DNA from: Giardia muris
Taxonomy: Eukaryota > Fornicata > Diplomonadida > Hexamitidae
Direction: 5' to 3'
Assembly: GCA_006247105.1 (NCBI GenBank)
Contig: CM016925.1
Coordinates: 2,666,001 to 2,730,000, forward strand
Length of the DNA stretch: 64,000 nt
A program made the position numbers and the translations under genes. How positions within the stretch are numbered: position 1 is the first letter of the stretch; each line of letters starts with the position of its first letter. Shown here in pieces: positions 1 through 64,000 of this stretch. A model generated the notes under the pieces. The model made no database searches. It had not been told where the DNA came from and saw only the letters and a list, made by a program, of their open reading frames with translations.

Positions 1-1
1 C

Positions 2-493
2 CATGCTGAACCGAAGGCGCAACAGCAACCACCACCACCGCCACCACAGCCACCACAGCCGCCGAAACTTGTAATGACTAAAATAACAACGCCATCGCGC
101 GTCCAGAGTGGGCGTCGGAAGGCTCCGACCACCCCACGTTCGAGCACAATCCGTTCAGTGGCACCAGCAACTCCAATTTTGACTCCTCAGCCCATCAAGC
201 TACGAGGTTTGCAGCAATTACTCCAAGCAAACCCAGACGCCGACCTGGGCAAGTACGGAACGCTTCCGGGAGACGCTGACCGTCTCCTGCAGCAGATCTG
301 CGAACACGTCAACGGGCTTAGGCAGCAACGTCCGGACGACCGGACCCTCATTAAGGAGTGGGGAGATCTCGCGGAAAAGCTCAGCACCCTCATAGGAAAG
401 TTTTTCAAGATCACCACGGATCCTCAGATGGCCGCCCGAGAATTTGCTGACTGCCGGCACATACGTGAGCAACTTTTGCATCGTACGAGGTAA
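2..493 (+). CDS. C-terminal part of an unknown Pro/Gln-rich protein (5' end outside window)
   Basis: The reading frame is open from the first in-frame codon at base 2 to the TAA at 491-493, so the gene starts before the window. The visible part begins with a low-complexity Pro/Gln stretch and a basic, Ser/Thr/Pro-rich linker. A mostly helical segment of about 95 residues follows (leucine-rich, with a QQLLQANPDADL-like start). A Met lies at base 74, but the frame and its Pro-rich composition continue upstream of it, so I do not take it as the start. I do not recognise the family. No catalytic motif, membrane segment or signal peptide is visible. It is followed by the largest gene-free gap of the window. 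Confidence 0.6.
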   Translation, partial: HAEPKAQQQPPPPPPQPPQPPKLVMTKITTPSRVQSGRRKAPTTPRSSTIRSVAPATPILTPQPIKLRGLQQLLQANPDADLGKYGTLPGDADRLLQQICEHVNGLRQQRPDDRTLIKEWGDLAEKLSTLIGKFFKITTDPQMAAREFADCRHIREQLLHRTR

Positions 494-1423
494 GAGGTGA
501 AGGTATAGCTGTCCATAGACATATTACCATACCCTCTCAAGACAGAACTGAGCCCAAGTTCTCACACGTTATGGTCAGAACACATCCTATCGATAGAGTC
601 TCCATGCCACATGTATGTAATTAGCCACCTCAAGCCCTGTACACTCATTATTAGCAGAGACATATATAGTCCTTTTACCGTTGAAGACCATACATGATGC
701 GTCAAGGTTAAGACGACTTCCCTATTAGAGAGTAAAGGCGATGGAAAGCGTGGGTATATACCTTCCACAGGGATTGAGAACACATTTCACATATACTACG
801 ATGATGGACTCGCCATTGTCCTTATCTTACTCCCCGAAACTGCAGATATGGGTCGGTTAGTGCTATGGCGTCATAGAGATGACGAGTGTGTGAATCTATA
901 TTAAAGACTCATTGACTGCATGATGGATATCCTGCCATTGACATGACGTCTCTTAGTATTAAAGCTAAAAGACGTGCAAGGGGACGAGCCGCACAATCTA
1001 TGACTAAATGTCAACAGTACTGGATAACGTCTAGAAAATGTGGTGAAAGTAGGTCCCATCTGCAGAAGTAACCTTTGTTCAGTCCTCTTGAAGAGGTCAT
1101 CTGTCCTATATCTATTCAAAGCTTATATATAGGATCTATCGCTAACTGATGAAAAGACGTGCTCAAACGTCAATAATCACTCCACCTATCACTGTTCAGA
1201 ACACATCGGCTAATGGCCTTGTAGATACCTATTCAGTTCCGATGTATCCGTGATGGGGCTTAAAGTGATCGATAGAAATAAGACTAGATGCTAAGCTCCA
1301 CATCCTAAGGGTAGGAAGAGTAGTAAGCCCGCTTTCCGTCGGGGAAGCCGGTAGAACATGGAGATCAATCGATTTCCAAACCTGATGCGAGGGGAAACTT
1401 GACAGGCGACTTCCTGGCACTCT
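494..1423. other. 930-bp gene-free gap
   Basis: No convincing coding frame is seen here: open stretches are short, lack family resemblance and are broken by stops. The gap is far longer than the others in this window. A 12-bp direct repeat (tcagaacacatc) lies at 575-586 and 1196-1207. On the minus strand at 728-739 is a partial match to the Giardia RNA-processing motif with an exact CCTTTACTC core. No tRNA, rRNA, or box C/D or H/ACA structure could be recognised by eye. It could hold a non-coding RNA, a decayed gene or simply spacer. Confidence 0.5.
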
Positions 1424-4348
1424 ATGGAACCACGTACCGGGTTTAACAAGCCCTTCTTATCTCTCATGCGATACTTCTCATTCTCTGAACGAAAAAGGAT
1501 GAAGCTACGCCGCCTTCCGATCCTCCCCGGGTATTACATCATTCCACTGTTGACGTTCGTGATCGTCAGCATCATGCAGCTGATGCGCTTCTGCGGACGT
1601 AACACGACGGGCCTCCCGATAGTGGGGGACAAGGTGACCGTACTTGGGGCGATGCTTATCACCTTGACGGAGCTGGCGTTCCTATCAGTCCTCTCTCGCT
1701 TGTTACACCTCTTACTATGTGAGAAGCTCGCCGTCCCGCCGATAGTCCCCAACGGGCTATTGGTCGGGGTATGCGTCGGCATATTCGTCATTACCGTCCT
1801 CGACCTCGAAGTCTCTCGGGAATACCAGAGTATAGCCACCCTTTCCTTGTTGAAAGTGTATATCTTCCGCCAGGCTCCCAAGTACGAATATCCGAAGTCG
1901 ATGATCGTGGGTGACTCATTATCACTCAGCGATAATAAGGAGATCATAGCATCGACGATAAGGGAGAATGCGCTGCATTGGGGAGTTCTTATCGGTTCGA
2001 TTTGTGCGCTACTAATCGTCATCTTAGTCCTGGTGGGGATCTACTGGGACGTGTTCGTACTGTCACTCTTCTCCCGTCGTCATATCTCTCGTTCCAAGGC
2101 CATCTCTAACGGCAACTTAGTGGTTGCAGCGAGCTTACGGAAACCACGCCCCATCGGCCTTACTCCCGATATCCCCAAGTCGAATGACTCCGAGGTGGTC
2201 TTCGTGGAGCAGACATCGAGCGAACCGGTCATTGAGGAGTCTATCTTAGGTATTGCAGGGCCTGCTAAGCTAGGGATCTGGGTGGAGCGTAGCGTTGTGC
2301 GGTCCCCTATCTTCTGGTCGCTTGTCGCCCTTTCAGTGTGCTATCTTGCTATCTTCTTCATCGCCATCTTCGGAACGGCGGTCGTCCCCACAGGCTTGGA
2401 TGCTACCCTGCCAGCCACCCTTAACTTCCTCAAGTACTTAGGGCCATACACTCATGGCCTCTATACGACGGACGACGATTATCTTACCGCCATCGAGCTA
2501 TCCCGACAGTATACAACCTTGCCCGAAGGACGCTGCTGGCTTGACCAGCGTCCGGTTCCCGAGTACCCGCTGCTGCATGCGGACTTCTCAACATGCTGTG
2601 CGTATAACGATCGAGTGTCCGGAGTCGATTGCGACGCTGTGCAAAGGAGCGCTTCAGTATCAAACGCGAGGGCCAACAACCCGCGCCCGAACGTTGTCAT
2701 TCTAATCTGGGAGAGTCTGAATTTGATCCCAGCGTTTCTCGACGGAGAAAAGTTCCGTGGGACCGATTTAATAATGAATACTCAAGGGATACTAAATGAG
2801 GAATACCTTCCGAACCTACAGAAATTCATCAATACAGGCGTTACTTTTTTCAGTTCTGCCTCTGTCGGGCTGCCAACGGTGTCAGGATGGCATGGGATCA
2901 TGACGGGGATTTCGCCAAGCTCTCACGGAATGAATATGGTCCTACTGACGGACATCGACGTCGATGGACTCCCGGAGATGTACACCCGCGAAGGGTACAG
3001 TTCTTTCTATGTTAGCCCTAGTGATTTTGATTTCGATGGGAAGCGTTCGTGGGTGCTTCGACCGAATTGGTTTGACGAGATCGTCTTCTACTCACCCACG
3101 AGGGCGCAAGCAGAAGACCTAGGACTAGATTACACAACGATCCGAAAGGATCTGTCCTGGTATGCGGATCGGGTAACGACGCGCCAGTTCCAACGGCAGA
3201 TGAATATAACGACGGCGCGTGGGAAGCCGACGTTAGGAATACTGATGAACGTCGATACGCACACACCCTTTTTCGGGTACGACAAGCCCGAATTCTATAC
3301 GAATAACATCAGCGCGAGGGAGGATCCAGACGACTTCGTGAAGGCGCTTCTCGACGACCCCTTCCTATCGCGGTATACAACGGTCCTATCATACGCTGAC
3401 GAGTATTTTATTGGGGAGACCATCAATTTCATTCAACGGAACTATCCAGAAACGATCGTCGTGGTTTTGGGGGATCATGGGCCACGTAAGGAGCTAACGA
3501 GCCGCCGTGTCAAGGACGTCATCGCGTCCTCCTGGGCGTTCGACGAGAGCTGTAGAGATGACCCTTATGGAGACGATTGTTTCTTCACTACTACTGCATA
3601 TATCAACTATTTTGGAACCGACTCTGAGGTTAACCGACGAATAGATCGCTGGAGAGGAAAGGGGTATCTTGGCCCAGTCTCTCATGTCGAAGTCCTCGAA
3701 TTAGCATACTCTCTTGCCATACCTGAGCATCGTCTTCCGACATATAAGCTATATCGTGATCTCTTTGAGGTCATGGAGAACGTCACTGTTGGAAACCCTC
3801 TTGTCCCATGGCATACTGTTAGTGCGGTGATGCTTGGGATTGAGATGCGTACCGAAACGAGCGTCTTCCGATCCAATATCTTCGGGCCGAAGCGCGCACG
3901 TATCTATCCGAACTTCCGGTTTCCAAGCTGTGCAACACCTACGATGCCAGCGAAGCCAACGGAAACAATGGAGACTAAGTTATCCGATGAATCATCGCCA
4001 AGGGCCATGGATATGGACGTACAATCCCGCTATCGTGATGCTCTACATATCCTTCGATTACATAATTATCTTGCAGAGACAGGAGGCCTTTACAATGCGG
4101 CATTCGAGGACTCGGCATGCGTCGAAGTTGGCGCCTGCAGCTTTCCCAAACGGGTTCCGCAGCCACAATCGGTGTCGCTCTTCGTCATCATGTTCGTATG
4201 TGACCTACTCATTGGGTTGGGGATGGGTGCAATCCTGTCCGGCGTTGCTTACCTGTCCCACTACACGCGCATCTGGAAGTGGAACCGGGCAAAGCTACGC
4301 TTGATAGATGAGGTGGAGCCGTGTGACCGTGGCTCGTCTGGAGCGTAG
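1424..4348 (+). CDS. polytopic membrane protein with sulfatase / LTA-synthase-type alkaline-phosphatase-fold domain
   Basis: A protein of 974 residues. Hydrophobic segments lie at about 36-57, 72-98, 105-127, 187-212 and 293-318, with one more near 917-945. The long part between the last two carries a sulfatase-fold domain. Visible motifs are an early metal-site type ESL with Glu430, a PTVSGW stretch with a possible nucleophile Thr485, and VVLGDHG with Asp684/His685. This order (Glu, Thr, Asp-His) is that of lipoteichoic acid synthases and phosphoethanolamine transferases, which move phospho-alcohol head groups on the outer membrane face. By analogy it may modify a lipid or glycan in the ER, Golgi or plasma membrane, but the substrate cannot be read from sequence. 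GPI ethanolamine-phosphate transferases are an alternative within the same fold. The start is the first ATG after the gap. A poly(A)-like AGTAAT follows at 4354. Confidence 0.7.
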   Translation: MEPRTGFNKPFLSLMRYFSFSERKRMKLRRLPILPGYYIIPLLTFVIVSIMQLMRFCGRNTTGLPIVGDKVTVLGAMLITLTELAFLSVLSRLLHLLLCEKLAVPPIVPNGLLVGVCVGIFVITVLDLEVSREYQSIATLSLLKVYIFRQAPKYEYPKSMIVGDSLSLSDNKEIIASTIRENALHWGVLIGSICALLIVILVLVGIYWDVFVLSLFSRRHISRSKAISNGNLVVAASLRKPRPIGLTPDIPKSNDSEVVFVEQTSSEPVIEESILGIAGPAKLGIWVERSVVRSPIFWSLVALSVCYLAIFFIAIFGTAVVPTGLDATLPATLNFLKYLGPYTHGLYTTDDDYLTAIELSRQYTTLPEGRCWLDQRPVPEYPLLHADFSTCCAYNDRVSGVDCDAVQRSASVSNARANNPRPNVVILIWESLNLIPAFLDGEKFRGTDLIMNTQGILNEEYLPNLQKFINTGVTFFSSASVGLPTVSGWHGIMTGISPSSHGMNMVLLTDIDVDGLPEMYTREGYSSFYVSPSDFDFDGKRSWVLRPNWFDEIVFYSPTRAQAEDLGLDYTTIRKDLSWYADRVTTRQFQRQMNITTARGKPTLGILMNVDTHTPFFGYDKPEFYTNNISAREDPDDFVKALLDDPFLSRYTTVLSYADEYFIGETINFIQRNYPETIVVVLGDHGPRKELTSRRVKDVIASSWAFDESCRDDPYGDDCFFTTTAYINYFGTDSEVNRRIDRWRGKGYLGPVSHVEVLELAYSLAIPEHRLPTYKLYRDLFEVMENVTVGNPLVPWHTVSAVMLGIEMRTETSVFRSNIFGPKRARIYPNFRFPSCATPTMPAKPTETMETKLSDESSPRAMDMDVQSRYRDALHILRLHNYLAETGGLYNAAFEDSACVEVGACSFPKRVPQPQSVSLFVIMFVCDLLIGLGMGAILSGVAYLSHYTRIWKWNRAKLRLIDEVEPCDRGSSGA

Positions 4349-4378
4349 GTATAAGTAATCGTATATGGGTAAATCATA

Positions 4379-4900
4379 TTAAGCGTTGGTCTGCTGGTGA
4401 AGAGACTGGATATAAGCATTATCCTCCTTGATGTCGTGCTCCGAAAGCTTGAGGTTGATGCTAGCATAAGGTTGACGTTGCGAACGTCCATGTTCGCGTG
4501 GCCGTCGACGATTCGGGTTTGGAAGGATGACATCTAACCGTGCAAAGAGGTCTGGGGGCACCTGGACCCCCGATTCCTTCAAGCTCTCTGCCAAATCGTT
4601 CGCATCTCTGCGCTTCTTTCTTAAGTCTGCGAGGAGCTTCTCCTTGATGTCGTCCTTGGCGCTCTTGTAGTCGTTATTGATCTGCTCCTTGGTGTAGTCC
4701 AGAGTGTGCTTAGCATGCTGAATGGCGAGCTGATATTGGATCTCGGCGATCGACATGAGACGGAGGCGGGTCGCATCCAGGACGGTGAGCAGCTCCTGGT
4801 AGCCCGCGTGCCGCTCCTCGCTCACCTCCTCCGCCTCCGCCTCCAGAGACCCGATCTTTTGCTTCAGTACCTCCAACGCCTCCTCCATCGAGGTCGCCAT
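4379..4900 (-). CDS. Sds3/BRMS1-like coiled-coil protein (tentative)
   Basis: A protein of 173 residues. Residues 1-110 are a long charged helix with an early EEAEEVSEER-like stretch, then IAEIQYQLAIQHAKHTLDYTKEQI and a Lys/Asp/Glu-rich run ending in DLRKKRRDANDLAE. This pattern resembles the Sds3-like domain of Sds3/BRMS1, which bridges subunits of the Sin3 histone-deacetylase complex. The tail (about 110-173) is basic and Pro/Arg-rich, then polar. If correct, it would act in the nucleus in chromatin repression. The match rests on pattern only, and any coiled-coil protein could imitate it. It is divergent from the 694-residue gene, with 26 bp between the start codons. The ATG follows a run of A residues on its own strand (GGTCAAAAA then ATG). 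Confidence 0.45.
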   Translation of the reverse strand: MATSMEEALEVLKQKIGSLEAEAEEVSEERHAGYQELLTVLDATRLRLMSIAEIQYQLAIQHAKHTLDYTKEQINNDYKSAKDDIKEKLLADLRKKRRDANDLAESLKESGVQVPPDLFARLDVILPNPNRRRPREHGRSQRQPYASINLKLSEHDIKEDNAYIQSLHQQTNA

Positions 4901-4926
4901 TTTTTGACCAAAAACTCATTCTCCCC
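4901..4926. promoter_or_regulatory. 26-bp bidirectional start region
   Basis: This is the whole space between two divergent ATG codons. It holds an A/T-rich core (tttttgaccaaaaactca). Giardia promoters are known to be short A/T-rich elements next to the start codon, so this segment probably drives both genes and supplies very short 5' leaders. Inferred from position and composition only. Confidence 0.5.
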
Positions 4927-7011
4927 ATGACCGAGACAATCGCACGCGAAGCCGCCTGTACGGGCTTGGGGGAGGCGAGGTTAGGCCCTGCCTCGAAAGA
5001 CCCCGACCTCAGTCCAGAAACGGAGGCGCTTGAGCGCCGTGGACCCGAGAGTTCCAATGCATATCCGGAACTAACCATTTTGACGAACGTTCCCATCGTC
5101 GATCTCAGCGTTCAGGAGGACAAGGATCGACGCGTGCACATCCGAATCCCCGACAGTAAGATCAGCCCCATACGCCCGGTCAGCTGTGATGCGGATGTCG
5201 AACCATTGATCAATTACCTGAATGGGGGTGAGAATTCTGGTACACACGTCTTCGCCTGGTCTCCCGACGACTCGATCTGCTCCACGAGGCTCAGCGGGAA
5301 CGTTGTCGTTTACACCCTCCGAGACTTGGACTCTGGAAGGGTCGAGGGCGGTTTGGGTGGGACCTCCGTCCAGCTATGCGACGCACTCGCATATGGACTA
5401 AGATTTTTGACACGATACTCACTGCTGGAGCTCTGGGTCCTGTACGTCTCTTCTCCTCATGGAACCGTTCCTAGAACTTACTTGACAGCTGTCACCACCC
5501 CTTCGGATCACCGCCTCACTATTCTGCAGCTACAGCTGAAGGGTTCTAGGGTGGCCAATGGCTTGCTCACTCCTACAATCCCGACAAGCTTCTTGAAGGC
5601 CTTAGTAGGGTGCGACTTGGCCTCGGGTAAGAAAGAACCAGGTGCTGAAAAGAGCATTTTGTGGATTACACACCATGCAGTTTTACATCTTCTGAAGATC
5701 ATCGAGGAGTTTAATACGACTCTCAAGGATATGGATTGTAAGACTATTCAAGTTGATGTGAGCCATCTGATACGCGTCGGAGAGGAGCTTTCTGAGGTAT
5801 TGATGGGGTATACACCAACGCAAGGAATGCTGGATGCCTTAGCCGTCCTTGAACGCGGAATAGCTGAAGTTGGCAAGCCCACATCTATTCATACGAAGTG
5901 TGGTCGCATCTCATTCTCCGGGACCACAGAGGATGCTCAGCTTCTTGCGGGTCTTCTTCCAACGCTTTATGACACTTGGCCAGAGGAGTCTCGTATTTTC
6001 TTCATTGGCCATCACCTCCTCTCACTTCTTTGCCTTACCGACAGTGTCGCCACTATGCAAACGGACGTGCTCTTTGGCCTCCTACAAAGGGTGGATAGGA
6101 CGACAACCCAAGGCCAAGGGAAAGGGCGTGTCATTCTAAGCTCTCAGTTACTCCAATCGGACATTTGGCGTGGGATGTACGAGTCCGATACGATGACTCT
6201 AAGCGATGTTAATCACGAAAGACTTGAGGAGGATGCACGACCATGTAGCCAGCCAAAGAGCGATGGAGGAGAACGCTTTGTCGCGGAGCTGGATAGCTTC
6301 GATAATGTGCTTGACCTGATTGAGATCAAGCCTGCGGACTTCGTTGGGACAGCATTGACCAGCTCAAGGTGTTTCCGTGGTCCAAGGACTGGGAGACAGA
6401 AGTTTCTCCTCTCGCAAACCAATGTGGCAGTGGCTCCGGATATGGTGCTAACTCATGCGGAGTCGGACACTCAGGTCTCCATCTCCCAGACGGCGTCAAT
6501 GGAGGAGCGGATGCGAAGGCTTTTAAGTAGCAAGCATATTGATGTCGAGCATCTGACAGAGTTGGGCTCAGCGTCCGAATCCCAGCACTCTCTCGAGGAT
6601 ATGCTGACCTATTCGATCGTCGAGCGGATGAATGCTCATGAGAAGGAGAAGCTACTTCGGACAATAGCCGATAACAAGCGCACGTCACTCGATAGTATTC
6701 GGGAGATGGTTGCTCACACCCTCGAGGAGCTTGATGCGTACTATGCATCCGATAATTTCGTCGAGGATGTCCGGCGGGCAGCGCACGAAATTCCTCCCCA
6801 ATCCGACCTGGCAGCCCTCATTATCGCCACGACGAAGCCGTTGACCGCTCAAGAGGCACTCAAAAGGCCGGCTCCCGAGCCTTTGCCCCGAAACCCTTTC
6901 ACTCAGATAGTTCGGGCGATACGACGTACCTTCAAGCGGCGATCGTTGGCCATTAGCCGCGTCAAGAGCCAGCAGGCTTCGGTGGTCGTGTCCAGAGCCT
7001 TCAACGGGTAA
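4927..7011 (+). CDS. hypothetical protein, 694 residues
   Basis: I do not recognise a family. The first 60 residues are acidic and polar. The middle (about 110-400) alternates hydrophobic strands and helices without repeats and looks like a folded globular region. The C-terminal third has a Ser/Glu-rich helical segment (about 515-620) and a basic tail with several Arg/Lys pairs. There is no signal peptide, no clear membrane segment, no Cys cluster and no nucleotide-binding loop. The first ATG was chosen. It sits 26 bp from the divergent Sds3-like gene, and alternative Met codons downstream are far away. The gene is followed by a 130-bp gap before the end of the eS28 gene on the other strand. 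Confidence 0.7.
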   Translation: MTETIAREAACTGLGEARLGPASKDPDLSPETEALERRGPESSNAYPELTILTNVPIVDLSVQEDKDRRVHIRIPDSKISPIRPVSCDADVEPLINYLNGGENSGTHVFAWSPDDSICSTRLSGNVVVYTLRDLDSGRVEGGLGGTSVQLCDALAYGLRFLTRYSLLELWVLYVSSPHGTVPRTYLTAVTTPSDHRLTILQLQLKGSRVANGLLTPTIPTSFLKALVGCDLASGKKEPGAEKSILWITHHAVLHLLKIIEEFNTTLKDMDCKTIQVDVSHLIRVGEELSEVLMGYTPTQGMLDALAVLERGIAEVGKPTSIHTKCGRISFSGTTEDAQLLAGLLPTLYDTWPEESRIFFIGHHLLSLLCLTDSVATMQTDVLFGLLQRVDRTTTQGQGKGRVILSSQLLQSDIWRGMYESDTMTLSDVNHERLEEDARPCSQPKSDGGERFVAELDSFDNVLDLIEIKPADFVGTALTSSRCFRGPRTGRQKFLLSQTNVAVAPDMVLTHAESDTQVSISQTASMEERMRRLLSSKHIDVEHLTELGSASESQHSLEDMLTYSIVERMNAHEKEKLLRTIADNKRTSLDSIREMVAHTLEELDAYYASDNFVEDVRRAAHEIPPQSDLAALIIATTKPLTAQEALKRPAPEPLPRNPFTQIVRAIRRTFKRRSLAISRVKSQQASVVVSRAFNG

Positions 7012-7141
7012 GATGGTCCTATCCGTCTTGTGGTCATCATCAGTGATCATCACCATGGGGCTTAGAAGAGAAGACCAAGTTAGGTTCAAGTCCCTCCCCT
7101 TACCCCAGTGAACGTGAGCGGAGACGTGGAAGACCAGGGGT

Positions 7142-7336
7142 TTACCTGAGACGACGGGCCTCGCGCTCCGACTCCATGAGGACGAGTAAGTCGTCGACGC
7201 GCACGGGGCCAATGACGTTGCGGATGATGTGCCTCCTCTCTTCGTTGAGGAACTCGACCTTGACCTGGGTGATCCCTCCGCGGGAGCTCGTACGACCAAG
7301 GACCTCGACCACTCGAGCGTTAACAGGCTCTGGCAT
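7142..7336 (-). CDS. RPS28: 40S ribosomal protein eS28
   Basis: A protein of 64 residues, the usual size for eS28. It shows the family's core: [23 protein letters not shown], then [30 protein letters not shown], an OB-like small-subunit protein near the decoding and exit region. The ATG at 7336 is the only sensible start. It lies 56 bp after the stop of the upstream helicase/kinase fusion gene on the same strand, so its promoter must sit within that stretch. Confidence 0.95.
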
Positions 7337-7392
7337 TTCCAGGCACCAGCTACTTTGCTCGCGAATTCCAATTTAAAGCGGTTCGCCCCAGT

Positions 7393-10185
7393 TCACTCTG
7401 CTCGGCGAAGGGCATCAACCGCCTCATCGCCAAGCTCTATGGCAAGCTGATCGACGGTTTTTCCATCTGCACGAGCCTTTGGGCGAAGTTGAATGAGGTA
7501 TGGCAAGAAGTCATACTCCTTATTCTCGAGCGCATACATCAGGGCGGTCGTCCCATCGGTCAGGGTAACGTTGATCCATTCGAGTCTTTGGAAGAATTCG
7601 GTCATGGAGTGGGAAATGATGGCATCCATGAGTGGGGTGGGTTCCTGGGCTGATAACCCAGTTGGCCTTGGACCTCTAACGATAAGGTTATCGACGGCTC
7701 CAGAATCGAAGCAGCGTTCCCAAAGCTGTGAGACCCTCTCACGTTGCATACTATCACTGCGGAGGCAAGCGCGAACGAAGTCATCTAGCTTCGCAGAACG
7801 ACCCGTCGATATGTTCTGATCCTTACTCTTGTCCGTGATGACATTGTTAGGCATGGACAACAGGCATAGACGAAGGACACAACACCCAAGCATCCAAACG
7901 TCCGACGCTGGAGTCCACCTATCAAAGCCTTCCGGAGGAAGGAACGGTTCGACAAACGCAGCCCAACGCTTCCAGGTGGGGAAGATGGGGTGCGCCGAGA
8001 AGTGGATGAAGGACAAGACGTAGGAGCCCGCATAAGTCTTGTAGATGTACTCGGGCATCGGGATACAACAGCCAACGTGGCCGTCGGACCTACGCGCGTG
8101 CAAGTAGAAGAAGGCGACGAGGATATCGTGGATGATTCGCCAGATCTCACGCTCCTCGACGATCTTTCCATTCTTATGCGAGTAGGTGCTAAGAATGCTG
8201 GTGAGCGACGTGGTCCCACCCTTATAGAACAGGTAAAGGCCGTGCTCGTTCTGGATGACCTCCGTGCAGGAGAGGATGCTTCTACAAGGAGCCAAGTTCC
8301 GACGCTGAATTGCTTCGTTAATTATGTCAGTCTTCAACCTACTTGGGTAGTTGGCATACTTAATCTGCTGGACGATTACGGACTTGCCATTACGTGTTGC
8401 CGTATACGCATCTCCAACCCACGGCTCTCTTAAAGAAGCGACATCTTGAAGAGTATTGGAAATCTCAATATCCAATGCAGGGTACATGTCCTCGATAATC
8501 ACGTCGGACATCCTGTAGACCCCTATTGCGGGCTCCTTGATGAACTGGCTGCGAGGAACCACCCGTTGCGAAGATCCTTCGCTTCTCCAATCCTCGTCTG
8601 AGTGGCGCTGCTGATCCCCTCGTCGCGATGAATCGTGAGATTGAGGCGGCGATGCTTCTTCCTCTGGACTCTGGACAGAATGATCATAAGGCGCGGGATT
8701 CTGAGCTACAAGAGTCTTGAGAGATAGATAGGAGGCGGAATCCACGTCCTCCTGGAAAAGGAGAAAGACCGCGAGCCTATTTGCCCCTGCGTGCTTGATC
8801 ACCCTAAGACGATGCTGATACGCGTAAGTGTTCGTCGGGATTCCGCAGGAGATGAGAAGGTGAGCATCGATCAAGCCGGAATCCAAGGTTATGGGGTTGG
8901 TCAGGATTAGGACCCCGGAATCCCAGCTATTGAACGTCCGAATGGCCTCGGCACGTTGATCCGGGGTGGCTTCATCTGCAATCCTGAAGACGTTGCCCTG
9001 GTCACGGATGAAATCGTTGACCTGACAAGCCACTGACTGGGTGTTCGTGAAGACAGCGATCCTATAGGGGAGGGTCATGCCTTCCTGAAGTTCCACTCGA
9101 TGGTTGGGGTATATCTTTGTCAGCATGGAGTTCAGCATGAGGTTATTCCCCATCAAGCAATTCTGCACCTCGAACTCGTACCTCTGACCGCGGATGGTGA
9201 AGCAATGCTGGTAAATACTCCTCGTGTAGTCATTAGCCCCATCCACCCTGATCCTTACGGTCCTATCCTGACGCAGGTTCGGGACGAAGATGTCAGACAA
9301 GGGGCTATCAGAGGTTTCGGAGAAGAAGAAGCGCTGGCGAGGTACCGAAGTACGTCTATTCTGGTTACGGGTGTCCGAGATGGTGATTTCTGAATCGTTA
9401 ATGATGAGGTCAAGGATTGAGGTGAAACCCTCGCGATAGTCGCGATAATTGGGGATGAACCTCTCATCAGTATCTTCCACGACGAGATATACGACGTCAT
9501 CCAGGTTGATATCATCGCTACAGTAAAGGTCCGACACGTGGTTGGGCGTCGAGGTCACGAGGAGATCACACCCCTTCTTCAGCAAGCTGTCTTGTTGCGC
9601 TCTATTCTCATCGTCGAACAAGACACGAGTAAGGACCCCTGTGCCATAACTAAGCAACCAGGCCAACCTGGCGACCTTTTGGACGTCCTCTTTAGTGGGG
9701 ACGATGATGATCGCGAAGGGAGAAGGCCTAGCCTCCTCCCTAGCACCATGACGCATGGGCGTATGAGTGTACGACTTAAGATCGCGTTTTATGATCTGAT
9801 TGATGAGTGGAATGAGGAAGGAGCACGCCCTTCCAATCCCTTTTGGGGTAACCACAAGAGCATCATACCCATCCAATCCATAGGCAATCAAAACACCCTG
9901 CAACGGTGTGGCTAAGATATACCTCGCCTTAGCCAGGTTGTCCACGATTCGCCCGTCAAGACTGTATCTTCCGGAGCGCAGCTCTGCAAATTCCTTAATG
10001 GGGGTAACATTCATATCCATAGAAGGCCCGACATCAACGGTGACGCCCTGGTAGACCGATTCATCCAAACCTCCGTCGACGTCTCCCGCAGCCATTCCGA
10101 TGACTAGACGAGCGCATGCCTCAACGTCATCCGGGGGGACTAGACGCAACTCCATTCTAGGCTCTTTTTGAAATAGGGGCGGCAT
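7393..10185 (-). CDS. fusion of degenerate DDX3/Ded1-type helicase, NEK-like pseudokinase and ankyrin tail
   Basis: A protein of 930 residues in three parts. Residues about 60-510 align by pattern with DDX3/Ded1: a Q-motif-like TPLQ, motif I region 113-120 reading TPKGIGRA where active enzymes have a GSGKT loop, EDTDE at 237-241 instead of DEAD, FFSETS in place of the SAT motif, and HRLRVIKHAG where HRIGRTGR is expected. The loop Lys and both acidic motif II positions are changed, so ATP hydrolysis is unlikely. A polar linker follows. A kinase-like domain (about 570-800) has Gln where the beta-3 Lys should be (about 605), HVG instead of HRD, and SFI instead of DFG. The last 80 residues hold an ankyrin repeat (DGTTALMYAL) and a partial second. 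The frame is unbroken throughout. It is probably a scaffold or RNA/protein-binding regulator. ATG at 10155 (residue 11) is an alternative start. Confidence 0.8.
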   Translation of the reverse strand: MPPLFQKEPRMELRLVPPDDVEACARLVIGMAAGDVDGGLDESVYQGVTVDVGPSMDMNVTPIKEFAELRSGRYSLDGRIVDNLAKARYILATPLQGVLIAYGLDGYDALVVTPKGIGRACSFLIPLINQIIKRDLKSYTHTPMRHGAREEARPSPFAIIIVPTKEDVQKVARLAWLLSYGTGVLTRVLFDDENRAQQDSLLKKGCDLLVTSTPNHVSDLYCSDDINLDDVVYLVVEDTDERFIPNYRDYREGFTSILDLIINDSEITISDTRNQNRRTSVPRQRFFFSETSDSPLSDIFVPNLRQDRTVRIRVDGANDYTRSIYQHCFTIRGQRYEFEVQNCLMGNNLMLNSMLTKIYPNHRVELQEGMTLPYRIAVFTNTQSVACQVNDFIRDQGNVFRIADEATPDQRAEAIRTFNSWDSGVLILTNPITLDSGLIDAHLLISCGIPTNTYAYQHRLRVIKHAGANRLAVFLLFQEDVDSASYLSLKTLVAQNPAPYDHSVQSPEEEASPPQSHDSSRRGDQQRHSDEDWRSEGSSQRVVPRSQFIKEPAIGVYRMSDVIIEDMYPALDIEISNTLQDVASLREPWVGDAYTATRNGKSVIVQQIKYANYPSRLKTDIINEAIQRRNLAPCRSILSCTEVIQNEHGLYLFYKGGTTSLTSILSTYSHKNGKIVEEREIWRIIHDILVAFFYLHARRSDGHVGCCIPMPEYIYKTYAGSYVLSFIHFSAHPIFPTWKRWAAFVEPFLPPEGFDRWTPASDVWMLGCCVLRLCLLSMPNNVITDKSKDQNISTGRSAKLDDFVRACLRSDSMQRERVSQLWERCFDSGAVDNLIVRGPRPTGLSAQEPTPLMDAIISHSMTEFFQRLEWINVTLTDGTTALMYALENKEYDFLPYLIQLRPKARADGKTVDQLAIELGDEAVDALRRAE

Positions 10186-10211
10186 ACCACATTCATTTCA
10201 ATTGAGTTCAC

Positions 10212-10607
10212 TCACGCGAGAGACTTCTTAATGCGCTTGATCGCGGCCTTACGCCTAGCTAGGAGGTCAGGGATCTTCTCCCTTTGCTCCCATGAAAGGC
10301 TATCACGAATGTATGGCGCAGAAAGAACCTTCCAGTCCGCAGACTCCATGAACCTCCCGACGGCACCCGAGGCCTCGATCTGCTCCTTCAGCTCTGCAGA
10401 GGTTGGCTTCTTGCCAATCTCCACGACCTCGTCGGTTAGAACCACACCCCTAAGGGAGACGACCTGGCGTGCCACCCCGGTCGTCGGGCCCTCCACCAGG
10501 ACGCCCGACGTACTCAGGATGTCCACGATCACCGCAAGCTTGCCCTTATCCGCCCCGCTCCTAAGGAAGACCAGGCGACCCGCCTCAACATACTTGCGCT
10601 GTGACAT
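10212..10607 (-). CDS. RPL14: 60S ribosomal protein eL14
   Basis: A protein of 131 residues starting MSQRKYVEAGRLVFL. It shows the KOW-like fold of eL14: RLVFLRSGADKGKLAVIVDIL, VLVEGPTTGVARQVV, and a C-terminal helix with W-E-Q-R-E-K then a Lys/Arg-rich tail. The frame is open three codons further, but only a TTG begins it, so the ATG at 10607 is used. It lies 26 bp upstream-side of the fusion gene's ATG (same strand) and 44 bp downstream of a small membrane protein gene. Confidence 0.93.
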   Translation of the reverse strand: MSQRKYVEAGRLVFLRSGADKGKLAVIVDILSTSGVLVEGPTTGVARQVVSLRGVVLTDEVVEIGKKPTSAELKEQIEASGAVGRFMESADWKVLSAPYIRDSLSWEQREKIPDLLARRKAAIKRIKKSLA

Positions 10608-10651
10608 CGATTTCAAATATCTCTGGTACGTCTATTTGAGGTACTTTTTTG

Positions 10652-11005
10652 CTAGCGGAGCGGGTAATCGTGAATGTCATCAACATGTAGCGGAAAGACC
10701 CATTGACGTGAGAGGATGTGCGAAAGGGCGTAACTGACGAGCACGCAAGCCCCAAGGAGGCCGGCGGCGGTCCCATTCCGGCCAGCCTCCGCGGTTGCTG
10801 CAGTTAATCCAACCATCGCCGTAATGCAGTACAGGAGCTTGTAATGGTGTGTATATCGCGTCATGAGGCAGTATAGTAGAGCCAGTAAACATAGCGCTCC
10901 TTGGACCGCGACAAGATGAGTGATACGGCGTTGCAACGGGGTCTGTCCAGCAAGGAGTAGAGTGATCGCTTCTTGTAATACCCCAAACTTGACCATTTTT
11001 ATCAT
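10652..11005 (-). CDS. small membrane protein, 117 residues
   Basis: I do not recognise the family. Three hydrophobic helices are visible at about 28-48 (THLVAVQGALCLLALLYCLM), 58-72 (YCITAMVGLTAATA) and 80-97 (AAGLLGACVLVSYALSHIL). The N-terminus is short and basic and the C-terminus is polar. Size and layout would suit an accessory subunit of an ER complex, but nothing in the sequence proves it. Two Met codons three residues apart (bases 11005 and 10996) could both start it. It lies between two ribosomal protein genes on the same strand. Confidence 0.65.
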   Translation of the reverse strand: MIKMVKFGVLQEAITLLLAGQTPLQRRITHLVAVQGALCLLALLYCLMTRYTHHYKLLYCITAMVGLTAATAEAGRNGTAAGLLGACVLVSYALSHILSRQWVFPLHVDDIHDYPLR

Positions 11006-11097
11006 CGCTCCTCTTTTTCCATTCTCCTATTCAGGACAGAGCCCCTCTCCCTCTTCCCCTTCTTCTTCCCTAGCCTCAACTCCCATATACCTCTCCT

Positions 11098-11439
11098 TTA
11101 CTCCTCGATAGAATCGGCGACGATAGTGACCTGAATCCCAGCAGGGTTCGGAGCCTTAGTCAAGATCTCATTGACGTCCTGAATGGTTGCCTCAAGCTTG
11201 AAGGTGCGTTTGTACATACGGAGCTCGAAACGGTCCCAGGTGTTGCTCCCCTCTCCGCACGGTGACTTACGAGTCGTCACCGAGAGCTTCTTGATTGGAT
11301 AGCGCTCAGGCCCGGACATCCCATACCCCTTCCCGGCCTTCACGACGGACTTCACGTAACTCTCAACGAGCGGGAGGTCCTTCCCGATGATCACGATCAT
11401 GTAATCGCACCTGGTTCCCTTCTTCTCTCCTTCAGTCAT
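11098..11439 (-). CDS. RPS20: 40S ribosomal protein uS10 (S20)
   Basis: A protein of 113 residues with the uS10 signature: a KKLSVTTRKSPCGEG stretch followed by TWDRFELRMYKRTFKL, and a C-terminal GIQVTIVADSIEE end matching eukaryotic S20. uS10 sits in the head of the small subunit. The length is close to that of other eukaryotic S20 proteins. The gene begins 56 bp after the RPC1 stop on the same strand. Its stop overlaps a plus-strand TCCTTTACTC sequence, which I regard as chance. Confidence 0.95.
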   Translation of the reverse strand: MTEGEKKGTRCDYMIVIIGKDLPLVESYVKSVVKAGKGYGMSGPERYPIKKLSVTTRKSPCGEGSNTWDRFELRMYKRTFKLEATIQDVNEILTKAPNPAGIQVTIVADSIEE

Positions 11440-11495
11440 CCTTTCACCATGACTTCGGAAAAAGGGCCCGATTCCAGTTCAATTTGCTTTCGCCC

Positions 11496-14400
11496 TCATC
11501 TCCCACGTCCTCTTCCACCTCGACGTATCATCTCGGCTCGTCGCGTACGAATCTGTTCTCCAGTCCCAAGCTGTGTCTCATCGTACCAGAACCGGTCGAC
11601 GACGGTTCGAACCTCATCCCAAGATCTATCAAGATCATCACCAAGAAAGGCAGTTCTAGGCTTAGGGACGTAATGCTTTGGAGAGCCTGTACGTCGGTTA
11701 CGAAGAGGGGCACGAAGGAGAGAAAAGGCGCCAGTTCCCATTCCAATCCCTTTCCCCATAATGATGGATTCAGATACTCCTGAGGCCTCGTCAATCTTGT
11801 TACCGATGGCAGCATTGAAGAGATGCTCTGCCGTCTTCTCAAAGCTAGCAAGCATGAGGACGGAATCGGCCTTCATCCCTGTTAATCCGAAACGTGTAAT
11901 ACCAAGAACTCTACCTTTGAAACACATGACATCTGCCAAGAGACGAATATGACGAATATCTACAGCCATTCCATGACTGTCCATGCAAGCGCGAATTTCC
12001 GAGACGATAACTGCGACAGCAGCTTCAATACCTAAGGTCTTTGCGACCTCGATGACGTTATTTGTCGTGGTGGTTGCAAAATCGATCCCACTGATTCCGA
12101 AGACTGACATGAGTCCAGTCCCTTCGATCAGAAGATTGTACTGAGCGGGGGAATGTGGGGTGGGTTTATATTCGTTAAGGACGGCACGGGAACAGCTAAG
12201 GATCCCGGCCACTGGGACCTGAGGAAGCAGAAGCTTTAGGGTCTGGATACTAAAGAGGTGCTTGTCCCTTGCCTGCGTTGGCGGGTATACGCGTAGCCCG
12301 GAACCAGCGATACGGAAGCAATTATCATCACGTAGGGAGCCTCCAACGGGCTTTGGCTTTATGAACTGCTGGATCGCCCGTTGTACACCACGTAGGGTGA
12401 TGACATTCGAAAGCCCCATATTCGCGATGGTCTTCGTATCAAGGGTCACCTCTATGAAGCATTGCAACTCGTCATAGACCTCAACGATGGACTGTGCCAC
12501 ATGGCCTAGAAGGGTGCACTCAATGATGTTCTTCATCATTTTCGCCTTCTCGAGCGAATGTGAGGTAACCTCAGTGTCTGAAAAGCTACTTAGGTCAAGA
12601 TACGCCGTTATGATCGGTGTAGAAATCAGGGCCACACCATTGATGATTTCCTTCAAACGTGGGACTCCTTGCGTAATGTTCATTGATGCTAACCCCGCAT
12701 GATGAAAGGCCTTCAATGTCATTTGTGTTGATGGTTCTCCAACCGATTGCGCCGCTACAGCCCCACACGGAGTTCCTGGCTCCAGCTCAAGAAGCATATA
12801 TTTCTGCCTAACGGTACGCATGAACTCCTCAATGTCTCGTGCCGTAATCGTCGATGATAACATCGACGAGGCTAATGGTCCCTTATGCTCCCGCAAGGAG
12901 GGGAGAACCGTTCTATCAAAGAAGGTCAATACGCTAGACGTCTCAATACGAGACGCCTCTCTACCGAAATAGGGGGTTCCAAGACAACGCTCAACCTCAA
13001 GTCTTGCCTGTTCCGGACTAAGTAACTGAATATCAGCTCCACCGGACGCATCGAACTGTAATTGTCGGTTACGAACGATGGTATGGCGCAGAATCCCAGC
13101 TAAGTCGATACAGAGGCCGTCATTTGTCTCAATCCGGGTGGGATCAAGACTATCGTAACCAAAACGAAACTCAACCACCGTCTTATGACTATTTCGTACA
13201 GTCCCATCATACCCGATGCTAAGATCTTCTAAACACTTGACGAGACGCCGTTGTAAGTATCCCGTCTCAGCGGTCTTGCATGCAGAATCAATGACTCCAT
13301 CACGTCCGGCACGTGCATGTGCGATAAACTCAAAGGGGGTGAGACCAGTATAGAAGCTATTCGTAATGAACCCTTTTGCCTCCGAATCCTTCGAGAAATG
13401 ATAAAAATATGGTGCCGTTCGAGTATGGAAGTCATCTGGTGCCCGTGACCCTCCAAAGGATTGCTGTCCCAAGATGACGACCATCTGGGCGATGTTGATT
13501 GGACTCCCCTTACTCCCACAAAGGCTCATGATCAACGGCTTATTCGTGAAGTGTAACTCTTGAAGAGCGACCTTGGCACACCCTTCACGGACGTTTGATA
13601 GGATTTGGTTCAACTTCGCCTCAAGGGTCGCTTGTACCGTTGCGCCTGGAACCGAGACGAGCTCTCCACGCTCGTATTGAAGAATTCGTTCCTGCGCATG
13701 GGCATACCCTTCTTGAATGATCTCACCCTTTCGCCATAGAACCTGTTCTGATGGCATGACGTCATCCATCCCAATAGTGAAGCCTTGAATCATTAGGAAC
13801 CGTGCACCCACCTTTGCGAAGCGTAACATGACACGTGACGTTGGGACTGGCCCATACGTCTGTACTAGGAAGTAGAAGATTGACGAACGTGAAGAACTGA
13901 GTAAGTTCTTCGTCAATCTCCCGGAAATCAGTTCCGAGTTGATGACGACGAGGAAGTCATCACGGATGGAAAGGGGTCCAAGCTTGTCGTCCTTGTCATA
14001 GGTTTTGTCAGGCGTATGAATAGTGACGGTCATCTCGTCATGGCGATTACCACGAAGGAGGGTGGATAGGACTTGCTTCCCCGTATAGAAAAGTCGTGGG
14101 TAAACAATGGCAGGCTGGTGAATAATCGGATCACTAACGAAGCCAATGACATCCTGACTATCGTCATGGTTTTTGACGTTTGTGATGGCTGTGAGGAATC
14201 GACGCCCATACTTATAAAGGCTACTTCCAAAGGTAGCATCTCCAAAGCCGTCGAGGCCATAACATAGGAGCTGAGTGAAGTCGGCCCATTTGAGGAAGAT
14301 GTCCTTTCCAGACAAGACGTAGAGCCCGGTCAGGAAGTCTTGGGTTAGTCCGATGATGTTATTTCCATGTCGAGGGGAAACTATATTATTCTTAGCAGCC

Positions 14401-16430
14401 ATTAGTACGGAGGCCTCTGCACGTGCCTCTTGTGTCTGCAGATAGAATAGATTCATCTCGTCGCCATCAAAGTCGGCGTTAAACGGCGTACAGTTGATGG
14501 GATTGAAGGAAAAGGTACGATTCTCATGAACGACAGCATTGAACTGCATGATCGACATCCGATGCAAGGAGGGTTGGCGATTGAAGAGGACGGTATCATT
14601 CGGGAGCAGATGGCGATAGACGATGTCCCCAGGACGTAACGCATGTGCGATTCGACCTCGAGCCTCCGCGTCCAGAAGTGCCAATGCCTTCTTGTTCAAA
14701 CGGAGGGTATCATTACTCGTGATATTCATCAGCTGGAGTGTTGCACTACTATTCAATTGCAGCTTAAGCGCATCATCTTCATTCTCCCCAGCCTTTGTTT
14801 CAGTTCCAGCATCGGCCTCAATACGCTTGTTCCTACTTCCACTTTCCGAAGCTACAAGCTGACGGATCGCCGCATGTAATTCTGGCATATCAGCTCGAAC
14901 AACGTTCAAGTTAAAGGTATCTAAGCACTGAGCAACAGCCTCAATTGCTTTATCGGGGTTGATGTTTGTTTGCTTAATGTCGAGGCCAATTCGCTTCAAA
15001 AGTGGACTATTCCTGATGGCATCACCGAGTTGTAACACTTCATTGGCTCCAGGATAAACGCTTCCATTCTGGACCAGTTCACGCATGAACTCTACATTAT
15101 ATTGCGTCACCACCTCGGGGAACGTAAGGTTCTGGGCGATGAGTCGCGGGACTGCGACCTGTTGAATAGAAAGGTAGGGGTTAGGTGAGATGACAGATCT
15201 CCCGCTGAAGTCCACACGCTTTCCAGATAAGTTGTTGCGAAACCGGCCAGTCTTTCCTTTAAGTCGATCAATTATTCCTTTGATATGCTCTTGGCGTCCA
15301 GAAACGCTCCCAGTGATCATCAGGGAGATTTCTGAATAGAGTTCATCCCAAAGAGAGCAAAGCTTTGAGCTTTCCACCATCCCGGACTCCAAGTAATGCT
15401 GAAGGGTTATATTGTTCTTGACAATCTTCGCCAATTGGGTCGTCAAGGTATCCTCATTGATCAGGTCCTTGCTAGTTGACATGACCGAAGGCCGGATACA
15501 ATTTGGTGGGACTGGGACGTGTGTCATGATCAAGTCTTCAGGACGTGTTTGACAAAATGCACGTATTCTATCTACGTTTGTATATACCGGTTGAGTAACC
15601 TTCGCTTGCGCATATAAACGATCGATGGCAGATGTAGTCGTCTCGGAAGAGGGGATGGGAGTGGTCCAGCGTATCCCTAGAAAGGGGTAATCACACTCCG
15701 GAATCCGTGAAAAGATATTCTGAGCCAGGATGGGATCGATAGCCACCTTCTTGAAGTCAACAGGCCCAGCATTAATGGATTTGACTGCACTCTGCAACGC
15801 TTCAAGATCTGTTTCCTCTGGATCTAACTCATGGATCAAACGAAAGCCCTGTATGCGATTAAACTTCCCGCTTTCCATACCACAGAAGGGACAAGGAGAC
15901 ATCTCTCGTGCCGTAGCTTGTGCCGCCTTAAGAAGGTTCGGAACTATTTCACGTGTAAGGCCTCGATACCTCGCCCGGTCTGTTGCCGATAGCTTCACAC
16001 GACTACAATGATGGCAAACCATCGAGAGGAAGTTCCGGATATCTGGTAATAGGGCTGGATGAAAGACGGGCAACGTGAGCTTAATATGACCGAAATGGCC
16101 AACACACGTCTGAACATCTCTCCCACAGGTCTCACAACGCCCTTCACGCGTCGAGATACCTAACCGCCTATCCAGAACCCCATTTGCTTGCGCCACGCTT
16201 CCTGCCGCGTAGAAGATCGGCTCGTTGACCTGGAGTTCCGAGACCCGGAGGAGCGACCCGGAAGAGACCAAAGAGAAGGACAAGCGTTCGATCCGTTTTG
16301 GGAACCGGTTGACAGTGACGGTCTGAGGAAGTGATGCGCGAAAGAAGTGCATATCCATCCCTTTTTTCTGTCGGACCATGACGTGGAGAGGACGCTTGAG
16401 ATCTGATGATCGCACTTCTATTAGGTCCAT
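11496..16430 (-). CDS. RPC1: DNA-directed RNA polymerase III largest subunit
   Basis: A protein of 1644 residues. The N-terminal zinc-binding clamp (CETCGRDVQTCVGHFGHIKL, then CHHC and CPFC) is present. It is followed by the KRVDFSGRSVISPNPYLSIQQVAVP region, the catalytic Mg site NADFDGDEMN (about 650-658), a bridge-helix and trigger-loop region with AAQSVGEPSTQMTLKAFHHAG, then NITQGVPRLKEIINGVALISTP. That last block is typical of Pol III rather than Pol I or II, and there is no heptapeptide tail. The protein ends in an Arg/Gly-rich tail. Upstream in-frame sequence begins only at TTG, so the first ATG (16430) is the start. That leaves 23 bp to the divergent kinesin ATG. The complete frame and intact catalytic motif suggest a functional enzyme that makes tRNA and 5S rRNA in the nucleus. 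Confidence 0.95.
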   Translation of the reverse strand: MDLIEVRSSDLKRPLHVMVRQKKGMDMHFFRASLPQTVTVNRFPKRIERLSFSLVSSGSLLRVSELQVNEPIFYAAGSVAQANGVLDRRLGISTREGRCETCGRDVQTCVGHFGHIKLTLPVFHPALLPDIRNFLSMVCHHCSRVKLSATDRARYRGLTREIVPNLLKAAQATAREMSPCPFCGMESGKFNRIQGFRLIHELDPEETDLEALQSAVKSINAGPVDFKKVAIDPILAQNIFSRIPECDYPFLGIRWTTPIPSSETTTSAIDRLYAQAKVTQPVYTNVDRIRAFCQTRPEDLIMTHVPVPPNCIRPSVMSTSKDLINEDTLTTQLAKIVKNNITLQHYLESGMVESSKLCSLWDELYSEISLMITGSVSGRQEHIKGIIDRLKGKTGRFRNNLSGKRVDFSGRSVISPNPYLSIQQVAVPRLIAQNLTFPEVVTQYNVEFMRELVQNGSVYPGANEVLQLGDAIRNSPLLKRIGLDIKQTNINPDKAIEAVAQCLDTFNLNVVRADMPELHAAIRQLVASESGSRNKRIEADAGTETKAGENEDDALKLQLNSSATLQLMNITSNDTLRLNKKALALLDAEARGRIAHALRPGDIVYRHLLPNDTVLFNRQPSLHRMSIMQFNAVVHENRTFSFNPINCTPFNADFDGDEMNLFYLQTQEARAEASVLMAAKNNIVSPRHGNNIIGLTQDFLTGLYVLSGKDIFLKWADFTQLLCYGLDGFGDATFGSSLYKYGRRFLTAITNVKNHDDSQDVIGFVSDPIIHQPAIVYPRLFYTGKQVLSTLLRGNRHDEMTVTIHTPDKTYDKDDKLGPLSIRDDFLVVINSELISGRLTKNLLSSSRSSIFYFLVQTYGPVPTSRVMLRFAKVGARFLMIQGFTIGMDDVMPSEQVLWRKGEIIQEGYAHAQERILQYERGELVSVPGATVQATLEAKLNQILSNVREGCAKVALQELHFTNKPLIMSLCGSKGSPINIAQMVVILGQQSFGGSRAPDDFHTRTAPYFYHFSKDSEAKGFITNSFYTGLTPFEFIAHARAGRDGVIDSACKTAETGYLQRRLVKCLEDLSIGYDGTVRNSHKTVVEFRFGYDSLDPTRIETNDGLCIDLAGILRHTIVRNRQLQFDASGGADIQLLSPEQARLEVERCLGTPYFGREASRIETSSVLTFFDRTVLPSLREHKGPLASSMLSSTITARDIEEFMRTVRQKYMLLELEPGTPCGAVAAQSVGEPSTQMTLKAFHHAGLASMNITQGVPRLKEIINGVALISTPIITAYLDLSSFSDTEVTSHSLEKAKMMKNIIECTLLGHVAQSIVEVYDELQCFIEVTLDTKTIANMGLSNVITLRGVQRAIQQFIKPKPVGGSLRDDNCFRIAGSGLRVYPPTQARDKHLFSIQTLKLLLPQVPVAGILSCSRAVLNEYKPTPHSPAQYNLLIEGTGLMSVFGISGIDFATTTTNNVIEVAKTLGIEAAVAVIVSEIRACMDSHGMAVDIRHIRLLADVMCFKGRVLGITRFGLTGMKADSVLMLASFEKTAEHLFNAAIGNKIDEASGVSESIIMGKGIGMGTGAFSLLRAPLRNRRTGSPKHYVPKPRTAFLGDDLDRSWDEVRTVVDRFWYDETQLGTGEQIRTRRAEMIRRGGRGRGR

Positions 16431-16453
16431 GAGGATGTGACTCCAAAAAGACA
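16431..16453. promoter_or_regulatory. 23-bp bidirectional start region, RPC1/kinesin
   Basis: This is all that separates the ATG of RPC1 (minus) from that of the kinesin (plus). An A-run (ccaaaaagaca) adjoins the kinesin ATG. With such a short space, either the elements reach into both coding regions or the leaders are nearly absent. Inferred from position. Confidence 0.5.
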
Positions 16454-18841
16454 ATGCCGATTGATATTGCGATACGAGTCAAACCACAAGCCAATGATGA
16501 GACCCCAGGATGCACAGTAACGGCTGGGAACCGGTCTGTCATTCTTACGATCGGTCAGACTCAAACAACCTATAACATCCCCCTCCTGTTTGATGAGAAC
16601 TCTAGTAACATGGATCTTTCCACGGCACTCCTCCCGAAGATGATCGACCGGACGATTGATGGCTACGTGACCGCCGTCCTCGCCTTTGGGCAGACGAACT
16701 CGGGGAAAAGTTATACCATTCTTGGTGATGAAGGGGTGTATTCTAATCTAGAACAACCCGAACAGCAGATGACCCCTCTTCTCGGGCATTCTCCCGCTGG
16801 GAACTCCGATGGGCTTATCGTTCACGGACTTCGGCGCATCTACACTCGTGGCTATTCTGCTAGTCTCAGCTTTGTTGAGGTATATAATGAGAAAGTTTAC
16901 GACCTGCTCTCGGAGGATACACCTTATAGATCCCTACAGACGCAGAAGGAAGGTTCCGTCCATGGCCGTGTCTGTGGTCAACCAACGATGCCTGAAGCTA
17001 CAAAGATCCATCAATCAACAGGCGTTATGCCAGACTTGCGAAAGGTCTTCTGTCCCACCATCAAGACCGCTCTCGGACAACTCCGTAGAGCATGCAGACA
17101 GAGAGTAACGGCCCCAACGATCCGTAATGTGGTCTCTTCTCGTTCTCATCTGATTACTATCATCACGGTTGTTGATCAAGTTAGTGCAGATGGAAAGACG
17201 AGAGGTGGTCATGAACTCGGTAAGGCATACTTCTGTGATCTTGCAGGTTCGGAACGGTTTGCCTCTAGCGAAAGCCCTGACATCACAGCACATCATAGGA
17301 GTCAACGGAAGCTTGAAGGGATCCAGATCAACAAGAGTTTACTCACTTTACGAAACGTCCTTGAGGAGTTATCAACACGGGCCAAACATGTCTCCTATCG
17401 CGACTCCACCCTCACTAAGATTCTTCGCGCTCCTTTTGAACAGGGTTTTATTACCTTTATCGCCACTATCAATAGAGCAAACGTCTCAGAGACACGGCGA
17501 ACCCTCGATTATGCCTGTATCACTCGAAGGATAGTCACCAAGCGTCCGAAGAAAATCATTGGGTCTGTTACCCCTTGTGCTGGAAATGACCTCTGTTCAT
17601 GTTGTATGGAATTGGTTGTGCGGGGATTACTCGATCCTGATGTCACCCGTGGGGAGTTTTGCCGCTATTGTGGTAACAATCTGTGCGACGGAGAGCTTAG
17701 TGAGCAAGAAGTTGTTTCAGAAGCGTCTGACCAATCAATGGTCGGGTTAAATATAGACAAAACCCTCGTTCGGATATATGAAAGCAATCAGCCAGTTATC
17801 TCCTTCGATAAGCCGAAGAGTCCTTCCTCAGGGCCTAAGGCCTCCACCCCAGTCGTACAACAAGTACAGGATCTATGCCTTCACATGAGTAATATTAGTG
17901 GAGTATCATCGCGACCGCCCGGGAGCGCCACTCGTAAGTCCGCAGTTGAGAGGAAGAAGTCGATAAGCCGATTGCAAAGGCCACATACGGGAGAGGCTAG
18001 GTGGCGACTCCCACGTGCTATTGATCGGCAAACCCTCTACTCCATTAATATAGGAGATGAGGTCATCTCCATCGATACCCCCAATACAAATTCATTTGAG
18101 GCACTAACTGAAAGCTTCTCAAGCGACGTTGAGGAGCTAAGTAGATTGCCTCTCACACCATCACAAGTCGATTCCTTTATGAGACTCCCTCCGACCACGT
18201 CTTTTGCCGCGATCATGCAGCCAGAGATCTGGCGATATAACGTCAATTATCTTGTCGCCCTGACGTGTAATGAGATCATGAGCACAAAACTCTTTGATAA
18301 GGGGGTGATGATTCTTTCTACAGCACAACATAACCTTCTCTATAATACTCTCGTGCAAGAACTGTCATCTATTCTCCCTAAACGATCGGATTCAACGCCA
18401 ACGCAGGACTTCAGCTCCCTTTTAACAGCCCTTCGCGCCTCATGTACTCTCTCGCAGTTCAAAGTCGAACAGCTAAAGATTGATCTCTTCTCGCAAACAT
18501 ATCGCCATGTCGATTCTTACTTTGATAAGTTCTTTACGATCCTTCGGAAGTCTGAAGGGTCGGCGCTCGAAGGAGACGTCCTCTCTTTGGCGATTGATAG
18601 TCTTGTCGGAAACATGCTTCGAATCATTTCTTCTTTCGCCCATGAGGGCTTATTGTCAATGAGACGGGATCAAGACCAAATGCCTCGGAGGAGTAGTCAT
18701 ACGTCAACGGCCTATGCAAACGCGAGCGTGGCCCTAGAAAACAGCCGCGCAATGCTCGAGGAATTGAGGCAAAGCGGGTCCAAGTTCCAGAAGCTCGTCG
18801 GTAGCGCATTAGACCAGCTGGATAGTGCCGCGTTGATCTAG
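16454..18841 (+). CDS. kinesin-like motor protein with post-motor Cys cluster
   Basis: A protein of 795 residues with an N-terminal motor domain (about 1-365). Visible are the P-loop GQTNSGKSYT (residues 79-88, Lys85), YNEKVYDLL, switch I NVVSSRSHLI, switch II DLAGSERF, and the microtubule-binding stretch INKSLLTLRNVLEEL with YRDSTLTKIL. These make it an ATP-driven microtubule motor. Right after the motor (about 380-412) is a cluster with a CSCC pair, then CRYC and a further Cys, resembling a zinc-binding knuckle, which is unusual at a neck-linker position. The C-terminal half lacks strong coiled coil and is Ser/Thr-rich with some helices. Subfamily could not be assigned. The last 33 bp overlap the 3' end of the convergent TERT gene. 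Confidence 0.92.
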   Translation: MPIDIAIRVKPQANDETPGCTVTAGNRSVILTIGQTQTTYNIPLLFDENSSNMDLSTALLPKMIDRTIDGYVTAVLAFGQTNSGKSYTILGDEGVYSNLEQPEQQMTPLLGHSPAGNSDGLIVHGLRRIYTRGYSASLSFVEVYNEKVYDLLSEDTPYRSLQTQKEGSVHGRVCGQPTMPEATKIHQSTGVMPDLRKVFCPTIKTALGQLRRACRQRVTAPTIRNVVSSRSHLITIITVVDQVSADGKTRGGHELGKAYFCDLAGSERFASSESPDITAHHRSQRKLEGIQINKSLLTLRNVLEELSTRAKHVSYRDSTLTKILRAPFEQGFITFIATINRANVSETRRTLDYACITRRIVTKRPKKIIGSVTPCAGNDLCSCCMELVVRGLLDPDVTRGEFCRYCGNNLCDGELSEQEVVSEASDQSMVGLNIDKTLVRIYESNQPVISFDKPKSPSSGPKASTPVVQQVQDLCLHMSNISGVSSRPPGSATRKSAVERKKSISRLQRPHTGEARWRLPRAIDRQTLYSINIGDEVISIDTPNTNSFEALTESFSSDVEELSRLPLTPSQVDSFMRLPPTTSFAAIMQPEIWRYNVNYLVALTCNEIMSTKLFDKGVMILSTAQHNLLYNTLVQELSSILPKRSDSTPTQDFSSLLTALRASCTLSQFKVEQLKIDLFSQTYRHVDSYFDKFFTILRKSEGSALEGDVLSLAIDSLVGNMLRIISSFAHEGLLSMRRDQDQMPRRSSHTSTAYANASVALENSRAMLEELRQSGSKFQKLVGSALDQLDSAALI

Positions 18842-21784
18842 AAGGGAGAGGTATTTCAATTTATCCCGCATCCCTACTAGTTTACGCCGAATATAATCAC
18901 TTCGCACCAAGTCAGTCCGTTGACTTAGGAGGCTAATGATGGTGTTTGTGAGGGCTAGCTTCATTGCATGCAATAGATGAGCATCATTCCTTGCAACCCC
19001 AATTAGCCTAGCACAGGTGTGTAGGATGAGCTCCTCCGCCGCATGGAAGTCGTGAAGGTCTCGTAGGTGCACATACAAGGTAAATAGGAGCTGTGTCACG
19101 TATTGAGTTACTACCGTTTGATCGATAAGATACTGGTTCAACGGTTGGGAGATGAAACGTCTGAATGCAGCGATCCTTCGATCCATCAGAACCCGGATCT
19201 TTTCAAGAAGAGCTTGTCTTTGACCCGTAAGAGTCTTTGGGATTGGAAGGCCGATCGTATTCACCTCATACCATCGGTTTGCGTCAGGAAACATGAATCC
19301 GTTGAGAAGGATAAGTCCACACCAGGATGGGTGTGTTGAGGACGTTGTTGAACGCTTGAGCCTAGGCTCCCGTTCATCGCCTTCAAGGCATGTATATTCT
19401 AACAAGCCTTTAAGATCACCAGTCGTAGTGAGCTCATAACAAGCCGTCTTGAAACGTAGCCCAATTGCCTCGAGCTGTTGCAAACACTCCAAGTATGTGA
19501 ACAAATCTGCTCTTGATGCCGTTAGCATGAGCCAGTCATCGACAAACCGGCGTTGAATGGTAAACCGCTCGCTGTTCAACCGAAGTCGAAGACTCAGCTT
19601 CAACACTAACGAGGTATAACATTGAAAGAGAAGGGTGCTCACCACACTTCCTTGTGCAAGCCCAGTGGCTAGTCGATAGACCTTCCCACGATGAGTCACA
19701 AAAGGATACTTGAGATGTAAGGAGAGAGTACATAATACCTGTTCTCGGGTCAGTGTGATAAAGGAAATTGGAACTATGCATTGTACTCGAGACTCTGTGG
19801 ATTGCAATGAGTTCAAGTCAATAAGGTTAGACCAGAGGCTAAGCAGATCCTCTCCGATGTTATAACGACGTCGCAAAAAGCCATGGATGAAGGCGTCAAG
19901 CATCGTGATATCATTAAGAGTCGCCGGAAGTGCCATATATTGATATCTGGTTACTCGACCTGGGTCTCCTTGTTCACGATAGCAGACAACCTTATAGGAG
20001 CACTCCGTGATAATGTACTCGTGCAGAAAGCGAAGAAGAAGTGGGACATCAACACTCTCAAACGCTGTTTGTACATCTGAAACAACAGCATATAAAGAAG
20101 TATCAGTGCCATGTTCCGCCTCCATCCGCATGCTCCAGGCGCGCACCTCGGTGCTCGTCGTGGCCAAGGACATCGCTAAGCCGCCTCGAAGAAACCTCTT
20201 CTTGGGGTTAAAGATCTCGCTCGCAATGATTGGTGCCATGTAACTGAGAAACTTGTTAACGGTTTTCGGGCGTCCCTGAACGGCGAAGCTGAAGTTAGTG
20301 ATCGGGCGGAACCGTCCCGAGGCCTTACGAATGAAGTATATGCTACCAGGACTAGTCAAGGTCCAAAAGGCATATTGAATCCCATCTTCCATCAAGTCAT
20401 CCTTCATACGCTGTCTCTCAAGAGTTTCCAAGGGACATACGTATTCGAGGGTCGCTGGCATTACATCCTGGTCCGATACTTGTAATAACCTTTCTTGGCA
20501 CTTCAACCATGTTTCTCTAAGGAAAAAAGTACCATGTGGTGTATTAGTTGTACCCACTCGAGACGATGGCCTTTCATTAAGTGGAAGAAAGACAAGTCTA
20601 TTCCAGATGAAGGGGAGGACGTACATATCCATCAAGAACGTCAAGAAATACCCCAAAAGGTGTTGTCGAAGAAGACTTTCGCTTTTATCGAGTCTCGTGA
20701 TTGGGGAGATGAAGGTATGAATGGATAAGCCAGACATCAGACTAGTGAGTGGATAAGGTGCTCTGAACGGAAGTATCAAGGCACGATAGAGATTCCCATG
20801 AAAGAGACGAATATTCTTCATTCCTAAAAGGCGTGCTACTCCGAGCTTAAGGAGCATGTGTATGAGGACTTCGCAAAGGGTATGGATTGAGATCGGTTCC
20901 AACTCGTCTCCTCTAAGCTTTTGAACTCCAAGTATTTCTATTCTGGTACCAATCGCACTGTATCGTTTCTGAATCTTTCGTAATTGCCCTTGAAATCGTG
21001 TCACGACATGTCTCAGCCGTGCCACTTGATGAGCATTCAATGGATGAGTGTTTGAAACGTTGGTTTGGTTAATCAGTATAGTATCGATGGTCTCATTCTC
21101 AGTCCTTACAGCCATAATGACTGGGCTGAAAGCATACCGCGTCAGGGCCATTCCAGACGGTAGCTCTCCAATGGTATACTTCTCCGTATCCTCCGTAATA
21201 GTCAGAAGCTGTGAAGGTAAAATTGATAGCCGTTTGATAGCAATTATGGATCCTAAGGTCTCCGCTAGCCTTTTTGACTTCCTAACGTACGCCTGGCAAC
21301 ATGTTGGCCGTATTAACGTCTGCATAGCACAAGCCTGACACTTAGTAATGATTTGACTCAAATTAAGAGTGGTTTGTATGTTTGAAGTCCGAGAGGTTGA
21401 CTGTCGACTCTGAGATGATAATGTTAGGTGTACTGACAGACTCACACGCCCCATAGTAAGCCGTGTTGTTCTCAGTATTAGATCATGCTTGAAAAGCTCA
21501 CGTAGTAAGACTAAACCATACTTCTGATATACCTCTTCAAAGCCTTGCTCACGAAGAAGTAGACAAGCATACTCGTAGGTCACCCACTTGAGTACTCCTC
21601 CTCGCGCCCCATTCATGAGCTGAGGAACCTCCGCTTGGAATTGTGAGGTATGAGAAGGTGATCGTTGTTGCGCATTCAGTACGGTCTTGATACCCACAAT
21701 GGCTCTCTCCAGTGCAGCCTGATCCTGGGCCCTTAGAAAGACGCTGGGCTTCAACATGGGGAGAATTTGGTAGAGCTGCTGCAT
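18809..21784 (-). CDS. TERT: telomerase reverse transcriptase
   Basis: A protein of 991 residues with the telomerase RT motif order. Motif 1 is YVLPFIWNRLVFLPL then TFFLRETWLKCQ, with an inserted loop between the halves. Motif 2 is GRFRPITNFSF. Motif A is VVSDVQTAFESV with catalytic Asp570. Motif B' is GLAQGSVVSTLLFQCY. Motif C is RFVDDW with Asp749/Asp750. Motif E is WCGLILL. All three catalytic Asp residues are intact. The N-terminal 430 residues contain a basic RNA-binding-like region with several Cys (CQAC, CCQAY), but no clear T motif could be read. The enzyme extends chromosome ends from an RNA template. The gene starts 8 bp from the divergent TPR gene, and its stop lies inside the 3' end of the kinesin gene. 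Confidence 0.93.
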   Translation of the reverse strand: MQQLYQILPMLKPSVFLRAQDQAALERAIVGIKTVLNAQQRSPSHTSQFQAEVPQLMNGARGGVLKWVTYEYACLLLREQGFEEVYQKYGLVLLRELFKHDLILRTTRLTMGRVSLSVHLTLSSQSRQSTSRTSNIQTTLNLSQIITKCQACAMQTLIRPTCCQAYVRKSKRLAETLGSIIAIKRLSILPSQLLTITEDTEKYTIGELPSGMALTRYAFSPVIMAVRTENETIDTILINQTNVSNTHPLNAHQVARLRHVVTRFQGQLRKIQKRYSAIGTRIEILGVQKLRGDELEPISIHTLCEVLIHMLLKLGVARLLGMKNIRLFHGNLYRALILPFRAPYPLTSLMSGLSIHTFISPITRLDKSESLLRQHLLGYFLTFLMDMYVLPFIWNRLVFLPLNERPSSRVGTTNTPHGTFFLRETWLKCQERLLQVSDQDVMPATLEYVCPLETLERQRMKDDLMEDGIQYAFWTLTSPGSIYFIRKASGRFRPITNFSFAVQGRPKTVNKFLSYMAPIIASEIFNPKKRFLRGGLAMSLATTSTEVRAWSMRMEAEHGTDTSLYAVVSDVQTAFESVDVPLLLRFLHEYIITECSYKVVCYREQGDPGRVTRYQYMALPATLNDITMLDAFIHGFLRRRYNIGEDLLSLWSNLIDLNSLQSTESRVQCIVPISFITLTREQVLCTLSLHLKYPFVTHRGKVYRLATGLAQGSVVSTLLFQCYTSLVLKLSLRLRLNSERFTIQRRFVDDWLMLTASRADLFTYLECLQQLEAIGLRFKTACYELTTTGDLKGLLEYTCLEGDEREPRLKRSTTSSTHPSWCGLILLNGFMFPDANRWYEVNTIGLPIPKTLTGQRQALLEKIRVLMDRRIAAFRRFISQPLNQYLIDQTVVTQYVTQLLFTLYVHLRDLHDFHAAEELILHTCARLIGVARNDAHLLHAMKLALTNTIISLLSQRTDLVRSDYIRRKLVGMRDKLKYLSLLDQRGTIQLV

Positions 21785-21792
21785 AAATTTGC
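21785..21792. promoter_or_regulatory. 8-bp divergent start region, TERT/TPR protein
   Basis: Only aaatttgc separates the two ATG codons. AAATTT is palindromic, so it reads the same for both genes and fits the A/T-rich initiator type of Giardia. If both ATG codons are correct, each mRNA can have at most a few leader bases or must start within the other gene. Confidence 0.45.
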
Positions 21793-24357
21793 ATGAGCTC
21801 TCACCTCCCCGAGCTAACGGAGCGCTGCGTCGAGGATTACATCAATAACAAGCGGATGCGGGCGATCCGGACGCTGGGCCGTCGACTCCGAGACGTCGTA
21901 GCCAAGGAGAAGCCTGCCGGTCGCTCCTCCGAATTTGAGAACGCCTGCTGTACACTTATGAATTTCATCACGGCCTACTGCATTGAGCACCCATATACGA
22001 CACAAGACACGTCACAGGTCGAAGCCCTTGACAATGCCGAGTTTCTTAGTCGAAGCGCCTCGTTCTTCCGTAAGATGCAACTCTTTCTGCGATGTAACGC
22101 GCAATATCAGACATACCGTGGATCTCTATATGTGGCGATGGGTCAGCGGAAGCTTGCGCTTCAAGCCTTCAATGATGCATTACAATACGAGCAGCAAGTG
22201 ACGAGTCCTCAAGCGTATGCAATGTGCTATCTTTTCCCAACAAACAAGGGCGTAGTACTGACACGATATAATCAGGTCCATGCCGTCGCCTCGTTGTACA
22301 GCAATTTGGCCGCGGTTCAGGCTCAACTCAAGCATTATCACAACGCTATTGAAAACTGTCACCTTGCACTCAAACTGATCAACGAGCAAGTCGATCATCG
22401 AATCGGAGAACTCTCTCCGAAGGAGACGAATGATCGAGTTTATTCCCTGGCATGTGTCATCTCATACAATCTTGGCTGCCATTACGAGGGTCTTTTCCAG
22501 GATCGGAACGCCCTCAACGCTTTTAAGGCCAGTAGTCGTTATTCTTCGATATCGACTGACCCACAACTGACGGATCTCATGGAAGAGAAGATAGATGCCG
22601 CCATTGAACGGGTAACGTGTCGTCTCTACCCAGAAAGTAGCACCTCTAGTCGCCGAAAGAGTCGAGATCGAGTCTCAAGCGCTTCTGCGAATATTACTGA
22701 TCCACGATCTTCAAAGTTGAATACTCTGGCCCGTCGAGCAAAAGATCGCATTCAAAGTCAAGAAAGGATGCGAAAGACGCGGGAATTGAATCCAATGACA
22801 GGAAAAGGGACTGGGTTTTATAGAGAAGATGATTATCTTCCAATGCCTGTTTCTGCTCCATTGATTCATAACACTGGCCAGGCATATCATCCTGATGACC
22901 CGATCTTCCGGGTTCCAATGGATTTCTCTCCTGACTCACATGATTTCTTACCAAACTTATCTCCAACTCGGAAAGCTTCAACCGCTGACGTTTTTCTTGG
23001 TCCGTTACCAGCTAGTCCGGGCATCTCCGCGTTTCAACAAAGCGAAGCCATGGCAAGCCGGAGTGGTCATCGTTCATATTCCCCCGGAGGACCAGGCTCC
23101 GCAGCGGTTGAACCATTACTTGCACACCCAGAATATCGGACTGGACAACATTCAGCAAGCCCGATGAAGCAACTAGCCCGTCGTTATGAGCCCGGCCGAA
23201 TGGGACAAATGGCACCGAAGACCTCTCCCGATCGTGTCTTCCAGGAACCGGTTGATACTCATCTCGATTATCCATCTGAAGAGCCGTCAGATGAACTACG
23301 CGTAGTTGATCTTTTATGTAATGGCAAAGGAAAGAATTTGAGTCGAAAGGTACCGTCAAGAAGTGGTGCGACCTCTATAGCTAAGCATGGGTCTCGTTCC
23401 TCACCTCAACGTGTCCATAAGACGGTGGAAAATGTATCTCGTCATTCTACACAGATTACCTCTCCACACGCCATGCCCACGTTGGTTGCACGCAAATGTA
23501 GCGAAGCACCCTCACCCGTTTACTCTCCCGCCGCTAAAAGTGTTGTACACATTAGTGAGCCGTCCAATCATCCTACTCACCCTGTTGGTAGCATAGAAGA
23601 CGATAGTATGACCGGCAGGGACCAAGGAACATGTTATATGGCTCCATCCGTCCCTCTTACTCATACGGAGACCTCCAAACAGGGACCCGACCTTACCAGT
23701 ACGAATATAGCAAGAATCAATGATGTACCTTTGCACCTTCTCTCCGAACAGGACCAAGCCGCCGCATTACGAACGAAGATTGATAGCCTTCGAAACCAGT
23801 CCGTTGATGAGGTAGTTGAAGCCCTCTCGCAAGACCTGAACCTTCGTTTTCTTCTTACGGATCTTCTTACAGCAACTCAAGCCTTTGCTCGGAGTCGTGG
23901 CACAGGAAGTGTTCCGGGTCAACAATCCGAGACGACTCCTCGTGCAGTTTGGACGAACTTCCTTCTGGAGAAGATGGTTGAGGCACAAACGGAACAGCAT
24001 TCACAGAACAATAGTGATGGTTCCGTTATTAATCGTGGGCCTCCACAGTTCCTTCCAACAGCGGAAGCACATCCCCCCGAACGGGATCTAAGCCAGCCCA
24101 TCTATCAGAGGCCACGTGCCAATCGTCCAATCATCAAGCAAGATCGAACTCGCGGTCGGTTTGATATCTTCACAGACCCACTCCGGTCGATCATCGAGCT
24201 GACGAACATGTCTGGAACCGAGACCTTGGAGTCGACGAACCTTCAAAGCACGCAAATGTCGAGTTTGTTTGGCTCACGGATGATGCGGGACACGATGCGC
24301 CGTGGGGGCCTCGGGGTGGATGTTGGGGATGACGGGCTAATCAACCTAATGCTCTGA
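21793..24357 (+). CDS. TPR-like protein with long disordered C-terminal region
   Basis: A protein of 854 residues. The N-terminal 275 residues are helical, with tetratricopeptide-type pairs: FRKMQLFLRCNAQYQTYRGSLYVAMGQRKLALQAFNDAL, then ASLYSNLAAVQAQLKHYHNAIENCHLALKLI, then SYNLGCHYEGLFQDRNALNAFKASSRY. These mediate protein-protein contacts. From about 285 to 770 it is Ser/Pro/Arg-rich and probably disordered, with a short helix (about 645-690) containing DQAAALRTKIDSL. TPR proteins of this layout occur in flagellar and transport complexes, but no specific family is recognised. The first ATG is used. It sits 8 bp from the TERT ATG on the other strand. Its end is 63 bp before the capping enzyme start. 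Confidence 0.7.
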   Translation: MSSHLPELTERCVEDYINNKRMRAIRTLGRRLRDVVAKEKPAGRSSEFENACCTLMNFITAYCIEHPYTTQDTSQVEALDNAEFLSRSASFFRKMQLFLRCNAQYQTYRGSLYVAMGQRKLALQAFNDALQYEQQVTSPQAYAMCYLFPTNKGVVLTRYNQVHAVASLYSNLAAVQAQLKHYHNAIENCHLALKLINEQVDHRIGELSPKETNDRVYSLACVISYNLGCHYEGLFQDRNALNAFKASSRYSSISTDPQLTDLMEEKIDAAIERVTCRLYPESSTSSRRKSRDRVSSASANITDPRSSKLNTLARRAKDRIQSQERMRKTRELNPMTGKGTGFYREDDYLPMPVSAPLIHNTGQAYHPDDPIFRVPMDFSPDSHDFLPNLSPTRKASTADVFLGPLPASPGISAFQQSEAMASRSGHRSYSPGGPGSAAVEPLLAHPEYRTGQHSASPMKQLARRYEPGRMGQMAPKTSPDRVFQEPVDTHLDYPSEEPSDELRVVDLLCNGKGKNLSRKVPSRSGATSIAKHGSRSSPQRVHKTVENVSRHSTQITSPHAMPTLVARKCSEAPSPVYSPAAKSVVHISEPSNHPTHPVGSIEDDSMTGRDQGTCYMAPSVPLTHTETSKQGPDLTSTNIARINDVPLHLLSEQDQAAALRTKIDSLRNQSVDEVVEALSQDLNLRFLLTDLLTATQAFARSRGTGSVPGQQSETTPRAVWTNFLLEKMVEAQTEQHSQNNSDGSVINRGPPQFLPTAEAHPPERDLSQPIYQRPRANRPIIKQDRTRGRFDIFTDPLRSIIELTNMSGTETLESTNLQSTQMSSLFGSRMMRDTMRRGGLGVDVGDDGLINLML

Positions 24358-24420
24358 CATTAGGTGTCATGAGTGAATGGGTGAATGGGGAAAAGAAGGG
24401 GAAAAGAAAAGAGATAGCGA

Positions 24421-25902
24421 ATGGATAAGCTCACGCAAAGCTTTGTCAAACAACTGGAACTCTACTCGCAGGACGATGCCTCATTATTTCAGCAGGTTAT
24501 CACACAGGTCCTTGGAATGGATCCCGGGGTTCAAATGTTTCCAGGAGCCCAACCTGTATCGCTTGAGCCGCATAAGGGATTGTCAGACATCGTACATACT
24601 GATTACTTGGCATGTGAGAAGACGGATGGTACGCGCTTTCTCCTCTATCTACCACCCTGTAACAAGAATTGGTTATATACTCCGGAATCCATTACCATTG
24701 AACGCGATTACTTTTACATTGATCGTGCATATTCCTTTCGTCGAGCAAAGGGGAACCTTCTTCTTAAAGGGGTCTGTCAGGCTTTAGGAATCACAGAGGC
24801 TGAGGTAGAAGCGGCAATAACCACCGATAGACAAGCCACCCTTGCCAAACGCGTCAACTCCTTCACCCTGCTGTTTGATGGAGAGGTCGTTCAAGATACT
24901 ATTGCGGGTAAGGATGTGTTAGCTTTCTACGTCTTCGACTCACTCATCTTCATCAACAGTACGTTCGCCTTGGACCTTCGAAAACGCTTAGAAATCGCTA
25001 ACCGTCTTCCGGAACTATTGATACATTTGAGCCCAGAAGCTATCGAATTCAAAACCAAGGTCTTCTACGAGAAGTCGCAGATTCGAGAGCTATTCAGACT
25101 CATCGAGGCTAAAGAACTCCCACATAAGTCTGATGGGGTCATCTTTACGTCTGTTGACGAGCCATATACCCCCGGGACCTGTCATAGTATACAGAAGTGG
25201 AAACCACTAGAGCAGAACACTGTGGATTTATGCGTCAAATGCAGTCAGGAAAGGAATACTAAGCTTCTTACTGAAGCCGAATACGCATGTCTCTTGAAGG
25301 ACATTTCTAGACGTCGAGCTGAAGCTACCGATGGGTCTCTAATGGAGGCAGTACAATCAGCAATTAGTCCTGAGGCTGAGAAGATCGTCTCGGAGTTGGT
25401 GAAGAGACCAGCGGCGACAAAGAATGAGGCGCAACTCTTCCTTTCACAAGACCGTTTGCTTGAACCCTACCCTGTTGACGTCATGTTCTTGGATGATAAG
25501 AAGTATGCAGGATTGAGCAAGCGTGAACAAGACCTCTATTCGAGAGAACGCGCCTTGATCCTTGAAGTCCGCTGGGATAAAACAAAGGAGACGATCACAT
25601 ACGATGATGTCTCCTCCCTTATCTTCCAATATTACCCCCAACTTCAGCGCACTTGTCGAAGTATCAACATCCAACGAAAACGACAAGGAGGCTGGGCTAG
25701 TGTCAAACCACGTGAGGATAAGGAAAGGCCTAACCACAGATTCGTCTTTGAAAGCGTTTGTCGATCATATGATGAGCACATCGATGAAGAAACCCTATGT
25801 GGGATCCTTCTCGGTGAAATACGCCTCCCTAATGGGGGCTCTCCTTCCCAACTAAGCCCCTACCTCCTACGCCCCATCCGTACCCCTGGCTACGAGTATT
25901 GA
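24421..25902 (+). CDS. mRNA capping enzyme, guanylyltransferase
   Basis: A protein of 493 residues with the nucleotidyltransferase motifs of GTP:RNA guanylyltransferases. Motif I is EKTDGTR with Lys67 as the GMP-accepting residue. Motif IIIa is LLFDGEVV, motif IV is KSDGVIF, motif V is IQKWKP, and a late WASVKPREDKERPNHR resembles motif VI in the OB domain. It transfers GMP to the 5' diphosphate end of mRNA in the nucleus. There is no N-terminal phosphatase domain, so the triphosphatase must be encoded separately, as in fungi and many protists. An insertion of about 80 residues (Glu/Ala-rich) follows motif V. The ATG follows an A/G-rich tract (gaaaagaaaagagatagcga). Confidence 0.92.
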   Translation: MDKLTQSFVKQLELYSQDDASLFQQVITQVLGMDPGVQMFPGAQPVSLEPHKGLSDIVHTDYLACEKTDGTRFLLYLPPCNKNWLYTPESITIERDYFYIDRAYSFRRAKGNLLLKGVCQALGITEAEVEAAITTDRQATLAKRVNSFTLLFDGEVVQDTIAGKDVLAFYVFDSLIFINSTFALDLRKRLEIANRLPELLIHLSPEAIEFKTKVFYEKSQIRELFRLIEAKELPHKSDGVIFTSVDEPYTPGTCHSIQKWKPLEQNTVDLCVKCSQERNTKLLTEAEYACLLKDISRRRAEATDGSLMEAVQSAISPEAEKIVSELVKRPAATKNEAQLFLSQDRLLEPYPVDVMFLDDKKYAGLSKREQDLYSRERALILEVRWDKTKETITYDDVSSLIFQYYPQLQRTCRSINIQRKRQGGWASVKPREDKERPNHRFVFESVCRSYDEHIDEETLCGILLGEIRLPNGGSPSQLSPYLLRPIRTPGYEY

Positions 25903-25931
25903 CAGGGATGCTGAGTGAAAAATTAAAACCG

Positions 25932-27353
25932 ATGCGTCAATTTCACCCTCTCATGGACGTCTGGTTCGACTCTATCGTCGGCCGAAACTACGCCAGGGTC
26001 CGCGAGAACCTTGCGGAGTGCGCAGGAATTCAGAACTTCCAGGGGACCACCGGGCTTTGTAAGGCCGCGGCGGGCGGAGACCTCGAGATGGTTATGCTCC
26101 TGGTAGATGCGGAAGGTGATATCTCTGATGACCAAGGGAAGACTCCCTTGATGTATGCCGCCGAACAGGGGCAAGTAGAAGTCATCCAATTCCTTATCCC
26201 ACGTATGGTAGGAAAACGTTCTAGTACTCAACACACTGCATTGATGTATGCGACTTGGAAGAACCAACGGGCCGCAGTTGAGCTTCTTCTCCCTCACGAG
26301 AAGGGCCTTCAGGATCATCGTGGGACAACGGCCTTAATGATCGCCGCTCGTTACGGGAATATCGCACTCATCGATCTCCTCGCACCAGAAGCTGGATTGC
26401 AGGACGCGTTGGGGTTCACGGCGCTCTTGTACGCTGTGAAGGCTGGAAAGGCCGATATCGCAATGAAGTTGTTCAACTTCGAGAAGTCTATCCGTGGACG
26501 GGAGGATGAGACCCCGCTCATGATTGCCGCGCGGGAGAATCATGAACAACTCATCAAGTTTTTCCTTGATAAGAATCAAGCGAAGTGTCAAACCATTCGT
26601 GGACAAACAGCCCTCATGATGGCGGCAGAATGTGGGAATGTTGAAGCAGTCAAGCTCCTCATTCCATATGAGCTTCGCATGCAGGATGCGGAAGGTAAGA
26701 CGGCCTTGATGTATGCGAGCTCCCAGGATCAAATAGCGGTTGTTAAACTCCTAGTCAATGAGATCGATCTCAAGGATAAGTGTGGAAGGATTGCCCTCCA
26801 ATATGTCAACACTACCAGTTCGCACGGGCCCACCGACATTGAGAAGGCTGCACAAATGGAGGGTGTGGGGTCTGAAGGAACCAACCATCATAGAATTGAT
26901 GACCTTGCGGTGTTTCTCTTCACTGAGGGCCTGAGAAGCTTCACTCCGAATAAGCGCGCGCTCCTGCGGCTCATGGGCGACCTTGAGCGCTCCTTCATGC
27001 GGTTCCGCGAAGAGTACGCATGCTACGAGGAGATCGAGGCGTTCTGCGACGAGTACTGCTGTCTCGCGTCGAACTTTATAGCGGACCTCGTCATCCCGTT
27101 GAGGGATCCGACTAAGCAGATCCAGGTGGCGGACACGCGCATGAGTGAGTTCTTCTCATTAATCGACGAGTTCCTATACGAGAGTGCGGACGACCTCATC
27201 TGTTGCATCTGTCTTGACAAGACTCGCGACGTGGTCCTGGATCCTTGCAAGCACATCGTCGTCTGTGGGGGGTGCATACGCACCCTCAAGGACATCTGTC
27301 CATATTGCCGCAAAAAGGTGGATCGGATCATCAAGCTTGAGGAGTGGTGCTAA
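25932..27353 (+). CDS. ankyrin-repeat protein with C-terminal RING finger
   Basis: A protein of 473 residues. About eight ankyrin repeats (residues 25-290) carry the diplomonad-type core G-x-TALMYAA with PLMYAAEQGQVEVIQFL and TALMIAARYGNIALIDLL. A helical segment (300-415) and a RING-HC domain (424-462) follow: CCICLDKTRDVVLDPCKH, then VCGGC and CPYC, with all eight zinc ligands in C3HC4 spacing. RING proteins of this type act as ubiquitin E3 ligases, with the ankyrin part probably choosing substrates. The start is set at 25932 because the A-rich tract gaaaaattaaaaccg directly precedes this ATG. An ATG at 25908 is possible, and the frame before that opens only at TTG. It lies 29 bp after the capping enzyme stop. 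Confidence 0.85.
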   Translation: MRQFHPLMDVWFDSIVGRNYARVRENLAECAGIQNFQGTTGLCKAAAGGDLEMVMLLVDAEGDISDDQGKTPLMYAAEQGQVEVIQFLIPRMVGKRSSTQHTALMYATWKNQRAAVELLLPHEKGLQDHRGTTALMIAARYGNIALIDLLAPEAGLQDALGFTALLYAVKAGKADIAMKLFNFEKSIRGREDETPLMIAARENHEQLIKFFLDKNQAKCQTIRGQTALMMAAECGNVEAVKLLIPYELRMQDAEGKTALMYASSQDQIAVVKLLVNEIDLKDKCGRIALQYVNTTSSHGPTDIEKAAQMEGVGSEGTNHHRIDDLAVFLFTEGLRSFTPNKRALLRLMGDLERSFMRFREEYACYEEIEAFCDEYCCLASNFIADLVIPLRDPTKQIQVADTRMSEFFSLIDEFLYESADDLICCICLDKTRDVVLDPCKHIVVCGGCIRTLKDICPYCRKKVDRIIKLEEWC

Positions 27354-27378
27354 AATACTCTCTTGCGAAGCAGCCCAT

Positions 27379-30300
27379 TCAGAGTCGACTTACGTTCTGG
27401 TTGATCCATGTGGTGATGTCCGACAATGCCCGTGCCTTGATGAAGTAGCGCTTCCCCCTCTTCCTTCGTACCAGGATGACCCCATCTGCCGAGAGGTAAA
27501 GCTTATCTTCATCGAAGACCTCTCCGTCCCATGCGAGCCTATTGATGAAGTAAAGGTTCGGCTTGCGAAGGTCGGCAATGCAGATACGGTAGCTTGGTTT
27601 CGGCTCGCGACGAACCATCTCCCGTGCCGTCTCGAGTGGAGTTGGACCAGTGACAAAATAGGCTGATTGTGCAATTGAGTTGAAGAGGGAAATGATGGGT
27701 TGAGCAAAGTCACGAACTATATCTCCAAGAGAGTTGAAAGTATGCTCGTTAGAGAAGCCACGAATCTCCCCCGTCAATTGTAGCTGTTTAATGGTCAACT
27801 GATCACTTAAGGCGTTATAATTGATATCTCCAGTCCCATATGTTGGCTTCCGATTCCGATCTTCATTAACGACGAAGTCTAAACGTTTGAATTCCGTGCC
27901 AGCCCCTTCGGGGATATAGATCGAGAGTCGAAGCTTATCTGTACTGTGAATATCAGGTGTGAACAGGACGGGGTTTCTAGACGTGTTTGTATGTCGTTTC
28001 GCAAGTTCCTCATCAATCTGGTTCGGAGAAATATTCAAGAAGTATTCGCTCTCAATCTCCCGAACGATACCACTATAACTGGAATGGGTGATGTTTCCAG
28101 CATACCTGTTCGAATACATCAAACTTACAATCTCCATAAAGGAGATGTAATCCCAATGAGCAGAGATGAGATAGAAGATCAATGGGAACTCGTGCGCGGC
28201 TGCCAAACGCCCCAGAATCGTAGTCACAACCCCACCACCCGCCATTTGCGCCAGTTCCGGGGGGAAGTTCGAATCTGGACAAATAAGCGGCCAAGGGTTC
28301 TGCAATAAAGACTGGAACATCTCGGGTGTGAAGGCTTTCGACAAGCAATAGTCATGGATCCGTGAAGAGACCTGCTGAGGGATAAACCCTTGTAATTGGG
28401 CGGCCATACTGTCGTCGGCGATACATGCATGCACCAATGCTCGATCGAGACTGGCACAAAACGACTCTGCATCGAATCCGACGGTCTCCGTGAAGGGGAT
28501 CTTCCGAAGGAAGGTGGAGTACGAAGAGTACAATGCCGAGAATGTGTGAGCGAAGGATATTGGCTGAAGGAAGACAGTCGTCGTATCAAGAATTTCATGC
28601 AAGTCAGTAAGATCAACTGCCGCTAAGGGGAGATTCACGGGAAGCGTGCTTCGACGTCGCATCTGCTCATCCGCCAGGACGTTTGCGGCCAAACGGGTCA
28701 TGAGAGTGTTGATGTGATACTGTTGGAGGTAATCCGAAATTCGCCTCTCGTGGCCGTCATGCATTGTATGCGTGCGGAAGTAAATCGTGCACATGCGGAA
28801 GTCGATCGCGTCTATGTAAGCCGTGAAGCTGGAGCGCTCGACGGCGTCGTCCCGCATCTCGCATTGGACCCACCCGAGCATCCCTCGATACTTCTCGACG
28901 TGCACGCGGCGGTACCGGGCGGTCTCATTCCCAGTCGGCGCGCACGGCAACTCGTATGAGACCTTCATCGGCCGGTTCGCGGAAAAGATGTCGAGCATCG
29001 TCTCATGCGCTTGGGACAGGAAAAGTACCGTGGGATCATACTCCCGGAACTTCTTCGCGTCCGTGGAGAAGCGGATCGTCGGGTACTGCTCGTCGTAATA
29101 ATTAACCAGGTTCAGTAAGTGATCAGCCGTCATCTGAAGAGAGGAGAGGGCGTGAACCCCAACGAACTGTGCAAAGCGGCTATCGTATGGTGCAAGAAGA
29201 GTTAGAAGAAAGGCGACCTGAGAAGTGATGCTAGCCGAGTCATCTCGTAGCATCTGTCGACCCCTCTGGGAACGGAGCAGCGTCATGATCCCCTTATTAA
29301 GGTTCCCCAGTGAGGGCGAGATATCCTCAAAAATGTAGTTCGCGTGTTGGGGACTCCACCAATCTGCCACAAACGATTCGACCAAATCGGTGCAGAACTG
29401 GCGGGTGGCATTCTCCTGCTCCTCGTTATCGTTTGCGATCTCCTTCATCCCCGCCAAAACCTTCGTTGAACAATCGTCGTCGGATCTGGGGTGTTCAAGA
29501 ACCATCTCCGCATATAATAACGGCTGCGATTGGAGAACATTGCCCTGTGATCCCTTCGTCACGGTGTACCAGCACTTCATCAGCCAAACCGCCCCTTTGA
29601 CCACCGCATTCAGCTTCTCGACGTAGGCGTCGAAGGGGCGGGTGGGTTGTTCCACATCCGTCTTCCCTGTCACAATGCTACTAAGCTCGGCCGCGCGATA
29701 TGCATGGATAACGTCTGTGTGGTAAGTCGTCCGATGGAAGTCGAGTTCGGCCGACAGGTCTGTGGTCTGTGCCTGGGTTTGAGCCACGATATAATACACG
29801 AGGAACGTGAGGAGGAAGACGTCCTGTCGCCGCATGATCGGAAGCATGTCCAGGTAGGGGAGGTCGACGAGGTCTCGCGATTGTACAGGGCCTCGCTCCT
29901 TATCGAGGCTAACACGAAGGTCGTCCGATGACTTCGGCTTCTTACGCGTTCCGTCGTGGTTGTCATCCGAGCTTTCCTCTTCATCGTTATCACGGACTCG
30001 GAAGAGAGAGATGCTCCGGGTCTCGCGGCGATAGTACGAGGCCACGTCTGAGAGGCGCAAGCTGGCGAGTTCGATGTTATGACGGTAGTCAGATGGGCGG
30101 AATGAGGGATGACAGACGACTATGCACGTCAGAAGGGCCTTGGTAATATTACTTTGGTCGTCTGTATGATAGGCAAGGGTGTAGGGCATCCCAGGATAAG
30201 ACAGCATGACATCATGGGTGATGGTCGTCCCGCTAGCAATCGTCTCGAAATGCTTCTGTGCAAGGGCTGCCACGTGAAGGACGGCCTTAGGCGACGTATA

Positions 30301-33300
30301 ATCGGGATCAAGGAAGTGCTGAAGCAAGGGTTTTCCCCGGATATTATGCATAATCTGGTCAGACCTGATCATGGCGGTTAGAAGGAACTGGCGATGTAAC
30401 GATTCCGAATATCCGGCCGGGACGCGGATGAGCTCCGAGCCCGACATCATGGGGACGCTCTCGGTGCATTCAAGGAGAGGCCAATACACATATGCGTTCA
30501 GAATGTTTGAGACCGTCGTCGTTGTCGAAATTTTCTCATAGAGCTTGTCATGCTTCCGGACGATAGGCTCCAACGCCTCTCGAACCGCCTCCTGGTGGTT
30601 CTCGCTGTCGTTAAGCCCCGGGAATAGCTGCACAATGCTATCACTCGACGCCCAGTACGAAGTCGATACGAAGTCCTCCATGTACAGTTCCAAGATGATG
30701 TCCTGGAGGCGCGCCTTCGAGCGCAGAAGGATCGAGGCATGGCTATTGATGAAGGAGGGTGGACTAAGCTCGACCTCAAGGGTGGTGGACGGGTCCTTCT
30801 TTCGTTGCTCAAGACTTCGTTGTGTGTACCGCTCCCCGCAGATATTGACGGCCGATGTCGCGAACTCCCCTGCCTTACGTGCAGCCGTTTGCTCGAGCTG
30901 CTCAATGGATTTGTTGAGCCAATCGGAAAGGTGCAGGAACTCCGAGGAATTATTCGCTTGCCTTAGAAGACTAAGTGTCCTTCCAATGGCTGTGAGAGTG
31001 GACAAGTACGAGCTGAGCCCCGTGGCCGAGGCGAGAGACTCCCGTTGGAACCGTTCAAGAGGAATCTTATCAATGATCCGAAGAAGCTTCCGACTACCTA
31101 GGCCTGGGACCAGAGTAAGTAGATATGTGTAGTGGGGCGCTGCATGTATCAGGTTGAGGTCAGGGGCGCGCATGGCCGCGCAGAGCGAAAGAGTATAATA
31201 CGTAATGGCACCGAATGTTGCCTTGAAGTGACCAAAGAAGGTCGAGCTCGTGTTGATCTTGTAGGTCTGCGGTGGGTACTCGAGCGTCGGAAGCCGATCA
31301 AACTCGCTCAAAAGCCCAATGAGCGGCGCCGAACAAACGTTCTCTGGGCATCGATCACCCAGCGAAAGAGATGCATATGCCGCTAACGGGTCAAGGAAGT
31401 AGCGGCCGGCACAAATTCCAAAGATGACACCGTCCGGATGGGCGGTGTCCGGGGACCATGTATTCTTGTTCGGAGTAGTAAGCTTGATTGACAGCCCAGG
31501 TGAGTAGAAGCCAGCCGGCTGGGGGATGGGGTTGATACCTTTGTCCTCATTGAGTGTTTGAAGCGAAAAGCGCGGTGCTTGCCGATAATATTGCTCATGC
31601 CGCTTCTGAAGTGCTGTCGGACTGCGGCAAAGACTAAGTGGATCCATCCCATGGCCTAATGACTCTACACCGACGGCAAATGGGCTGTTAATGGGGGTGG
31701 CCGCCGTCATGGTAATGTTCTTCAAAAGGATCTGACGAGCCGCTTGAACATGGGCCTTTCGGTAGTTCAAGGCCAATTCTTCCGTTTGGAAGTCCCCGCC
31801 GTTACGTAGAAAGCTTGGATCGTCATAGTACCAGAATCGATGGTTATAGATCGCACGGGGTACGTCAGCAGGAATGTCGACCAGTGTGACACGCTCAATG
31901 TTTGCGGCGAATGATTGTCTCTTAAAGAAGAGGTCGTCAATCAGTAAGGGGTTCCCTTGTGGGAGCTTCGCATACTCGTTAGGAAAGTAGACCACACCAG
32001 GATCGCTATCCTTCACCAACATGTACTCCGGAAGAGGCATATTGATGTAGTTGAGAGTCGTCTCGAGTGATTGCCGTAGCGTTGCGTACGAAAAGGAATC
32101 TGCCACAACTGCAACGCAGCAGACCCCGGACGAAATGATGTAGTCCTGAAGGACAGCTTCATCAATGATGCGTTGCATTTCCTTGCACATATCATGGTGC
32201 CCGACCTTTGCGAAGAAGGGCTCGAAGGCCTTCCGAAGCTGTTCTCGGCTATACGAGAGGACGCCATCGTACTTCTGTTCGGTGCTACACGCCTCCCGAT
32301 GTATCTGCATGAAGCGGTCTCGAAAATCCCGGCCCTCAGCTGAACGGGAACGTCGCAATGGATTAGGCAACTGCTTGCTATACTCCGGAAGGATCTTATG
32401 CGAAATGTATCGCCCCAGGGAGTCAAGAACAACGAAAGAAACGCCTTGGAACACTCCCGAAGTCGTCGTACGTCCCAATTGAGACGATGTCATCGTTTGT
32501 CCCCCACTAGAGGTGACACTATCCTCTGGAACACAAACCATGACCCGGAAGTTCTTGCAGGCGGCAATATATGGGCCTTCGCCGACATAATCTTGCCGCC
32601 GCACGAATGGGCAAACGACATCTGTTGGAGGAAGGATTGACGTTGGACATCTACGCAGTTGCTGTTCAGATTCCATACGGGTTGGCTCGTCCAGTCTCAA
32701 GGGAGTGTAACACGGGCGAGTAAATCTGTTATATAAGCTCGCAAAGGCATGCATCTCCGCCGCCTGTAATGCTTGAGTGCGAAGAAGCTCGACAACGCGG
32801 CGCTTTGCCTTCTGTAGGATAATTCCAGAAGCCTCTCCGAAGACGGTACGGAGGCTAGGATACCAGCTCTCCAATTCGCCCCCTTGTAATGGAGGCTGAC
32901 TCGTGAAGAAGAAGTTCTCAAGGCATTCCTCCAACGTTTTCGCGCGCCCGGCAGGCTGTCTAGCCTGAAGGTGCTGCCGCTCTGGGGCACATTCCGGCTC
33001 AACGAGGGTGATCTCAATCCCCGGGGTGACTATCGAGTTTCTGACGTGAGGGGATGATGCACCAAACGAGAATCGTATCTGGCTAAGCAGCTCGTAGATG
33101 TAGATGAAGTCCGTCGCGTTGCAACCCTGAGCAAAGTGACGGCTATACATATAAAGGGGTTTGCGCTGAACGAAGCAGACTCCAGCGAACACATCATCCG
33201 GAGCGAAGGTGTATGGGGCATCACTGAAGATGCTGCGAACGCTCCGTGCAGATCTGAGGTCAAAAGAGATCTCATCGCGATCGTTTGTTGGGCGAGCCTT

Positions 33301-35721
33301 CGGCTTGCCACAGGCATGAACCGTGAGAGCCCCATACCGATAGACGAGAAGCGTGGCAACGTGCTCTACGAGCGGGTTGCTCGTGATGTAGCCGATAGCG
33401 AGCCGCAAAAGCTCGGCTAGTTCCGTCTCAAGGGTGGTAGTACCCTCCGACCGGTACAATGACTGAAGCTCATTGATCTCATAATCGTGGAAGAACCCGC
33501 GTTCCATGTACGTCTGATACAGCGAGGAGACGGGGAGCCCGATGAGACGCTTCGCATAATGTATATGTGCGTGCTGAAGAACTCGTTCACGTAGTAAGCG
33601 AAACTCCGCCTCTGTTAAATCCTCAACACTCCCATCGTAAGTATCATGCTCCAAAAGGTAGGTGTATAGGCTAGTCCCATTCAGACGAGGCTCAAGCTCT
33701 GGATCTTGTTTCTGTGCGTTCATATATACCTTCTCGAGCGCTGATAGGAAGTCAATGATCCGATGCCAAGCGTAGAGGTCCTTAAGAAGGACTGATGGTT
33801 CTGTATGGCCGAAATTGCTATAGAAGGAGTGAAGGGCGTGGTAATTCGGGATTCCGGCGACCGCGTCCTGGATCGCCTTAAGTACCGTGTTGCTGACGAC
33901 CTCCGACGTCAAGTTTATGGAGGATTGGATCTCGGGAGTGAACGGAAGGGACGCCAGGATGGCCGAGGCGAAGCTATAGACAAGGTCCAGCTTGATACGG
34001 AGATACATGTACTCGTAGTTGCAAATTAGCGCCTCCAACTGACTAGCCATCAGCTGCTCAAGCGGCATACTCAGCATCCCAATATCCTTCTGGAAGATCG
34101 CATTCGGATTCTCCGTGGTTAATTGTTCAACCTGGATATGGCGTCTGAACACGCGTCGACGTAGGTCTAAAACTGGGCGGTTGGCACTTGTCGAACTTTG
34201 CACGTCGAGTTGCTTAAATAGCGCCTGAAACTCACTACAGCGCTGGAAAGCGAGAGGGTCTTTAAGATGTGGGATAAGATCGAAAATACGAAGAGTTAGA
34301 AGAGCGTTCTGCTTGATCTCCTTGGCAATGGCCATTGGACCATCGTCACGGATCTCATCGTTGATCCGTGAGTCAGTAATACTTCGATATACGCCCTCAA
34401 CAACCTTCAGTCTATGAAGGATCGAAGTGAAGTGGCTTACAAGGGATTGATCCATTCGGTAGATAAGAAGAAGGTAGAGACGTTGCACACGCCCAGCAAC
34501 GTGCTCACCTTTCCCATCGACCGTCCAACTAACTGAGTGTTGACCATGCTCCGTCAGCCCCCTCAAGAAAACCCGAGCTGACGTGGCGGAGGTGACAAAG
34601 TTCTTCAAGATGTCCCGCATGATGCGCTCTCGAGGGTTGTTCAGGGCTACAGTGGCAAGAGGCGTCCCATCCAAGATAGCTTTAACTGTCTCAAAGGCGA
34701 ACTTGTAGACCTCGACCACCTGAAGATTCTCGGTGACGATCTCGTCGCAAAGCCCTTGAAAGGACTTCAAATACTTGCTCAGCTCGACGCGCGTGTCGCC
34801 CGTGGCAGAGGAGTTCGGGGCGAGAGCGCGATAGTTCGACTCGATCGAGATGAGGGCATCGGGGTCCAGGATATATCGAATGACATCGAGGATGGCGTAT
34901 TGAGAGACGTCTTCTTCTCGGAGAAGCTTGTCGTTAATATTTCTGATTGTATGGCATAGGCCTCCGATCGTACTGATCGCCTGCTCAATTTCCTGACGGA
35001 TATCATGGACTCTTCGACTAACATCCATATCGATCCCACCATCGAGGGCGAGATTCTCTGTCCTGATCTCATTAAGCACTCGATTGAGGTCGGCCTCGGC
35101 ATCCCAAAGGACTCCGTGAAGCCGTGAAAGGGCCGTTGCGGAAATGAAGAACACGTCCTTCAGGGTATCAATGAGCTCTTTGTGCTGGTATGGAGTGAAG
35201 GCCGATAAGTCCGGAAGCTTCCGGAATTCCATCCGGCCTATTACCTCTCTCAGATGCCGACCCAGAAGCTTCGGGCTGAAGGCATATTCATCACTTCGCA
35301 TGTATTTTTCTTCGAAGTCAGAGATGACAAACCAATCCAGAAGGACGGCTCGTACCGCGTCATCTAGCATCCTCTCACACTCCTGATGGTCGGGTGGCCC
35401 GTCACCAAACTTAGTCGTTAAGATCTCAAGCCAGAGATGTTGACTCGGTTGATGTTCATTGATGAGCATATTCTGAAGACGTCCAACGGAAAGGACGAGC
35501 TCAAGCTCTTCCTTGTCTTTAAGGACGCCGCGCCTCGTGGTCTTCCGAATACCCTCGGCCTCCTGAGGCTCGTTGAGGAAGCTCTCGCTCTCGAAGATGC
35601 GCTGGAGCAGGTGGTCTCCAAAGAAGCTCTCGATGTTTCCCTCTGTGTTTCGGTTCTCGGAGTCCGCGCTCTCGTCATACACCGAGTCTGCGAAGCTATC
35701 ATTCGAGGACGAATCGGACAT
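27379..35721 (-). CDS. Spt6-like very large nuclear protein (tentative)
   Basis: A single unbroken frame of 2780 residues. The first 60 residues are Asp/Glu/Ser-rich, as in transcription elongation factor Spt6. A stretch near residue 1197 (VCCVAVVADSFSYATLRQSLETTLN) fits a YqgF/RNase-H-like strand pattern. Residues about 1525-1550 contain PHYTYLLTLVPGLGSRKLLRII, closely resembling the Spt6 helix-hairpin-helix that follows the phrase with alternating small residues. The last 100 residues (FVTGPTPLETAREMVRREPKPSYRICIADL, then FINRLAWDGEVF) resemble a divergent SH2 domain at the Spt6 C-terminus. Spt6 binds histones and the elongating Pol II. The length is about 1.6 times that of yeast or human Spt6, with long extra helical regions before YqgF and after the hairpin. 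The motif evidence is limited, and another large helical family cannot be ruled out. Confidence 0.5.
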   Translation of the reverse strand: MSDSSSNDSFADSVYDESADSENRNTEGNIESFFGDHLLQRIFESESFLNEPQEAEGIRKTTRRGVLKDKEELELVLSVGRLQNMLINEHQPSQHLWLEILTTKFGDGPPDHQECERMLDDAVRAVLLDWFVISDFEEKYMRSDEYAFSPKLLGRHLREVIGRMEFRKLPDLSAFTPYQHKELIDTLKDVFFISATALSRLHGVLWDAEADLNRVLNEIRTENLALDGGIDMDVSRRVHDIRQEIEQAISTIGGLCHTIRNINDKLLREEDVSQYAILDVIRYILDPDALISIESNYRALAPNSSATGDTRVELSKYLKSFQGLCDEIVTENLQVVEVYKFAFETVKAILDGTPLATVALNNPRERIMRDILKNFVTSATSARVFLRGLTEHGQHSVSWTVDGKGEHVAGRVQRLYLLLIYRMDQSLVSHFTSILHRLKVVEGVYRSITDSRINDEIRDDGPMAIAKEIKQNALLTLRIFDLIPHLKDPLAFQRCSEFQALFKQLDVQSSTSANRPVLDLRRRVFRRHIQVEQLTTENPNAIFQKDIGMLSMPLEQLMASQLEALICNYEYMYLRIKLDLVYSFASAILASLPFTPEIQSSINLTSEVVSNTVLKAIQDAVAGIPNYHALHSFYSNFGHTEPSVLLKDLYAWHRIIDFLSALEKVYMNAQKQDPELEPRLNGTSLYTYLLEHDTYDGSVEDLTEAEFRLLRERVLQHAHIHYAKRLIGLPVSSLYQTYMERGFFHDYEINELQSLYRSEGTTTLETELAELLRLAIGYITSNPLVEHVATLLVYRYGALTVHACGKPKARPTNDRDEISFDLRSARSVRSIFSDAPYTFAPDDVFAGVCFVQRKPLYMYSRHFAQGCNATDFIYIYELLSQIRFSFGASSPHVRNSIVTPGIEITLVEPECAPERQHLQARQPAGRAKTLEECLENFFFTSQPPLQGGELESWYPSLRTVFGEASGIILQKAKRRVVELLRTQALQAAEMHAFASLYNRFTRPCYTPLRLDEPTRMESEQQLRRCPTSILPPTDVVCPFVRRQDYVGEGPYIAACKNFRVMVCVPEDSVTSSGGQTMTSSQLGRTTTSGVFQGVSFVVLDSLGRYISHKILPEYSKQLPNPLRRSRSAEGRDFRDRFMQIHREACSTEQKYDGVLSYSREQLRKAFEPFFAKVGHHDMCKEMQRIIDEAVLQDYIISSGVCCVAVVADSFSYATLRQSLETTLNYINMPLPEYMLVKDSDPGVVYFPNEYAKLPQGNPLLIDDLFFKRQSFAANIERVTLVDIPADVPRAIYNHRFWYYDDPSFLRNGGDFQTEELALNYRKAHVQAARQILLKNITMTAATPINSPFAVGVESLGHGMDPLSLCRSPTALQKRHEQYYRQAPRFSLQTLNEDKGINPIPQPAGFYSPGLSIKLTTPNKNTWSPDTAHPDGVIFGICAGRYFLDPLAAYASLSLGDRCPENVCSAPLIGLLSEFDRLPTLEYPPQTYKINTSSTFFGHFKATFGAITYYTLSLCAAMRAPDLNLIHAAPHYTYLLTLVPGLGSRKLLRIIDKIPLERFQRESLASATGLSSYLSTLTAIGRTLSLLRQANNSSEFLHLSDWLNKSIEQLEQTAARKAGEFATSAVNICGERYTQRSLEQRKKDPSTTLEVELSPPSFINSHASILLRSKARLQDIILELYMEDFVSTSYWASSDSIVQLFPGLNDSENHQEAVREALEPIVRKHDKLYEKISTTTTVSNILNAYVYWPLLECTESVPMMSGSELIRVPAGYSESLHRQFLLTAMIRSDQIMHNIRGKPLLQHFLDPDYTSPKAVLHVAALAQKHFETIASGTTITHDVMLSYPGMPYTLAYHTDDQSNITKALLTCIVVCHPSFRPSDYRHNIELASLRLSDVASYYRRETRSISLFRVRDNDEEESSDDNHDGTRKKPKSSDDLRVSLDKERGPVQSRDLVDLPYLDMLPIMRRQDVFLLTFLVYYIVAQTQAQTTDLSAELDFHRTTYHTDVIHAYRAAELSSIVTGKTDVEQPTRPFDAYVEKLNAVVKGAVWLMKCWYTVTKGSQGNVLQSQPLLYAEMVLEHPRSDDDCSTKVLAGMKEIANDNEEQENATRQFCTDLVESFVADWWSPQHANYIFEDISPSLGNLNKGIMTLLRSQRGRQMLRDDSASITSQVAFLLTLLAPYDSRFAQFVGVHALSSLQMTADHLLNLVNYYDEQYPTIRFSTDAKKFREYDPTVLFLSQAHETMLDIFSANRPMKVSYELPCAPTGNETARYRRVHVEKYRGMLGWVQCEMRDDAVERSSFTAYIDAIDFRMCTIYFRTHTMHDGHERRISDYLQQYHINTLMTRLAANVLADEQMRRRSTLPVNLPLAAVDLTDLHEILDTTTVFLQPISFAHTFSALYSSYSTFLRKIPFTETVGFDAESFCASLDRALVHACIADDSMAAQLQGFIPQQVSSRIHDYCLSKAFTPEMFQSLLQNPWPLICPDSNFPPELAQMAGGGVVTTILGRLAAAHEFPLIFYLISAHWDYISFMEIVSLMYSNRYAGNITHSSYSGIVREIESEYFLNISPNQIDEELAKRHTNTSRNPVLFTPDIHSTDKLRLSIYIPEGAGTEFKRLDFVVNEDRNRKPTYGTGDINYNALSDQLTIKQLQLTGEIRGFSNEHTFNSLGDIVRDFAQPIISLFNSIAQSAYFVTGPTPLETAREMVRREPKPSYRICIADLRKPNLYFINRLAWDGEVFDEDKLYLSADGVILVRRKRGKRYFIKARALSDITTWINQNVSRL

Positions 35722-36028
35722 CGGTTTTTTGAAAGGGATAAGATTAGTCTTATTCCTTTGAAGAAGATGATATTGAAGGTTCCGAAGGGAATGGTTGAAA
35801 GGAGAGCTGCCTATCCCCTAGAAAGGCCGGGGGTGAAATAATACATCATTACATCCCTAAGAGGGTGAGTGCAGGAGTCAGAAGTTCGTAGTCAATAGGT
35901 TTTCCATCTATAAGCTGGAAGGAGCTGGGATATAAGCACTTAAAGGGTGTCCAAGGTAGTTTCAGGCAGGACTACAATGGAAATGCATATAGTATCCTCT
36001 TTCTCTTTTCAGGGATAAAAGAATTACT
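35722..36028. other. 307-bp gap between the Spt6-like and Ddi1 start codons
   Basis: The gap holds an A-rich initiator-like run next to the Spt6-like ATG and aaaagaattact before the Ddi1 ATG. A pyrimidine tract with CAG (ctctttctcttttcag) near 36002 looks like a vertebrate 3' splice site but lacks the Giardia branch sequence. A plus-strand open frame crosses it, antisense to the Spt6-like start, and has no family resemblance. No RNA gene recognised. Confidence 0.4.
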
Positions 36029-36781
36029 ATGCCTCTCAATCTGAAGGTTAGTCCGACTTTAACCATTCCCTTCGAGCCACGGAGGGGGGAGACGATAAAG
36101 GAGGCAATGGAGCGATTCATTACGATGAACAACCTTCCTGGTCGTCCGGATACGGCCATGTTGGTTTACAACGGGATGGTCGTAGAAGGAACTCTAGCAG
36201 ACCTACCAGATGGCGTGACTCTTCTTTATCTCAACGCCTCGTCAACCTTTTCGGAGGAGTTACAAGAGCAAATCTCAAGAGGCCAATCCATGGCTCAAAG
36301 GGGAGAGATGATACCGCCTATTATTAAGCAAGACCTTGAGGAGGTCTCTTCATATTATCCAGAGCTATTGGTCAATTATCATCCGAGTATATATACGCGC
36401 GTGAAGATACACGAAAAAGAGGTCGTGTGCGTGATTGATAGCGGGTGTGAGATCTCGACGATGTCCTTAAGGACGGCACAGGACTGTGGGTTGGAAGAAC
36501 ACATTGATCGCCGTTATCAAGGTCTTGCGCGGGGAGTGGGTAAGGCTAACATCGTTGGGATGATTCATCTGGCCTTAGTCTCAATCGGGACCGAACACTT
36601 CGTCACTAACTTTGTAGTCCTTGAGACGGACGTCGATACCCTTATCGGCATGTCCTTCATTCGAATGTATCGAGCCATCATCGACATGAAGACCTTACAA
36701 TTCATCGTCGGAGAAAGCGCTCTCCCTATAATGCCTCTTACTGAGGTCGAAGATTATTTAGCGCAGAAACATTCAAAATAA
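36029..36781 (+). CDS. DDI1: Ddi1-like retroviral-type aspartyl protease
   Basis: A protein of 250 residues. The first 70 residues are ubiquitin-like (strands plus DGVTLLYLNASS). The protease domain (about 118-240) has the catalytic DSG at Asp137 in VCVIDSGCEIST, a flap-side stretch, and FVVLETDVDTLIGMSFIRMYRAIIDM, which matches the LLGLDMLKRHQ-type Ddi1 signature. Ddi1 shuttles ubiquitinated proteins to the proteasome and cleaves some of them. The usual DSGA(Q/S) is DSGCEIS here, so Cys replaces Ala. No UBA domain is visible at the C-terminus. The next gene begins 9 bp after the stop on the same strand. Confidence 0.88.
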   Translation: MPLNLKVSPTLTIPFEPRRGETIKEAMERFITMNNLPGRPDTAMLVYNGMVVEGTLADLPDGVTLLYLNASSTFSEELQEQISRGQSMAQRGEMIPPIIKQDLEEVSSYYPELLVNYHPSIYTRVKIHEKEVVCVIDSGCEISTMSLRTAQDCGLEEHIDRRYQGLARGVGKANIVGMIHLALVSIGTEHFVTNFVVLETDVDTLIGMSFIRMYRAIIDMKTLQFIVGESALPIMPLTEVEDYLAQKHSK

Positions 36782-36790
36782 ACTCTACGG

Positions 36791-37330
36791 ATGGAATTGT
36801 ACTCAGCTCCCTTCGTGGTCCGGAAACAAGCGGGAAGAGGCCGTCCACGAAAACAAGCCAATATCGGGGTGACTCTGACTGATGCAAACAAGCTGCCTTA
36901 TATAACAAAACCCGATCCACATACTCCCATAGAAGCAACCCTTCAACAGTATAGTCACTTCCGTGTCCCCATAGATAGCCCCGCATACCAAGCACAACAG
37001 CAGTCTGTCCAAATTCATCGGTCCTTGCTTTCCAGTAATGAGGCCTTTCGAGATCGTCGATTATTTGCCGAGGCGAGCCATGCCGCCGAGCACCTCGCCG
37101 CTTTACAAGCCGGTGCCATCTGCTCCCAGATGGCTCAAAACATCATCTCGGACCTGGTCCAACAACGGGAAGAGGCTAAGGACGATGACGCATACTTGAA
37201 GGCAGCTATGCGGCCTCATCTCGGAGATGATATCGATGAAGACCTGTTCCAAAAGACGCCCTTACCTTTCAGCAGCATTAGCGAGGTATCCATAGGGCTA
37301 TGCAAGGCCCTTTTTGCCAAGGGGGGTTGA
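36791..37330 (+). CDS. AT-hook-containing hypothetical protein
   Basis: A protein of 179 residues with a single GRGRPRK motif (about residues 16-22), the core of an AT-hook that binds the minor groove of A/T-rich DNA. The rest is polar, with a helical part (about 85-140) rich in Ala/Gln/Glu. One short AT-hook can occur by chance, so a nuclear role is only suggested. The gene starts 9 bp after the Ddi1 stop and ends 13 bp before the convergent pantothenate kinase stop. No promoter space exists other than those 9 bp and the end of Ddi1. Confidence 0.6.
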   Translation: MELYSAPFVVRKQAGRGRPRKQANIGVTLTDANKLPYITKPDPHTPIEATLQQYSHFRVPIDSPAYQAQQQSVQIHRSLLSSNEAFRDRRLFAEASHAAEHLAALQAGAICSQMAQNIISDLVQQREEAKDDDAYLKAAMRPHLGDDIDEDLFQKTPLPFSSISEVSIGLCKALFAKGG

Positions 37331-37343
37331 TCTCTCCTCTCTT

Positions 37344-38465
37344 CTACTTCCAGGTGACGAATTCTGTCGCCTCTTGCATTTCCTTGTCGTCAGTAAAGTT
37401 GATATCGCCCATAGAGGATTGAAACGCATCGGCGAAGTTCGGATCACAAGAGAGCGCTCCAATGACTCCAAGGAACCCATCATGTCTAACGAACATGGGT
37501 ATAGCCGATGGGAAATACCATTCCAATGCTTCAGACAAATAACGCTGGGTTAATTGGTAACCTCCAATGAACGACCCTGCGAAGAGTACATGCTCACAAT
37601 GAGCAAGACGTGCATTCAAAGCAGCGATATGTGCGATATTGAAGCAGAGGATTTGTAAGAGAGATGCGATAGCATCTGCTATATGGGCATCATCACGTTC
37701 TCCTTGACACTTTCCCAGTGCTGCGGCCAGCTTCGTCATATTAAGTCCAAGATAATCACTATTGAAAGAGCAGATATCACCAATAAGGATGTCAGCGTTG
37801 GCGGGGACCCCAACGGCCGCAAGTTCCATCGCTTCATGGAATCCAAGCTTTCTTCCCGCTATGATACGTGCTAGTCCCATAAAGGTACCACCTCCAAGGG
37901 CTAATCCATCGACACGCTTCCCAACTCCATGAGAGACGTGAACAAAGGAGATCCCGGTCCCGATTTGAGCTAGAATCAAGTCTGGAAGGACTCCTGAGAA
38001 GGGTGACAAGATCACCTCCTTATCTGAAGTAAGACTAACCGTTGAGAGTTGCTGTTTGAATCCATGTCTAGCCATAAAGCTAAGGCCCTGAACCACCATG
38101 TCAATCTCATGTGGCGTCACCACATTATCGTAGCGTGTACGTGTCGCCAAACGACGAGAAAACTTGTGTGCTCCTCCACCAGTACAACACAAAACCGGAA
38201 TACAACGAGACCTAGGTAAATGGTGATCGGAGATGAAGGAGAGGACGACATCAATAGTCTCCGAGATGGGAGCAGTGAAGAGGAAGATATATCCTTCAAT
38301 GATATGGGAATAGAAGGAAAGAGAGGCGACGAAGTAATCCTGGAAGGCCTTCACCAGGACTGCGGCAGGCCTCGTATTCATGTCCCCCGGGACATAGAGG
38401 GCCATCTTGGCCAAGGAACCACCCAGGTCTAGGGCGATAACAGGTCCATTCGCCATTCGAACCAT
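37344..38465 (-). CDS. type II (eukaryotic-type) pantothenate kinase
   Basis: A protein of 373 residues in the actin-like ATPase fold. Motifs are the phosphate-1 loop [14 protein letters not shown] (11-24), a central CCTGGGAHKF stretch, QIGTGISFVHV, and GLALGGGTFMGLARII with a conserved Gly-rich loop, then LFAGSFIGG near the C-terminus. This is the pattern of the eukaryotic PanK family (also called type II). The enzyme makes 4'-phosphopantothenate, the first step of coenzyme A synthesis, in the cytosol. Two Met codons lie close together (38465 and 38456). With either, the start lies inside the 3' end of the upstream pseudokinase gene on the same strand (37- or 28-bp overlap). Confidence 0.9.
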   Translation of the reverse strand: MVRMANGPVIALDLGGSLAKMALYVPGDMNTRPAAVLVKAFQDYFVASLSFYSHIIEGYIFLFTAPISETIDVVLSFISDHHLPRSRCIPVLCCTGGGAHKFSRRLATRTRYDNVVTPHEIDMVVQGLSFMARHGFKQQLSTVSLTSDKEVILSPFSGVLPDLILAQIGTGISFVHVSHGVGKRVDGLALGGGTFMGLARIIAGRKLGFHEAMELAAVGVPANADILIGDICSFNSDYLGLNMTKLAAALGKCQGERDDAHIADAIASLLQILCFNIAHIAALNARLAHCEHVLFAGSFIGGYQLTQRYLSEALEWYFPSAIPMFVRHDGFLGVIGALSCDPNFADAFQSSMGDINFTDDKEMQEATEFVTWK

Positions 38466-40144
38466 AACGATTTATTGGCCTGAGTTAGTTCTGCATAGAC
38501 TTCTGGCTGCCGTTTCCGGTCAGCAAAGTCAATGGCGCGAAGACCAGCTGGTGTACAGATGTCTTCTTCCATCCCTCGAAGTAGTTTGACGCAGGAAAGA
38601 TGCCCATTCGCTGTAGCAATGATTAATGCCGTCTTCCCTTGAGAGTCTTGCTTTCCAATCTCCCAAGCACAAAGGGCTTCCACAGACTCTCTACACCCGT
38701 GCATTGCGGCGAGCATCAGTGCGGTCTTCCCCTCAACCGTCTGTAATCCATGTTGCTTGGCTGCTAATTGCTTCACAATACTGATATGGTTGTTTAAAGC
38801 GGCACACATGAGAGGAGTAAGGCCCTGTGGTTGTGGGACATCCTTCTCCTCCGGATAGAGTAATGTAACAATGTCCCGATCCCCAATAGTTGCAGCAATG
38901 ATCAACGCTGTTGGAACTTGGACGTGAACGTTTTGGCAATTGTACTTCCCTTTCATTTGCTTCTTCGCCTCATATGGGATGAGGATTTGAACGCCTTCAA
39001 TAAAGTGATGTTCAACGCAAATCATCAAAGCAGTCTTTCCATCATCATCCCACTTACCTGCATAATCTAAGTGTCGAACTAATAGGTCAGCATCACGTGT
39101 ATTTGCGGCGAGGTGCAAGACAGTATTCGACGAATTAAACCGACGATAGATTGAGCGTGGCACACCATGAGAACGTGTCAAGCAAGTTTCTGGCATCTTG
39201 AAGCATGGGGTTGGAGGTGCAGTTGCGACTGGCTTGGGAAGGGCGGGTAATTCAAAAGACCCGGTAGTTGGCGCTTCTATTCCTCGCATCTTTTGAACTC
39301 TATAGATGGCCTCACGAACGATCTGCATTCGAAGAAGCTTATGGAAGGTAAGACGGTCTGCGGAGTTGTATCGTAACATCGAATGCATGAGGTTTCTAAG
39401 GGTAAGTGAATACTGTGGTGGGATGACTAGGGATGGGCTTTGACGTGGAGGAACGATTTCGATTTCTGTTATCTGATACAGTGGTGGTACTTCCAATGTA
39501 CACATCGAATACACTACACAGCCAAAGGAGAACATGGCCGAGGCTGGCATGACTTTTCCACCACGAAAGACTTCTGGTGCGACGTAGTTCACGTCTTCTG
39601 GAGAAACCAGGTGTGGTGGGAAGTCTTTGGTCACAGGCTTATATAGGCCGAAGTCTCCGACACGAATCGTTCCATCTCGATGTAAGAAGATATTACGTGG
39701 GTTGAAGAATCTATATGCGAAGAATTGTGGATATAGCTTCTCACGACCAATGGTATCTATGCAGTGGCAGAAGACTTCGGAAAGCTGTGCTATTCGTTCC
39801 CATACCACCGGCTCATTGAGATAGTCCCTGATGGCCAACCGGTCTTCTAAATCCTTAGCAAGTGAACCAAGATCGCAATATTCAGTATATGCATATAAGT
39901 GGTTTGGAAAGGCGTGCAACTGGAACTGATAGTACTGAAGGAGGTTGTGATGCTTCAATCGTTCTAGTATCTCCGGAAGCGCATCCACCAATTTCAATTC
40001 CTCAGGTGTCAATCCTTGCGGATAGATATCACGTAGCACAAAGACGAGCGGGTTTGGTCGCTTGGTCACTAGAGAGACACACCCGAAGGTCGTACGCCGT
40101 AACAGCTGGACAAGAGTCAATGTCGGAGGTAGATGTGGTTCCAT
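38429..40144 (-). CDS. NEK-like pseudokinase with ankyrin repeats
   Basis: A protein of 571 residues. The kinase-like domain (about 10-290) keeps DFG (Asp164) and an APE motif (NYVAPEVF), but HRD reads YRF (144-146), so the catalytic Asp is lost. The beta-3 Lys is probably Arg38 (VLRDI). Catalysis is therefore unlikely. From about residue 345 there are at least six ankyrin repeats with GKTALM and [24 protein letters not shown] cores. NEK-like pseudokinases with ankyrin tails are a known expanded group in Giardia, thought to act as scaffolds in the cytoskeleton and cell cycle. The start is the ATG at 40144, 31 bp from the hspN ATG. A longer open frame upstream runs through the HSP90 region and lacks an initiator. 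The 3' end overlaps the pantothenate kinase start. Confidence 0.85.
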
Positions 40145-40175
40145 TGATCGGAAAATTGATGCGTTGATGAGAAAA
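40145..40175. promoter_or_regulatory. 31-bp bidirectional start region, pseudokinase/hspN
   Basis: The segment between two divergent ATG codons has A/T-rich parts gaaaattgat and gagaaaa. The latter directly precedes the hspN ATG and looks like its initiator. Inferred from position and composition. Confidence 0.5.
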
Positions 40176-41200
40176 ATGCCAAGCGAGACCTTTGAGTTCC
40201 AGGCCGAGATCTCCCAGCTGATGAACCTCATCATCAACACGTTCTACTCCTCGAAGGAGATCTTCCTTCGTGAGCTGATCTCGAACGCGTCCGACGCCCT
40301 CGACAAGCTCCACTTCACCTCCCTCACGAACCCCGCCATCCTTGGCGAGGAGAAGGAGCTCAGGATCGATGTCATCCCTCAGGAAGCGAACAACCTCCTC
40401 GTCATCCGTGACACCGGGATTGGGATGACCAAGGCCGACCTCATCAATTGCCTTGGTACGATCGCTAAGTCTGGGGCGAAGCAGTTCATGGAGATGATCT
40501 CTGAGGGCGCCGACGTCTCCCTCATCGGCCAGTTCGGTGTCGGCTTCTACTCCGCATACCTCGTCGCCGAGAAGGTCGAAGTCATCACGAAGCACAACGA
40601 TGACAAGTGCTACAAGTGGTCTTCGACGGCCGGTGGGACGTTCCAGATCGAGGACTGTGACGTTGGAGCCTCTGGGAAGCCGATCCTTCGCGGTACGGAG
40701 ATCGTCCTTCACCTCAAGGAAGACCAGAAGGAGTATCTGAAGGCTGACCGCCTCGAGGAGCTCATCAAGCGCCACTCGATGTTCATCGGGTATCCGATCT
40801 ATATCCACAAGGTCAAGGAGGAAGAGGTTGAGGTCGAGGATGAGGAGAAGAAGGAAGAGACCGAGGAGAAGAAGGAGGACGAGGTACAAGAGGCCTCCGA
40901 CGACGAGAACAAGGAGAAGACGAAGAAGACCATCAAGAAGGAGGTCGAGGTCGAGGAGCAGGTCAACAAGCAGCCTGCGATCTGGACTCGTGACCCGAAG
41001 GACGTTACCGAGGACGAGTACAAGGAGTTCTACAAGCAGATTAACCCCTCGGACTACGAGAGTTACCTTGCGGTCACTCACTTCCGCGTCGACGGTGCCG
41101 CCCAATTCCGTGGCATTCTATTCGTTCCCAAGCGTGCCCCCTTCGATATGTGGGACGCCCAGAAGAAGAAGACCGGGATCAAGCTCATGGTCAAGAAGGT
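40176..41200 (+). CDS. HSP90: HSP90 N-terminal half (hspN exon of a trans-spliced gene)
   Basis: A frame of 341 codons plus 2 bases (GT) that ends exactly at a GTATGT donor. It starts [19 protein letters not shown], then [49 protein letters not shown] and the charged acidic linker (about 220-270), then [18 protein letters not shown] and [13 protein letters not shown]. This covers the ATPase domain and the start of the middle domain of cytosolic HSP90. The rest (middle and C-terminal dimer domains) is missing, and no matching sequence is found in this window. In Giardia intestinalis HSP90 is known to be made by trans-splicing of separate hspN and hspC transcripts. The split codon GT|N encodes Val at KKV, matching the expected junction. 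Read through without splicing, the frame would add 34 unrelated residues. The start at 40176 follows gagaaaa. Confidence 0.95.
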
Positions 41201-41206
41201 GTATGT
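41201..41206 (+). other. 5' splice donor of the hspN half-intron
   Basis: GTATGT follows the last coding bases (AAGAAGGT) and fits the Giardia donor consensus. It splits the Val codon after two bases. A second in-frame choice, GTGTAT two bases earlier, is weaker. A GU-rich segment follows to the processing motif, without an acceptor on this strand. Confidence 0.85.
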
Positions 41207-41236
41207 GTGTGCGTCAGCCGCTGTGTGTTGTGTGTT

Positions 41237-41248
41237 TCCTTTACTTAA
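41237..41248 (+). other. RNA-processing motif TCCTTTACTTAA downstream of hspN
   Basis: A 12-base match differing by one base (T for C) from TCCTTTACTCAA, the motif that marks 3' processing of Giardia non-coding RNAs and trans-spliced half-introns. It begins 30 bases after the donor hexamer. Its last four bases overlap the stop codon of the convergent beta-helix gene (41245-41247). Confidence 0.85.
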
Positions 41249-43527
41249 ATGGTTCCTATTATTGTTTCGGCCTCACGCTGGGAGCTGTCAAGTTCCGTGA
41301 ACGGGATAAGGCGGACGAAAGTCTTATAGTCCAGCATAGGTGTTATCCAGTTGTTTTCCATCAAGTGTTCACGGAGCTGGGTGGTTGGGGCCGAGCTTTG
41401 GAAAATCACTGGGTCTCGAGCTGCTCGTCGTTTTGGCACTTCGATACGGTTGTGCTGTATCAAAAGAGACGAGACGGTATTAGCGGCCTCCACGAGGGTG
41501 AGACACGTGCCATTGGAGGCATGGAACTCGCATTTTGAGATGGTGACGGCTTTCTGTTTGTTTGGGTCGGATGAGGAACTATTATGGGCATCAAGTTCCG
41601 GGCCTGGGGAAGGAGACGGATGAAGAGATACACATGGGTTCGAGATGAGGAGAGCACAAAGAAGGTTAGCTTCATACCGGCATTGATGGACGAGGTTAGG
41701 GTAACGCAAGGTATGAAGCCAGATTCCGATGGTATTGTTGGAAAGAGTGGTATTAGTGATCTGAGAGCTGGTGGTATTGTCAAGAAGAGCTAGGCCAATA
41801 CAGCAGCTCTGGATGAAGGACTCTGTAATTGCGACGCTTCCTTGAGTGCAAAGAACCCCTGTGATTGAATTGCAGATGTAAGTATCGGTAATGGTGACGC
41901 TTCCGTTGTTATTGATGACGATCAACGCGCTTTGACGTAAGCCTTCGGAGTACGTGGCAAGAGACTTCGGAATGAATTGTATTCGTTCGTGAATAACTCC
42001 CGATAGATCTTCATAAGGTTTCGTCGTTAAAGCACGTTCGGAAATGGGTATTTCACGTACGGCTGCAAGAGGCTTGATGATTGGGGACGATCTACAACTC
42101 CCAAACGCCGTGAGTGAGTCGGGGATCCGTGGATTCAATGAGGTGATATATGACTTATAGAGGCATACCTGGGATCTATCCGTTATGATCAATGGAGAGT
42201 TTGGGCCGAAGTATTGATAATTCCCAGTCTTCTCGAGCTTAAGTGGGACACCATACCTCGAAAGAATCAAACACTTATTGAAAATAATGTTTTTAGCTCT
42301 TTTGGCAACAACAACCGCTGGCTGACAAGGCCCGAGCTTAAGGATATCGATTTCTGGCGAGAGGCTCAGTAGCGCTAAGTCAGCGGAGTTGACTCCAGCA
42401 CTCTCACTTGTACGCCCACGGCTTACGGTAGGTAAGATTTGTGTTGGGAATGGGCTTTCAAAGATGCAATCGATGAGGTTTGTATTGGATCCAAGGACAT
42501 AAATGGTACCTATGACATACAGTCCAGTAAGACAGCAATTGCTTTGTGCATAAATCGTCCCTTTGATGACCGTGGCGGTCTTACTATAGACCTCAATGTT
42601 CCGTTCAAGATCGGAGTTTGTGAGGGTCCTATATGCACTAGTGAAATGCCCGGTATGCCAGTTCTTGGTCGAAATAGCACCAATAAGAGTTGTATGTGAA
42701 GGAATTAGAAGTGGTTCGTCAAGCTCATGGACTCCAACTGAAAGGCTATATACGGGGTATCTGTTGCATTCCGCCTCCGTGACGGCTTGAAGAGCAGATT
42801 GATCGAGCTTTGTTTCACGTGGATCCAAAGGTAAAGGTGTTTGCTTCACGAACGCCAATGGATCATTGTATGGACTAGTTGGAATGTGTACCTCCGCACT
42901 TTCCGCGGAAAAGCTTGCCGACTTTGCAATAGGTTTCTTTATAATCCCATTACTGTAACCCCTATTCAATGCAAGAGTAAGATCTCGTATAGTCCTTACC
43001 AATCGAATGTTCCCAATAAGCGATAAAGCAGTTGAGATGTTCATTGGACCTTCGGCGGCAGAATGCTGAAGTGCCATTGCGATGATTGCTTCCTTATTTC
43101 GAACCCAAGAATCGACGGTGAGGAAGTTATCTTCCGTTACTCGTTCCAGCTTCGAAACCTCTTGTGCCAGGACGGTCTCAGTGATACGTACTTCATCATT
43201 TAAGACTGGACTATTTCTACGGTTTCCAATCGTTCCAATTTCAGTACCAATACCAGGACGCGTACTTAGAATTGCGTTCTCGCATGTGGTAGCCGTATCG
43301 ACATACTTCGATAGTAGTAAAGAGATATGGTGGTCATAAGAGGAGGGAGATCTAAGATGCTCATTAATGATGCAATCCGGACAACGTCGACCAACCTTAT
43401 CAGTCAACCTAATAGTTTCGGTACAAACGGGACAAGAGACTTGACGGGACGATGATGTTGGGACGCTCTTACCACAGCGAATGCAGACGAAGCCCTTAGG
43501 AGAAACGGGAACGACCAGACTAGTCAT
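41245..43527 (-). CDS. parallel beta-helix protein with N-terminal zinc-binding motifs
   Basis: A protein of 760 residues. The first 55 residues contain three CxxC-type pairs (CIRCGKS, CPVC, CPDC), probably one or two zinc sites. From about 265 to 720 there is a repeated strand pattern with many Asn/Thr/Ser/Cys turns: [86 protein letters not shown]. This is typical of right-handed parallel beta-helices, as in pectate-lyase-like and F-box FBXO11-type domains. No catalytic set is obvious, so a binding role is likely. No signal peptide. Its stop overlaps the hspN processing motif. Confidence 0.75.
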
Positions 43528-43649
43528 CTTTAATTATTCCTGTTATTAAGCATGACGATTTGTCACTTAGTTAGCCAGTCTAGGTCCGAGATTGATATCA
43601 ATGCTTCCTATTTACTCCTGCTTCTTTACTCATCTAATAGGAACGAATA

Positions 43650-44132
43650 TCATTGTGCATCTGGTACATACACATCATAGGGGTTCACCCAGCTATCAAT
43701 TACACACTTTCTGACTTGCATCTCATAGAGGTGGCGATCATAACGGTACTCATGTGCGGCTGCAGGATTGGCGGGGTCATCTGGGTTTGGATCAGCAAGA
43801 AGAGAACGAATACTCATCAGGACAGATCCAAGGTCATAACTAGCTCTCCATGACCGTGCCGTTAGGATATCGAGACAAATGCGGCCATCCTTATAAATGT
43901 TCGGGTGATAGATATTCGTGAGGAACTTGACGTTTGGTGGGTTGGAGGGATAGCCATCACTAAAGGTCACGCGAAGTCGAAAAACCCCACGATCCCAAAT
44001 CGTCTCAGCAGGCCCGATGATTATGGCGTCACATAACCGAATGTCGTTGGGATCTGGCGTCGCGTATATTCCATTGTAATCCGAGATACCTCGAAGATCA
44101 CTAACAACACGTCGTTTCCATGGTTGACTCAT
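43650..44132 (-). CDS. Rad6-like ubiquitin-conjugating enzyme (E2)
   Basis: A protein of 160 residues. The UBC fold runs from about 3 to 150: IIIGPAETIWDRGVFRLRVTFSDGYPSNPPNVKFLTNIYHPNIYKDGRICLDIL with the active Cys86, then YDLGSVLMSIRSLLADPNPDDPANPAAA. The PxxPPxVKF, HPN and ADPNPxxPAN motifs are intact. The last feature and overall length place it near the Rad6/UBE2A group, which carries ubiquitin in DNA-damage tolerance and histone H2B modification, though other E2 classes share these. The frame is open upstream, but the ATG at 44132 gives the normal E2 N-terminus (MSQPWKRRVV). It is divergent from the thioredoxin gene, with 25 bp between starts. Confidence 0.9.
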   Translation of the reverse strand: MSQPWKRRVVSDLRGISDYNGIYATPDPNDIRLCDAIIIGPAETIWDRGVFRLRVTFSDGYPSNPPNVKFLTNIYHPNIYKDGRICLDILTARSWRASYDLGSVLMSIRSLLADPNPDDPANPAAAHEYRYDRHLYEMQVRKCVIDSWVNPYDVYVPDAQ

Positions 44133-44157
44133 CTCTTCTTTAAAAAAAGGACCAAGG
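44133..44157. promoter_or_regulatory. 25-bp bidirectional start region, E2/thioredoxin
   Basis: Holds ttctttaaaaaaagga between the two ATG codons, an A/T tract of the Giardia promoter type usable on both strands. Confidence 0.5.
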
Positions 44158-44526
44158 ATGTTGAAGCCTATTGAAGCGCCCGAGTACCCTCCGAATGACT
44201 GGTATGAGCCTAGCGAGGAGGCAATCGCAAAGATTAACGCCGCCGGCCCCTTGGAGATGATCATCTTCCACGGCCCCTGGTGCAAGGATTGTCAATACAT
44301 GATCCCCGTCTTCAACCGTATTCAGCAGTTCATCAAGAACGACGCGATCACGATGACCGTCGCTGAGGTCGCCAAGGAGACGCGGAAGGACCCCAATGGC
44401 CTTTGTGAGAAGTATGGGGTCTCTAAGGTACCTAGTTGGGTGATCTTGAAGAATGGTAATGAGGTTGGCCGTATCATTGAGAACTTCAAGGAGTCCTTCG
44501 ACGAGGACGTCGCAGCGATGTTGTGA
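44158..44526 (+). CDS. thioredoxin-like protein with CxxC active site
   Basis: A protein of 122 residues in the thioredoxin fold. The redox motif is WCKDC (Cys42 and Cys45), where classic thioredoxins have WCGPC. The cis-Pro site is VPSWVIL and the C-terminal helix is intact. It probably reduces disulfides in the cytosol or acts as a protein-folding oxidoreductase. No signal peptide or ER retention signal is visible. The changed residues between the cysteines (Lys-Asp) suggest a different redox potential from thioredoxin and resemble the TXNDC17-type WCPDC group. The ATG follows accaagg, 25 bp from the E2 start. Confidence 0.85.
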   Translation: MLKPIEAPEYPPNDWYEPSEEAIAKINAAGPLEMIIFHGPWCKDCQYMIPVFNRIQQFIKNDAITMTVAEVAKETRKDPNGLCEKYGVSKVPSWVILKNGNEVGRIIENFKESFDEDVAAML

Positions 44527-44564
44527 ATTCGTTAAAGTATGTTTATGATGCTTATCTATGCTCT

Positions 44565-45323
44565 TTATGGGTGCTCTTGTTGTTCTGGATGAACAAAGGA
44601 AATTGTTTGTCCCGCACGTAATTTGACATAAGGGACGACGTCTGTAGAATCTATACGTACCATCTTGTTAGTAGTTGATGTATCCTTATCTCCCTGTTGA
44701 TGTACTGATAACTGAGGTCCCTCAACAGTAACAATCCATACTCCTTCTTCAACCAGAATTGACCAAGCCTTGTTCTTAAAGACCTCGTCTGCAACACCGA
44801 CGTAACATGGGTCTGAACAGCTTATAACAAAGCATCCAGACCCTCTAATGACACGCTGACCAAAGAAGCTTGTAGCAGTCTTTGCTCGTAGGGCTGGACC
44901 ATCAATATCTGCCTTCTCGCAAGCTTGCCATGAATCCAAGACGACAAAGCCGGCAGTCCAGATGGCCTTCTTATTGTAGGCCAGATGCAAATGATATAAC
45001 CCGACCTCGGTAAGATGCAATTGTAGCGCGAAACGACCTACACGTGTCGTCTCATGTAAATTGACCGACTCAATGAGATCCCCCCTCACCTTCATCACAT
45101 ACGCCCGAAGGACGTTCGGTAGGAGAAAGGTCGGGCAGAAGTTCGAGACGGGTGCTCCCCATGCATTTGGAAGAAAGACATCGAGAAGACAGGTGATAGT
45201 CTCCCCACATAAGATTTGCTTCGGTCGGCCGCACCAACGGACGCGGACGGCTCCGAGGTTCGGCACCGCGTCTCCGAAGACCTCATATAGGAGGCGGCGT
45301 TCGTCAGAGCTAATGGTATGCAT
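44565..45323 (-). CDS. hypothetical protein, 252 residues
   Basis: I do not recognise the family. The sequence is rich in Val/Leu/Phe-containing strand-like segments (GRFALQLHLTEVGLYHLHLAYNKKAIWTAGFVVL, VWIVTVEGPQLSV), suggesting an all-beta or immunoglobulin-like fold. It has seven Cys, no signal peptide and no membrane segment. The first ATG (45323) is used, since the two codons before it open only at TTG. Its ATG overlaps a plus-strand ATG (CATG at 45321-45324), but the better plus-strand start lies 13 bp further. It ends 38 bp past the thioredoxin stop (convergent). Confidence 0.65.
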   Translation of the reverse strand: MHTISSDERRLLYEVFGDAVPNLGAVRVRWCGRPKQILCGETITCLLDVFLPNAWGAPVSNFCPTFLLPNVLRAYVMKVRGDLIESVNLHETTRVGRFALQLHLTEVGLYHLHLAYNKKAIWTAGFVVLDSWQACEKADIDGPALRAKTATSFFGQRVIRGSGCFVISCSDPCYVGVADEVFKNKAWSILVEEGVWIVTVEGPQLSVHQQGDKDTSTTNKMVRIDSTDVVPYVKLRAGQTISFVHPEQQEHP

Positions 45324-45336
45324 GCTCAAAAAAAGA
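45324..45336. promoter_or_regulatory. 13-bp bidirectional start region with A7 tract
   Basis: The sequence gctcaaaaaaaga lies between the minus-strand ATG (45323) and the chosen plus-strand ATG (45337). The A-run is a typical initiator for the plus-strand gene and a T-run for the other. Confidence 0.45.
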
Positions 45337-48300
45337 ATGATGGAGGCCTTTAAGCAAGTGAAGCCAGACCGGGTGCGGTTGGTGCGGGGCGTGATCGCCT
45401 ACCGCCGCTGGTTCGTGGACAGGCACGGCGAGCAGGATCCATCTCCAGAGCGGGTGGGCCGTCAGTTCGCCGTCGTTCAGGAACAGGTCGGAGCCATCCT
45501 CAGTCGTACAGAATCGCATGAACTCGGTTATAGTGATGCCGTGGAGAACCTCCTCGTCATCCTCACCTCGAGCCTCTTCTCGTATGCGATGAGGTTCTTC
45601 ACAGATGATGGGCGCACCACCGCGCTGTTCGACTCATCTTTACGTCTTGAGCTCGCAATGCAGCTTTGGTGGTTGGTCTCCCACACCAACAAGTACATCA
45701 TAGACGCGGCCCTTCACCCCGTGTATGGGAATGTAGCAGTACAACCAATGGACCTTAGCACAACCATGTCCATGTCCTTGACCGAGTTTGAATATCGAGA
45801 TACCCGGATAACCGATGGGAGCACCTCCCGTTTCTATAAGGAGGTCCTTTCCATGGGCAACTTCTTGAACTGTCTCGTCGACGCTAGTGCAAGCCTTCGC
45901 CTTGATAAGCGGGAGGTGGTGAAGATGTGTCAGATCTGCGTCATGCTTGACCTCGATATCTCGGCTCTTGGAATCACTGTCTCCCCCGTCGTTATTCGTC
46001 GGCTTGTCGAGCTTGGTGGGAGCGAGCTTCCCGCCATCGACATGCTCACACGTCTCTATTTCAAACTATCCGGTTATCGGAATAGTAGCGATGGCCTACT
46101 TCAAATGATTTTAACCTTCGTTCAGACTAGTATCAACCTTCTCTTTTATGAGAGCGAATGTGAGAAGAGTATTACTGCCTCTGAAAAGGAGGGGCCAGAG
46201 GAATCCCTCTCATATCATAAGACCTTCATAGATACTTTGAAACACGTCCATGGAATGATCATTAACTTACGGAGCACCTTCTCCCCACGCTACATCGACT
46301 CTCGAATGACCAACCAAATAATGCAGACGTTCTTCGAAAACCTGGTCTGCATCCAAGCACTTGACCCCCGTCTCCCCATGCACATAGCCACCTTAGCACA
46401 CTGCATCGCTTACTGCCGTCGGAACTACACGTCGGCCGCACACCAGATCCTCTTGTACTTCACTGCTGGTGCCGAGAAGGGGCTTACGCCTTCCCAGGCG
46501 AACTCATGGGTCTCGATTGCAGATATTACCAACAAGATGCACCAAAGCATCGCCAAGCTTCGTACAGACCGTATTCGGCAATCCACCTGCGGCTCTGGCG
46601 CTAGCCTTCGTCAGTCTGGCTCCATCTCCCGGAGCCAATTAGTATCCTCAACCTCCTCACGGATTAAGGAAAGCCAGATGGAAAGCATTCGCGTCCCAGA
46701 TATGCGTGAGAGTCCTTCATTCTCGGCGTCGCATGCTCGAAACGACCTTGCCCTTAGCGTGGCAGGAGGTGGGCTGGAGGATAGCTTGCAGCTACCGGTT
46801 GTTGAAATGGTCCAGCGCTCTACAACCACCCTACCCACACGCGTGCCAGGGCATGTTATACCGAACGGGTCTGGTGCTGCCAAGGACTTCCTACTCTCAC
46901 CCAACGTTTCACAGACTGGACAAGCGGGAAGGACTGCTGGTCCAGATGCGTACAACTTTGTCCCGGAACAGCCATATATCGGGTTTATTCTTCATCATAC
47001 CGAGGCCTTAGCGCAGCTGGAGCAGCCTCTTGATAACTTCCTTTATGCAATTGATGACCAGAATAATCTCCAGCCTCTTGTGGAGCTAGTGGAGAAGGGA
47101 ACCCTCTATCATTTTCAGCTGTACTTCCCGAATCTCTTGAAGTACCTGACCGTCTTGACCCCAACGTTCTATGCGTCATCACACCACCTCTCGAACCTTT
47201 ATCGGCTCGTTGCAGCATGCATGCAGATCCAGTTGGCGCTTCTCGAGCTTGGTTCCTGCATGACAACTATCGAGCTGGAACAGTCTGTGACAAGTCTCAT
47301 AACACCGATCAGTAACGTTTCCAATCAATTGATCAGTTCATGTGCGAGCGCACTCCCAATGCTACGCCGGAATGCTCGCTGCTATACGAAGACGACAGAG
47401 GAGCTCAAGGCTATTAGAGACGGTATTGGAAGCTTTTCTCCTGATCGATTGGAGCTTTATATGGATATCGGTCGGAAGTCAATGACCACGACGATGCGTC
47501 GCCAGCCTTTACTCTATGTGATCCCTGGTAACTTATCGAAATCGGTGACAGACCTTTTTCTCGAGTCTTCTGTGAGAACAAGAGCGTCGACCGCTAGTCC
47601 CGTCCCCGACTCCTCGCCTCTCACGCAATCGGACACCATTCCGCTGTATCATGCCTCCTCACACAACCCGATGCTTTTCGCCAGAGATAAGAGCAATTCA
47701 ATGCAACTTGGAAGCCTTGGAAAGCTCGACGCACACAAGCTCCCGGTCGCCATGGAGCAGTATCGGAACTATAACTACCGCTTCGTGTACATCAAGAATA
47801 TCTTCCTTTACTTTCTTCTGGAGGCGTACCTTCACCTCATACGCATCTCGTTCTATGTACTCCAATTTCATGACCCCGAGTCGGACGCCCTTGTCCAACG
47901 CGCACAGAAGGGTAAGCCAGTCGAGATCCTTCAGTGGATCTCCGTCCAGGACGTTGAGGACCATGACCCTTGGATCGAGAAGGGTCCCCTTGTTCCTTTG
48001 CCAATGGGAATTTCTCGGCTTCACCAATTTGCAACGGCGTTCCGGATGCGCCAAGACGAGGGCCAGGCACGGAAGAAGCGGAAGTCCCGTGACTCGAAAT
48101 CCGACTTGGTGGGAAAAATGCTGACGACGGGACGATATAATGAAACATCGGAGACCTCTGTCGAGTCGAGCCGCACGACTGATATCTCGGCATTCGTCGC
48201 TGATAACGTCCCAGTCCCACGAATATCGTTCGTGGATGGTAGTCGACATAGGCGTGTCCTCACAGGCCTTTCCGTTCTGATTGACGCGGGAGCCAATGTC

Positions 48301-48693
48301 CTCGCTAGCCTCTCCCTTCTTGACTCGTCGTACGTCGACTTCAAGTACAATTATACCCAGACAGATCTGGTGATGGAGAGCTGGCCGGTGCCAATTGGAA
48401 AGCTACCATGCCAATTCTCACTCGATGATGGAGCACAGACCAGACACCTCGTCTTCATCAACGCGTCACACACATGGGACTACGTGTATGGGATCACGAG
48501 TCATCTTCTGGGGAAACTTGAGAGGGATTTTGTCTTCCGGAGGTCAGCAAGCTTCGCAAGCTTTGGCCATCTCCGGGGAAGCGAGTCGTTGATCAGCGAC
48601 TCTCTACAGAAGCTAGCCGATACCAACGCTCGTGCCATCTGCTATGTTCTAGGGCGGAGGGAGTATGATCAGGTGCAAGGCAAGAAGGGTTAA
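45337..48693 (+). CDS. large hypothetical helical protein, 1118 residues
   Basis: I do not recognise the family. Residues 1-420 and 530-800 are mainly helical and hydrophobic, without repeats. A Ser/Arg-rich linker (about 420-510) and a second basic stretch (about 905-950, KKRKSRDSKSD) separate them. The last 160 residues have a strand-rich part and an Arg/Ser-rich helix. The mix suggests a large scaffold subunit of a complex, but nothing is specific. The ATG at 45337 is chosen since AAAAAAAG lies directly before it. ATG at 45322 is possible and would overlap the divergent gene's start codon. Its TAA overlaps the Rrp9 stop by four bases (TTAA). Confidence 0.7.
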   Translation: MMEAFKQVKPDRVRLVRGVIAYRRWFVDRHGEQDPSPERVGRQFAVVQEQVGAILSRTESHELGYSDAVENLLVILTSSLFSYAMRFFTDDGRTTALFDSSLRLELAMQLWWLVSHTNKYIIDAALHPVYGNVAVQPMDLSTTMSMSLTEFEYRDTRITDGSTSRFYKEVLSMGNFLNCLVDASASLRLDKREVVKMCQICVMLDLDISALGITVSPVVIRRLVELGGSELPAIDMLTRLYFKLSGYRNSSDGLLQMILTFVQTSINLLFYESECEKSITASEKEGPEESLSYHKTFIDTLKHVHGMIINLRSTFSPRYIDSRMTNQIMQTFFENLVCIQALDPRLPMHIATLAHCIAYCRRNYTSAAHQILLYFTAGAEKGLTPSQANSWVSIADITNKMHQSIAKLRTDRIRQSTCGSGASLRQSGSISRSQLVSSTSSRIKESQMESIRVPDMRESPSFSASHARNDLALSVAGGGLEDSLQLPVVEMVQRSTTTLPTRVPGHVIPNGSGAAKDFLLSPNVSQTGQAGRTAGPDAYNFVPEQPYIGFILHHTEALAQLEQPLDNFLYAIDDQNNLQPLVELVEKGTLYHFQLYFPNLLKYLTVLTPTFYASSHHLSNLYRLVAACMQIQLALLELGSCMTTIELEQSVTSLITPISNVSNQLISSCASALPMLRRNARCYTKTTEELKAIRDGIGSFSPDRLELYMDIGRKSMTTTMRRQPLLYVIPGNLSKSVTDLFLESSVRTRASTASPVPDSSPLTQSDTIPLYHASSHNPMLFARDKSNSMQLGSLGKLDAHKLPVAMEQYRNYNYRFVYIKNIFLYFLLEAYLHLIRISFYVLQFHDPESDALVQRAQKGKPVEILQWISVQDVEDHDPWIEKGPLVPLPMGISRLHQFATAFRMRQDEGQARKKRKSRDSKSDLVGKMLTTGRYNETSETSVESSRTTDISAFVADNVPVPRISFVDGSRHRRVLTGLSVLIDAGANVLASLSLLDSSYVDFKYNYTQTDLVMESWPVPIGKLPCQFSLDDGAQTRHLVFINASHTWDYVYGITSHLLGKLERDFVFRRSASFASFGHLRGSESLISDSLQKLADTNARAICYVLGRREYDQVQGKKG

Positions 48694-50021
48694 AGGCCCG
48701 AGCCGGAGAAACGCGTAAATCGCGAGGCTCTTTGCTCCGTGGGGACGGGGCATGCAAGGTCGACGATGATGAGGCCATTGTAGCCGTGTGGGTCATTGTC
48801 CCATCTACCCCGGAGAGGATACTTACTTGTGGCAGCAAGTATGTAGAGACGGTCGGCAAGGACGGTCAGGATGAGCCCGTTGACGAAGCCACGGACAAAG
48901 TAATCAGCCTGCTTCACGGGGACTGTATCCTTTAGAACCCAGAGTGAAATTAAATTATGTGCTCCGGAGACAAAAACACCTGTATGAGGGATCGCGCAGA
49001 GTGCTGTGACGGCCTTGCGACAAGCGTCTCTTGAGGGTTCGAATGGGATATCCACGACCGGTTTTAGACAGTCATAGGGATGTATCGTTAGAATGGGATG
49101 TTTCTTTTCTCGGGAGTGTACAATCAACCCAGGTACTCCTCCAGAAACAAAAAGATCATCCACGGGCCAACAGACGGCATCAAGAGTGGTCGTCGAGGCA
49201 TATCCTGTCTGCGTTTGTCGAACCGTATCAAAGATACGGACTGAACGGTCAAGACCACAGGTGACGATAGTGTCGGGAAGCAATAATGCTGACCCCGTGA
49301 TGCTACTTTCCGGCCCATGTAAGGTGTACATCTCGCATCGGTCATCAAGGCTGAAAACCTTCAAGCTAATCCCGGTTGCCACGAAAAGCTGGTGCCCCTG
49401 GACGGCGAGTGCCCCAACCTCGGAGTCCATGATGAAGGAGAAAAGAGAGGTTCCACCATGTCCCTCACGAACGTTCACGAGGCAGTCAGCACCTGCGCTG
49501 ATGACATAGGCGCCATCCTCCGTCGCTGCTAGTGCCATGACAGGCCCATAATGCCCATCCTGGTCTGGGCCACGTAACCGAGAACCCCCTGAGATGTCTG
49601 CGAAAGGATGCCGAACATGCTTGATTCCAGCCGCCTCCTGAAGGAAGGTGGGCCTTTTGTTTCCTATGCGTAGCTTCCTTCGTCCCTTGGCACCGAAGAT
49701 GAGCGTGAGTGGCCGAGGTTTGTCAGTCTCTTTCTCTAAAGCCAAAGGTGTGAACTCCCAACCGGAAACCGTCCCATCAGCTGAGCCTAGATACACTCGT
49801 CCATCACCGACGGCGATACAGTTCATCCCCATCCCATGGGGGCCACGGAGACAAACTCTACGAGGATCTTGAGGCGTATAATTAGTGAGGATCTTTCGTG
49901 AGGAGCCAACGCTCATCGCGCGTACCTGAGCGAGGAGAGTCTCTGAGACGTTTTGGCCGGAGGCGGCCAGGTCTGCAAGCAAGCTCTGGGCTTGTTCCCG
50001 TCTAAGGGCACCTGCACTCAT
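48690..50021 (-). CDS. RRP9: U3 snoRNP WD-repeat protein Rrp9/U3-55K-like
   Basis: A protein of 443 residues. After a helical N-terminus (1-55) come WD-type repeats: NCIAVGDGRVYLGSADGTVSGW, MALAATEDGAYVISAGADCLVNV, GALAVQGHQLFVATGISLKVF, TGSALLLPDTIVTCGLDRSVRIF, and ALCAIPHTGVFVSGAHNLISLW. The C-terminal FVRGFVNGLILTVLADRLYILAATSKYPLRGRW corresponds to the last blade of Rrp9, which reads VKGFVNG...GVGQEHRLGRW in other species. Rrp9 binds U3 snoRNA and helps process 18S pre-rRNA in the nucleolus. Several repeats have lost the GH/WD dipeptides. Other WD families cannot be fully excluded. Confidence 0.75.
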   Translation of the reverse strand: MSAGALRREQAQSLLADLAASGQNVSETLLAQVRAMSVGSSRKILTNYTPQDPRRVCLRGPHGMGMNCIAVGDGRVYLGSADGTVSGWEFTPLALEKETDKPRPLTLIFGAKGRRKLRIGNKRPTFLQEAAGIKHVRHPFADISGGSRLRGPDQDGHYGPVMALAATEDGAYVISAGADCLVNVREGHGGTSLFSFIMDSEVGALAVQGHQLFVATGISLKVFSLDDRCEMYTLHGPESSITGSALLLPDTIVTCGLDRSVRIFDTVRQTQTGYASTTTLDAVCWPVDDLFVSGGVPGLIVHSREKKHPILTIHPYDCLKPVVDIPFEPSRDACRKAVTALCAIPHTGVFVSGAHNLISLWVLKDTVPVKQADYFVRGFVNGLILTVLADRLYILAATSKYPLRGRWDNDPHGYNGLIIVDLACPVPTEQRASRFTRFSGSGL

Positions 50022-50037
50022 TTTTCATCGACAAGGT
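50022..50037. promoter_or_regulatory. 16-bp bidirectional start region, Rrp9/GPN1
   Basis: ttttcatcgacaaggt between the two divergent ATG codons. The T-run reads as an A-run in front of the Rrp9 ATG. Confidence 0.45.
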
Positions 50038-51051
50038 ATGGATCTTATCCCCGAGATGTACCGACGTCCTCCGGCCTTCTTTGTGATCGGGATGGCGGGT
50101 GCGGGAAAGACCACCTTCGTGCAGCGCCTTGCGGCGGAGATAGGGCTGGAGACTACGTCCTATGCCATACGGCCACGAATCTCGGCAGATGTGATCCCAA
50201 AGCGTCCGGCAGTCATCAACCTGGATCCCGCCGTCATGAACGTCCCTTATACGCCGGTCGTCGACATCCGTGACTCCTTTTCGATTGGGGACTTGATGAA
50301 GCGGCATGGTTGGGGTCCAAACGGTGCGATCATGACGTGTCTGAACTTATTCGCGACACGCATTGACGAGCTGGATACCCTTTTACGACGACGGGCGGAA
50401 CGTTCGTCTTGTTTCCTCTTTGACACGCCAGGCCAGGTTGAAGTCTTCACCTGGAGTGCCTCTGGAGAGATCATTGCCAATTTCTTCGGAGCCGCCTATC
50501 CAACCGCCCTCCTCTACGTTCTGGATAGTGAGCGTTGCGCCAACCCCGTCACCTTCGTTGCGTCGATGATGTATTGTTGTAGCATCATCCAGCGTATGAG
50601 CCTGCCTCTTCTCATCGTGTTCAATAAGGATGACCTCGTCGGGCCGGATCTCCGCGAGGGAGGCCATGAGCTTTCTTGGCGAGCGCCATGGGTTTACATG
50701 GAAGACGAGACGGTACTTTGCGAGGCGTTCGACGCCCTACGCATCGCGAACGTCAACGAGATCGCGTACAGCGAGTCGTTCTATGATTCACTCCGCGACG
50801 TACTTCAAGAGTTCTATAGTCTAATCAATTACATTCATGTCAGCTCCTTTACAGGAGAGAACTTCCACTCTCTAACCGAGCGTCTGCGTGCCATGTGTGT
50901 ACGCTATGTTGAAGAGGCACCGGAGCGGATCCGGCGAGCAGAGCAAGCCAAGGTGAAGGCACGCACTCAAGTCCGTAATGATCCCTTAGGGCTATTCTCC
51001 GATCGGCCAACAACCACCGACAGCTCCGATGATCCCGACGCTATCGAGTAA
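50038..51051 (+). CDS. GPN1: GPN-loop GTPase 1
   Basis: A protein of 337 residues. The Walker A loop is GMAGAGKTT (18-26). Next come VINLDPAVMNVPYTPVVDIRD, the diagnostic Gly-Pro-Asn loop at 93-95 in HGWGPNGAIMTCLNLF, switch II DTPGQVEVFTW, and the base-binding NKDD. The GPN insertion and length fit GPN1 (XAB1/Npa3), which dimerises and helps assemble and import RNA polymerase II. The C-terminus (from 295) is basic, then acidic (DSSDDPDAIE). Its start is 16 bp from the Rrp9 start. The stop codon lies within an AGTAAA sequence, a Giardia poly(A) signal. Confidence 0.93.
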   Translation: MDLIPEMYRRPPAFFVIGMAGAGKTTFVQRLAAEIGLETTSYAIRPRISADVIPKRPAVINLDPAVMNVPYTPVVDIRDSFSIGDLMKRHGWGPNGAIMTCLNLFATRIDELDTLLRRRAERSSCFLFDTPGQVEVFTWSASGEIIANFFGAAYPTALLYVLDSERCANPVTFVASMMYCCSIIQRMSLPLLIVFNKDDLVGPDLREGGHELSWRAPWVYMEDETVLCEAFDALRIANVNEIAYSESFYDSLRDVLQEFYSLINYIHVSSFTGENFHSLTERLRAMCVRYVEEAPERIRRAEQAKVKARTQVRNDPLGLFSDRPTTTDSSDDPDAIE

Positions 51052-51052
51052 A
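51047..51052 (+). terminator. AGTAAA poly(A) signal overlapping the GPN1 stop codon
   Basis: AGTAAA matches the Giardia poly(A) signal AGTRAA. The TAA stop (51049-51051) is its centre. Giardia 3' UTRs are typically 10-30 bases, so cleavage would be expected close after 51060. Confidence 0.55.
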
Positions 51053-51103
51053 TATGCAGCTACAAATGAAAGCCATCATGTCAATCTCAGTACGTTCGAG
51101 ATA

Positions 51104-51736
51104 TCAGCAGACTTGAAGGTCCGCCGCTAGCGTATCTTTTATGTATTGCGTTTGCTGAGCTTGTTGTGCTTGTTGAGGAGACACTGGTGGATTAGTGGAT
51201 TTGGCCTCTGCTTCGAGTTCTGTCCACAAGGCGTCTAGCTCCGCGTCTAGGTCCGAGGGTCTTGCCGTTGCCAACAGGGCTTGTGTCTGAGATGCTTCGA
51301 AACGGAGGTTTTCAATAATATCGAGTCGATCGCTCATATTCTTGACGTGAATGATCGTATTATCCAGGAAGAGGGCCAGGTCCTGGGTAACGGTGGTCAG
51401 CTTGAATTGCTGAAGACGAGCCTCCGCTTCGGCCTTCACCTGCTCAGTAAGAGTCAACTTGTTTGTTAATTCCTCCTTAGCTTGAGTGTACATCGCATAT
51501 TCCGCGAGCTCCACCCGGGCCTTGTCCTGGCTTCCCTCTCGCGAGTACTCGAGCGCCCTTTGACGTGTTGTGGTTTGTTTCTTCTCTATATCACTGATCC
51601 CTCGTCTAAGATGCCCACTTGTTTGATTGAGATGGGTGAGCGCCTCGCGTAACTGGCGTTCCATACGCTTGTTCGGGTCCTCATTGGGCACAGACGAGCC
51701 CTGCTGGCCCGCCATACCTCCACACACATGTCCCAT
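51104..51736 (-). CDS. ESCRT-III Snf7-family protein
   Basis: A protein of 210 residues. From about residue 20 it has a long charged helical hairpin: RMERQLREALTHLNQTSGHLRRGISDIEKKQTTTRQRALEYSREG, then ARVELAEYAMYTQAKEELTNKL, then a VTQDLALFLDNTIIHVKNMSDRLDIIENLRFEA stretch and an acidic C-terminal helix (DLDAELDALWTELEAEA). This is the layout of ESCRT-III subunits, which form membrane-cutting filaments. The subclass (Vps2, Vps24, Vps20, Snf7 or Did2) could not be fixed. The ATG at 51736 is chosen because TCAAAAAAT precedes it. The frame runs 16 codons further, into the tail of the ankyrin gene. A run of Gln/Ala lies near the C-terminus. It follows the ankyrin gene (same strand) by 16 bp. Confidence 0.75.
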   Translation of the reverse strand: MGHVCGGMAGQQGSSVPNEDPNKRMERQLREALTHLNQTSGHLRRGISDIEKKQTTTRQRALEYSREGSQDKARVELAEYAMYTQAKEELTNKLTLTEQVKAEAEARLQQFKLTTVTQDLALFLDNTIIHVKNMSDRLDIIENLRFEASQTQALLATARPSDLDAELDALWTELEAEAKSTNPPVSPQQAQQAQQTQYIKDTLAADLQVC

Positions 51737-51752
51737 ATTTTTTGATTCACAG

Positions 51753-53582
51753 TTACAACAATTCGACACAGTCTGAAAGATCATACTTCCTTGCGAGGTC
51801 GATGGGGAGATACCTCAGCCCTTCGTCGAAGCAGGGAGTAACGCGCTCATAGCTCGAAAGAAGTTCAACACAGTTGATGGCAACGCTCAGGATTGCATAC
51901 CTGATGGCCGGGTTTCCTTCCGAATCTCTTTCGCGCACAAAGTATTCAACGATGAACTTTGCGCACTCGTAGAAGCCCGACCTTGCGGCGGCCATCAATG
52001 GGGTTGTCTCCCTTTGTCTAAAGTCTAAGAAATGTCTAGTAGCCACAGTGGAGCTGCTGGACATGAGTATCCTTGCACACTTGATGTATCCTCCTTGACA
52101 CGTGTAATATAGGACCTCCTTGCTAGGCCCATTGCTATATTCGTTCAACATTAATTGAAGGCACTCAGGTCTACCGTTCTTCGCCGCCTCCGAGACCGTC
52201 TTTCCTATATCGAAATTAAAAGGTCCGCCGCGAACACGCTCTATAGGCTTCTGTCTGCTAATCAGCAATCTGACAATGTCGGTGTAGCCTCTGTTCGCCG
52301 CGTGCTTAAGCGGATTGAATATATCGTGCATCCTATCTCTGTCCCTGTTCGGGTAGTCAAGTAAGCACTCCACGCACTTCGTATACCCCATGCAGACGGC
52401 AATATCCAATGCCGACAACGCTACCCTATCTAGATTCCTCGACCTCACCGTTAAGAATACACTCTCATTGTCCCGTGCCAGGACCCTCAGGCAAGCCTCG
52501 TAGCCATAGACGGCGGCCGCAAGGATCGCGGACCAATAACAGTCTATTAAGTTTCTACTCCCTGCTGGCCTCGCCGCAAAAAGAGCCTCAAGACATTCGC
52601 TATAACCATGCTTAGCGGCAAGGATCATGGCCTCCTCATGCCTCTGAAAGTCCAAGCTAGGCCTCCTGGCAAGGATGACACGAATGGCCTCAAGACTATT
52701 ACTGTCTGCGGCATGCATCAGTGCGTTCCTCCCATTAGAGTCGAAGATGTCTGGGGTCTCCAGAAGGATGCTCACGCAATCCGTATGGCCTTTCGAGGCA
52801 GCATACATGAGGGCTGTGCGGTTCAAGTTGTCGACTATGTGCGAGCTTCCTTTCAATAGCTCCACACAGTCAGTAAACCCGTTATCAGCCGCATACATCA
52901 AGGCCGTCATCCCCCGTTTATCCTGCCAATCTTGGCAGGGCATAGAAGCCAATAGGCGAACGGCCTCCACTCGCCCTATCATCGCCGCAATCATGAGCGC
53001 AGACATTTCATCCTTGGTTATCAGTTTCCATTCTTCCTTATAGAGAAGTTCGACAGCATTACAGGCCCCCCCTTGAATGGCATACATCAAAGCGGTCCAA
53101 CCGTTGCTGTCATGAAGACCCCTCTGCTTCTCCATGAGCTGCTTGATGAGGGGTATGTTATCATATTCTGCAGCAATCATCAACGTGGTGACAGAACCTT
53201 GGGCCTGGCTCGGAGCTTCATCGACCAGAAGGCTGACGATATGGTCCTGCCCATGTATAATGGCGTGCATTAGGGCGGTAATCCCATCGGTATCCTGCTT
53301 ATGCTTCTCTTCCGGACAAAGTAGACTAACGCAGGTTGCATGCCCGTTGATCGCCGCGTGCATTAAGGCGGTTCGCCCCATCTTATCCACTCTGCCTTCA
53401 TAACCCGGATTCCTCAGAATCTCCTCAATGCAATGCTCATGCCCATTCTTTGCAGAGCACATAAGGATCGTCTCACCCCGGTCATTTGCATCTATCCGTC
53501 CTTGCCTCCTCGCTAGAGCATCTCTGAGAGCCTGAAGGTTCCCCGACCGTGCCGCCTCGAAGGCGTCAAGATCAACCTGCAT
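51753..53582 (-). CDS. ankyrin-repeat protein (protein 21.1 type), 609 residues
   Basis: Nearly the whole protein is ankyrin repeats: about sixteen units with cores such as GRTALMHAAINGHATCVSLL, GMTALMYAADNGFTDCVELL and NRTALMYAASKGHTDCVSIL. These repeats pack into a curved solenoid that binds proteins. Giardia has many such proteins, called 21.1, with no other domain. Later repeats (after residue 340) are more divergent and contain one Arg-rich segment (about 400-430). The ATG at 53582 is chosen because AAAATTT directly precedes it. A further ATG six codons upstream is possible. Its start is 18 bp from the divergent coiled-coil gene. Confidence 0.88.
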   Translation of the reverse strand: MQVDLDAFEAARSGNLQALRDALARRQGRIDANDRGETILMCSAKNGHEHCIEEILRNPGYEGRVDKMGRTALMHAAINGHATCVSLLCPEEKHKQDTDGITALMHAIIHGQDHIVSLLVDEAPSQAQGSVTTLMIAAEYDNIPLIKQLMEKQRGLHDSNGWTALMYAIQGGACNAVELLYKEEWKLITKDEMSALMIAAMIGRVEAVRLLASMPCQDWQDKRGMTALMYAADNGFTDCVELLKGSSHIVDNLNRTALMYAASKGHTDCVSILLETPDIFDSNGRNALMHAADSNSLEAIRVILARRPSLDFQRHEEAMILAAKHGYSECLEALFAARPAGSRNLIDCYWSAILAAAVYGYEACLRVLARDNESVFLTVRSRNLDRVALSALDIAVCMGYTKCVECLLDYPNRDRDRMHDIFNPLKHAANRGYTDIVRLLISRQKPIERVRGGPFNFDIGKTVSEAAKNGRPECLQLMLNEYSNGPSKEVLYYTCQGGYIKCARILMSSSSTVATRHFLDFRQRETTPLMAAARSGFYECAKFIVEYFVRERDSEGNPAIRYAILSVAINCVELLSSYERVTPCFDEGLRYLPIDLARKYDLSDCVELL

Positions 53583-53600
53583 AAATTTTCCTAAGTTCAT
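53583..53600. promoter_or_regulatory. 18-bp bidirectional start region
   Basis: aaattttcctaagttcat between the ankyrin gene (minus) and the coiled-coil gene (plus). AAATTTT is near-palindromic and A/T-rich, fitting an initiator for both. Confidence 0.45.
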
Positions 53601-54761
53601 ATGAGTCTTCCACCGATCAACTCGGCGCGAAAACAGAAGCAGACGTTCATCACCCACACAAATGTCCAGAACCTTAAGTACCAGCTGGCGCTCCAGGAAC
53701 TCGAGGATCCATCTGGTGCTCATAATACGGAGCTTGAAGAGCAGGAGCAGCATCTGATCGAGATCACAGACGCTCTGAAGCGCGCTCAGGCCGACTTCGA
53801 GGCGCGCACCGCAAAGCTCGAGGCGCGAGAACGCGCCTTAGAGGCTCGGCGTCAAGCTCTCTTTCGTCAAAAGGCAGATGTTGATCTCTATGCGTTTCGC
53901 AGCAAAGAAAAGCAATCACGCAACCTAAAGGTGATTGCAAAGAGGTATAGCGACATGTCTCTCGCACTCCAGGAGATCTCGAGTTTGACAGACGCCATCT
54001 CCGGAGCGGCCGCTCTCCTCTCGATTCTGATTGAGCGGAACAAGGCATATGGAGAGTACGGGACGTTTGTCACGCGCGTTTACAAGCGCCTGTTGACAGA
54101 TAACGACGGAACATATACCCCTGAGAGTACAAATTTCCCTCCACAAGCGCAACGGAACGATGACATTCGAGCTTTGACCAACTGCATGGACTACGTCCTT
54201 GGGGTATACTCACGCCTTGTGAAAGAGGAGTCGACGTCTCTTGAGCTGGAGCAAACTCTATCGACCACCTACGATAACGCTACCCGTTCCTTTGCCGATG
54301 CGAAGACGGCTCATATGGCAACCGTTGCGGGCCTGGAGCAGCAGGTCGCTAGCCTTGAGATGGAGATCGACGCGCTAACCTTGAAACAGGAATCTCTCCG
54401 GACAGATAACGAGCTTTTCCTCTTCAAGCTGCACGCACATACGCAGGAGATCTCGGGGGTCCAGGGTGCAGTTAAGAATCTCCTGGAGCGGATAGCAGCC
54501 GTTGTTGAGGAGAGGCACAACTTCCTTACAGAACGCGCAAGCATTTCGGACCTTCTTGGAGGCGTCTCTCCAGCTCTTCAAGAACAGGTTGAAAAGTATT
54601 ATATGGAGGCGAAGGGGCTTGTCAATAAGGACGAATGTTTCAAGCGCGTCCTTGGTTCAGGCCTTCTTGCTCGCTTGCGAGACATTTACTGTCTAGGCCT
54701 AGCGCTTGAGGATGCAGACGAGCTCGTACGGATTGTCGCCGAGGGCTTTGGAGATAGGTGA
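53601..54761 (+). CDS. coiled-coil protein, CCDC42/CFAP73-like (DUF4200 type, tentative)
   Basis: A protein of 386 residues, mostly charged helix. Residues 40-135 (LEEQEQHLIEITDALKRAQADFEARTAKLEARERALEARRQALFRQKADVDLYAFRSKEKQSRNLKVI) match the DUF4200 pattern of CCDC42/CFAP73, a group of flagellar coiled-coil proteins linked to the modified inner-arm dynein region. A second coiled coil lies at about 205-320. The pattern is a common one in coiled coils, so the name is tentative. Other flagellar genes (DRC1, DNALI1) lie a few kb away. The gene ends 5 bp before the convergent kinase stop. Confidence 0.5.
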   Translation: MSLPPINSARKQKQTFITHTNVQNLKYQLALQELEDPSGAHNTELEEQEQHLIEITDALKRAQADFEARTAKLEARERALEARRQALFRQKADVDLYAFRSKEKQSRNLKVIAKRYSDMSLALQEISSLTDAISGAAALLSILIERNKAYGEYGTFVTRVYKRLLTDNDGTYTPESTNFPPQAQRNDDIRALTNCMDYVLGVYSRLVKEESTSLELEQTLSTTYDNATRSFADAKTAHMATVAGLEQQVASLEMEIDALTLKQESLRTDNELFLFKLHAHTQEISGVQGAVKNLLERIAAVVEERHNFLTERASISDLLGGVSPALQEQVEKYYMEAKGLVNKDECFKRVLGSGLLARLRDIYCLGLALEDADELVRIVAEGFGDR

Positions 54762-54766
54762 TTGGG

Positions 54767-56500
54767 TCATAATGTGCACTCCTCCCATACCAAGCGCACG
54801 AATGGTGATACCGGGAGCGCTTGGATCAAGGTGACTAGGCGAAGCTTCTCATCGGAGGTGACACCGGATAGGAGCAGGAGCTTTTTCAAGCAGTTGTGGT
54901 TGTCGATTGCCGAGCAAGGGCCTTTGGAGTTAGTATGTAGTGAAGCGCTGGTGGCTGCGGCCTTACGAGGAACCTGGTACATGTGATAGTTTTGTAGGCA
55001 ATCGTAAAGACTAGAACGGACGGCTTCAGTTGGCAGAAGCCGTTGAGCTGGACATGGATCAAGCATCTTCGCCACCATCTGGGAGTAGAGACGATAGAGG
55101 TGTAGGCTTCGTTCCGAGACATTGAGGATCGTCTTCAACTCGTCGGTGGTTTGTGGCCTTGAGATTAATGCTCGTTCAATCCCGGTATCGGAGCTGAACC
55201 TAAGGATCATGAGAAAGAAGATAAGCTGGGGCATGCTGAACAGGCTTGTGGAGAGAAGATACTCGGGGACATTCTCAAGCGCGAAGACACGTCTATTTAG
55301 GAGGATGAGTTGCACCTGTTCTTCCGTCAGGTCCAATTCCAAGGACGTCTTCTTCAGCTCCGGTTCTTTGCCGGCCTCGTACGTGGCTAGGACGATATCG
55401 ATCTTGTCCCGGGACAGACCTTTGAGGAAGGCCAAACGCTCAGGATCTATGATTTTCCGACGCATGTCAATGTACGCACAGAACGTCTCGTCTCGTTCCT
55501 TCCGAGACAAGTGTGTCAATCTACTGGAGTAGTCGACTAATGGAGTGAAGTACCCTATCATTGCGAGAGCTTCTCCAGAGCCTGCCAACTCCTCCTTGCT
55601 ATATGATTTGAAGATTGGCCTTTCAAAGAACAACTCGGCTAAGATGCAACCGAGACTCCAAGCATCGCTAGTGAAGCCGGCGATCTCCGTCAAACTCCCA
55701 ATTATCTGTTCTGGTGAACGCCACCAAATCGTCCCGCAAATCCCCGTCGTACCAGCTGTCAAGCCATCAGCGGTGATAATGGTATCTGTATCGAAGCTTT
55801 TGTATGGGATCTGATGACTCTTTGAACAATCGTCGTGTGCAATGCGGCCACGATAGTCATAGGAGTATGAATACCCTGTACGAATGTCCAATGGACGTTC
55901 ATAACGCGCCATACCGAAGTCACATAGAAGAAGTTGACCATCTTCGGTCAGTAGAAGGTTTTCGGGCTTTAAATCACGATGAGACCAGCCTAACGTATGC
56001 ATGATCGCCACAGAGCGAAGGACGGTAAAGGATAAGTAATAGACATCCTCCCAGGTGTATTCATGAAGATACCCACGAAGCATGAATTGACGCATATCCA
56101 GCTCACAATATGGTACTACAAGGAAGAGGGAGTTTCGGACAGACTCAATCTCGCCGCACCAGCCGGTCCCAACCTTGGCCATACACCCATCGACAATATC
56201 AATGAGTTGTAACAACGGGAAATCAACATAGATATCGTTGAGCGTAGGGTCCTTCAGGTTTAATGTGGGGCGGCGTAAGAAGGCTTCTCCGAGGGCGACG
56301 AAGACCGCGATTTCCTTGTATTGAACTCGTCCCAAAAGGCCGTGGCCTTCTCCCTTAGTCGAAAGCTCCTTGAAGGCGAGCGGAATTCGCGGCTCACTGG
56401 TGTGGTAGCCCTTATAGATCTTCCCATACCCACCCTGGGCGCGAGGACGTAGCTCGAGGCGGTAGGGACCAATACTGAATTCTGTAGGAGTATCAAACAT
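54767..56500 (-). CDS. CMGC-type protein kinase
   Basis: A protein of 577 residues with an apparently active kinase domain: Gly-rich loop RAQGGYGKIYKG, beta-3 Lys44 in LAFKEL, HRDLKPENLL (Asp176), DFG at 194-196, and a WRSPEQ motif near 267-272, which points to CMGC (CDK/MAPK-like). The activation segment is long: about 70 residues separate DFG from RSPE, with an insertion rich in Tyr/Asp/Ser. The C-terminal 200 residues continue helical after the kinase core, also with inserts. The subfamily (CDK, RCK or other) is not clear. The ATG at 56500 is chosen since TTAAAAAAGTATTCA lies before it. An ATG at 56563 is possible. It is convergent with the coiled-coil gene. Confidence 0.85.
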   Translation of the reverse strand: MFDTPTEFSIGPYRLELRPRAQGGYGKIYKGYHTSEPRIPLAFKELSTKGEGHGLLGRVQYKEIAVFVALGEAFLRRPTLNLKDPTLNDIYVDFPLLQLIDIVDGCMAKVGTGWCGEIESVRNSLFLVVPYCELDMRQFMLRGYLHEYTWEDVYYLSFTVLRSVAIMHTLGWSHRDLKPENLLLTEDGQLLLCDFGMARYERPLDIRTGYSYSYDYRGRIAHDDCSKSHQIPYKSFDTDTIITADGLTAGTTGICGTIWWRSPEQIIGSLTEIAGFTSDAWSLGCILAELFFERPIFKSYSKEELAGSGEALAMIGYFTPLVDYSSRLTHLSRKERDETFCAYIDMRRKIIDPERLAFLKGLSRDKIDIVLATYEAGKEPELKKTSLELDLTEEQVQLILLNRRVFALENVPEYLLSTSLFSMPQLIFFLMILRFSSDTGIERALISRPQTTDELKTILNVSERSLHLYRLYSQMVAKMLDPCPAQRLLPTEAVRSSLYDCLQNYHMYQVPRKAAATSASLHTNSKGPCSAIDNHNCLKKLLLLSGVTSDEKLRLVTLIQALPVSPFVRLVWEECTL

Positions 56501-56666
56501 TGAATACTTTTTTAACTGGAGGATATCCCGCTCAAGGGCAACGCTTGGAGAGTACATGGACATTCTCCCCCGTACTCCCCGAGTGTATGCTGAATTAGAA
56601 TATTCACTTTAAAATATCCCCTCTGTTTCATAATGCGAGTAATAGAAAACTTGAACCTGTCAGCAA

Positions 56667-59180
56667 ATGACACGTCCGGAAGACATCCCCATCGAGGCCA
56701 GAGATAGCCATCTGGAAGAAGCCATCCTACGCAGAGACTTCGCCCGCATTAGGGCTTTGGTCTCCCATGGAAACCCTCTTAGCCATCGTCAAGGAATAAC
56801 TCATCTGATGCAGGCGGCGTCACGTGACCTCTTCCCAGTCATCCCTTTGCTTCTCGAGCAGGAGGGCAGGATGCGTGACGAGAATGGTTGGACTGCACTC
56901 ATGTATGCGGTACAGTCCCGTGCGGACCGCTGCATCCCCCTCCTGGTCTCGGAGGCGTCTTTGCAGGCAACGCGAGAATGCGGGGAGTTCCCTTGCGGCG
57001 CCACGGGCCTGATTATCGCTGCAATCGTAAATAATGGCCAAGCGGCATCCGCGTTGCAGCCTTACGAGTCCGGTCTTTTGGATGCTGAGGAACACACCGC
57101 CTCCTGGCACGCCTCCAAAAGAAGGCATAATGATGTTCTCCGTGTCCTTACTCAGGAGCTCAGGGATATCCGATTACCTCCCCCGGAGGCAAATTGTATC
57201 GTCCGTTTCTCGACCGCGATGAATTCAGCTCTCCTTCCCCTCTATCCTGTAGACCAGTGGCCAAATCCCCAAGGCGCAGACGGCACTTGTGCGCTTATGC
57301 ACGCCGCACGCTGCGGTAACAGTGAGGCTATCATCCAGTTAGAGCATATGCTTGAATTGAGAGATACAGAGAGCCGAACCGCCTTGATGTATGCCGCAAT
57401 GTTTGGTCAGACGGAAGTCATCGCCTCTCTTCGGTCGCTCGTCGGGCTACGCGATAACAAGGGCTGGACGGCACTGATGTACGCAGTAGCATATAACCAG
57501 ACTCATTGTGCACTCTCGCTTCTCGAAGAGGCAGGTTGTCAGGCCACCGCCCAACGAAGTTCCTATCCCACTGGGATCACTGCCCTAATGCTCGCAGCAA
57601 GTCGATGGAATCTAGACATTGTTCAGGAGCTCGTGTCCAATGAAGCGATGTTTCGAGATAGTAGCGGTCGTACCGCCCTTAGCTACGCGATAGAGAGCAA
57701 CAACTACGAATGTGCGAAGAAATTGATCGGTGAGGCGAATCTCCGCTTCGATGACGGTCAAACGGTCCTTGACCACGCCTCGCAGAGTTGTAAGCCAGAA
57801 CTCATACGCTCCCTTCTCATGGAGCTTAGAAATGGACGAGACCCAGTGGAAACCGCGATTGAGCTGTACCACTACGGCTGTGTCAGCGTACTGCTTCAGA
57901 GCGAGAGCTTGCAAACGTATAGCCCGTCTCGCACCGCCCTCATGATGGGAGCTTATTTAGGCAGAAGAGAACTTGTTGAGCAATTCCGATTTCAGGCTGG
58001 GAGACGCGATGAGCTTGGCCGAACCGCCATCATGTACGCTGCCCACGCAGGAAAGAGCGAAATCGTCGAAATGCTCGCCGGATTGGAGGCCGAAATCTGC
58101 GATGATGGTGGACAAACGGCTTTGATGTACGCGGTCATAGGTGGAAATCAAGCTTGTATCTCCACCCTCCTCAGGGGTGGGGTCGGTCGCCAGGCTAACG
58201 GATTAGACCTGGATTACTACAAGATCCCTGCTGGAGCCACTGCATTAATGCTAGCGGCGGCCGAAGGTAAGGTATCCATTGTCCACCAGCTTCTTGAGCA
58301 CGAGTCGAATGTTCGCGATGCACATGGACGAACGGCCCTCATGTATGCCGCAAGACATGGGCAAAGCGATTGCGTTCAAGAACTCCTTAGTCAAGCAGGT
58401 GAGCAGGACGATGAAGGGCGGACTGCATTGATGTATGCCGCGTTGGCAGGGAAGTACACCGAAGTCAAGCTCCTAACCAGCCGCGAGGAGGGGAAGGCCA
58501 GGTATAATGGAGAAACGACACTCATTACTGCAATCCGGAACGACCCAATTAACTGGCTGGTTCAAAGGCCCCGAGACCCTGGAACCAAGACTGCAGCATG
58601 GCGAGTCGCGAAGCCCGCGCAAGAATGTCGCCTCGAAATCGTTAGTCATCTCGCAAAGCACGAGCTTAATTTAACAGACGTTTATGGATGGTCGGCGCTG
58701 ATGCACGCCGCCTATTGCGGAGACATCAAGTGCGTAAAGTGCGTTATAGGGGTGGCGGGGCGGCAGACAGAGAGAACGCACCTAGGGTATGCGCGTGGAG
58801 CGACGGCTTCAATGATTGCTGCCTCCCGCGGCTTCCAGGAGATTGTGAAAATGCTCCTACCCTACGAGGAAAGGATCCTCGACGTATTCGGGCGAGATAC
58901 CCTCTGGTACGCCCAGGATAGCGGAGGACATGATCCAGAGCATTTATCTGTTGTTCTAACCTTGTTGCAATCGGAACCACCCCGTCCTAAGTGGACGAAG
59001 CTGATGTCCTTTGCGCTGATGGGGAGCACTCATCAGTGCTTAAGAAATCTCAATGAGATGGGGATCCAGGACGCAGACGGCCGGACAGCCCTGATGTATG
59101 CCGCTGAAAACGGGTTTTCCGACATTGTTGAGGTCATCGTCCATGAAGAAAGAATCAGAAGGTCTCGTTCATCCAATTAG
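56667..59180 (+). CDS. ankyrin-repeat protein (protein 21.1 type), 837 residues
   Basis: An all-ankyrin protein with more than twenty repeats. Cores read NGWTALMYAVQSRADRCIPLL, GRTAIMYAAHAGKSEIVEML and GRTALMYAARHGQSDCVQELL, with a few weaker units. Three repeats carry a longer GATALML/GITALML insertion. The family binds proteins, and partners are unknown. There is no kinase or RING part. The ATG is the first in the frame and follows cagcaa. The gap to the divergent kinase start is 166 bp, the longest between any two divergent starts here except that before Ddi1. Confidence 0.88.
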   Translation: MTRPEDIPIEARDSHLEEAILRRDFARIRALVSHGNPLSHRQGITHLMQAASRDLFPVIPLLLEQEGRMRDENGWTALMYAVQSRADRCIPLLVSEASLQATRECGEFPCGATGLIIAAIVNNGQAASALQPYESGLLDAEEHTASWHASKRRHNDVLRVLTQELRDIRLPPPEANCIVRFSTAMNSALLPLYPVDQWPNPQGADGTCALMHAARCGNSEAIIQLEHMLELRDTESRTALMYAAMFGQTEVIASLRSLVGLRDNKGWTALMYAVAYNQTHCALSLLEEAGCQATAQRSSYPTGITALMLAASRWNLDIVQELVSNEAMFRDSSGRTALSYAIESNNYECAKKLIGEANLRFDDGQTVLDHASQSCKPELIRSLLMELRNGRDPVETAIELYHYGCVSVLLQSESLQTYSPSRTALMMGAYLGRRELVEQFRFQAGRRDELGRTAIMYAAHAGKSEIVEMLAGLEAEICDDGGQTALMYAVIGGNQACISTLLRGGVGRQANGLDLDYYKIPAGATALMLAAAEGKVSIVHQLLEHESNVRDAHGRTALMYAARHGQSDCVQELLSQAGEQDDEGRTALMYAALAGKYTEVKLLTSREEGKARYNGETTLITAIRNDPINWLVQRPRDPGTKTAAWRVAKPAQECRLEIVSHLAKHELNLTDVYGWSALMHAAYCGDIKCVKCVIGVAGRQTERTHLGYARGATASMIAASRGFQEIVKMLLPYEERILDVFGRDTLWYAQDSGGHDPEHLSVVLTLLQSEPPRPKWTKLMSFALMGSTHQCLRNLNEMGIQDADGRTALMYAAENGFSDIVEVIVHEERIRRSRSSN

Positions 59181-59636
59181 TTCCATCATGCTTCTTGGGT
59201 TGATTTGTAAAATGTTCATTGATGGCCTAACGTCCGTTGAGCGCTTGGAAGCTAGGACTAAGGACAAATACGATCACTACGGCTGTTTCGGGGTAACGGC
59301 TGAATGAACGACCGCATCTAGCTCTAGAAAGACCTTCTATCTTCGTATCCCAGTTACTTTGTTGAAGCGACTAACCCCTTCGTCATCATACTCTTCTCTC
59401 AAGTTGAGCTTATCCACCTTCGCAACCATCAGTGCGTTTACATCATCCCCATCATGCAGAATACCGCTCACGCTCATACAGTCACTAGTGCAACGCTCCT
59501 CGGTTCTGTACGCACATCCGATTGCATATTCACGTACAGATGAGTAATCTCAAAACAAAACATGGATCAGTCCCCACACTCGCTTGGCCTTCATGGTAGG
59601 CCACGATTGATGTCAATCTCTATAGGTTCCGGTCAT
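59181..59636. other. 456-bp gap with a possible small decayed open frame
   Basis: The gap separates the end of the ankyrin gene from the DRC1 stop. No tRNA or motif is evident. The minus strand has a stop-free stretch of about 66 codons ending at a TAG at 59337-59339, described as a separate entry. Confidence 0.4.
59337..59477 (-). pseudogene. small minus-strand open frame, possible ankyrin-gene remnant
   Basis: A 46-codon ATG frame (stop-free for about 20 further codons upstream without a start). It reads LHDGDDVNALMVAKVDKLN, which loosely resembles an ankyrin core (DGxTALMYAA), then a charged tail. The size is within what chance allows, so it may be nothing. Listed because ankyrin genes are common here and gaps are rare. 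Confidence 0.2.
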
Positions 59637-61679
59637 TTAATTGCTCAAAGGTTGCCGTGATGATTGACCAGGGGCGCCGACGGCGATCCCACCGGTTGTA
59701 TCTCCACCAAGCGTCCCTAAGACTTGCCGCTCTTGTGAAATATATCTTTGCAAGAGCGAGCGGAGCTCCTCGTTTTGAGCAGCGAGCTGGTCATTATGGG
59801 CCACAATGCTCGTCCGTGCTTGGAGGATCTCGCGATATTGGGCAAGGGTATCTTCGAGGATCCGCCAGGTCGTTTGCTTCTCCGGAGCGATGAGGCCCTC
59901 CAACTCCTTCCAGAAGGTCTTGAGAGCGGCATTACTCCAGATTCCGGTCTGGTGCTTATTAGCATTTGACCCTTCTGCCTGCTGCCGAGCTTCACGGCGA
60001 ACGACAACCTCTGCCGCAAAGGCACGGAGCGCATCGATGATCTGGTCGCGTGGAAGGATGTCAATCCCCTTCCCGTCGACGGTGATGTGTGTGAAGAGCA
60101 GGTCGAGCTCCGAAGCGTTCCTGATGCCAAGGGTGGAAAGGAGGGCGTCAGTGCGCATCCGCGAGGTGATCTCCTCGTTAGGTGCCATCACCTTCAAAAG
60201 ATCATCACTTGCAAGGAAGGACGCTTCTGAAGCCAGATCGTTGAGGATCCTGGCGGCCGCAACGGGCCCAATGGCACAGGCCGTGACCGGGTCGATGGCG
60301 CGAGTCACGTCAAGGATGGAATTGTCCTTGAGGTCTGCGGCGGAATCCGTTTGATCGATGATCCCTGCTGCATGTTGGAGCTTCTTCAACATGACCGTGA
60401 CTGAGTGCTCAATGGAACGGGAGTCGACGTCACGTTTCTCTTCTATGCAGAGGATGGACTCATTGATCACCTGCTCAGCTAACAGCAAGTCGCGAAGGTT
60501 TGCGGCAATAGTTCGCTCATGATGAGCCCAAAGCTCGCGGAACTTGTGTGTGTCAGCCTTCTCAAACAGCTTGAATTTCCCTTGTAGATCGCAATATAAG
60601 TTCGATAGCCGCTTGTACGACGTCGACAGCTCAAGGTTTTCAGTCCGCAGCCTATCATCAATAGCGCCGTGCTTCGCGATCAATGAGGCCAATTGGCCCT
60701 GAAGCTTCGAGATCTTCTTCTTTTGTTGAATGATGAGATTCTGACACTCAACGTCACGGGCCGCAAGGAGGCGGTAATTATACTCGAGCTTGTCCGTATT
60801 CAGCTGGTATACCGAGCGCATCTCTTCAAGCTGATGCCGAAGCGCTACGCCCTCGGCCTCAAGTCGTCGCTTGAGAGACGTGTACTCCTCGTAGTCATAA
60901 AGCGTCTGAGCGGCGACGTTATCATTGTACTCCTCCGCTAGCCGGGTCCGGGCCTCGAGAGAGGCGTTCTCCACGGCCGTTATGTCATCTCTGATGCTAT
61001 CAAGGGTTTGCTCACGTTCCGCGATGAACTTCGCTCGCTCCTCGTCGAACGCCTTCTCGCAATCCTGGATGCGCTGGGTGGAAAACTCCTTGAGCTCTCC
61101 AAGGACCTTCCGCATGTATGCTATGATATCGTCCACCTCCTTGGATTGCTCTCGAATCAGATGAATGTAATCGTCATCAACGGTCGCCAAGTACTCCTCA
61201 AAGGCGGCGATCACGCGGTCCTTTGATTCGAGCATGTCCAGAATATGCCTTCGTAACTCGATGATCCCGGCCGCAAGTTCCTCGGGAGTGTCCTTCTCAA
61301 CGAGTACGGACCAGCGCATGGCAAAGGCGGCATCTATCTTCGCGCACGCGACTTTTTCCGCCTCCAGTGTACGTCGACGAACAAGGGCACTTTCTTTATC
61401 GTTATTTAGAACTGCAAGTGCCTCCTTATCCGCTCGTGCCCTAAGCGCTTCGAGCTGCGCCCCAAACTCGCCCGTTTTCGCCCGAAAGCCCGTTAGGGCG
61501 TCATAAACCGCCTTCTCGGCGCCAGAGGTTGGGACGGCATCGGAGGAAGGGACGACTGCCAGGCCACCCCCTCCTTCGGTCTCGCCCGCCCCGAGCTCCG
61601 CGAGTTTGGCCCGGATGCGCGCGCGGCGCTCCGTGATCCGGCGTTGTCGGTCCGAGAGGATCGTCCCCGTCGCGTCCAT
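59637..61679 (-). CDS. DRC1: dynein regulatory complex subunit 1 (DRC1/CCDC164)
   Basis: A protein of 680 residues, almost entirely coiled coil. It starts with an Arg-rich helix (RQRRITERRARIRAKLAEL). Residues 150-240 read SKDRVIAAFEEYLATVDDDYIHLIREQSKEVDDIIAYMRKVLGELKEF. Residues about 285-400 read YQLNTDKLEYNYRLLAARDVECQNLIIQQKKKISKLQGQL and NLELSTSYKRLSNLYCDLQGKFKLFEKADTHKFRELW. The last is the most diagnostic DRC1 stretch (LDYNF-x-VLKERDEEN, QQKRKLNRLQ and ADxKKFREVW in other species). DRC1 is the base-plate subunit of the nexin-dynein regulatory complex in flagella. The C-terminal part also resembles family members. It is divergent from eS17. Confidence 0.9.
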   Translation of the reverse strand: MDATGTILSDRQRRITERRARIRAKLAELGAGETEGGGGLAVVPSSDAVPTSGAEKAVYDALTGFRAKTGEFGAQLEALRARADKEALAVLNNDKESALVRRRTLEAEKVACAKIDAAFAMRWSVLVEKDTPEELAAGIIELRRHILDMLESKDRVIAAFEEYLATVDDDYIHLIREQSKEVDDIIAYMRKVLGELKEFSTQRIQDCEKAFDEERAKFIAEREQTLDSIRDDITAVENASLEARTRLAEEYNDNVAAQTLYDYEEYTSLKRRLEAEGVALRHQLEEMRSVYQLNTDKLEYNYRLLAARDVECQNLIIQQKKKISKLQGQLASLIAKHGAIDDRLRTENLELSTSYKRLSNLYCDLQGKFKLFEKADTHKFRELWAHHERTIAANLRDLLLAEQVINESILCIEEKRDVDSRSIEHSVTVMLKKLQHAAGIIDQTDSAADLKDNSILDVTRAIDPVTACAIGPVAAARILNDLASEASFLASDDLLKVMAPNEEITSRMRTDALLSTLGIRNASELDLLFTHITVDGKGIDILPRDQIIDALRAFAAEVVVRREARQQAEGSNANKHQTGIWSNAALKTFWKELEGLIAPEKQTTWRILEDTLAQYREILQARTSIVAHNDQLAAQNEELRSLLQRYISQERQVLGTLGGDTTGGIAVGAPGQSSRQPLSN

Positions 61680-61736
61680 CGGGAACCTTTTTAATTGGCA
61701 TTCTGCTCCAGTTTTCCAACCACGTGAGAACGTGTA

Positions 61737-62141
61737 ATGGCGAAGGTCAGGACGAAGACTGTCAAGCGTGCCGCACGTAAGCTCGTCGAGTACAATTACG
61801 ACAACCTTGAGCCAAAGAACTTTGAACGCGCGAAGAAGGTCTGCAGCGACGCGAAGGTCGCTCGTATCCCCTCTAAGCGCTTACGTAACATGATCGCCGG
61901 TTATGCCACCCGCATCATGAACCGTCTCACGAGAGGGCCCGTCCGTGGCGTCTGCCTCTCGAAGCAGGAGGCGGAGCGTGAGCGCCGTGATAACTACGCC
62001 CCTACCGTTTCCGAGTTCGATGTCGAGCGCCCAGTTATCACGACTGCTACGCGTGACATGCTCGAGGCACTTGGGTACACTTACCTTGTCACGACTGTTG
62101 AGGTCAAGGATAGGGAGAGGGAGAGGGAAAGGCGCGTTTGA
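61737..62141 (+). CDS. RPS17: 40S ribosomal protein eS17
   Basis: A protein of 134 residues matching eS17: start MAKVRTKTVKRAARKLVEYNY, then NKRVCEE-type VCSDAKVARIPSKRLRNMIAGYATRIMNRL, and the RRDNYAPTVSEFD stretch. It ends with an Arg/Glu-rich tail (KDRERERERRV). eS17 lies at the beak and head of the small subunit. The ATG follows acgtgta, 57 bp from the DRC1 start (divergent). It is the expected length. Confidence 0.95.
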   Translation: MAKVRTKTVKRAARKLVEYNYDNLEPKNFERAKKVCSDAKVARIPSKRLRNMIAGYATRIMNRLTRGPVRGVCLSKQEAERERRDNYAPTVSEFDVERPVITTATRDMLEALGYTYLVTTVEVKDRERERERRV

Positions 62142-62255
62142 GTCCTTACTGTTTTCAGTCCCATCCGTCTCATCTTGGGTATCCGCACAGAGTAAAGGTA
62201 AGTCTTGACGTGAGAGATGGAACGAGATGAATCCTAGTCTTGTGAGATACATACT

Positions 62256-62693
62256 CTACCTACCACGTCTATCTTCCTGACCTAGTAGCACATAGAACCC
62301 CTTAAGCAAGGCCCAAGTACGCCTAAAAGCATCTGCCCACTCCTCTCGCGGAAGTGTTCTTATCATCTCAGTGATCGTACTTGGGCCAGTGTAACGCCCT
62401 AGATAGGTGAACCCACTCGCCTTACCCGTCAAGACTCGCGCCAGATGAAGGCGTGCGTGTCTTTTCTCTTGTCGGCGTAAGACTAACGCTCTACGCCATG
62501 CATGTTGGATACAAGTCACACTTCCAATGAGACGTGCTTGGATCGCCGCTCCAGAAAGCTTGTGCACGCTTAGACGTTGCCGTACGTCTTCTCGTTCAAG
62601 TGCTTGAGGTATCCAACTCAGCCCATTGATACGTCTCCTTTCTAAGAGCCTCATCACCTCTGTCCGAAGATGATCGAGTCGCCCGCAAAACAT
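62256..62693 (-). CDS. small IQ-motif protein (hypothetical)
   Basis: A protein of 145 residues, strongly basic, with many Arg. A CIQHAWRRALVLRRQEKR stretch (about 61-78) fits the IQ motif (IQxxxRxxxxR) that binds calmodulin-type light chains. The rest has no known motif. A single IQ motif can occur by chance. It is divergent from uL29, with 46 bp between starts. Two bases after its TAG stop is a GTATGT (62249-62254), and a CCTTTACTC core follows about 50 bases on, discussed as a finding. Confidence 0.6.
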   Translation of the reverse strand: MFCGRLDHLRTEVMRLLERRRINGLSWIPQALEREDVRQRLSVHKLSGAAIQARLIGSVTCIQHAWRRALVLRRQEKRHARLHLARVLTGKASGFTYLGRYTGPSTITEMIRTLPREEWADAFRRTWALLKGFYVLLGQEDRRGR

Positions 62694-62721
62694 ATTGAAA
62701 CGGAATCACGAGGGAAAAGGA

Positions 62722-62735
62722 GTCGACGCGTCGAC
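62722..62735. repeat. 14-bp perfect palindrome in the uL29 upstream region
   Basis: gtcgacgcgtcgac reads the same on both strands. It lies 4 bp upstream of the uL29 ATG in the short space shared with the IQ gene. It could bind a symmetrical protein dimer or be chance. No A/T-rich initiator is closer to the ATG than aaaagg at 62715. Confidence 0.45.
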
Positions 62736-62739
62736 AGTC

Positions 62740-63123
62740 ATGCCCGGCCTCGACACAAAGGAGCTGTTTGCGATGACCACCGAGAAGCTCCAAGAGAAGC
62801 TTGAGAGCCTGAAGCGCGAACTGCTGATGCTCCGCACCGCGAAGGCGACGGCGGGCCCGGTCCCCGACCGCATCGCCCGTCTTCGTGTCTGCCGTAAGGA
62901 TATTGCTCGTGTCCTGACGGTCATCACCTCAAAGGCTCGCGAGAGCCTTCGCGAGGAATACAAGGACAAGAAGCACATCCCTAAGATCTTGCGTCCGAAA
63001 CTGACTCATGCCGAGCGTCTTAAGTTGACTCCTGCGCAGAAGAGCCGTCTCCCAAGGAAGACCTACAATCGTCGCAGGGCCTCCGCCCCGCTGAAGTTCG
63101 CCTTGAAGAAGGAGTGCCAGTAA
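62740..63123 (+). CDS. RPL35: 60S ribosomal protein uL29 (L35)
   Basis: A protein of 127 residues with the uL29/L35 pattern: LDTKELFAMTTEKLQEKLESLKRELLMLRTAKAT, then RIARLRVCRKDIARVLTVI, SLREEYKDKKHIPKILRPKLTHAERLKLTPAQKSRLPRKTYNRRRASAPLKFALKK. It sits at the exit tunnel of the large subunit. The chosen ATG (62740) gives the family's normal N-terminus. The frame before it opens only at TTG. The next gene starts 3 bases after its TAA. Confidence 0.94.
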   Translation: MPGLDTKELFAMTTEKLQEKLESLKRELLMLRTAKATAGPVPDRIARLRVCRKDIARVLTVITSKARESLREEYKDKKHIPKILRPKLTHAERLKLTPAQKSRLPRKTYNRRRASAPLKFALKKECQ

Positions 63124-63126
63124 AAA

Positions 63127-63831
63127 ATGTCAGCCCTTCGTGAGTCTTTGGTACGTTATGACCCTCCGATGCAGGCCGCTGCCGCGAAGGAGAAACAGAA
63201 GAGGGCGAAGGCCTCACAGGCCGCTAACCAAGGGAATAAGGCGACACTTCAAGCCGAAGACATCCTTAACTCGATCCTTCCACCTCGTACTTTCGAGCAA
63301 GATGGTGAGCAATGGGTCCAGTTCGTCTCTAGTACTCCAGCGACTCGTCTCGACGTCCTAAATCTTCAGGAGAGGTTGGATCAGCAGCTCAAGGTTCGCC
63401 AGGCCAGAGAGATGGGGTTATGTCCAATACGAGAAGACATTTACGGGCAATGCTTCGATGAACTTATCAGGCACGTTGCGATCAATTGTGCCGAGCGTGG
63501 GGTCCTTCTAACTCGCGTCCGTGACGAGATGCGGATGACCGTGGCGGCTTATCAGACTCTCTATGAGTCCGCGGTTGCGTTTGGGATACGAAAGACCTTA
63601 TTGGCGGAACAGGGGAAGGCGGAGATGAAGACGAGGATTGAGGATCTTGAAGGGGAGAACGAGCGTCTGAAGCGTCAATTAGCCGAGCATAAGGCGCGTC
63701 TTGACGCGGCCGAACGGACTGAGGCGGAGCGGCGTGCGCTTGATGAGAAGAGGCATGCCGAGGAGGTTGTCTTCTTGAAGAAGCAAGTCGTCCAACTTAA
63801 GTCGCAATTGGAGAACATCTTATCTGTTTGA
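63127..63831 (+). CDS. DNALI1: axonemal dynein light intermediate chain (DNALI1/p28)
   Basis: A protein of 234 residues with strong family identity: LNSILPPRTFEQDGEQWVQFVSSTPATRLDVLNLQERLDQQLKVRQAREMGLCPIREDIYGQCFDELIRHVAINCAERGVLLTRVRDEMRMTVAAYQTLYESAVAFGIRK, then a coiled-coil tail (about 165-234). It is a light intermediate chain of inner-arm dyneins in flagella. It starts 3 bases after the uL29 stop (TAAAAAATG), so its initiator is the A-run around the stop codon. The C-terminal tail is intact. Confidence 0.95.
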   Translation: MSALRESLVRYDPPMQAAAAKEKQKRAKASQAANQGNKATLQAEDILNSILPPRTFEQDGEQWVQFVSSTPATRLDVLNLQERLDQQLKVRQAREMGLCPIREDIYGQCFDELIRHVAINCAERGVLLTRVRDEMRMTVAAYQTLYESAVAFGIRKTLLAEQGKAEMKTRIEDLEGENERLKRQLAEHKARLDAAERTEAERRALDEKRHAEEVVFLKKQVVQLKSQLENILSV

Positions 63832-63859
63832 GCTCTAAATGAGAGCAGCTGACTGTTCT

Positions 63860-64000
63860 CTATTGTTCGGAGATGAGTTCGAGTAATGCGAGTGCGAGGT
63901 AAATGTCCGGGCTAGTGATACGGCCACTCATGTTTCGATGCAACTCGATGGTCTCAAACGGTGCCACATGTAATGGGAACAAGCTAGGAGGGCAAAGAAG
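63860..64000 (-). CDS. C-terminal end of an unrecognised gene (cut by window edge)
   Basis: An open minus-strand frame runs from the window edge to the TAG at 63860-63862. The 46 visible codons read LFPLHVAPFETIELHRNMSGRITSPDIYLALALLELISEQ towards the end, with codon use like the neighbours. It is too short to name. It ends 28 bp past the DNALI1 stop, so the genes are convergent. Confidence 0.6.
   Translation of the reverse strand, partial: LLCPPSLFPLHVAPFETIELHRNMSGRITSPDIYLALALLELISEQ

Follow-up and report, generated by a model that had tools for sequence, protein, structure and literature searches.

In the genome of Giardia muris, an HSP90 N-terminal half-gene was found at 40176-41248 of the window, which denotes the whole stretch of 64,000 nucleotides analysed (C1:2666001-2730000). 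With high confidence, the locus is read as an hspN trans-splicing donor half-gene and as one of two identical copies in the genome. The duplicated unit begins shortly upstream of the start codon and ends at the cleavage motif. HSP90 trans-splicing in Giardia is already known, and so is that of the four Giardia genes in G. muris, for which Xu et al. (2020, PMC7641422) described each of the four homologues along with the motif. The searches covered 9,737,486 bases in 52 contigs. Donors and acceptors were sought with Pfam domains and exact pattern searches, so diverged copies could be missed. The features of the window were as follows.

38429..40144, minus strand: protein kinase-ankyrin gene, 571 aa, divergent, upstream of hspN
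40172..41248, plus strand: duplicated donor unit, equal to C4:1046978-1048054(-) except at base 41246
40176..41200, plus strand: hspN exon, 341 codons and the GT of a split Val codon
41201..41248, plus strand: 5' half of the predicted trans-spliced intron
41201..41206, plus strand: 5' splice site GTATGT, directly after the coding exon
41211..41223, plus strand: guide GCGTCAGCCGCTG, perfectly complementary to the intron half of hspC (C3)
41224..41235, plus strand: GU element TGTGTTGTGTGT, shared by four distinct donors
41237..41248, plus strand: processing motif TCCTTTACTTAA; the C4 copy has the canonical TCCTTTACTCAA
41240..41245, minus strand: AGTAAA (TTTACT on the plus strand), which may be the poly(A) signal of the convergent gene
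41245..43527, minus strand: convergent gene, 760 aa, without a known family, the TAA stop of which (41245-41247) is within the motif

The hspN exon (1025 nt) starts with ATG at 40176 and its 3' end reads AAG AAG GT at 41200. In Pfam, it matched HATPase domains and positions 1-161 of the 518 in the HSP90 profile. An earlier note, made from the letters of the window alone, had described an HSP90 frame that breaks off in the middle domain at a split Val codon followed by GTATGT, and this was borne out (40176-41200 and 41201-41206). A six-frame search of the genome with PF00183 returned three places: the two N halves, in the window and at C4:1047016-1047495 (both profile 1-165), and C3:1115751-1116770 (profile 161-499). 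Since these were the only places, the C-terminal HSP90 exon is absent from both strands of the window, as had been claimed. The assembly also yielded no full-length HSP90 and no C-terminal HSP90 match beside either N half, so that neither of the two conditions named in the note for refuting its reading was encountered there. The opposing gene that the note had placed directly downstream is the 760-aa frame at 41245..43527 (-), for which a protein search matched only the protein itself and no Pfam family was assigned.

The second half, expected elsewhere in the genome, was located on C3 (from C3:1115751 on). The hspC exon is preceded there by a fused branch point/3' splice site, CTAACACGCAG, and matched HSP90 positions 163-499 of 518. 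When GT was joined in silico to CTTCATC, the reading frame was restored and a continuous 699-aa HSP90 was obtained (junction V342-F343), in which the N-terminal ATPase, middle and C-terminal domains of a cytosolic HSP90 were all present according to Pfam on both halves. Three unsplit relatives from public assemblies (P0002, P0003, and P0005) had no gap at the junction, where KKV is followed by FITDECTDIVPEW (FITEE in P0003). Another protein from a public assembly, P0004, was hspN-like (82% identical over 76% of the query). It leaves HSP90 at the same residue as hspN, after which its frame continues as LLYSN, the translation expected of CTCCTTTACTCAAC, and so seems to encode the canonical motif; its sequence thus points to the same HSP90 split in another Giardia.

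After the exon end, GTATGTGTGT, GCGTCAGCCGCTG, TGTGTTGTGTGTT, and TCCTTTACTTAA follow in this order, finishing at 41248. The GU-rich stretch and, after it, a sequence one base off the Giardia processing motif had both been noticed before and were recovered here (41224-41235 and 41237-41248). TCCTTTACTTAA differs from TCCTTTACTCAA by one base, a T at position 10, which is within the published consensus, where C, T or A is given as permitted (PMC3510501), and is also found in the single-copy DHCB exon 2 (DHCB2) donor of the G. muris genome. The motif is located 36 nt after the 5' splice site, inside the spacing of about 17-93 nt reported for donor motifs (PMC5224939). The upstream sequence of hspC, when aligned with 41201-41248 as the note had proposed, carried in addition to CTAACACGCAG a 13-nt stretch of the 3' intron half that is perfectly complementary to the guide at 41211-41223, extending to 16 nt with G-U pairs. 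Taken together, CTAACACGCAG, the guide complementarity, and the in-silico join support the central claim of the note, an HSP90 half-gene laid out for trans-splicing as in Giardia intestinalis.

Five distinct donors were recognised in the genome: hspN (2 copies), DHCB exon 1 (DHCB1; 2 copies), DHCB2, DHCG, and a provisional p68. The names DHCB, DHCG, and p68 were borrowed from the G. lamblia literature (PMC5224939); the Pfam domains found here were those of dynein heavy chains and DEAD helicases. Three further donors had a layout like that of hspN, and their dynein domains were split as expected, being cut at the joins (MT 1-260 then 264-340; AAA_6 1-161 then 165-327). The donors present in one copy were the following.

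C5:565051: DHCB exon 2 donor
C2:908532 (L048 about 5000-5062): DHCG donor with an AT-type 5' splice site, ATATGT
C2:1999448 (L051 2949): p68 donor, provisional, with GTATGG 13 nt before TCCTTCACTCAA

The DHCG donor was predicted to pair with the acceptor at C3:432595. At the p68 candidate, the helicase frame is open past the donor site and the pairing with the acceptor at C2:1926592 is short. CTAACACGCAG occurred at seven places, five of which were read as trans acceptors (C2:1926592, for p68, provisionally), while two look cis-spliced. Among these exact matches, no duplicated acceptor was found, and no two of the seven sites had common surroundings. The pattern CTRACRCRCAG gave 22 sites vs 10 in the control; those looked at were the nine CTAAC sites and, among the 13 CTGAC sites, the one located in the intron half of hspC. 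Inside a long open frame at C1:1590480 (-) (L038), GTATGT...CTAACACGCAG may delimit a cis intron of very small size, about 28 nt.

Duplexes were predicted for the five donors with seven acceptor regions, and the cognate acceptor was the strongest for four of the five donors. For hspN and hspC, the predicted energy was -36.6 kcal/mol, the next of the seven regions being at -29.6, and the z score against the shuffled acceptor was -3.4. The cognate values were -38.0 for DHCB2, -33.0 for DHCG, and -15.7 for the p68 candidate; DHCB1 was the exception (-24.7 with its cognate vs -26.8 with another acceptor).

Genome-wide pattern counts were compared with reversed-pattern controls. GTATGT with the motif 18-48 nt later was found at eight sites vs one in the control; five of the eight are trans-splicing donors and three lie inside frames of 527-749 aa. 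The GU pattern, TGTGTTGTG followed by CMTTY within 14 nt, was found six times vs two. The six sites (window 41224-41235; C2:908532; C5:565073; C1:1956488; C1:2029186; C4:1046984) represent four distinct donors, two of them in two copies, and the element is common to four of the five donors. The motif 12-mer by itself was not enriched (7 vs 7) and was dropped as evidence; its seven sites, with HAA at the end, were four donor copies, two in other long frames, and one outside frames of at least 80 aa. At C1:2077341 (L013 3001, reverse strand), TCCTTTACTCAA occurs exactly without being part of any frame of at least 80 aa; this site may be the end of a non-coding RNA gene. Rfam at gathering thresholds gave no matches on the window, L013, L005, or L004.

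The second hspN copy was found by DNA search on C4. The two copies are identical over 1074 nt (40172-41245). This stretch starts 4 nt upstream of the ATG, takes in the intron half and ends inside the processing motif. Over 40172-41248, 1076 of 1077 bases are identical, and the sole difference is base 41246 at motif position 10 (T in the window, C in C4). Outside the unit, the sequences of the window and C4 are unrelated. In an independently built protein database, the 342-aa hspN protein is likewise listed on two contigs. The C4 copy is located downstream of a hexapeptide-repeat gene (eIF2B-epsilon match below the Pfam cut-off) and faces a convergent 509-aa frame without a Pfam family.

The DHCB1 donor, a dynein heavy-chain exon, is duplicated as a block of 8764 bp (C1:1947749-1956512 vs C1:2020447-2029210; L031/L011, L033/L012) with four mismatches, none of them in the dynein exon. 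The block also carries a NOP9/PUF-repeat gene on the other strand, the stop of which forms the left edge of the block, and because of this second gene the block is regarded as a DNA-level copy. On the right, the block ends with the final base of the processing motif. Two of the five donors (hspN and DHCB1) are thus duplicated, in both cases with the right edge at the motif. Preferential duplication of donors over acceptors was considered and discarded as not significant (two of nine pieces, both first exons; about 0.17).

As both hspN copies have the same splice site and guide, both donors could feed the single acceptor hspC. The identity of the two copies over all sites shows no sign of selection on either, so one of them could also be silent. 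That C4 alone is used and the window copy is a spare, either silent or cleaved poorly, seems rather doubtful, though it has some plausibility: position 10 of the motif is T in the window and C in C4, and TCCTTTACTCAA is cited for all trans-spliced genes in the 2020 paper (PMC7641422), whereas the G. lamblia consensus permits T (PMC3510501), the single-copy DHCB2 donor has it as well, and the splice site, guide, and frame of the window copy are intact. An assembly artefact, i.e. a single hspN with one of the contexts a misjoin, is highly improbable. An identical 1.1-kb repeat is a classic place for a misjoin, but four different flanks on contigs of 2.8 and 1.3 Mb were seen, and the published assembly, if it is the same one, was made of PacBio reads corrected with Illumina (PMC7641422). 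Gene fission, in which each half would yield its own protein, is scarcely credible: the N-half frame does stay open beyond the motif, up to 41300, but both splice signals, the guide duplex, and a junction that restores conserved residues stand against it. With the frame open in this way, an hspN RNA that was processed and not spliced would lack an in-frame stop codon, which speaks against a stand-alone N-half protein.

The anatomy, the in-silico join, the complementarity, and the duplication with its edges were observed directly. The operation of the donor half-gene was modelled by analogy with experiments in G. lamblia, where 3' RACE at the motif (PMC3510501) and split reads for five introns (PMC5224939) have been reported. 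Transcription of hspN in G. muris would start in the A-run at the ATG, and the RNA would be cleaved at TCCTTTACTTAA. The 13-nt guide would then pair with its complement in the intron half of hspC, of which C3 supplies the only transcript, and the spliceosome would join ..GT to CTTC.., giving V342-F343 and the 699-aa HSP90.

As described for HspN/HspC of G. lamblia/intestinalis (PMC8494341, PMC3510501), HSP90 of G. muris is split in the middle domain with the halves far apart, and it has GT-AG signals, complementary intron halves, and a motif after the 5' splice site. In G. lamblia, the two ORFs are reported to lie 777 kb apart on one chromosome, whereas the G. muris halves are on different large contigs. 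Downstream of G. lamblia HspN, the same-strand gene for replication factor C subunit 5 is described as transcribed with hspN (PMC3510501); in contrast, hspN of G. muris is present twice, each copy facing a convergent frame. Like the 12-nt Giardia ncRNA processing motif (Hudson et al. 2012, PMC3510501), the window motif ends the intron 5' half and fits the consensus. Unlike that motif as presented there, the G. muris motif forms the right edge of two duplications, and its antisense strand contains both the stop of the convergent frames and their putative poly(A) signal. The available text of the 2020 account of G. muris (PMC7641422) does not name a copy number; the window copy has TTAA. In the literature searched, no report was found of a duplicated hspN, of duplicated donor halves with a common right edge at the motif, or of the shared GU element, and the supplement of the 2020 account (Fig. 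S4) may show the copies.

The two duplications bear on how split genes originate and persist in Giardia: both finish at the cleavage motif and so point to the end of a donor half-gene without bench work. With two donors and one acceptor for an abundant chaperone, the locus would offer a dosage test of whether donor RNA is limiting in trans-splicing, and the two hspN genes can be separated in uncleaved RNA by their one-base difference and their different flanks.

The poly(A) signal in G. lamblia is reported as AGURAA (PMC9014877). At both hspN copies, AGTAAA and the stop codon of the convergent frame are found on the antisense strand of the motif (window 41240-41247 (-); L005 1984-1986 (+)). 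The frames end as GAG TAA AGG in C4, ATT TAA GTAAAGG in the window, TGA GTAAAGG in copy B of DHCB1, and AAG TGA AGG in DHCB2. A long convergent frame stops inside the motif in four of the six copies of the four GU-bearing donors; copy A of DHCB1 has no opposing frame of at least 100 aa at the motif, and at DHCG an opposing 244-aa frame continues through it. The antisense of the motif may act as the 3'-end signal of the convergent neighbour. That AGTAAA falls within the motif on the antisense strand suggests one 3'-end element serving both directions, in a genome that is very compact. A paper on sense-antisense overlap (PMC6545626) was without mention of trans-splicing, hsp90 or heat shock, G. 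muris, or convergent or tail-to-tail genes.

As to the origin of the second hspN copy, we lean slightly towards a DNA-level copy with edges at gene-edge signals (the A-run at the start and TTTACT/AGTAAA at the end), the pair perhaps being kept identical by gene conversion. Given the DHCB1 block, the gene-edge breaks of some other duplicates, and flanks in which neither a tail nor a target repeat could be seen, a DNA-level copy with breaks at short shared signals is at least as likely as a copy from cleaved RNA. The C4 copy is tentatively preferred as the parent because the canonical motif is there and the window copy adjoins the kinase-ankyrin gene; kinase and ankyrin families have been linked to rearrangement in G. 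muris (PMC7641422). Synteny was tried for choosing the parent copy and set aside, the two Rep_fac_C matches (C2; C1:2514230) being near neither hspN copy.

Possible, if not favoured, is an old duplication kept identical by gene conversion, the flanks of which diverged or were rearranged long ago. Other duplicates of the genome are also nearly identical, for example tubulin copies with one mismatch in 1533 and two histone-fold pairs (3 mismatches in 3495; 2 in 3265), and gene conversion has been proposed for the VSP genes of G. muris (PMC7641422), but the hspN edges are sharp, with no zone of decaying similarity. It is unlikely that the window copy was reverse-transcribed from the cleaved 5'-half RNA of the C4 gene, its edges being those of the RNA. 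The left edge 4 nt before the ATG and the right edge inside the cleavage motif would agree with this, as would the cleaved 3' ends reported in G. lamblia, which fall in the motif or a few nt 5' to it (PMC3510501). Against it, the other duplicated donor, DHCB1, is a DNA-level 8764-bp block that includes a second gene on the other strand; no added A-tail or target-site repeat was seen by eye in the flanks of the copies; G. muris has been described as having very few retrotransposons; and in the window copy the last shared base is followed by TAA, which completes a valid motif.

A wider and speculative proposal, to which we give little weight, is that the motif bounds a copyable unit. Donor half-genes would be duplicated as complete cassettes, from the start A-run to the cleavage motif and for hspN possibly via cleaved RNA, so that several donors feed one acceptor, and at the new site the antisense motif would provide the stop codon and poly(A) signal of the convergent neighbour.

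Control duplicates had mixed edges. In one histone-fold pair on C5 (L027 1404-1852 / L028 1392-1840; 449 bp, no mismatch), the right break is inside the stop codon, AGT/RA (AGT/GAG vs AGT/AAA), and the left break is 67 nt before the ATG. In the tubulin pair L017/L019, the left break is 9 nt upstream of the ATG and the shared stretch continues for 180 bp beyond the stop; the pair L020/L021 breaks about 9 nt before the ATG and has a second similar block (97.4%) beyond the stop. Gene-edge breaks are thus common, though not universal, among the control duplicates, and hspN is not unique in having them. A DEAD-helicase pair extends 401 bp past the stop, and the other tubulin copies and two further histone-fold pairs lie within longer duplicated blocks.
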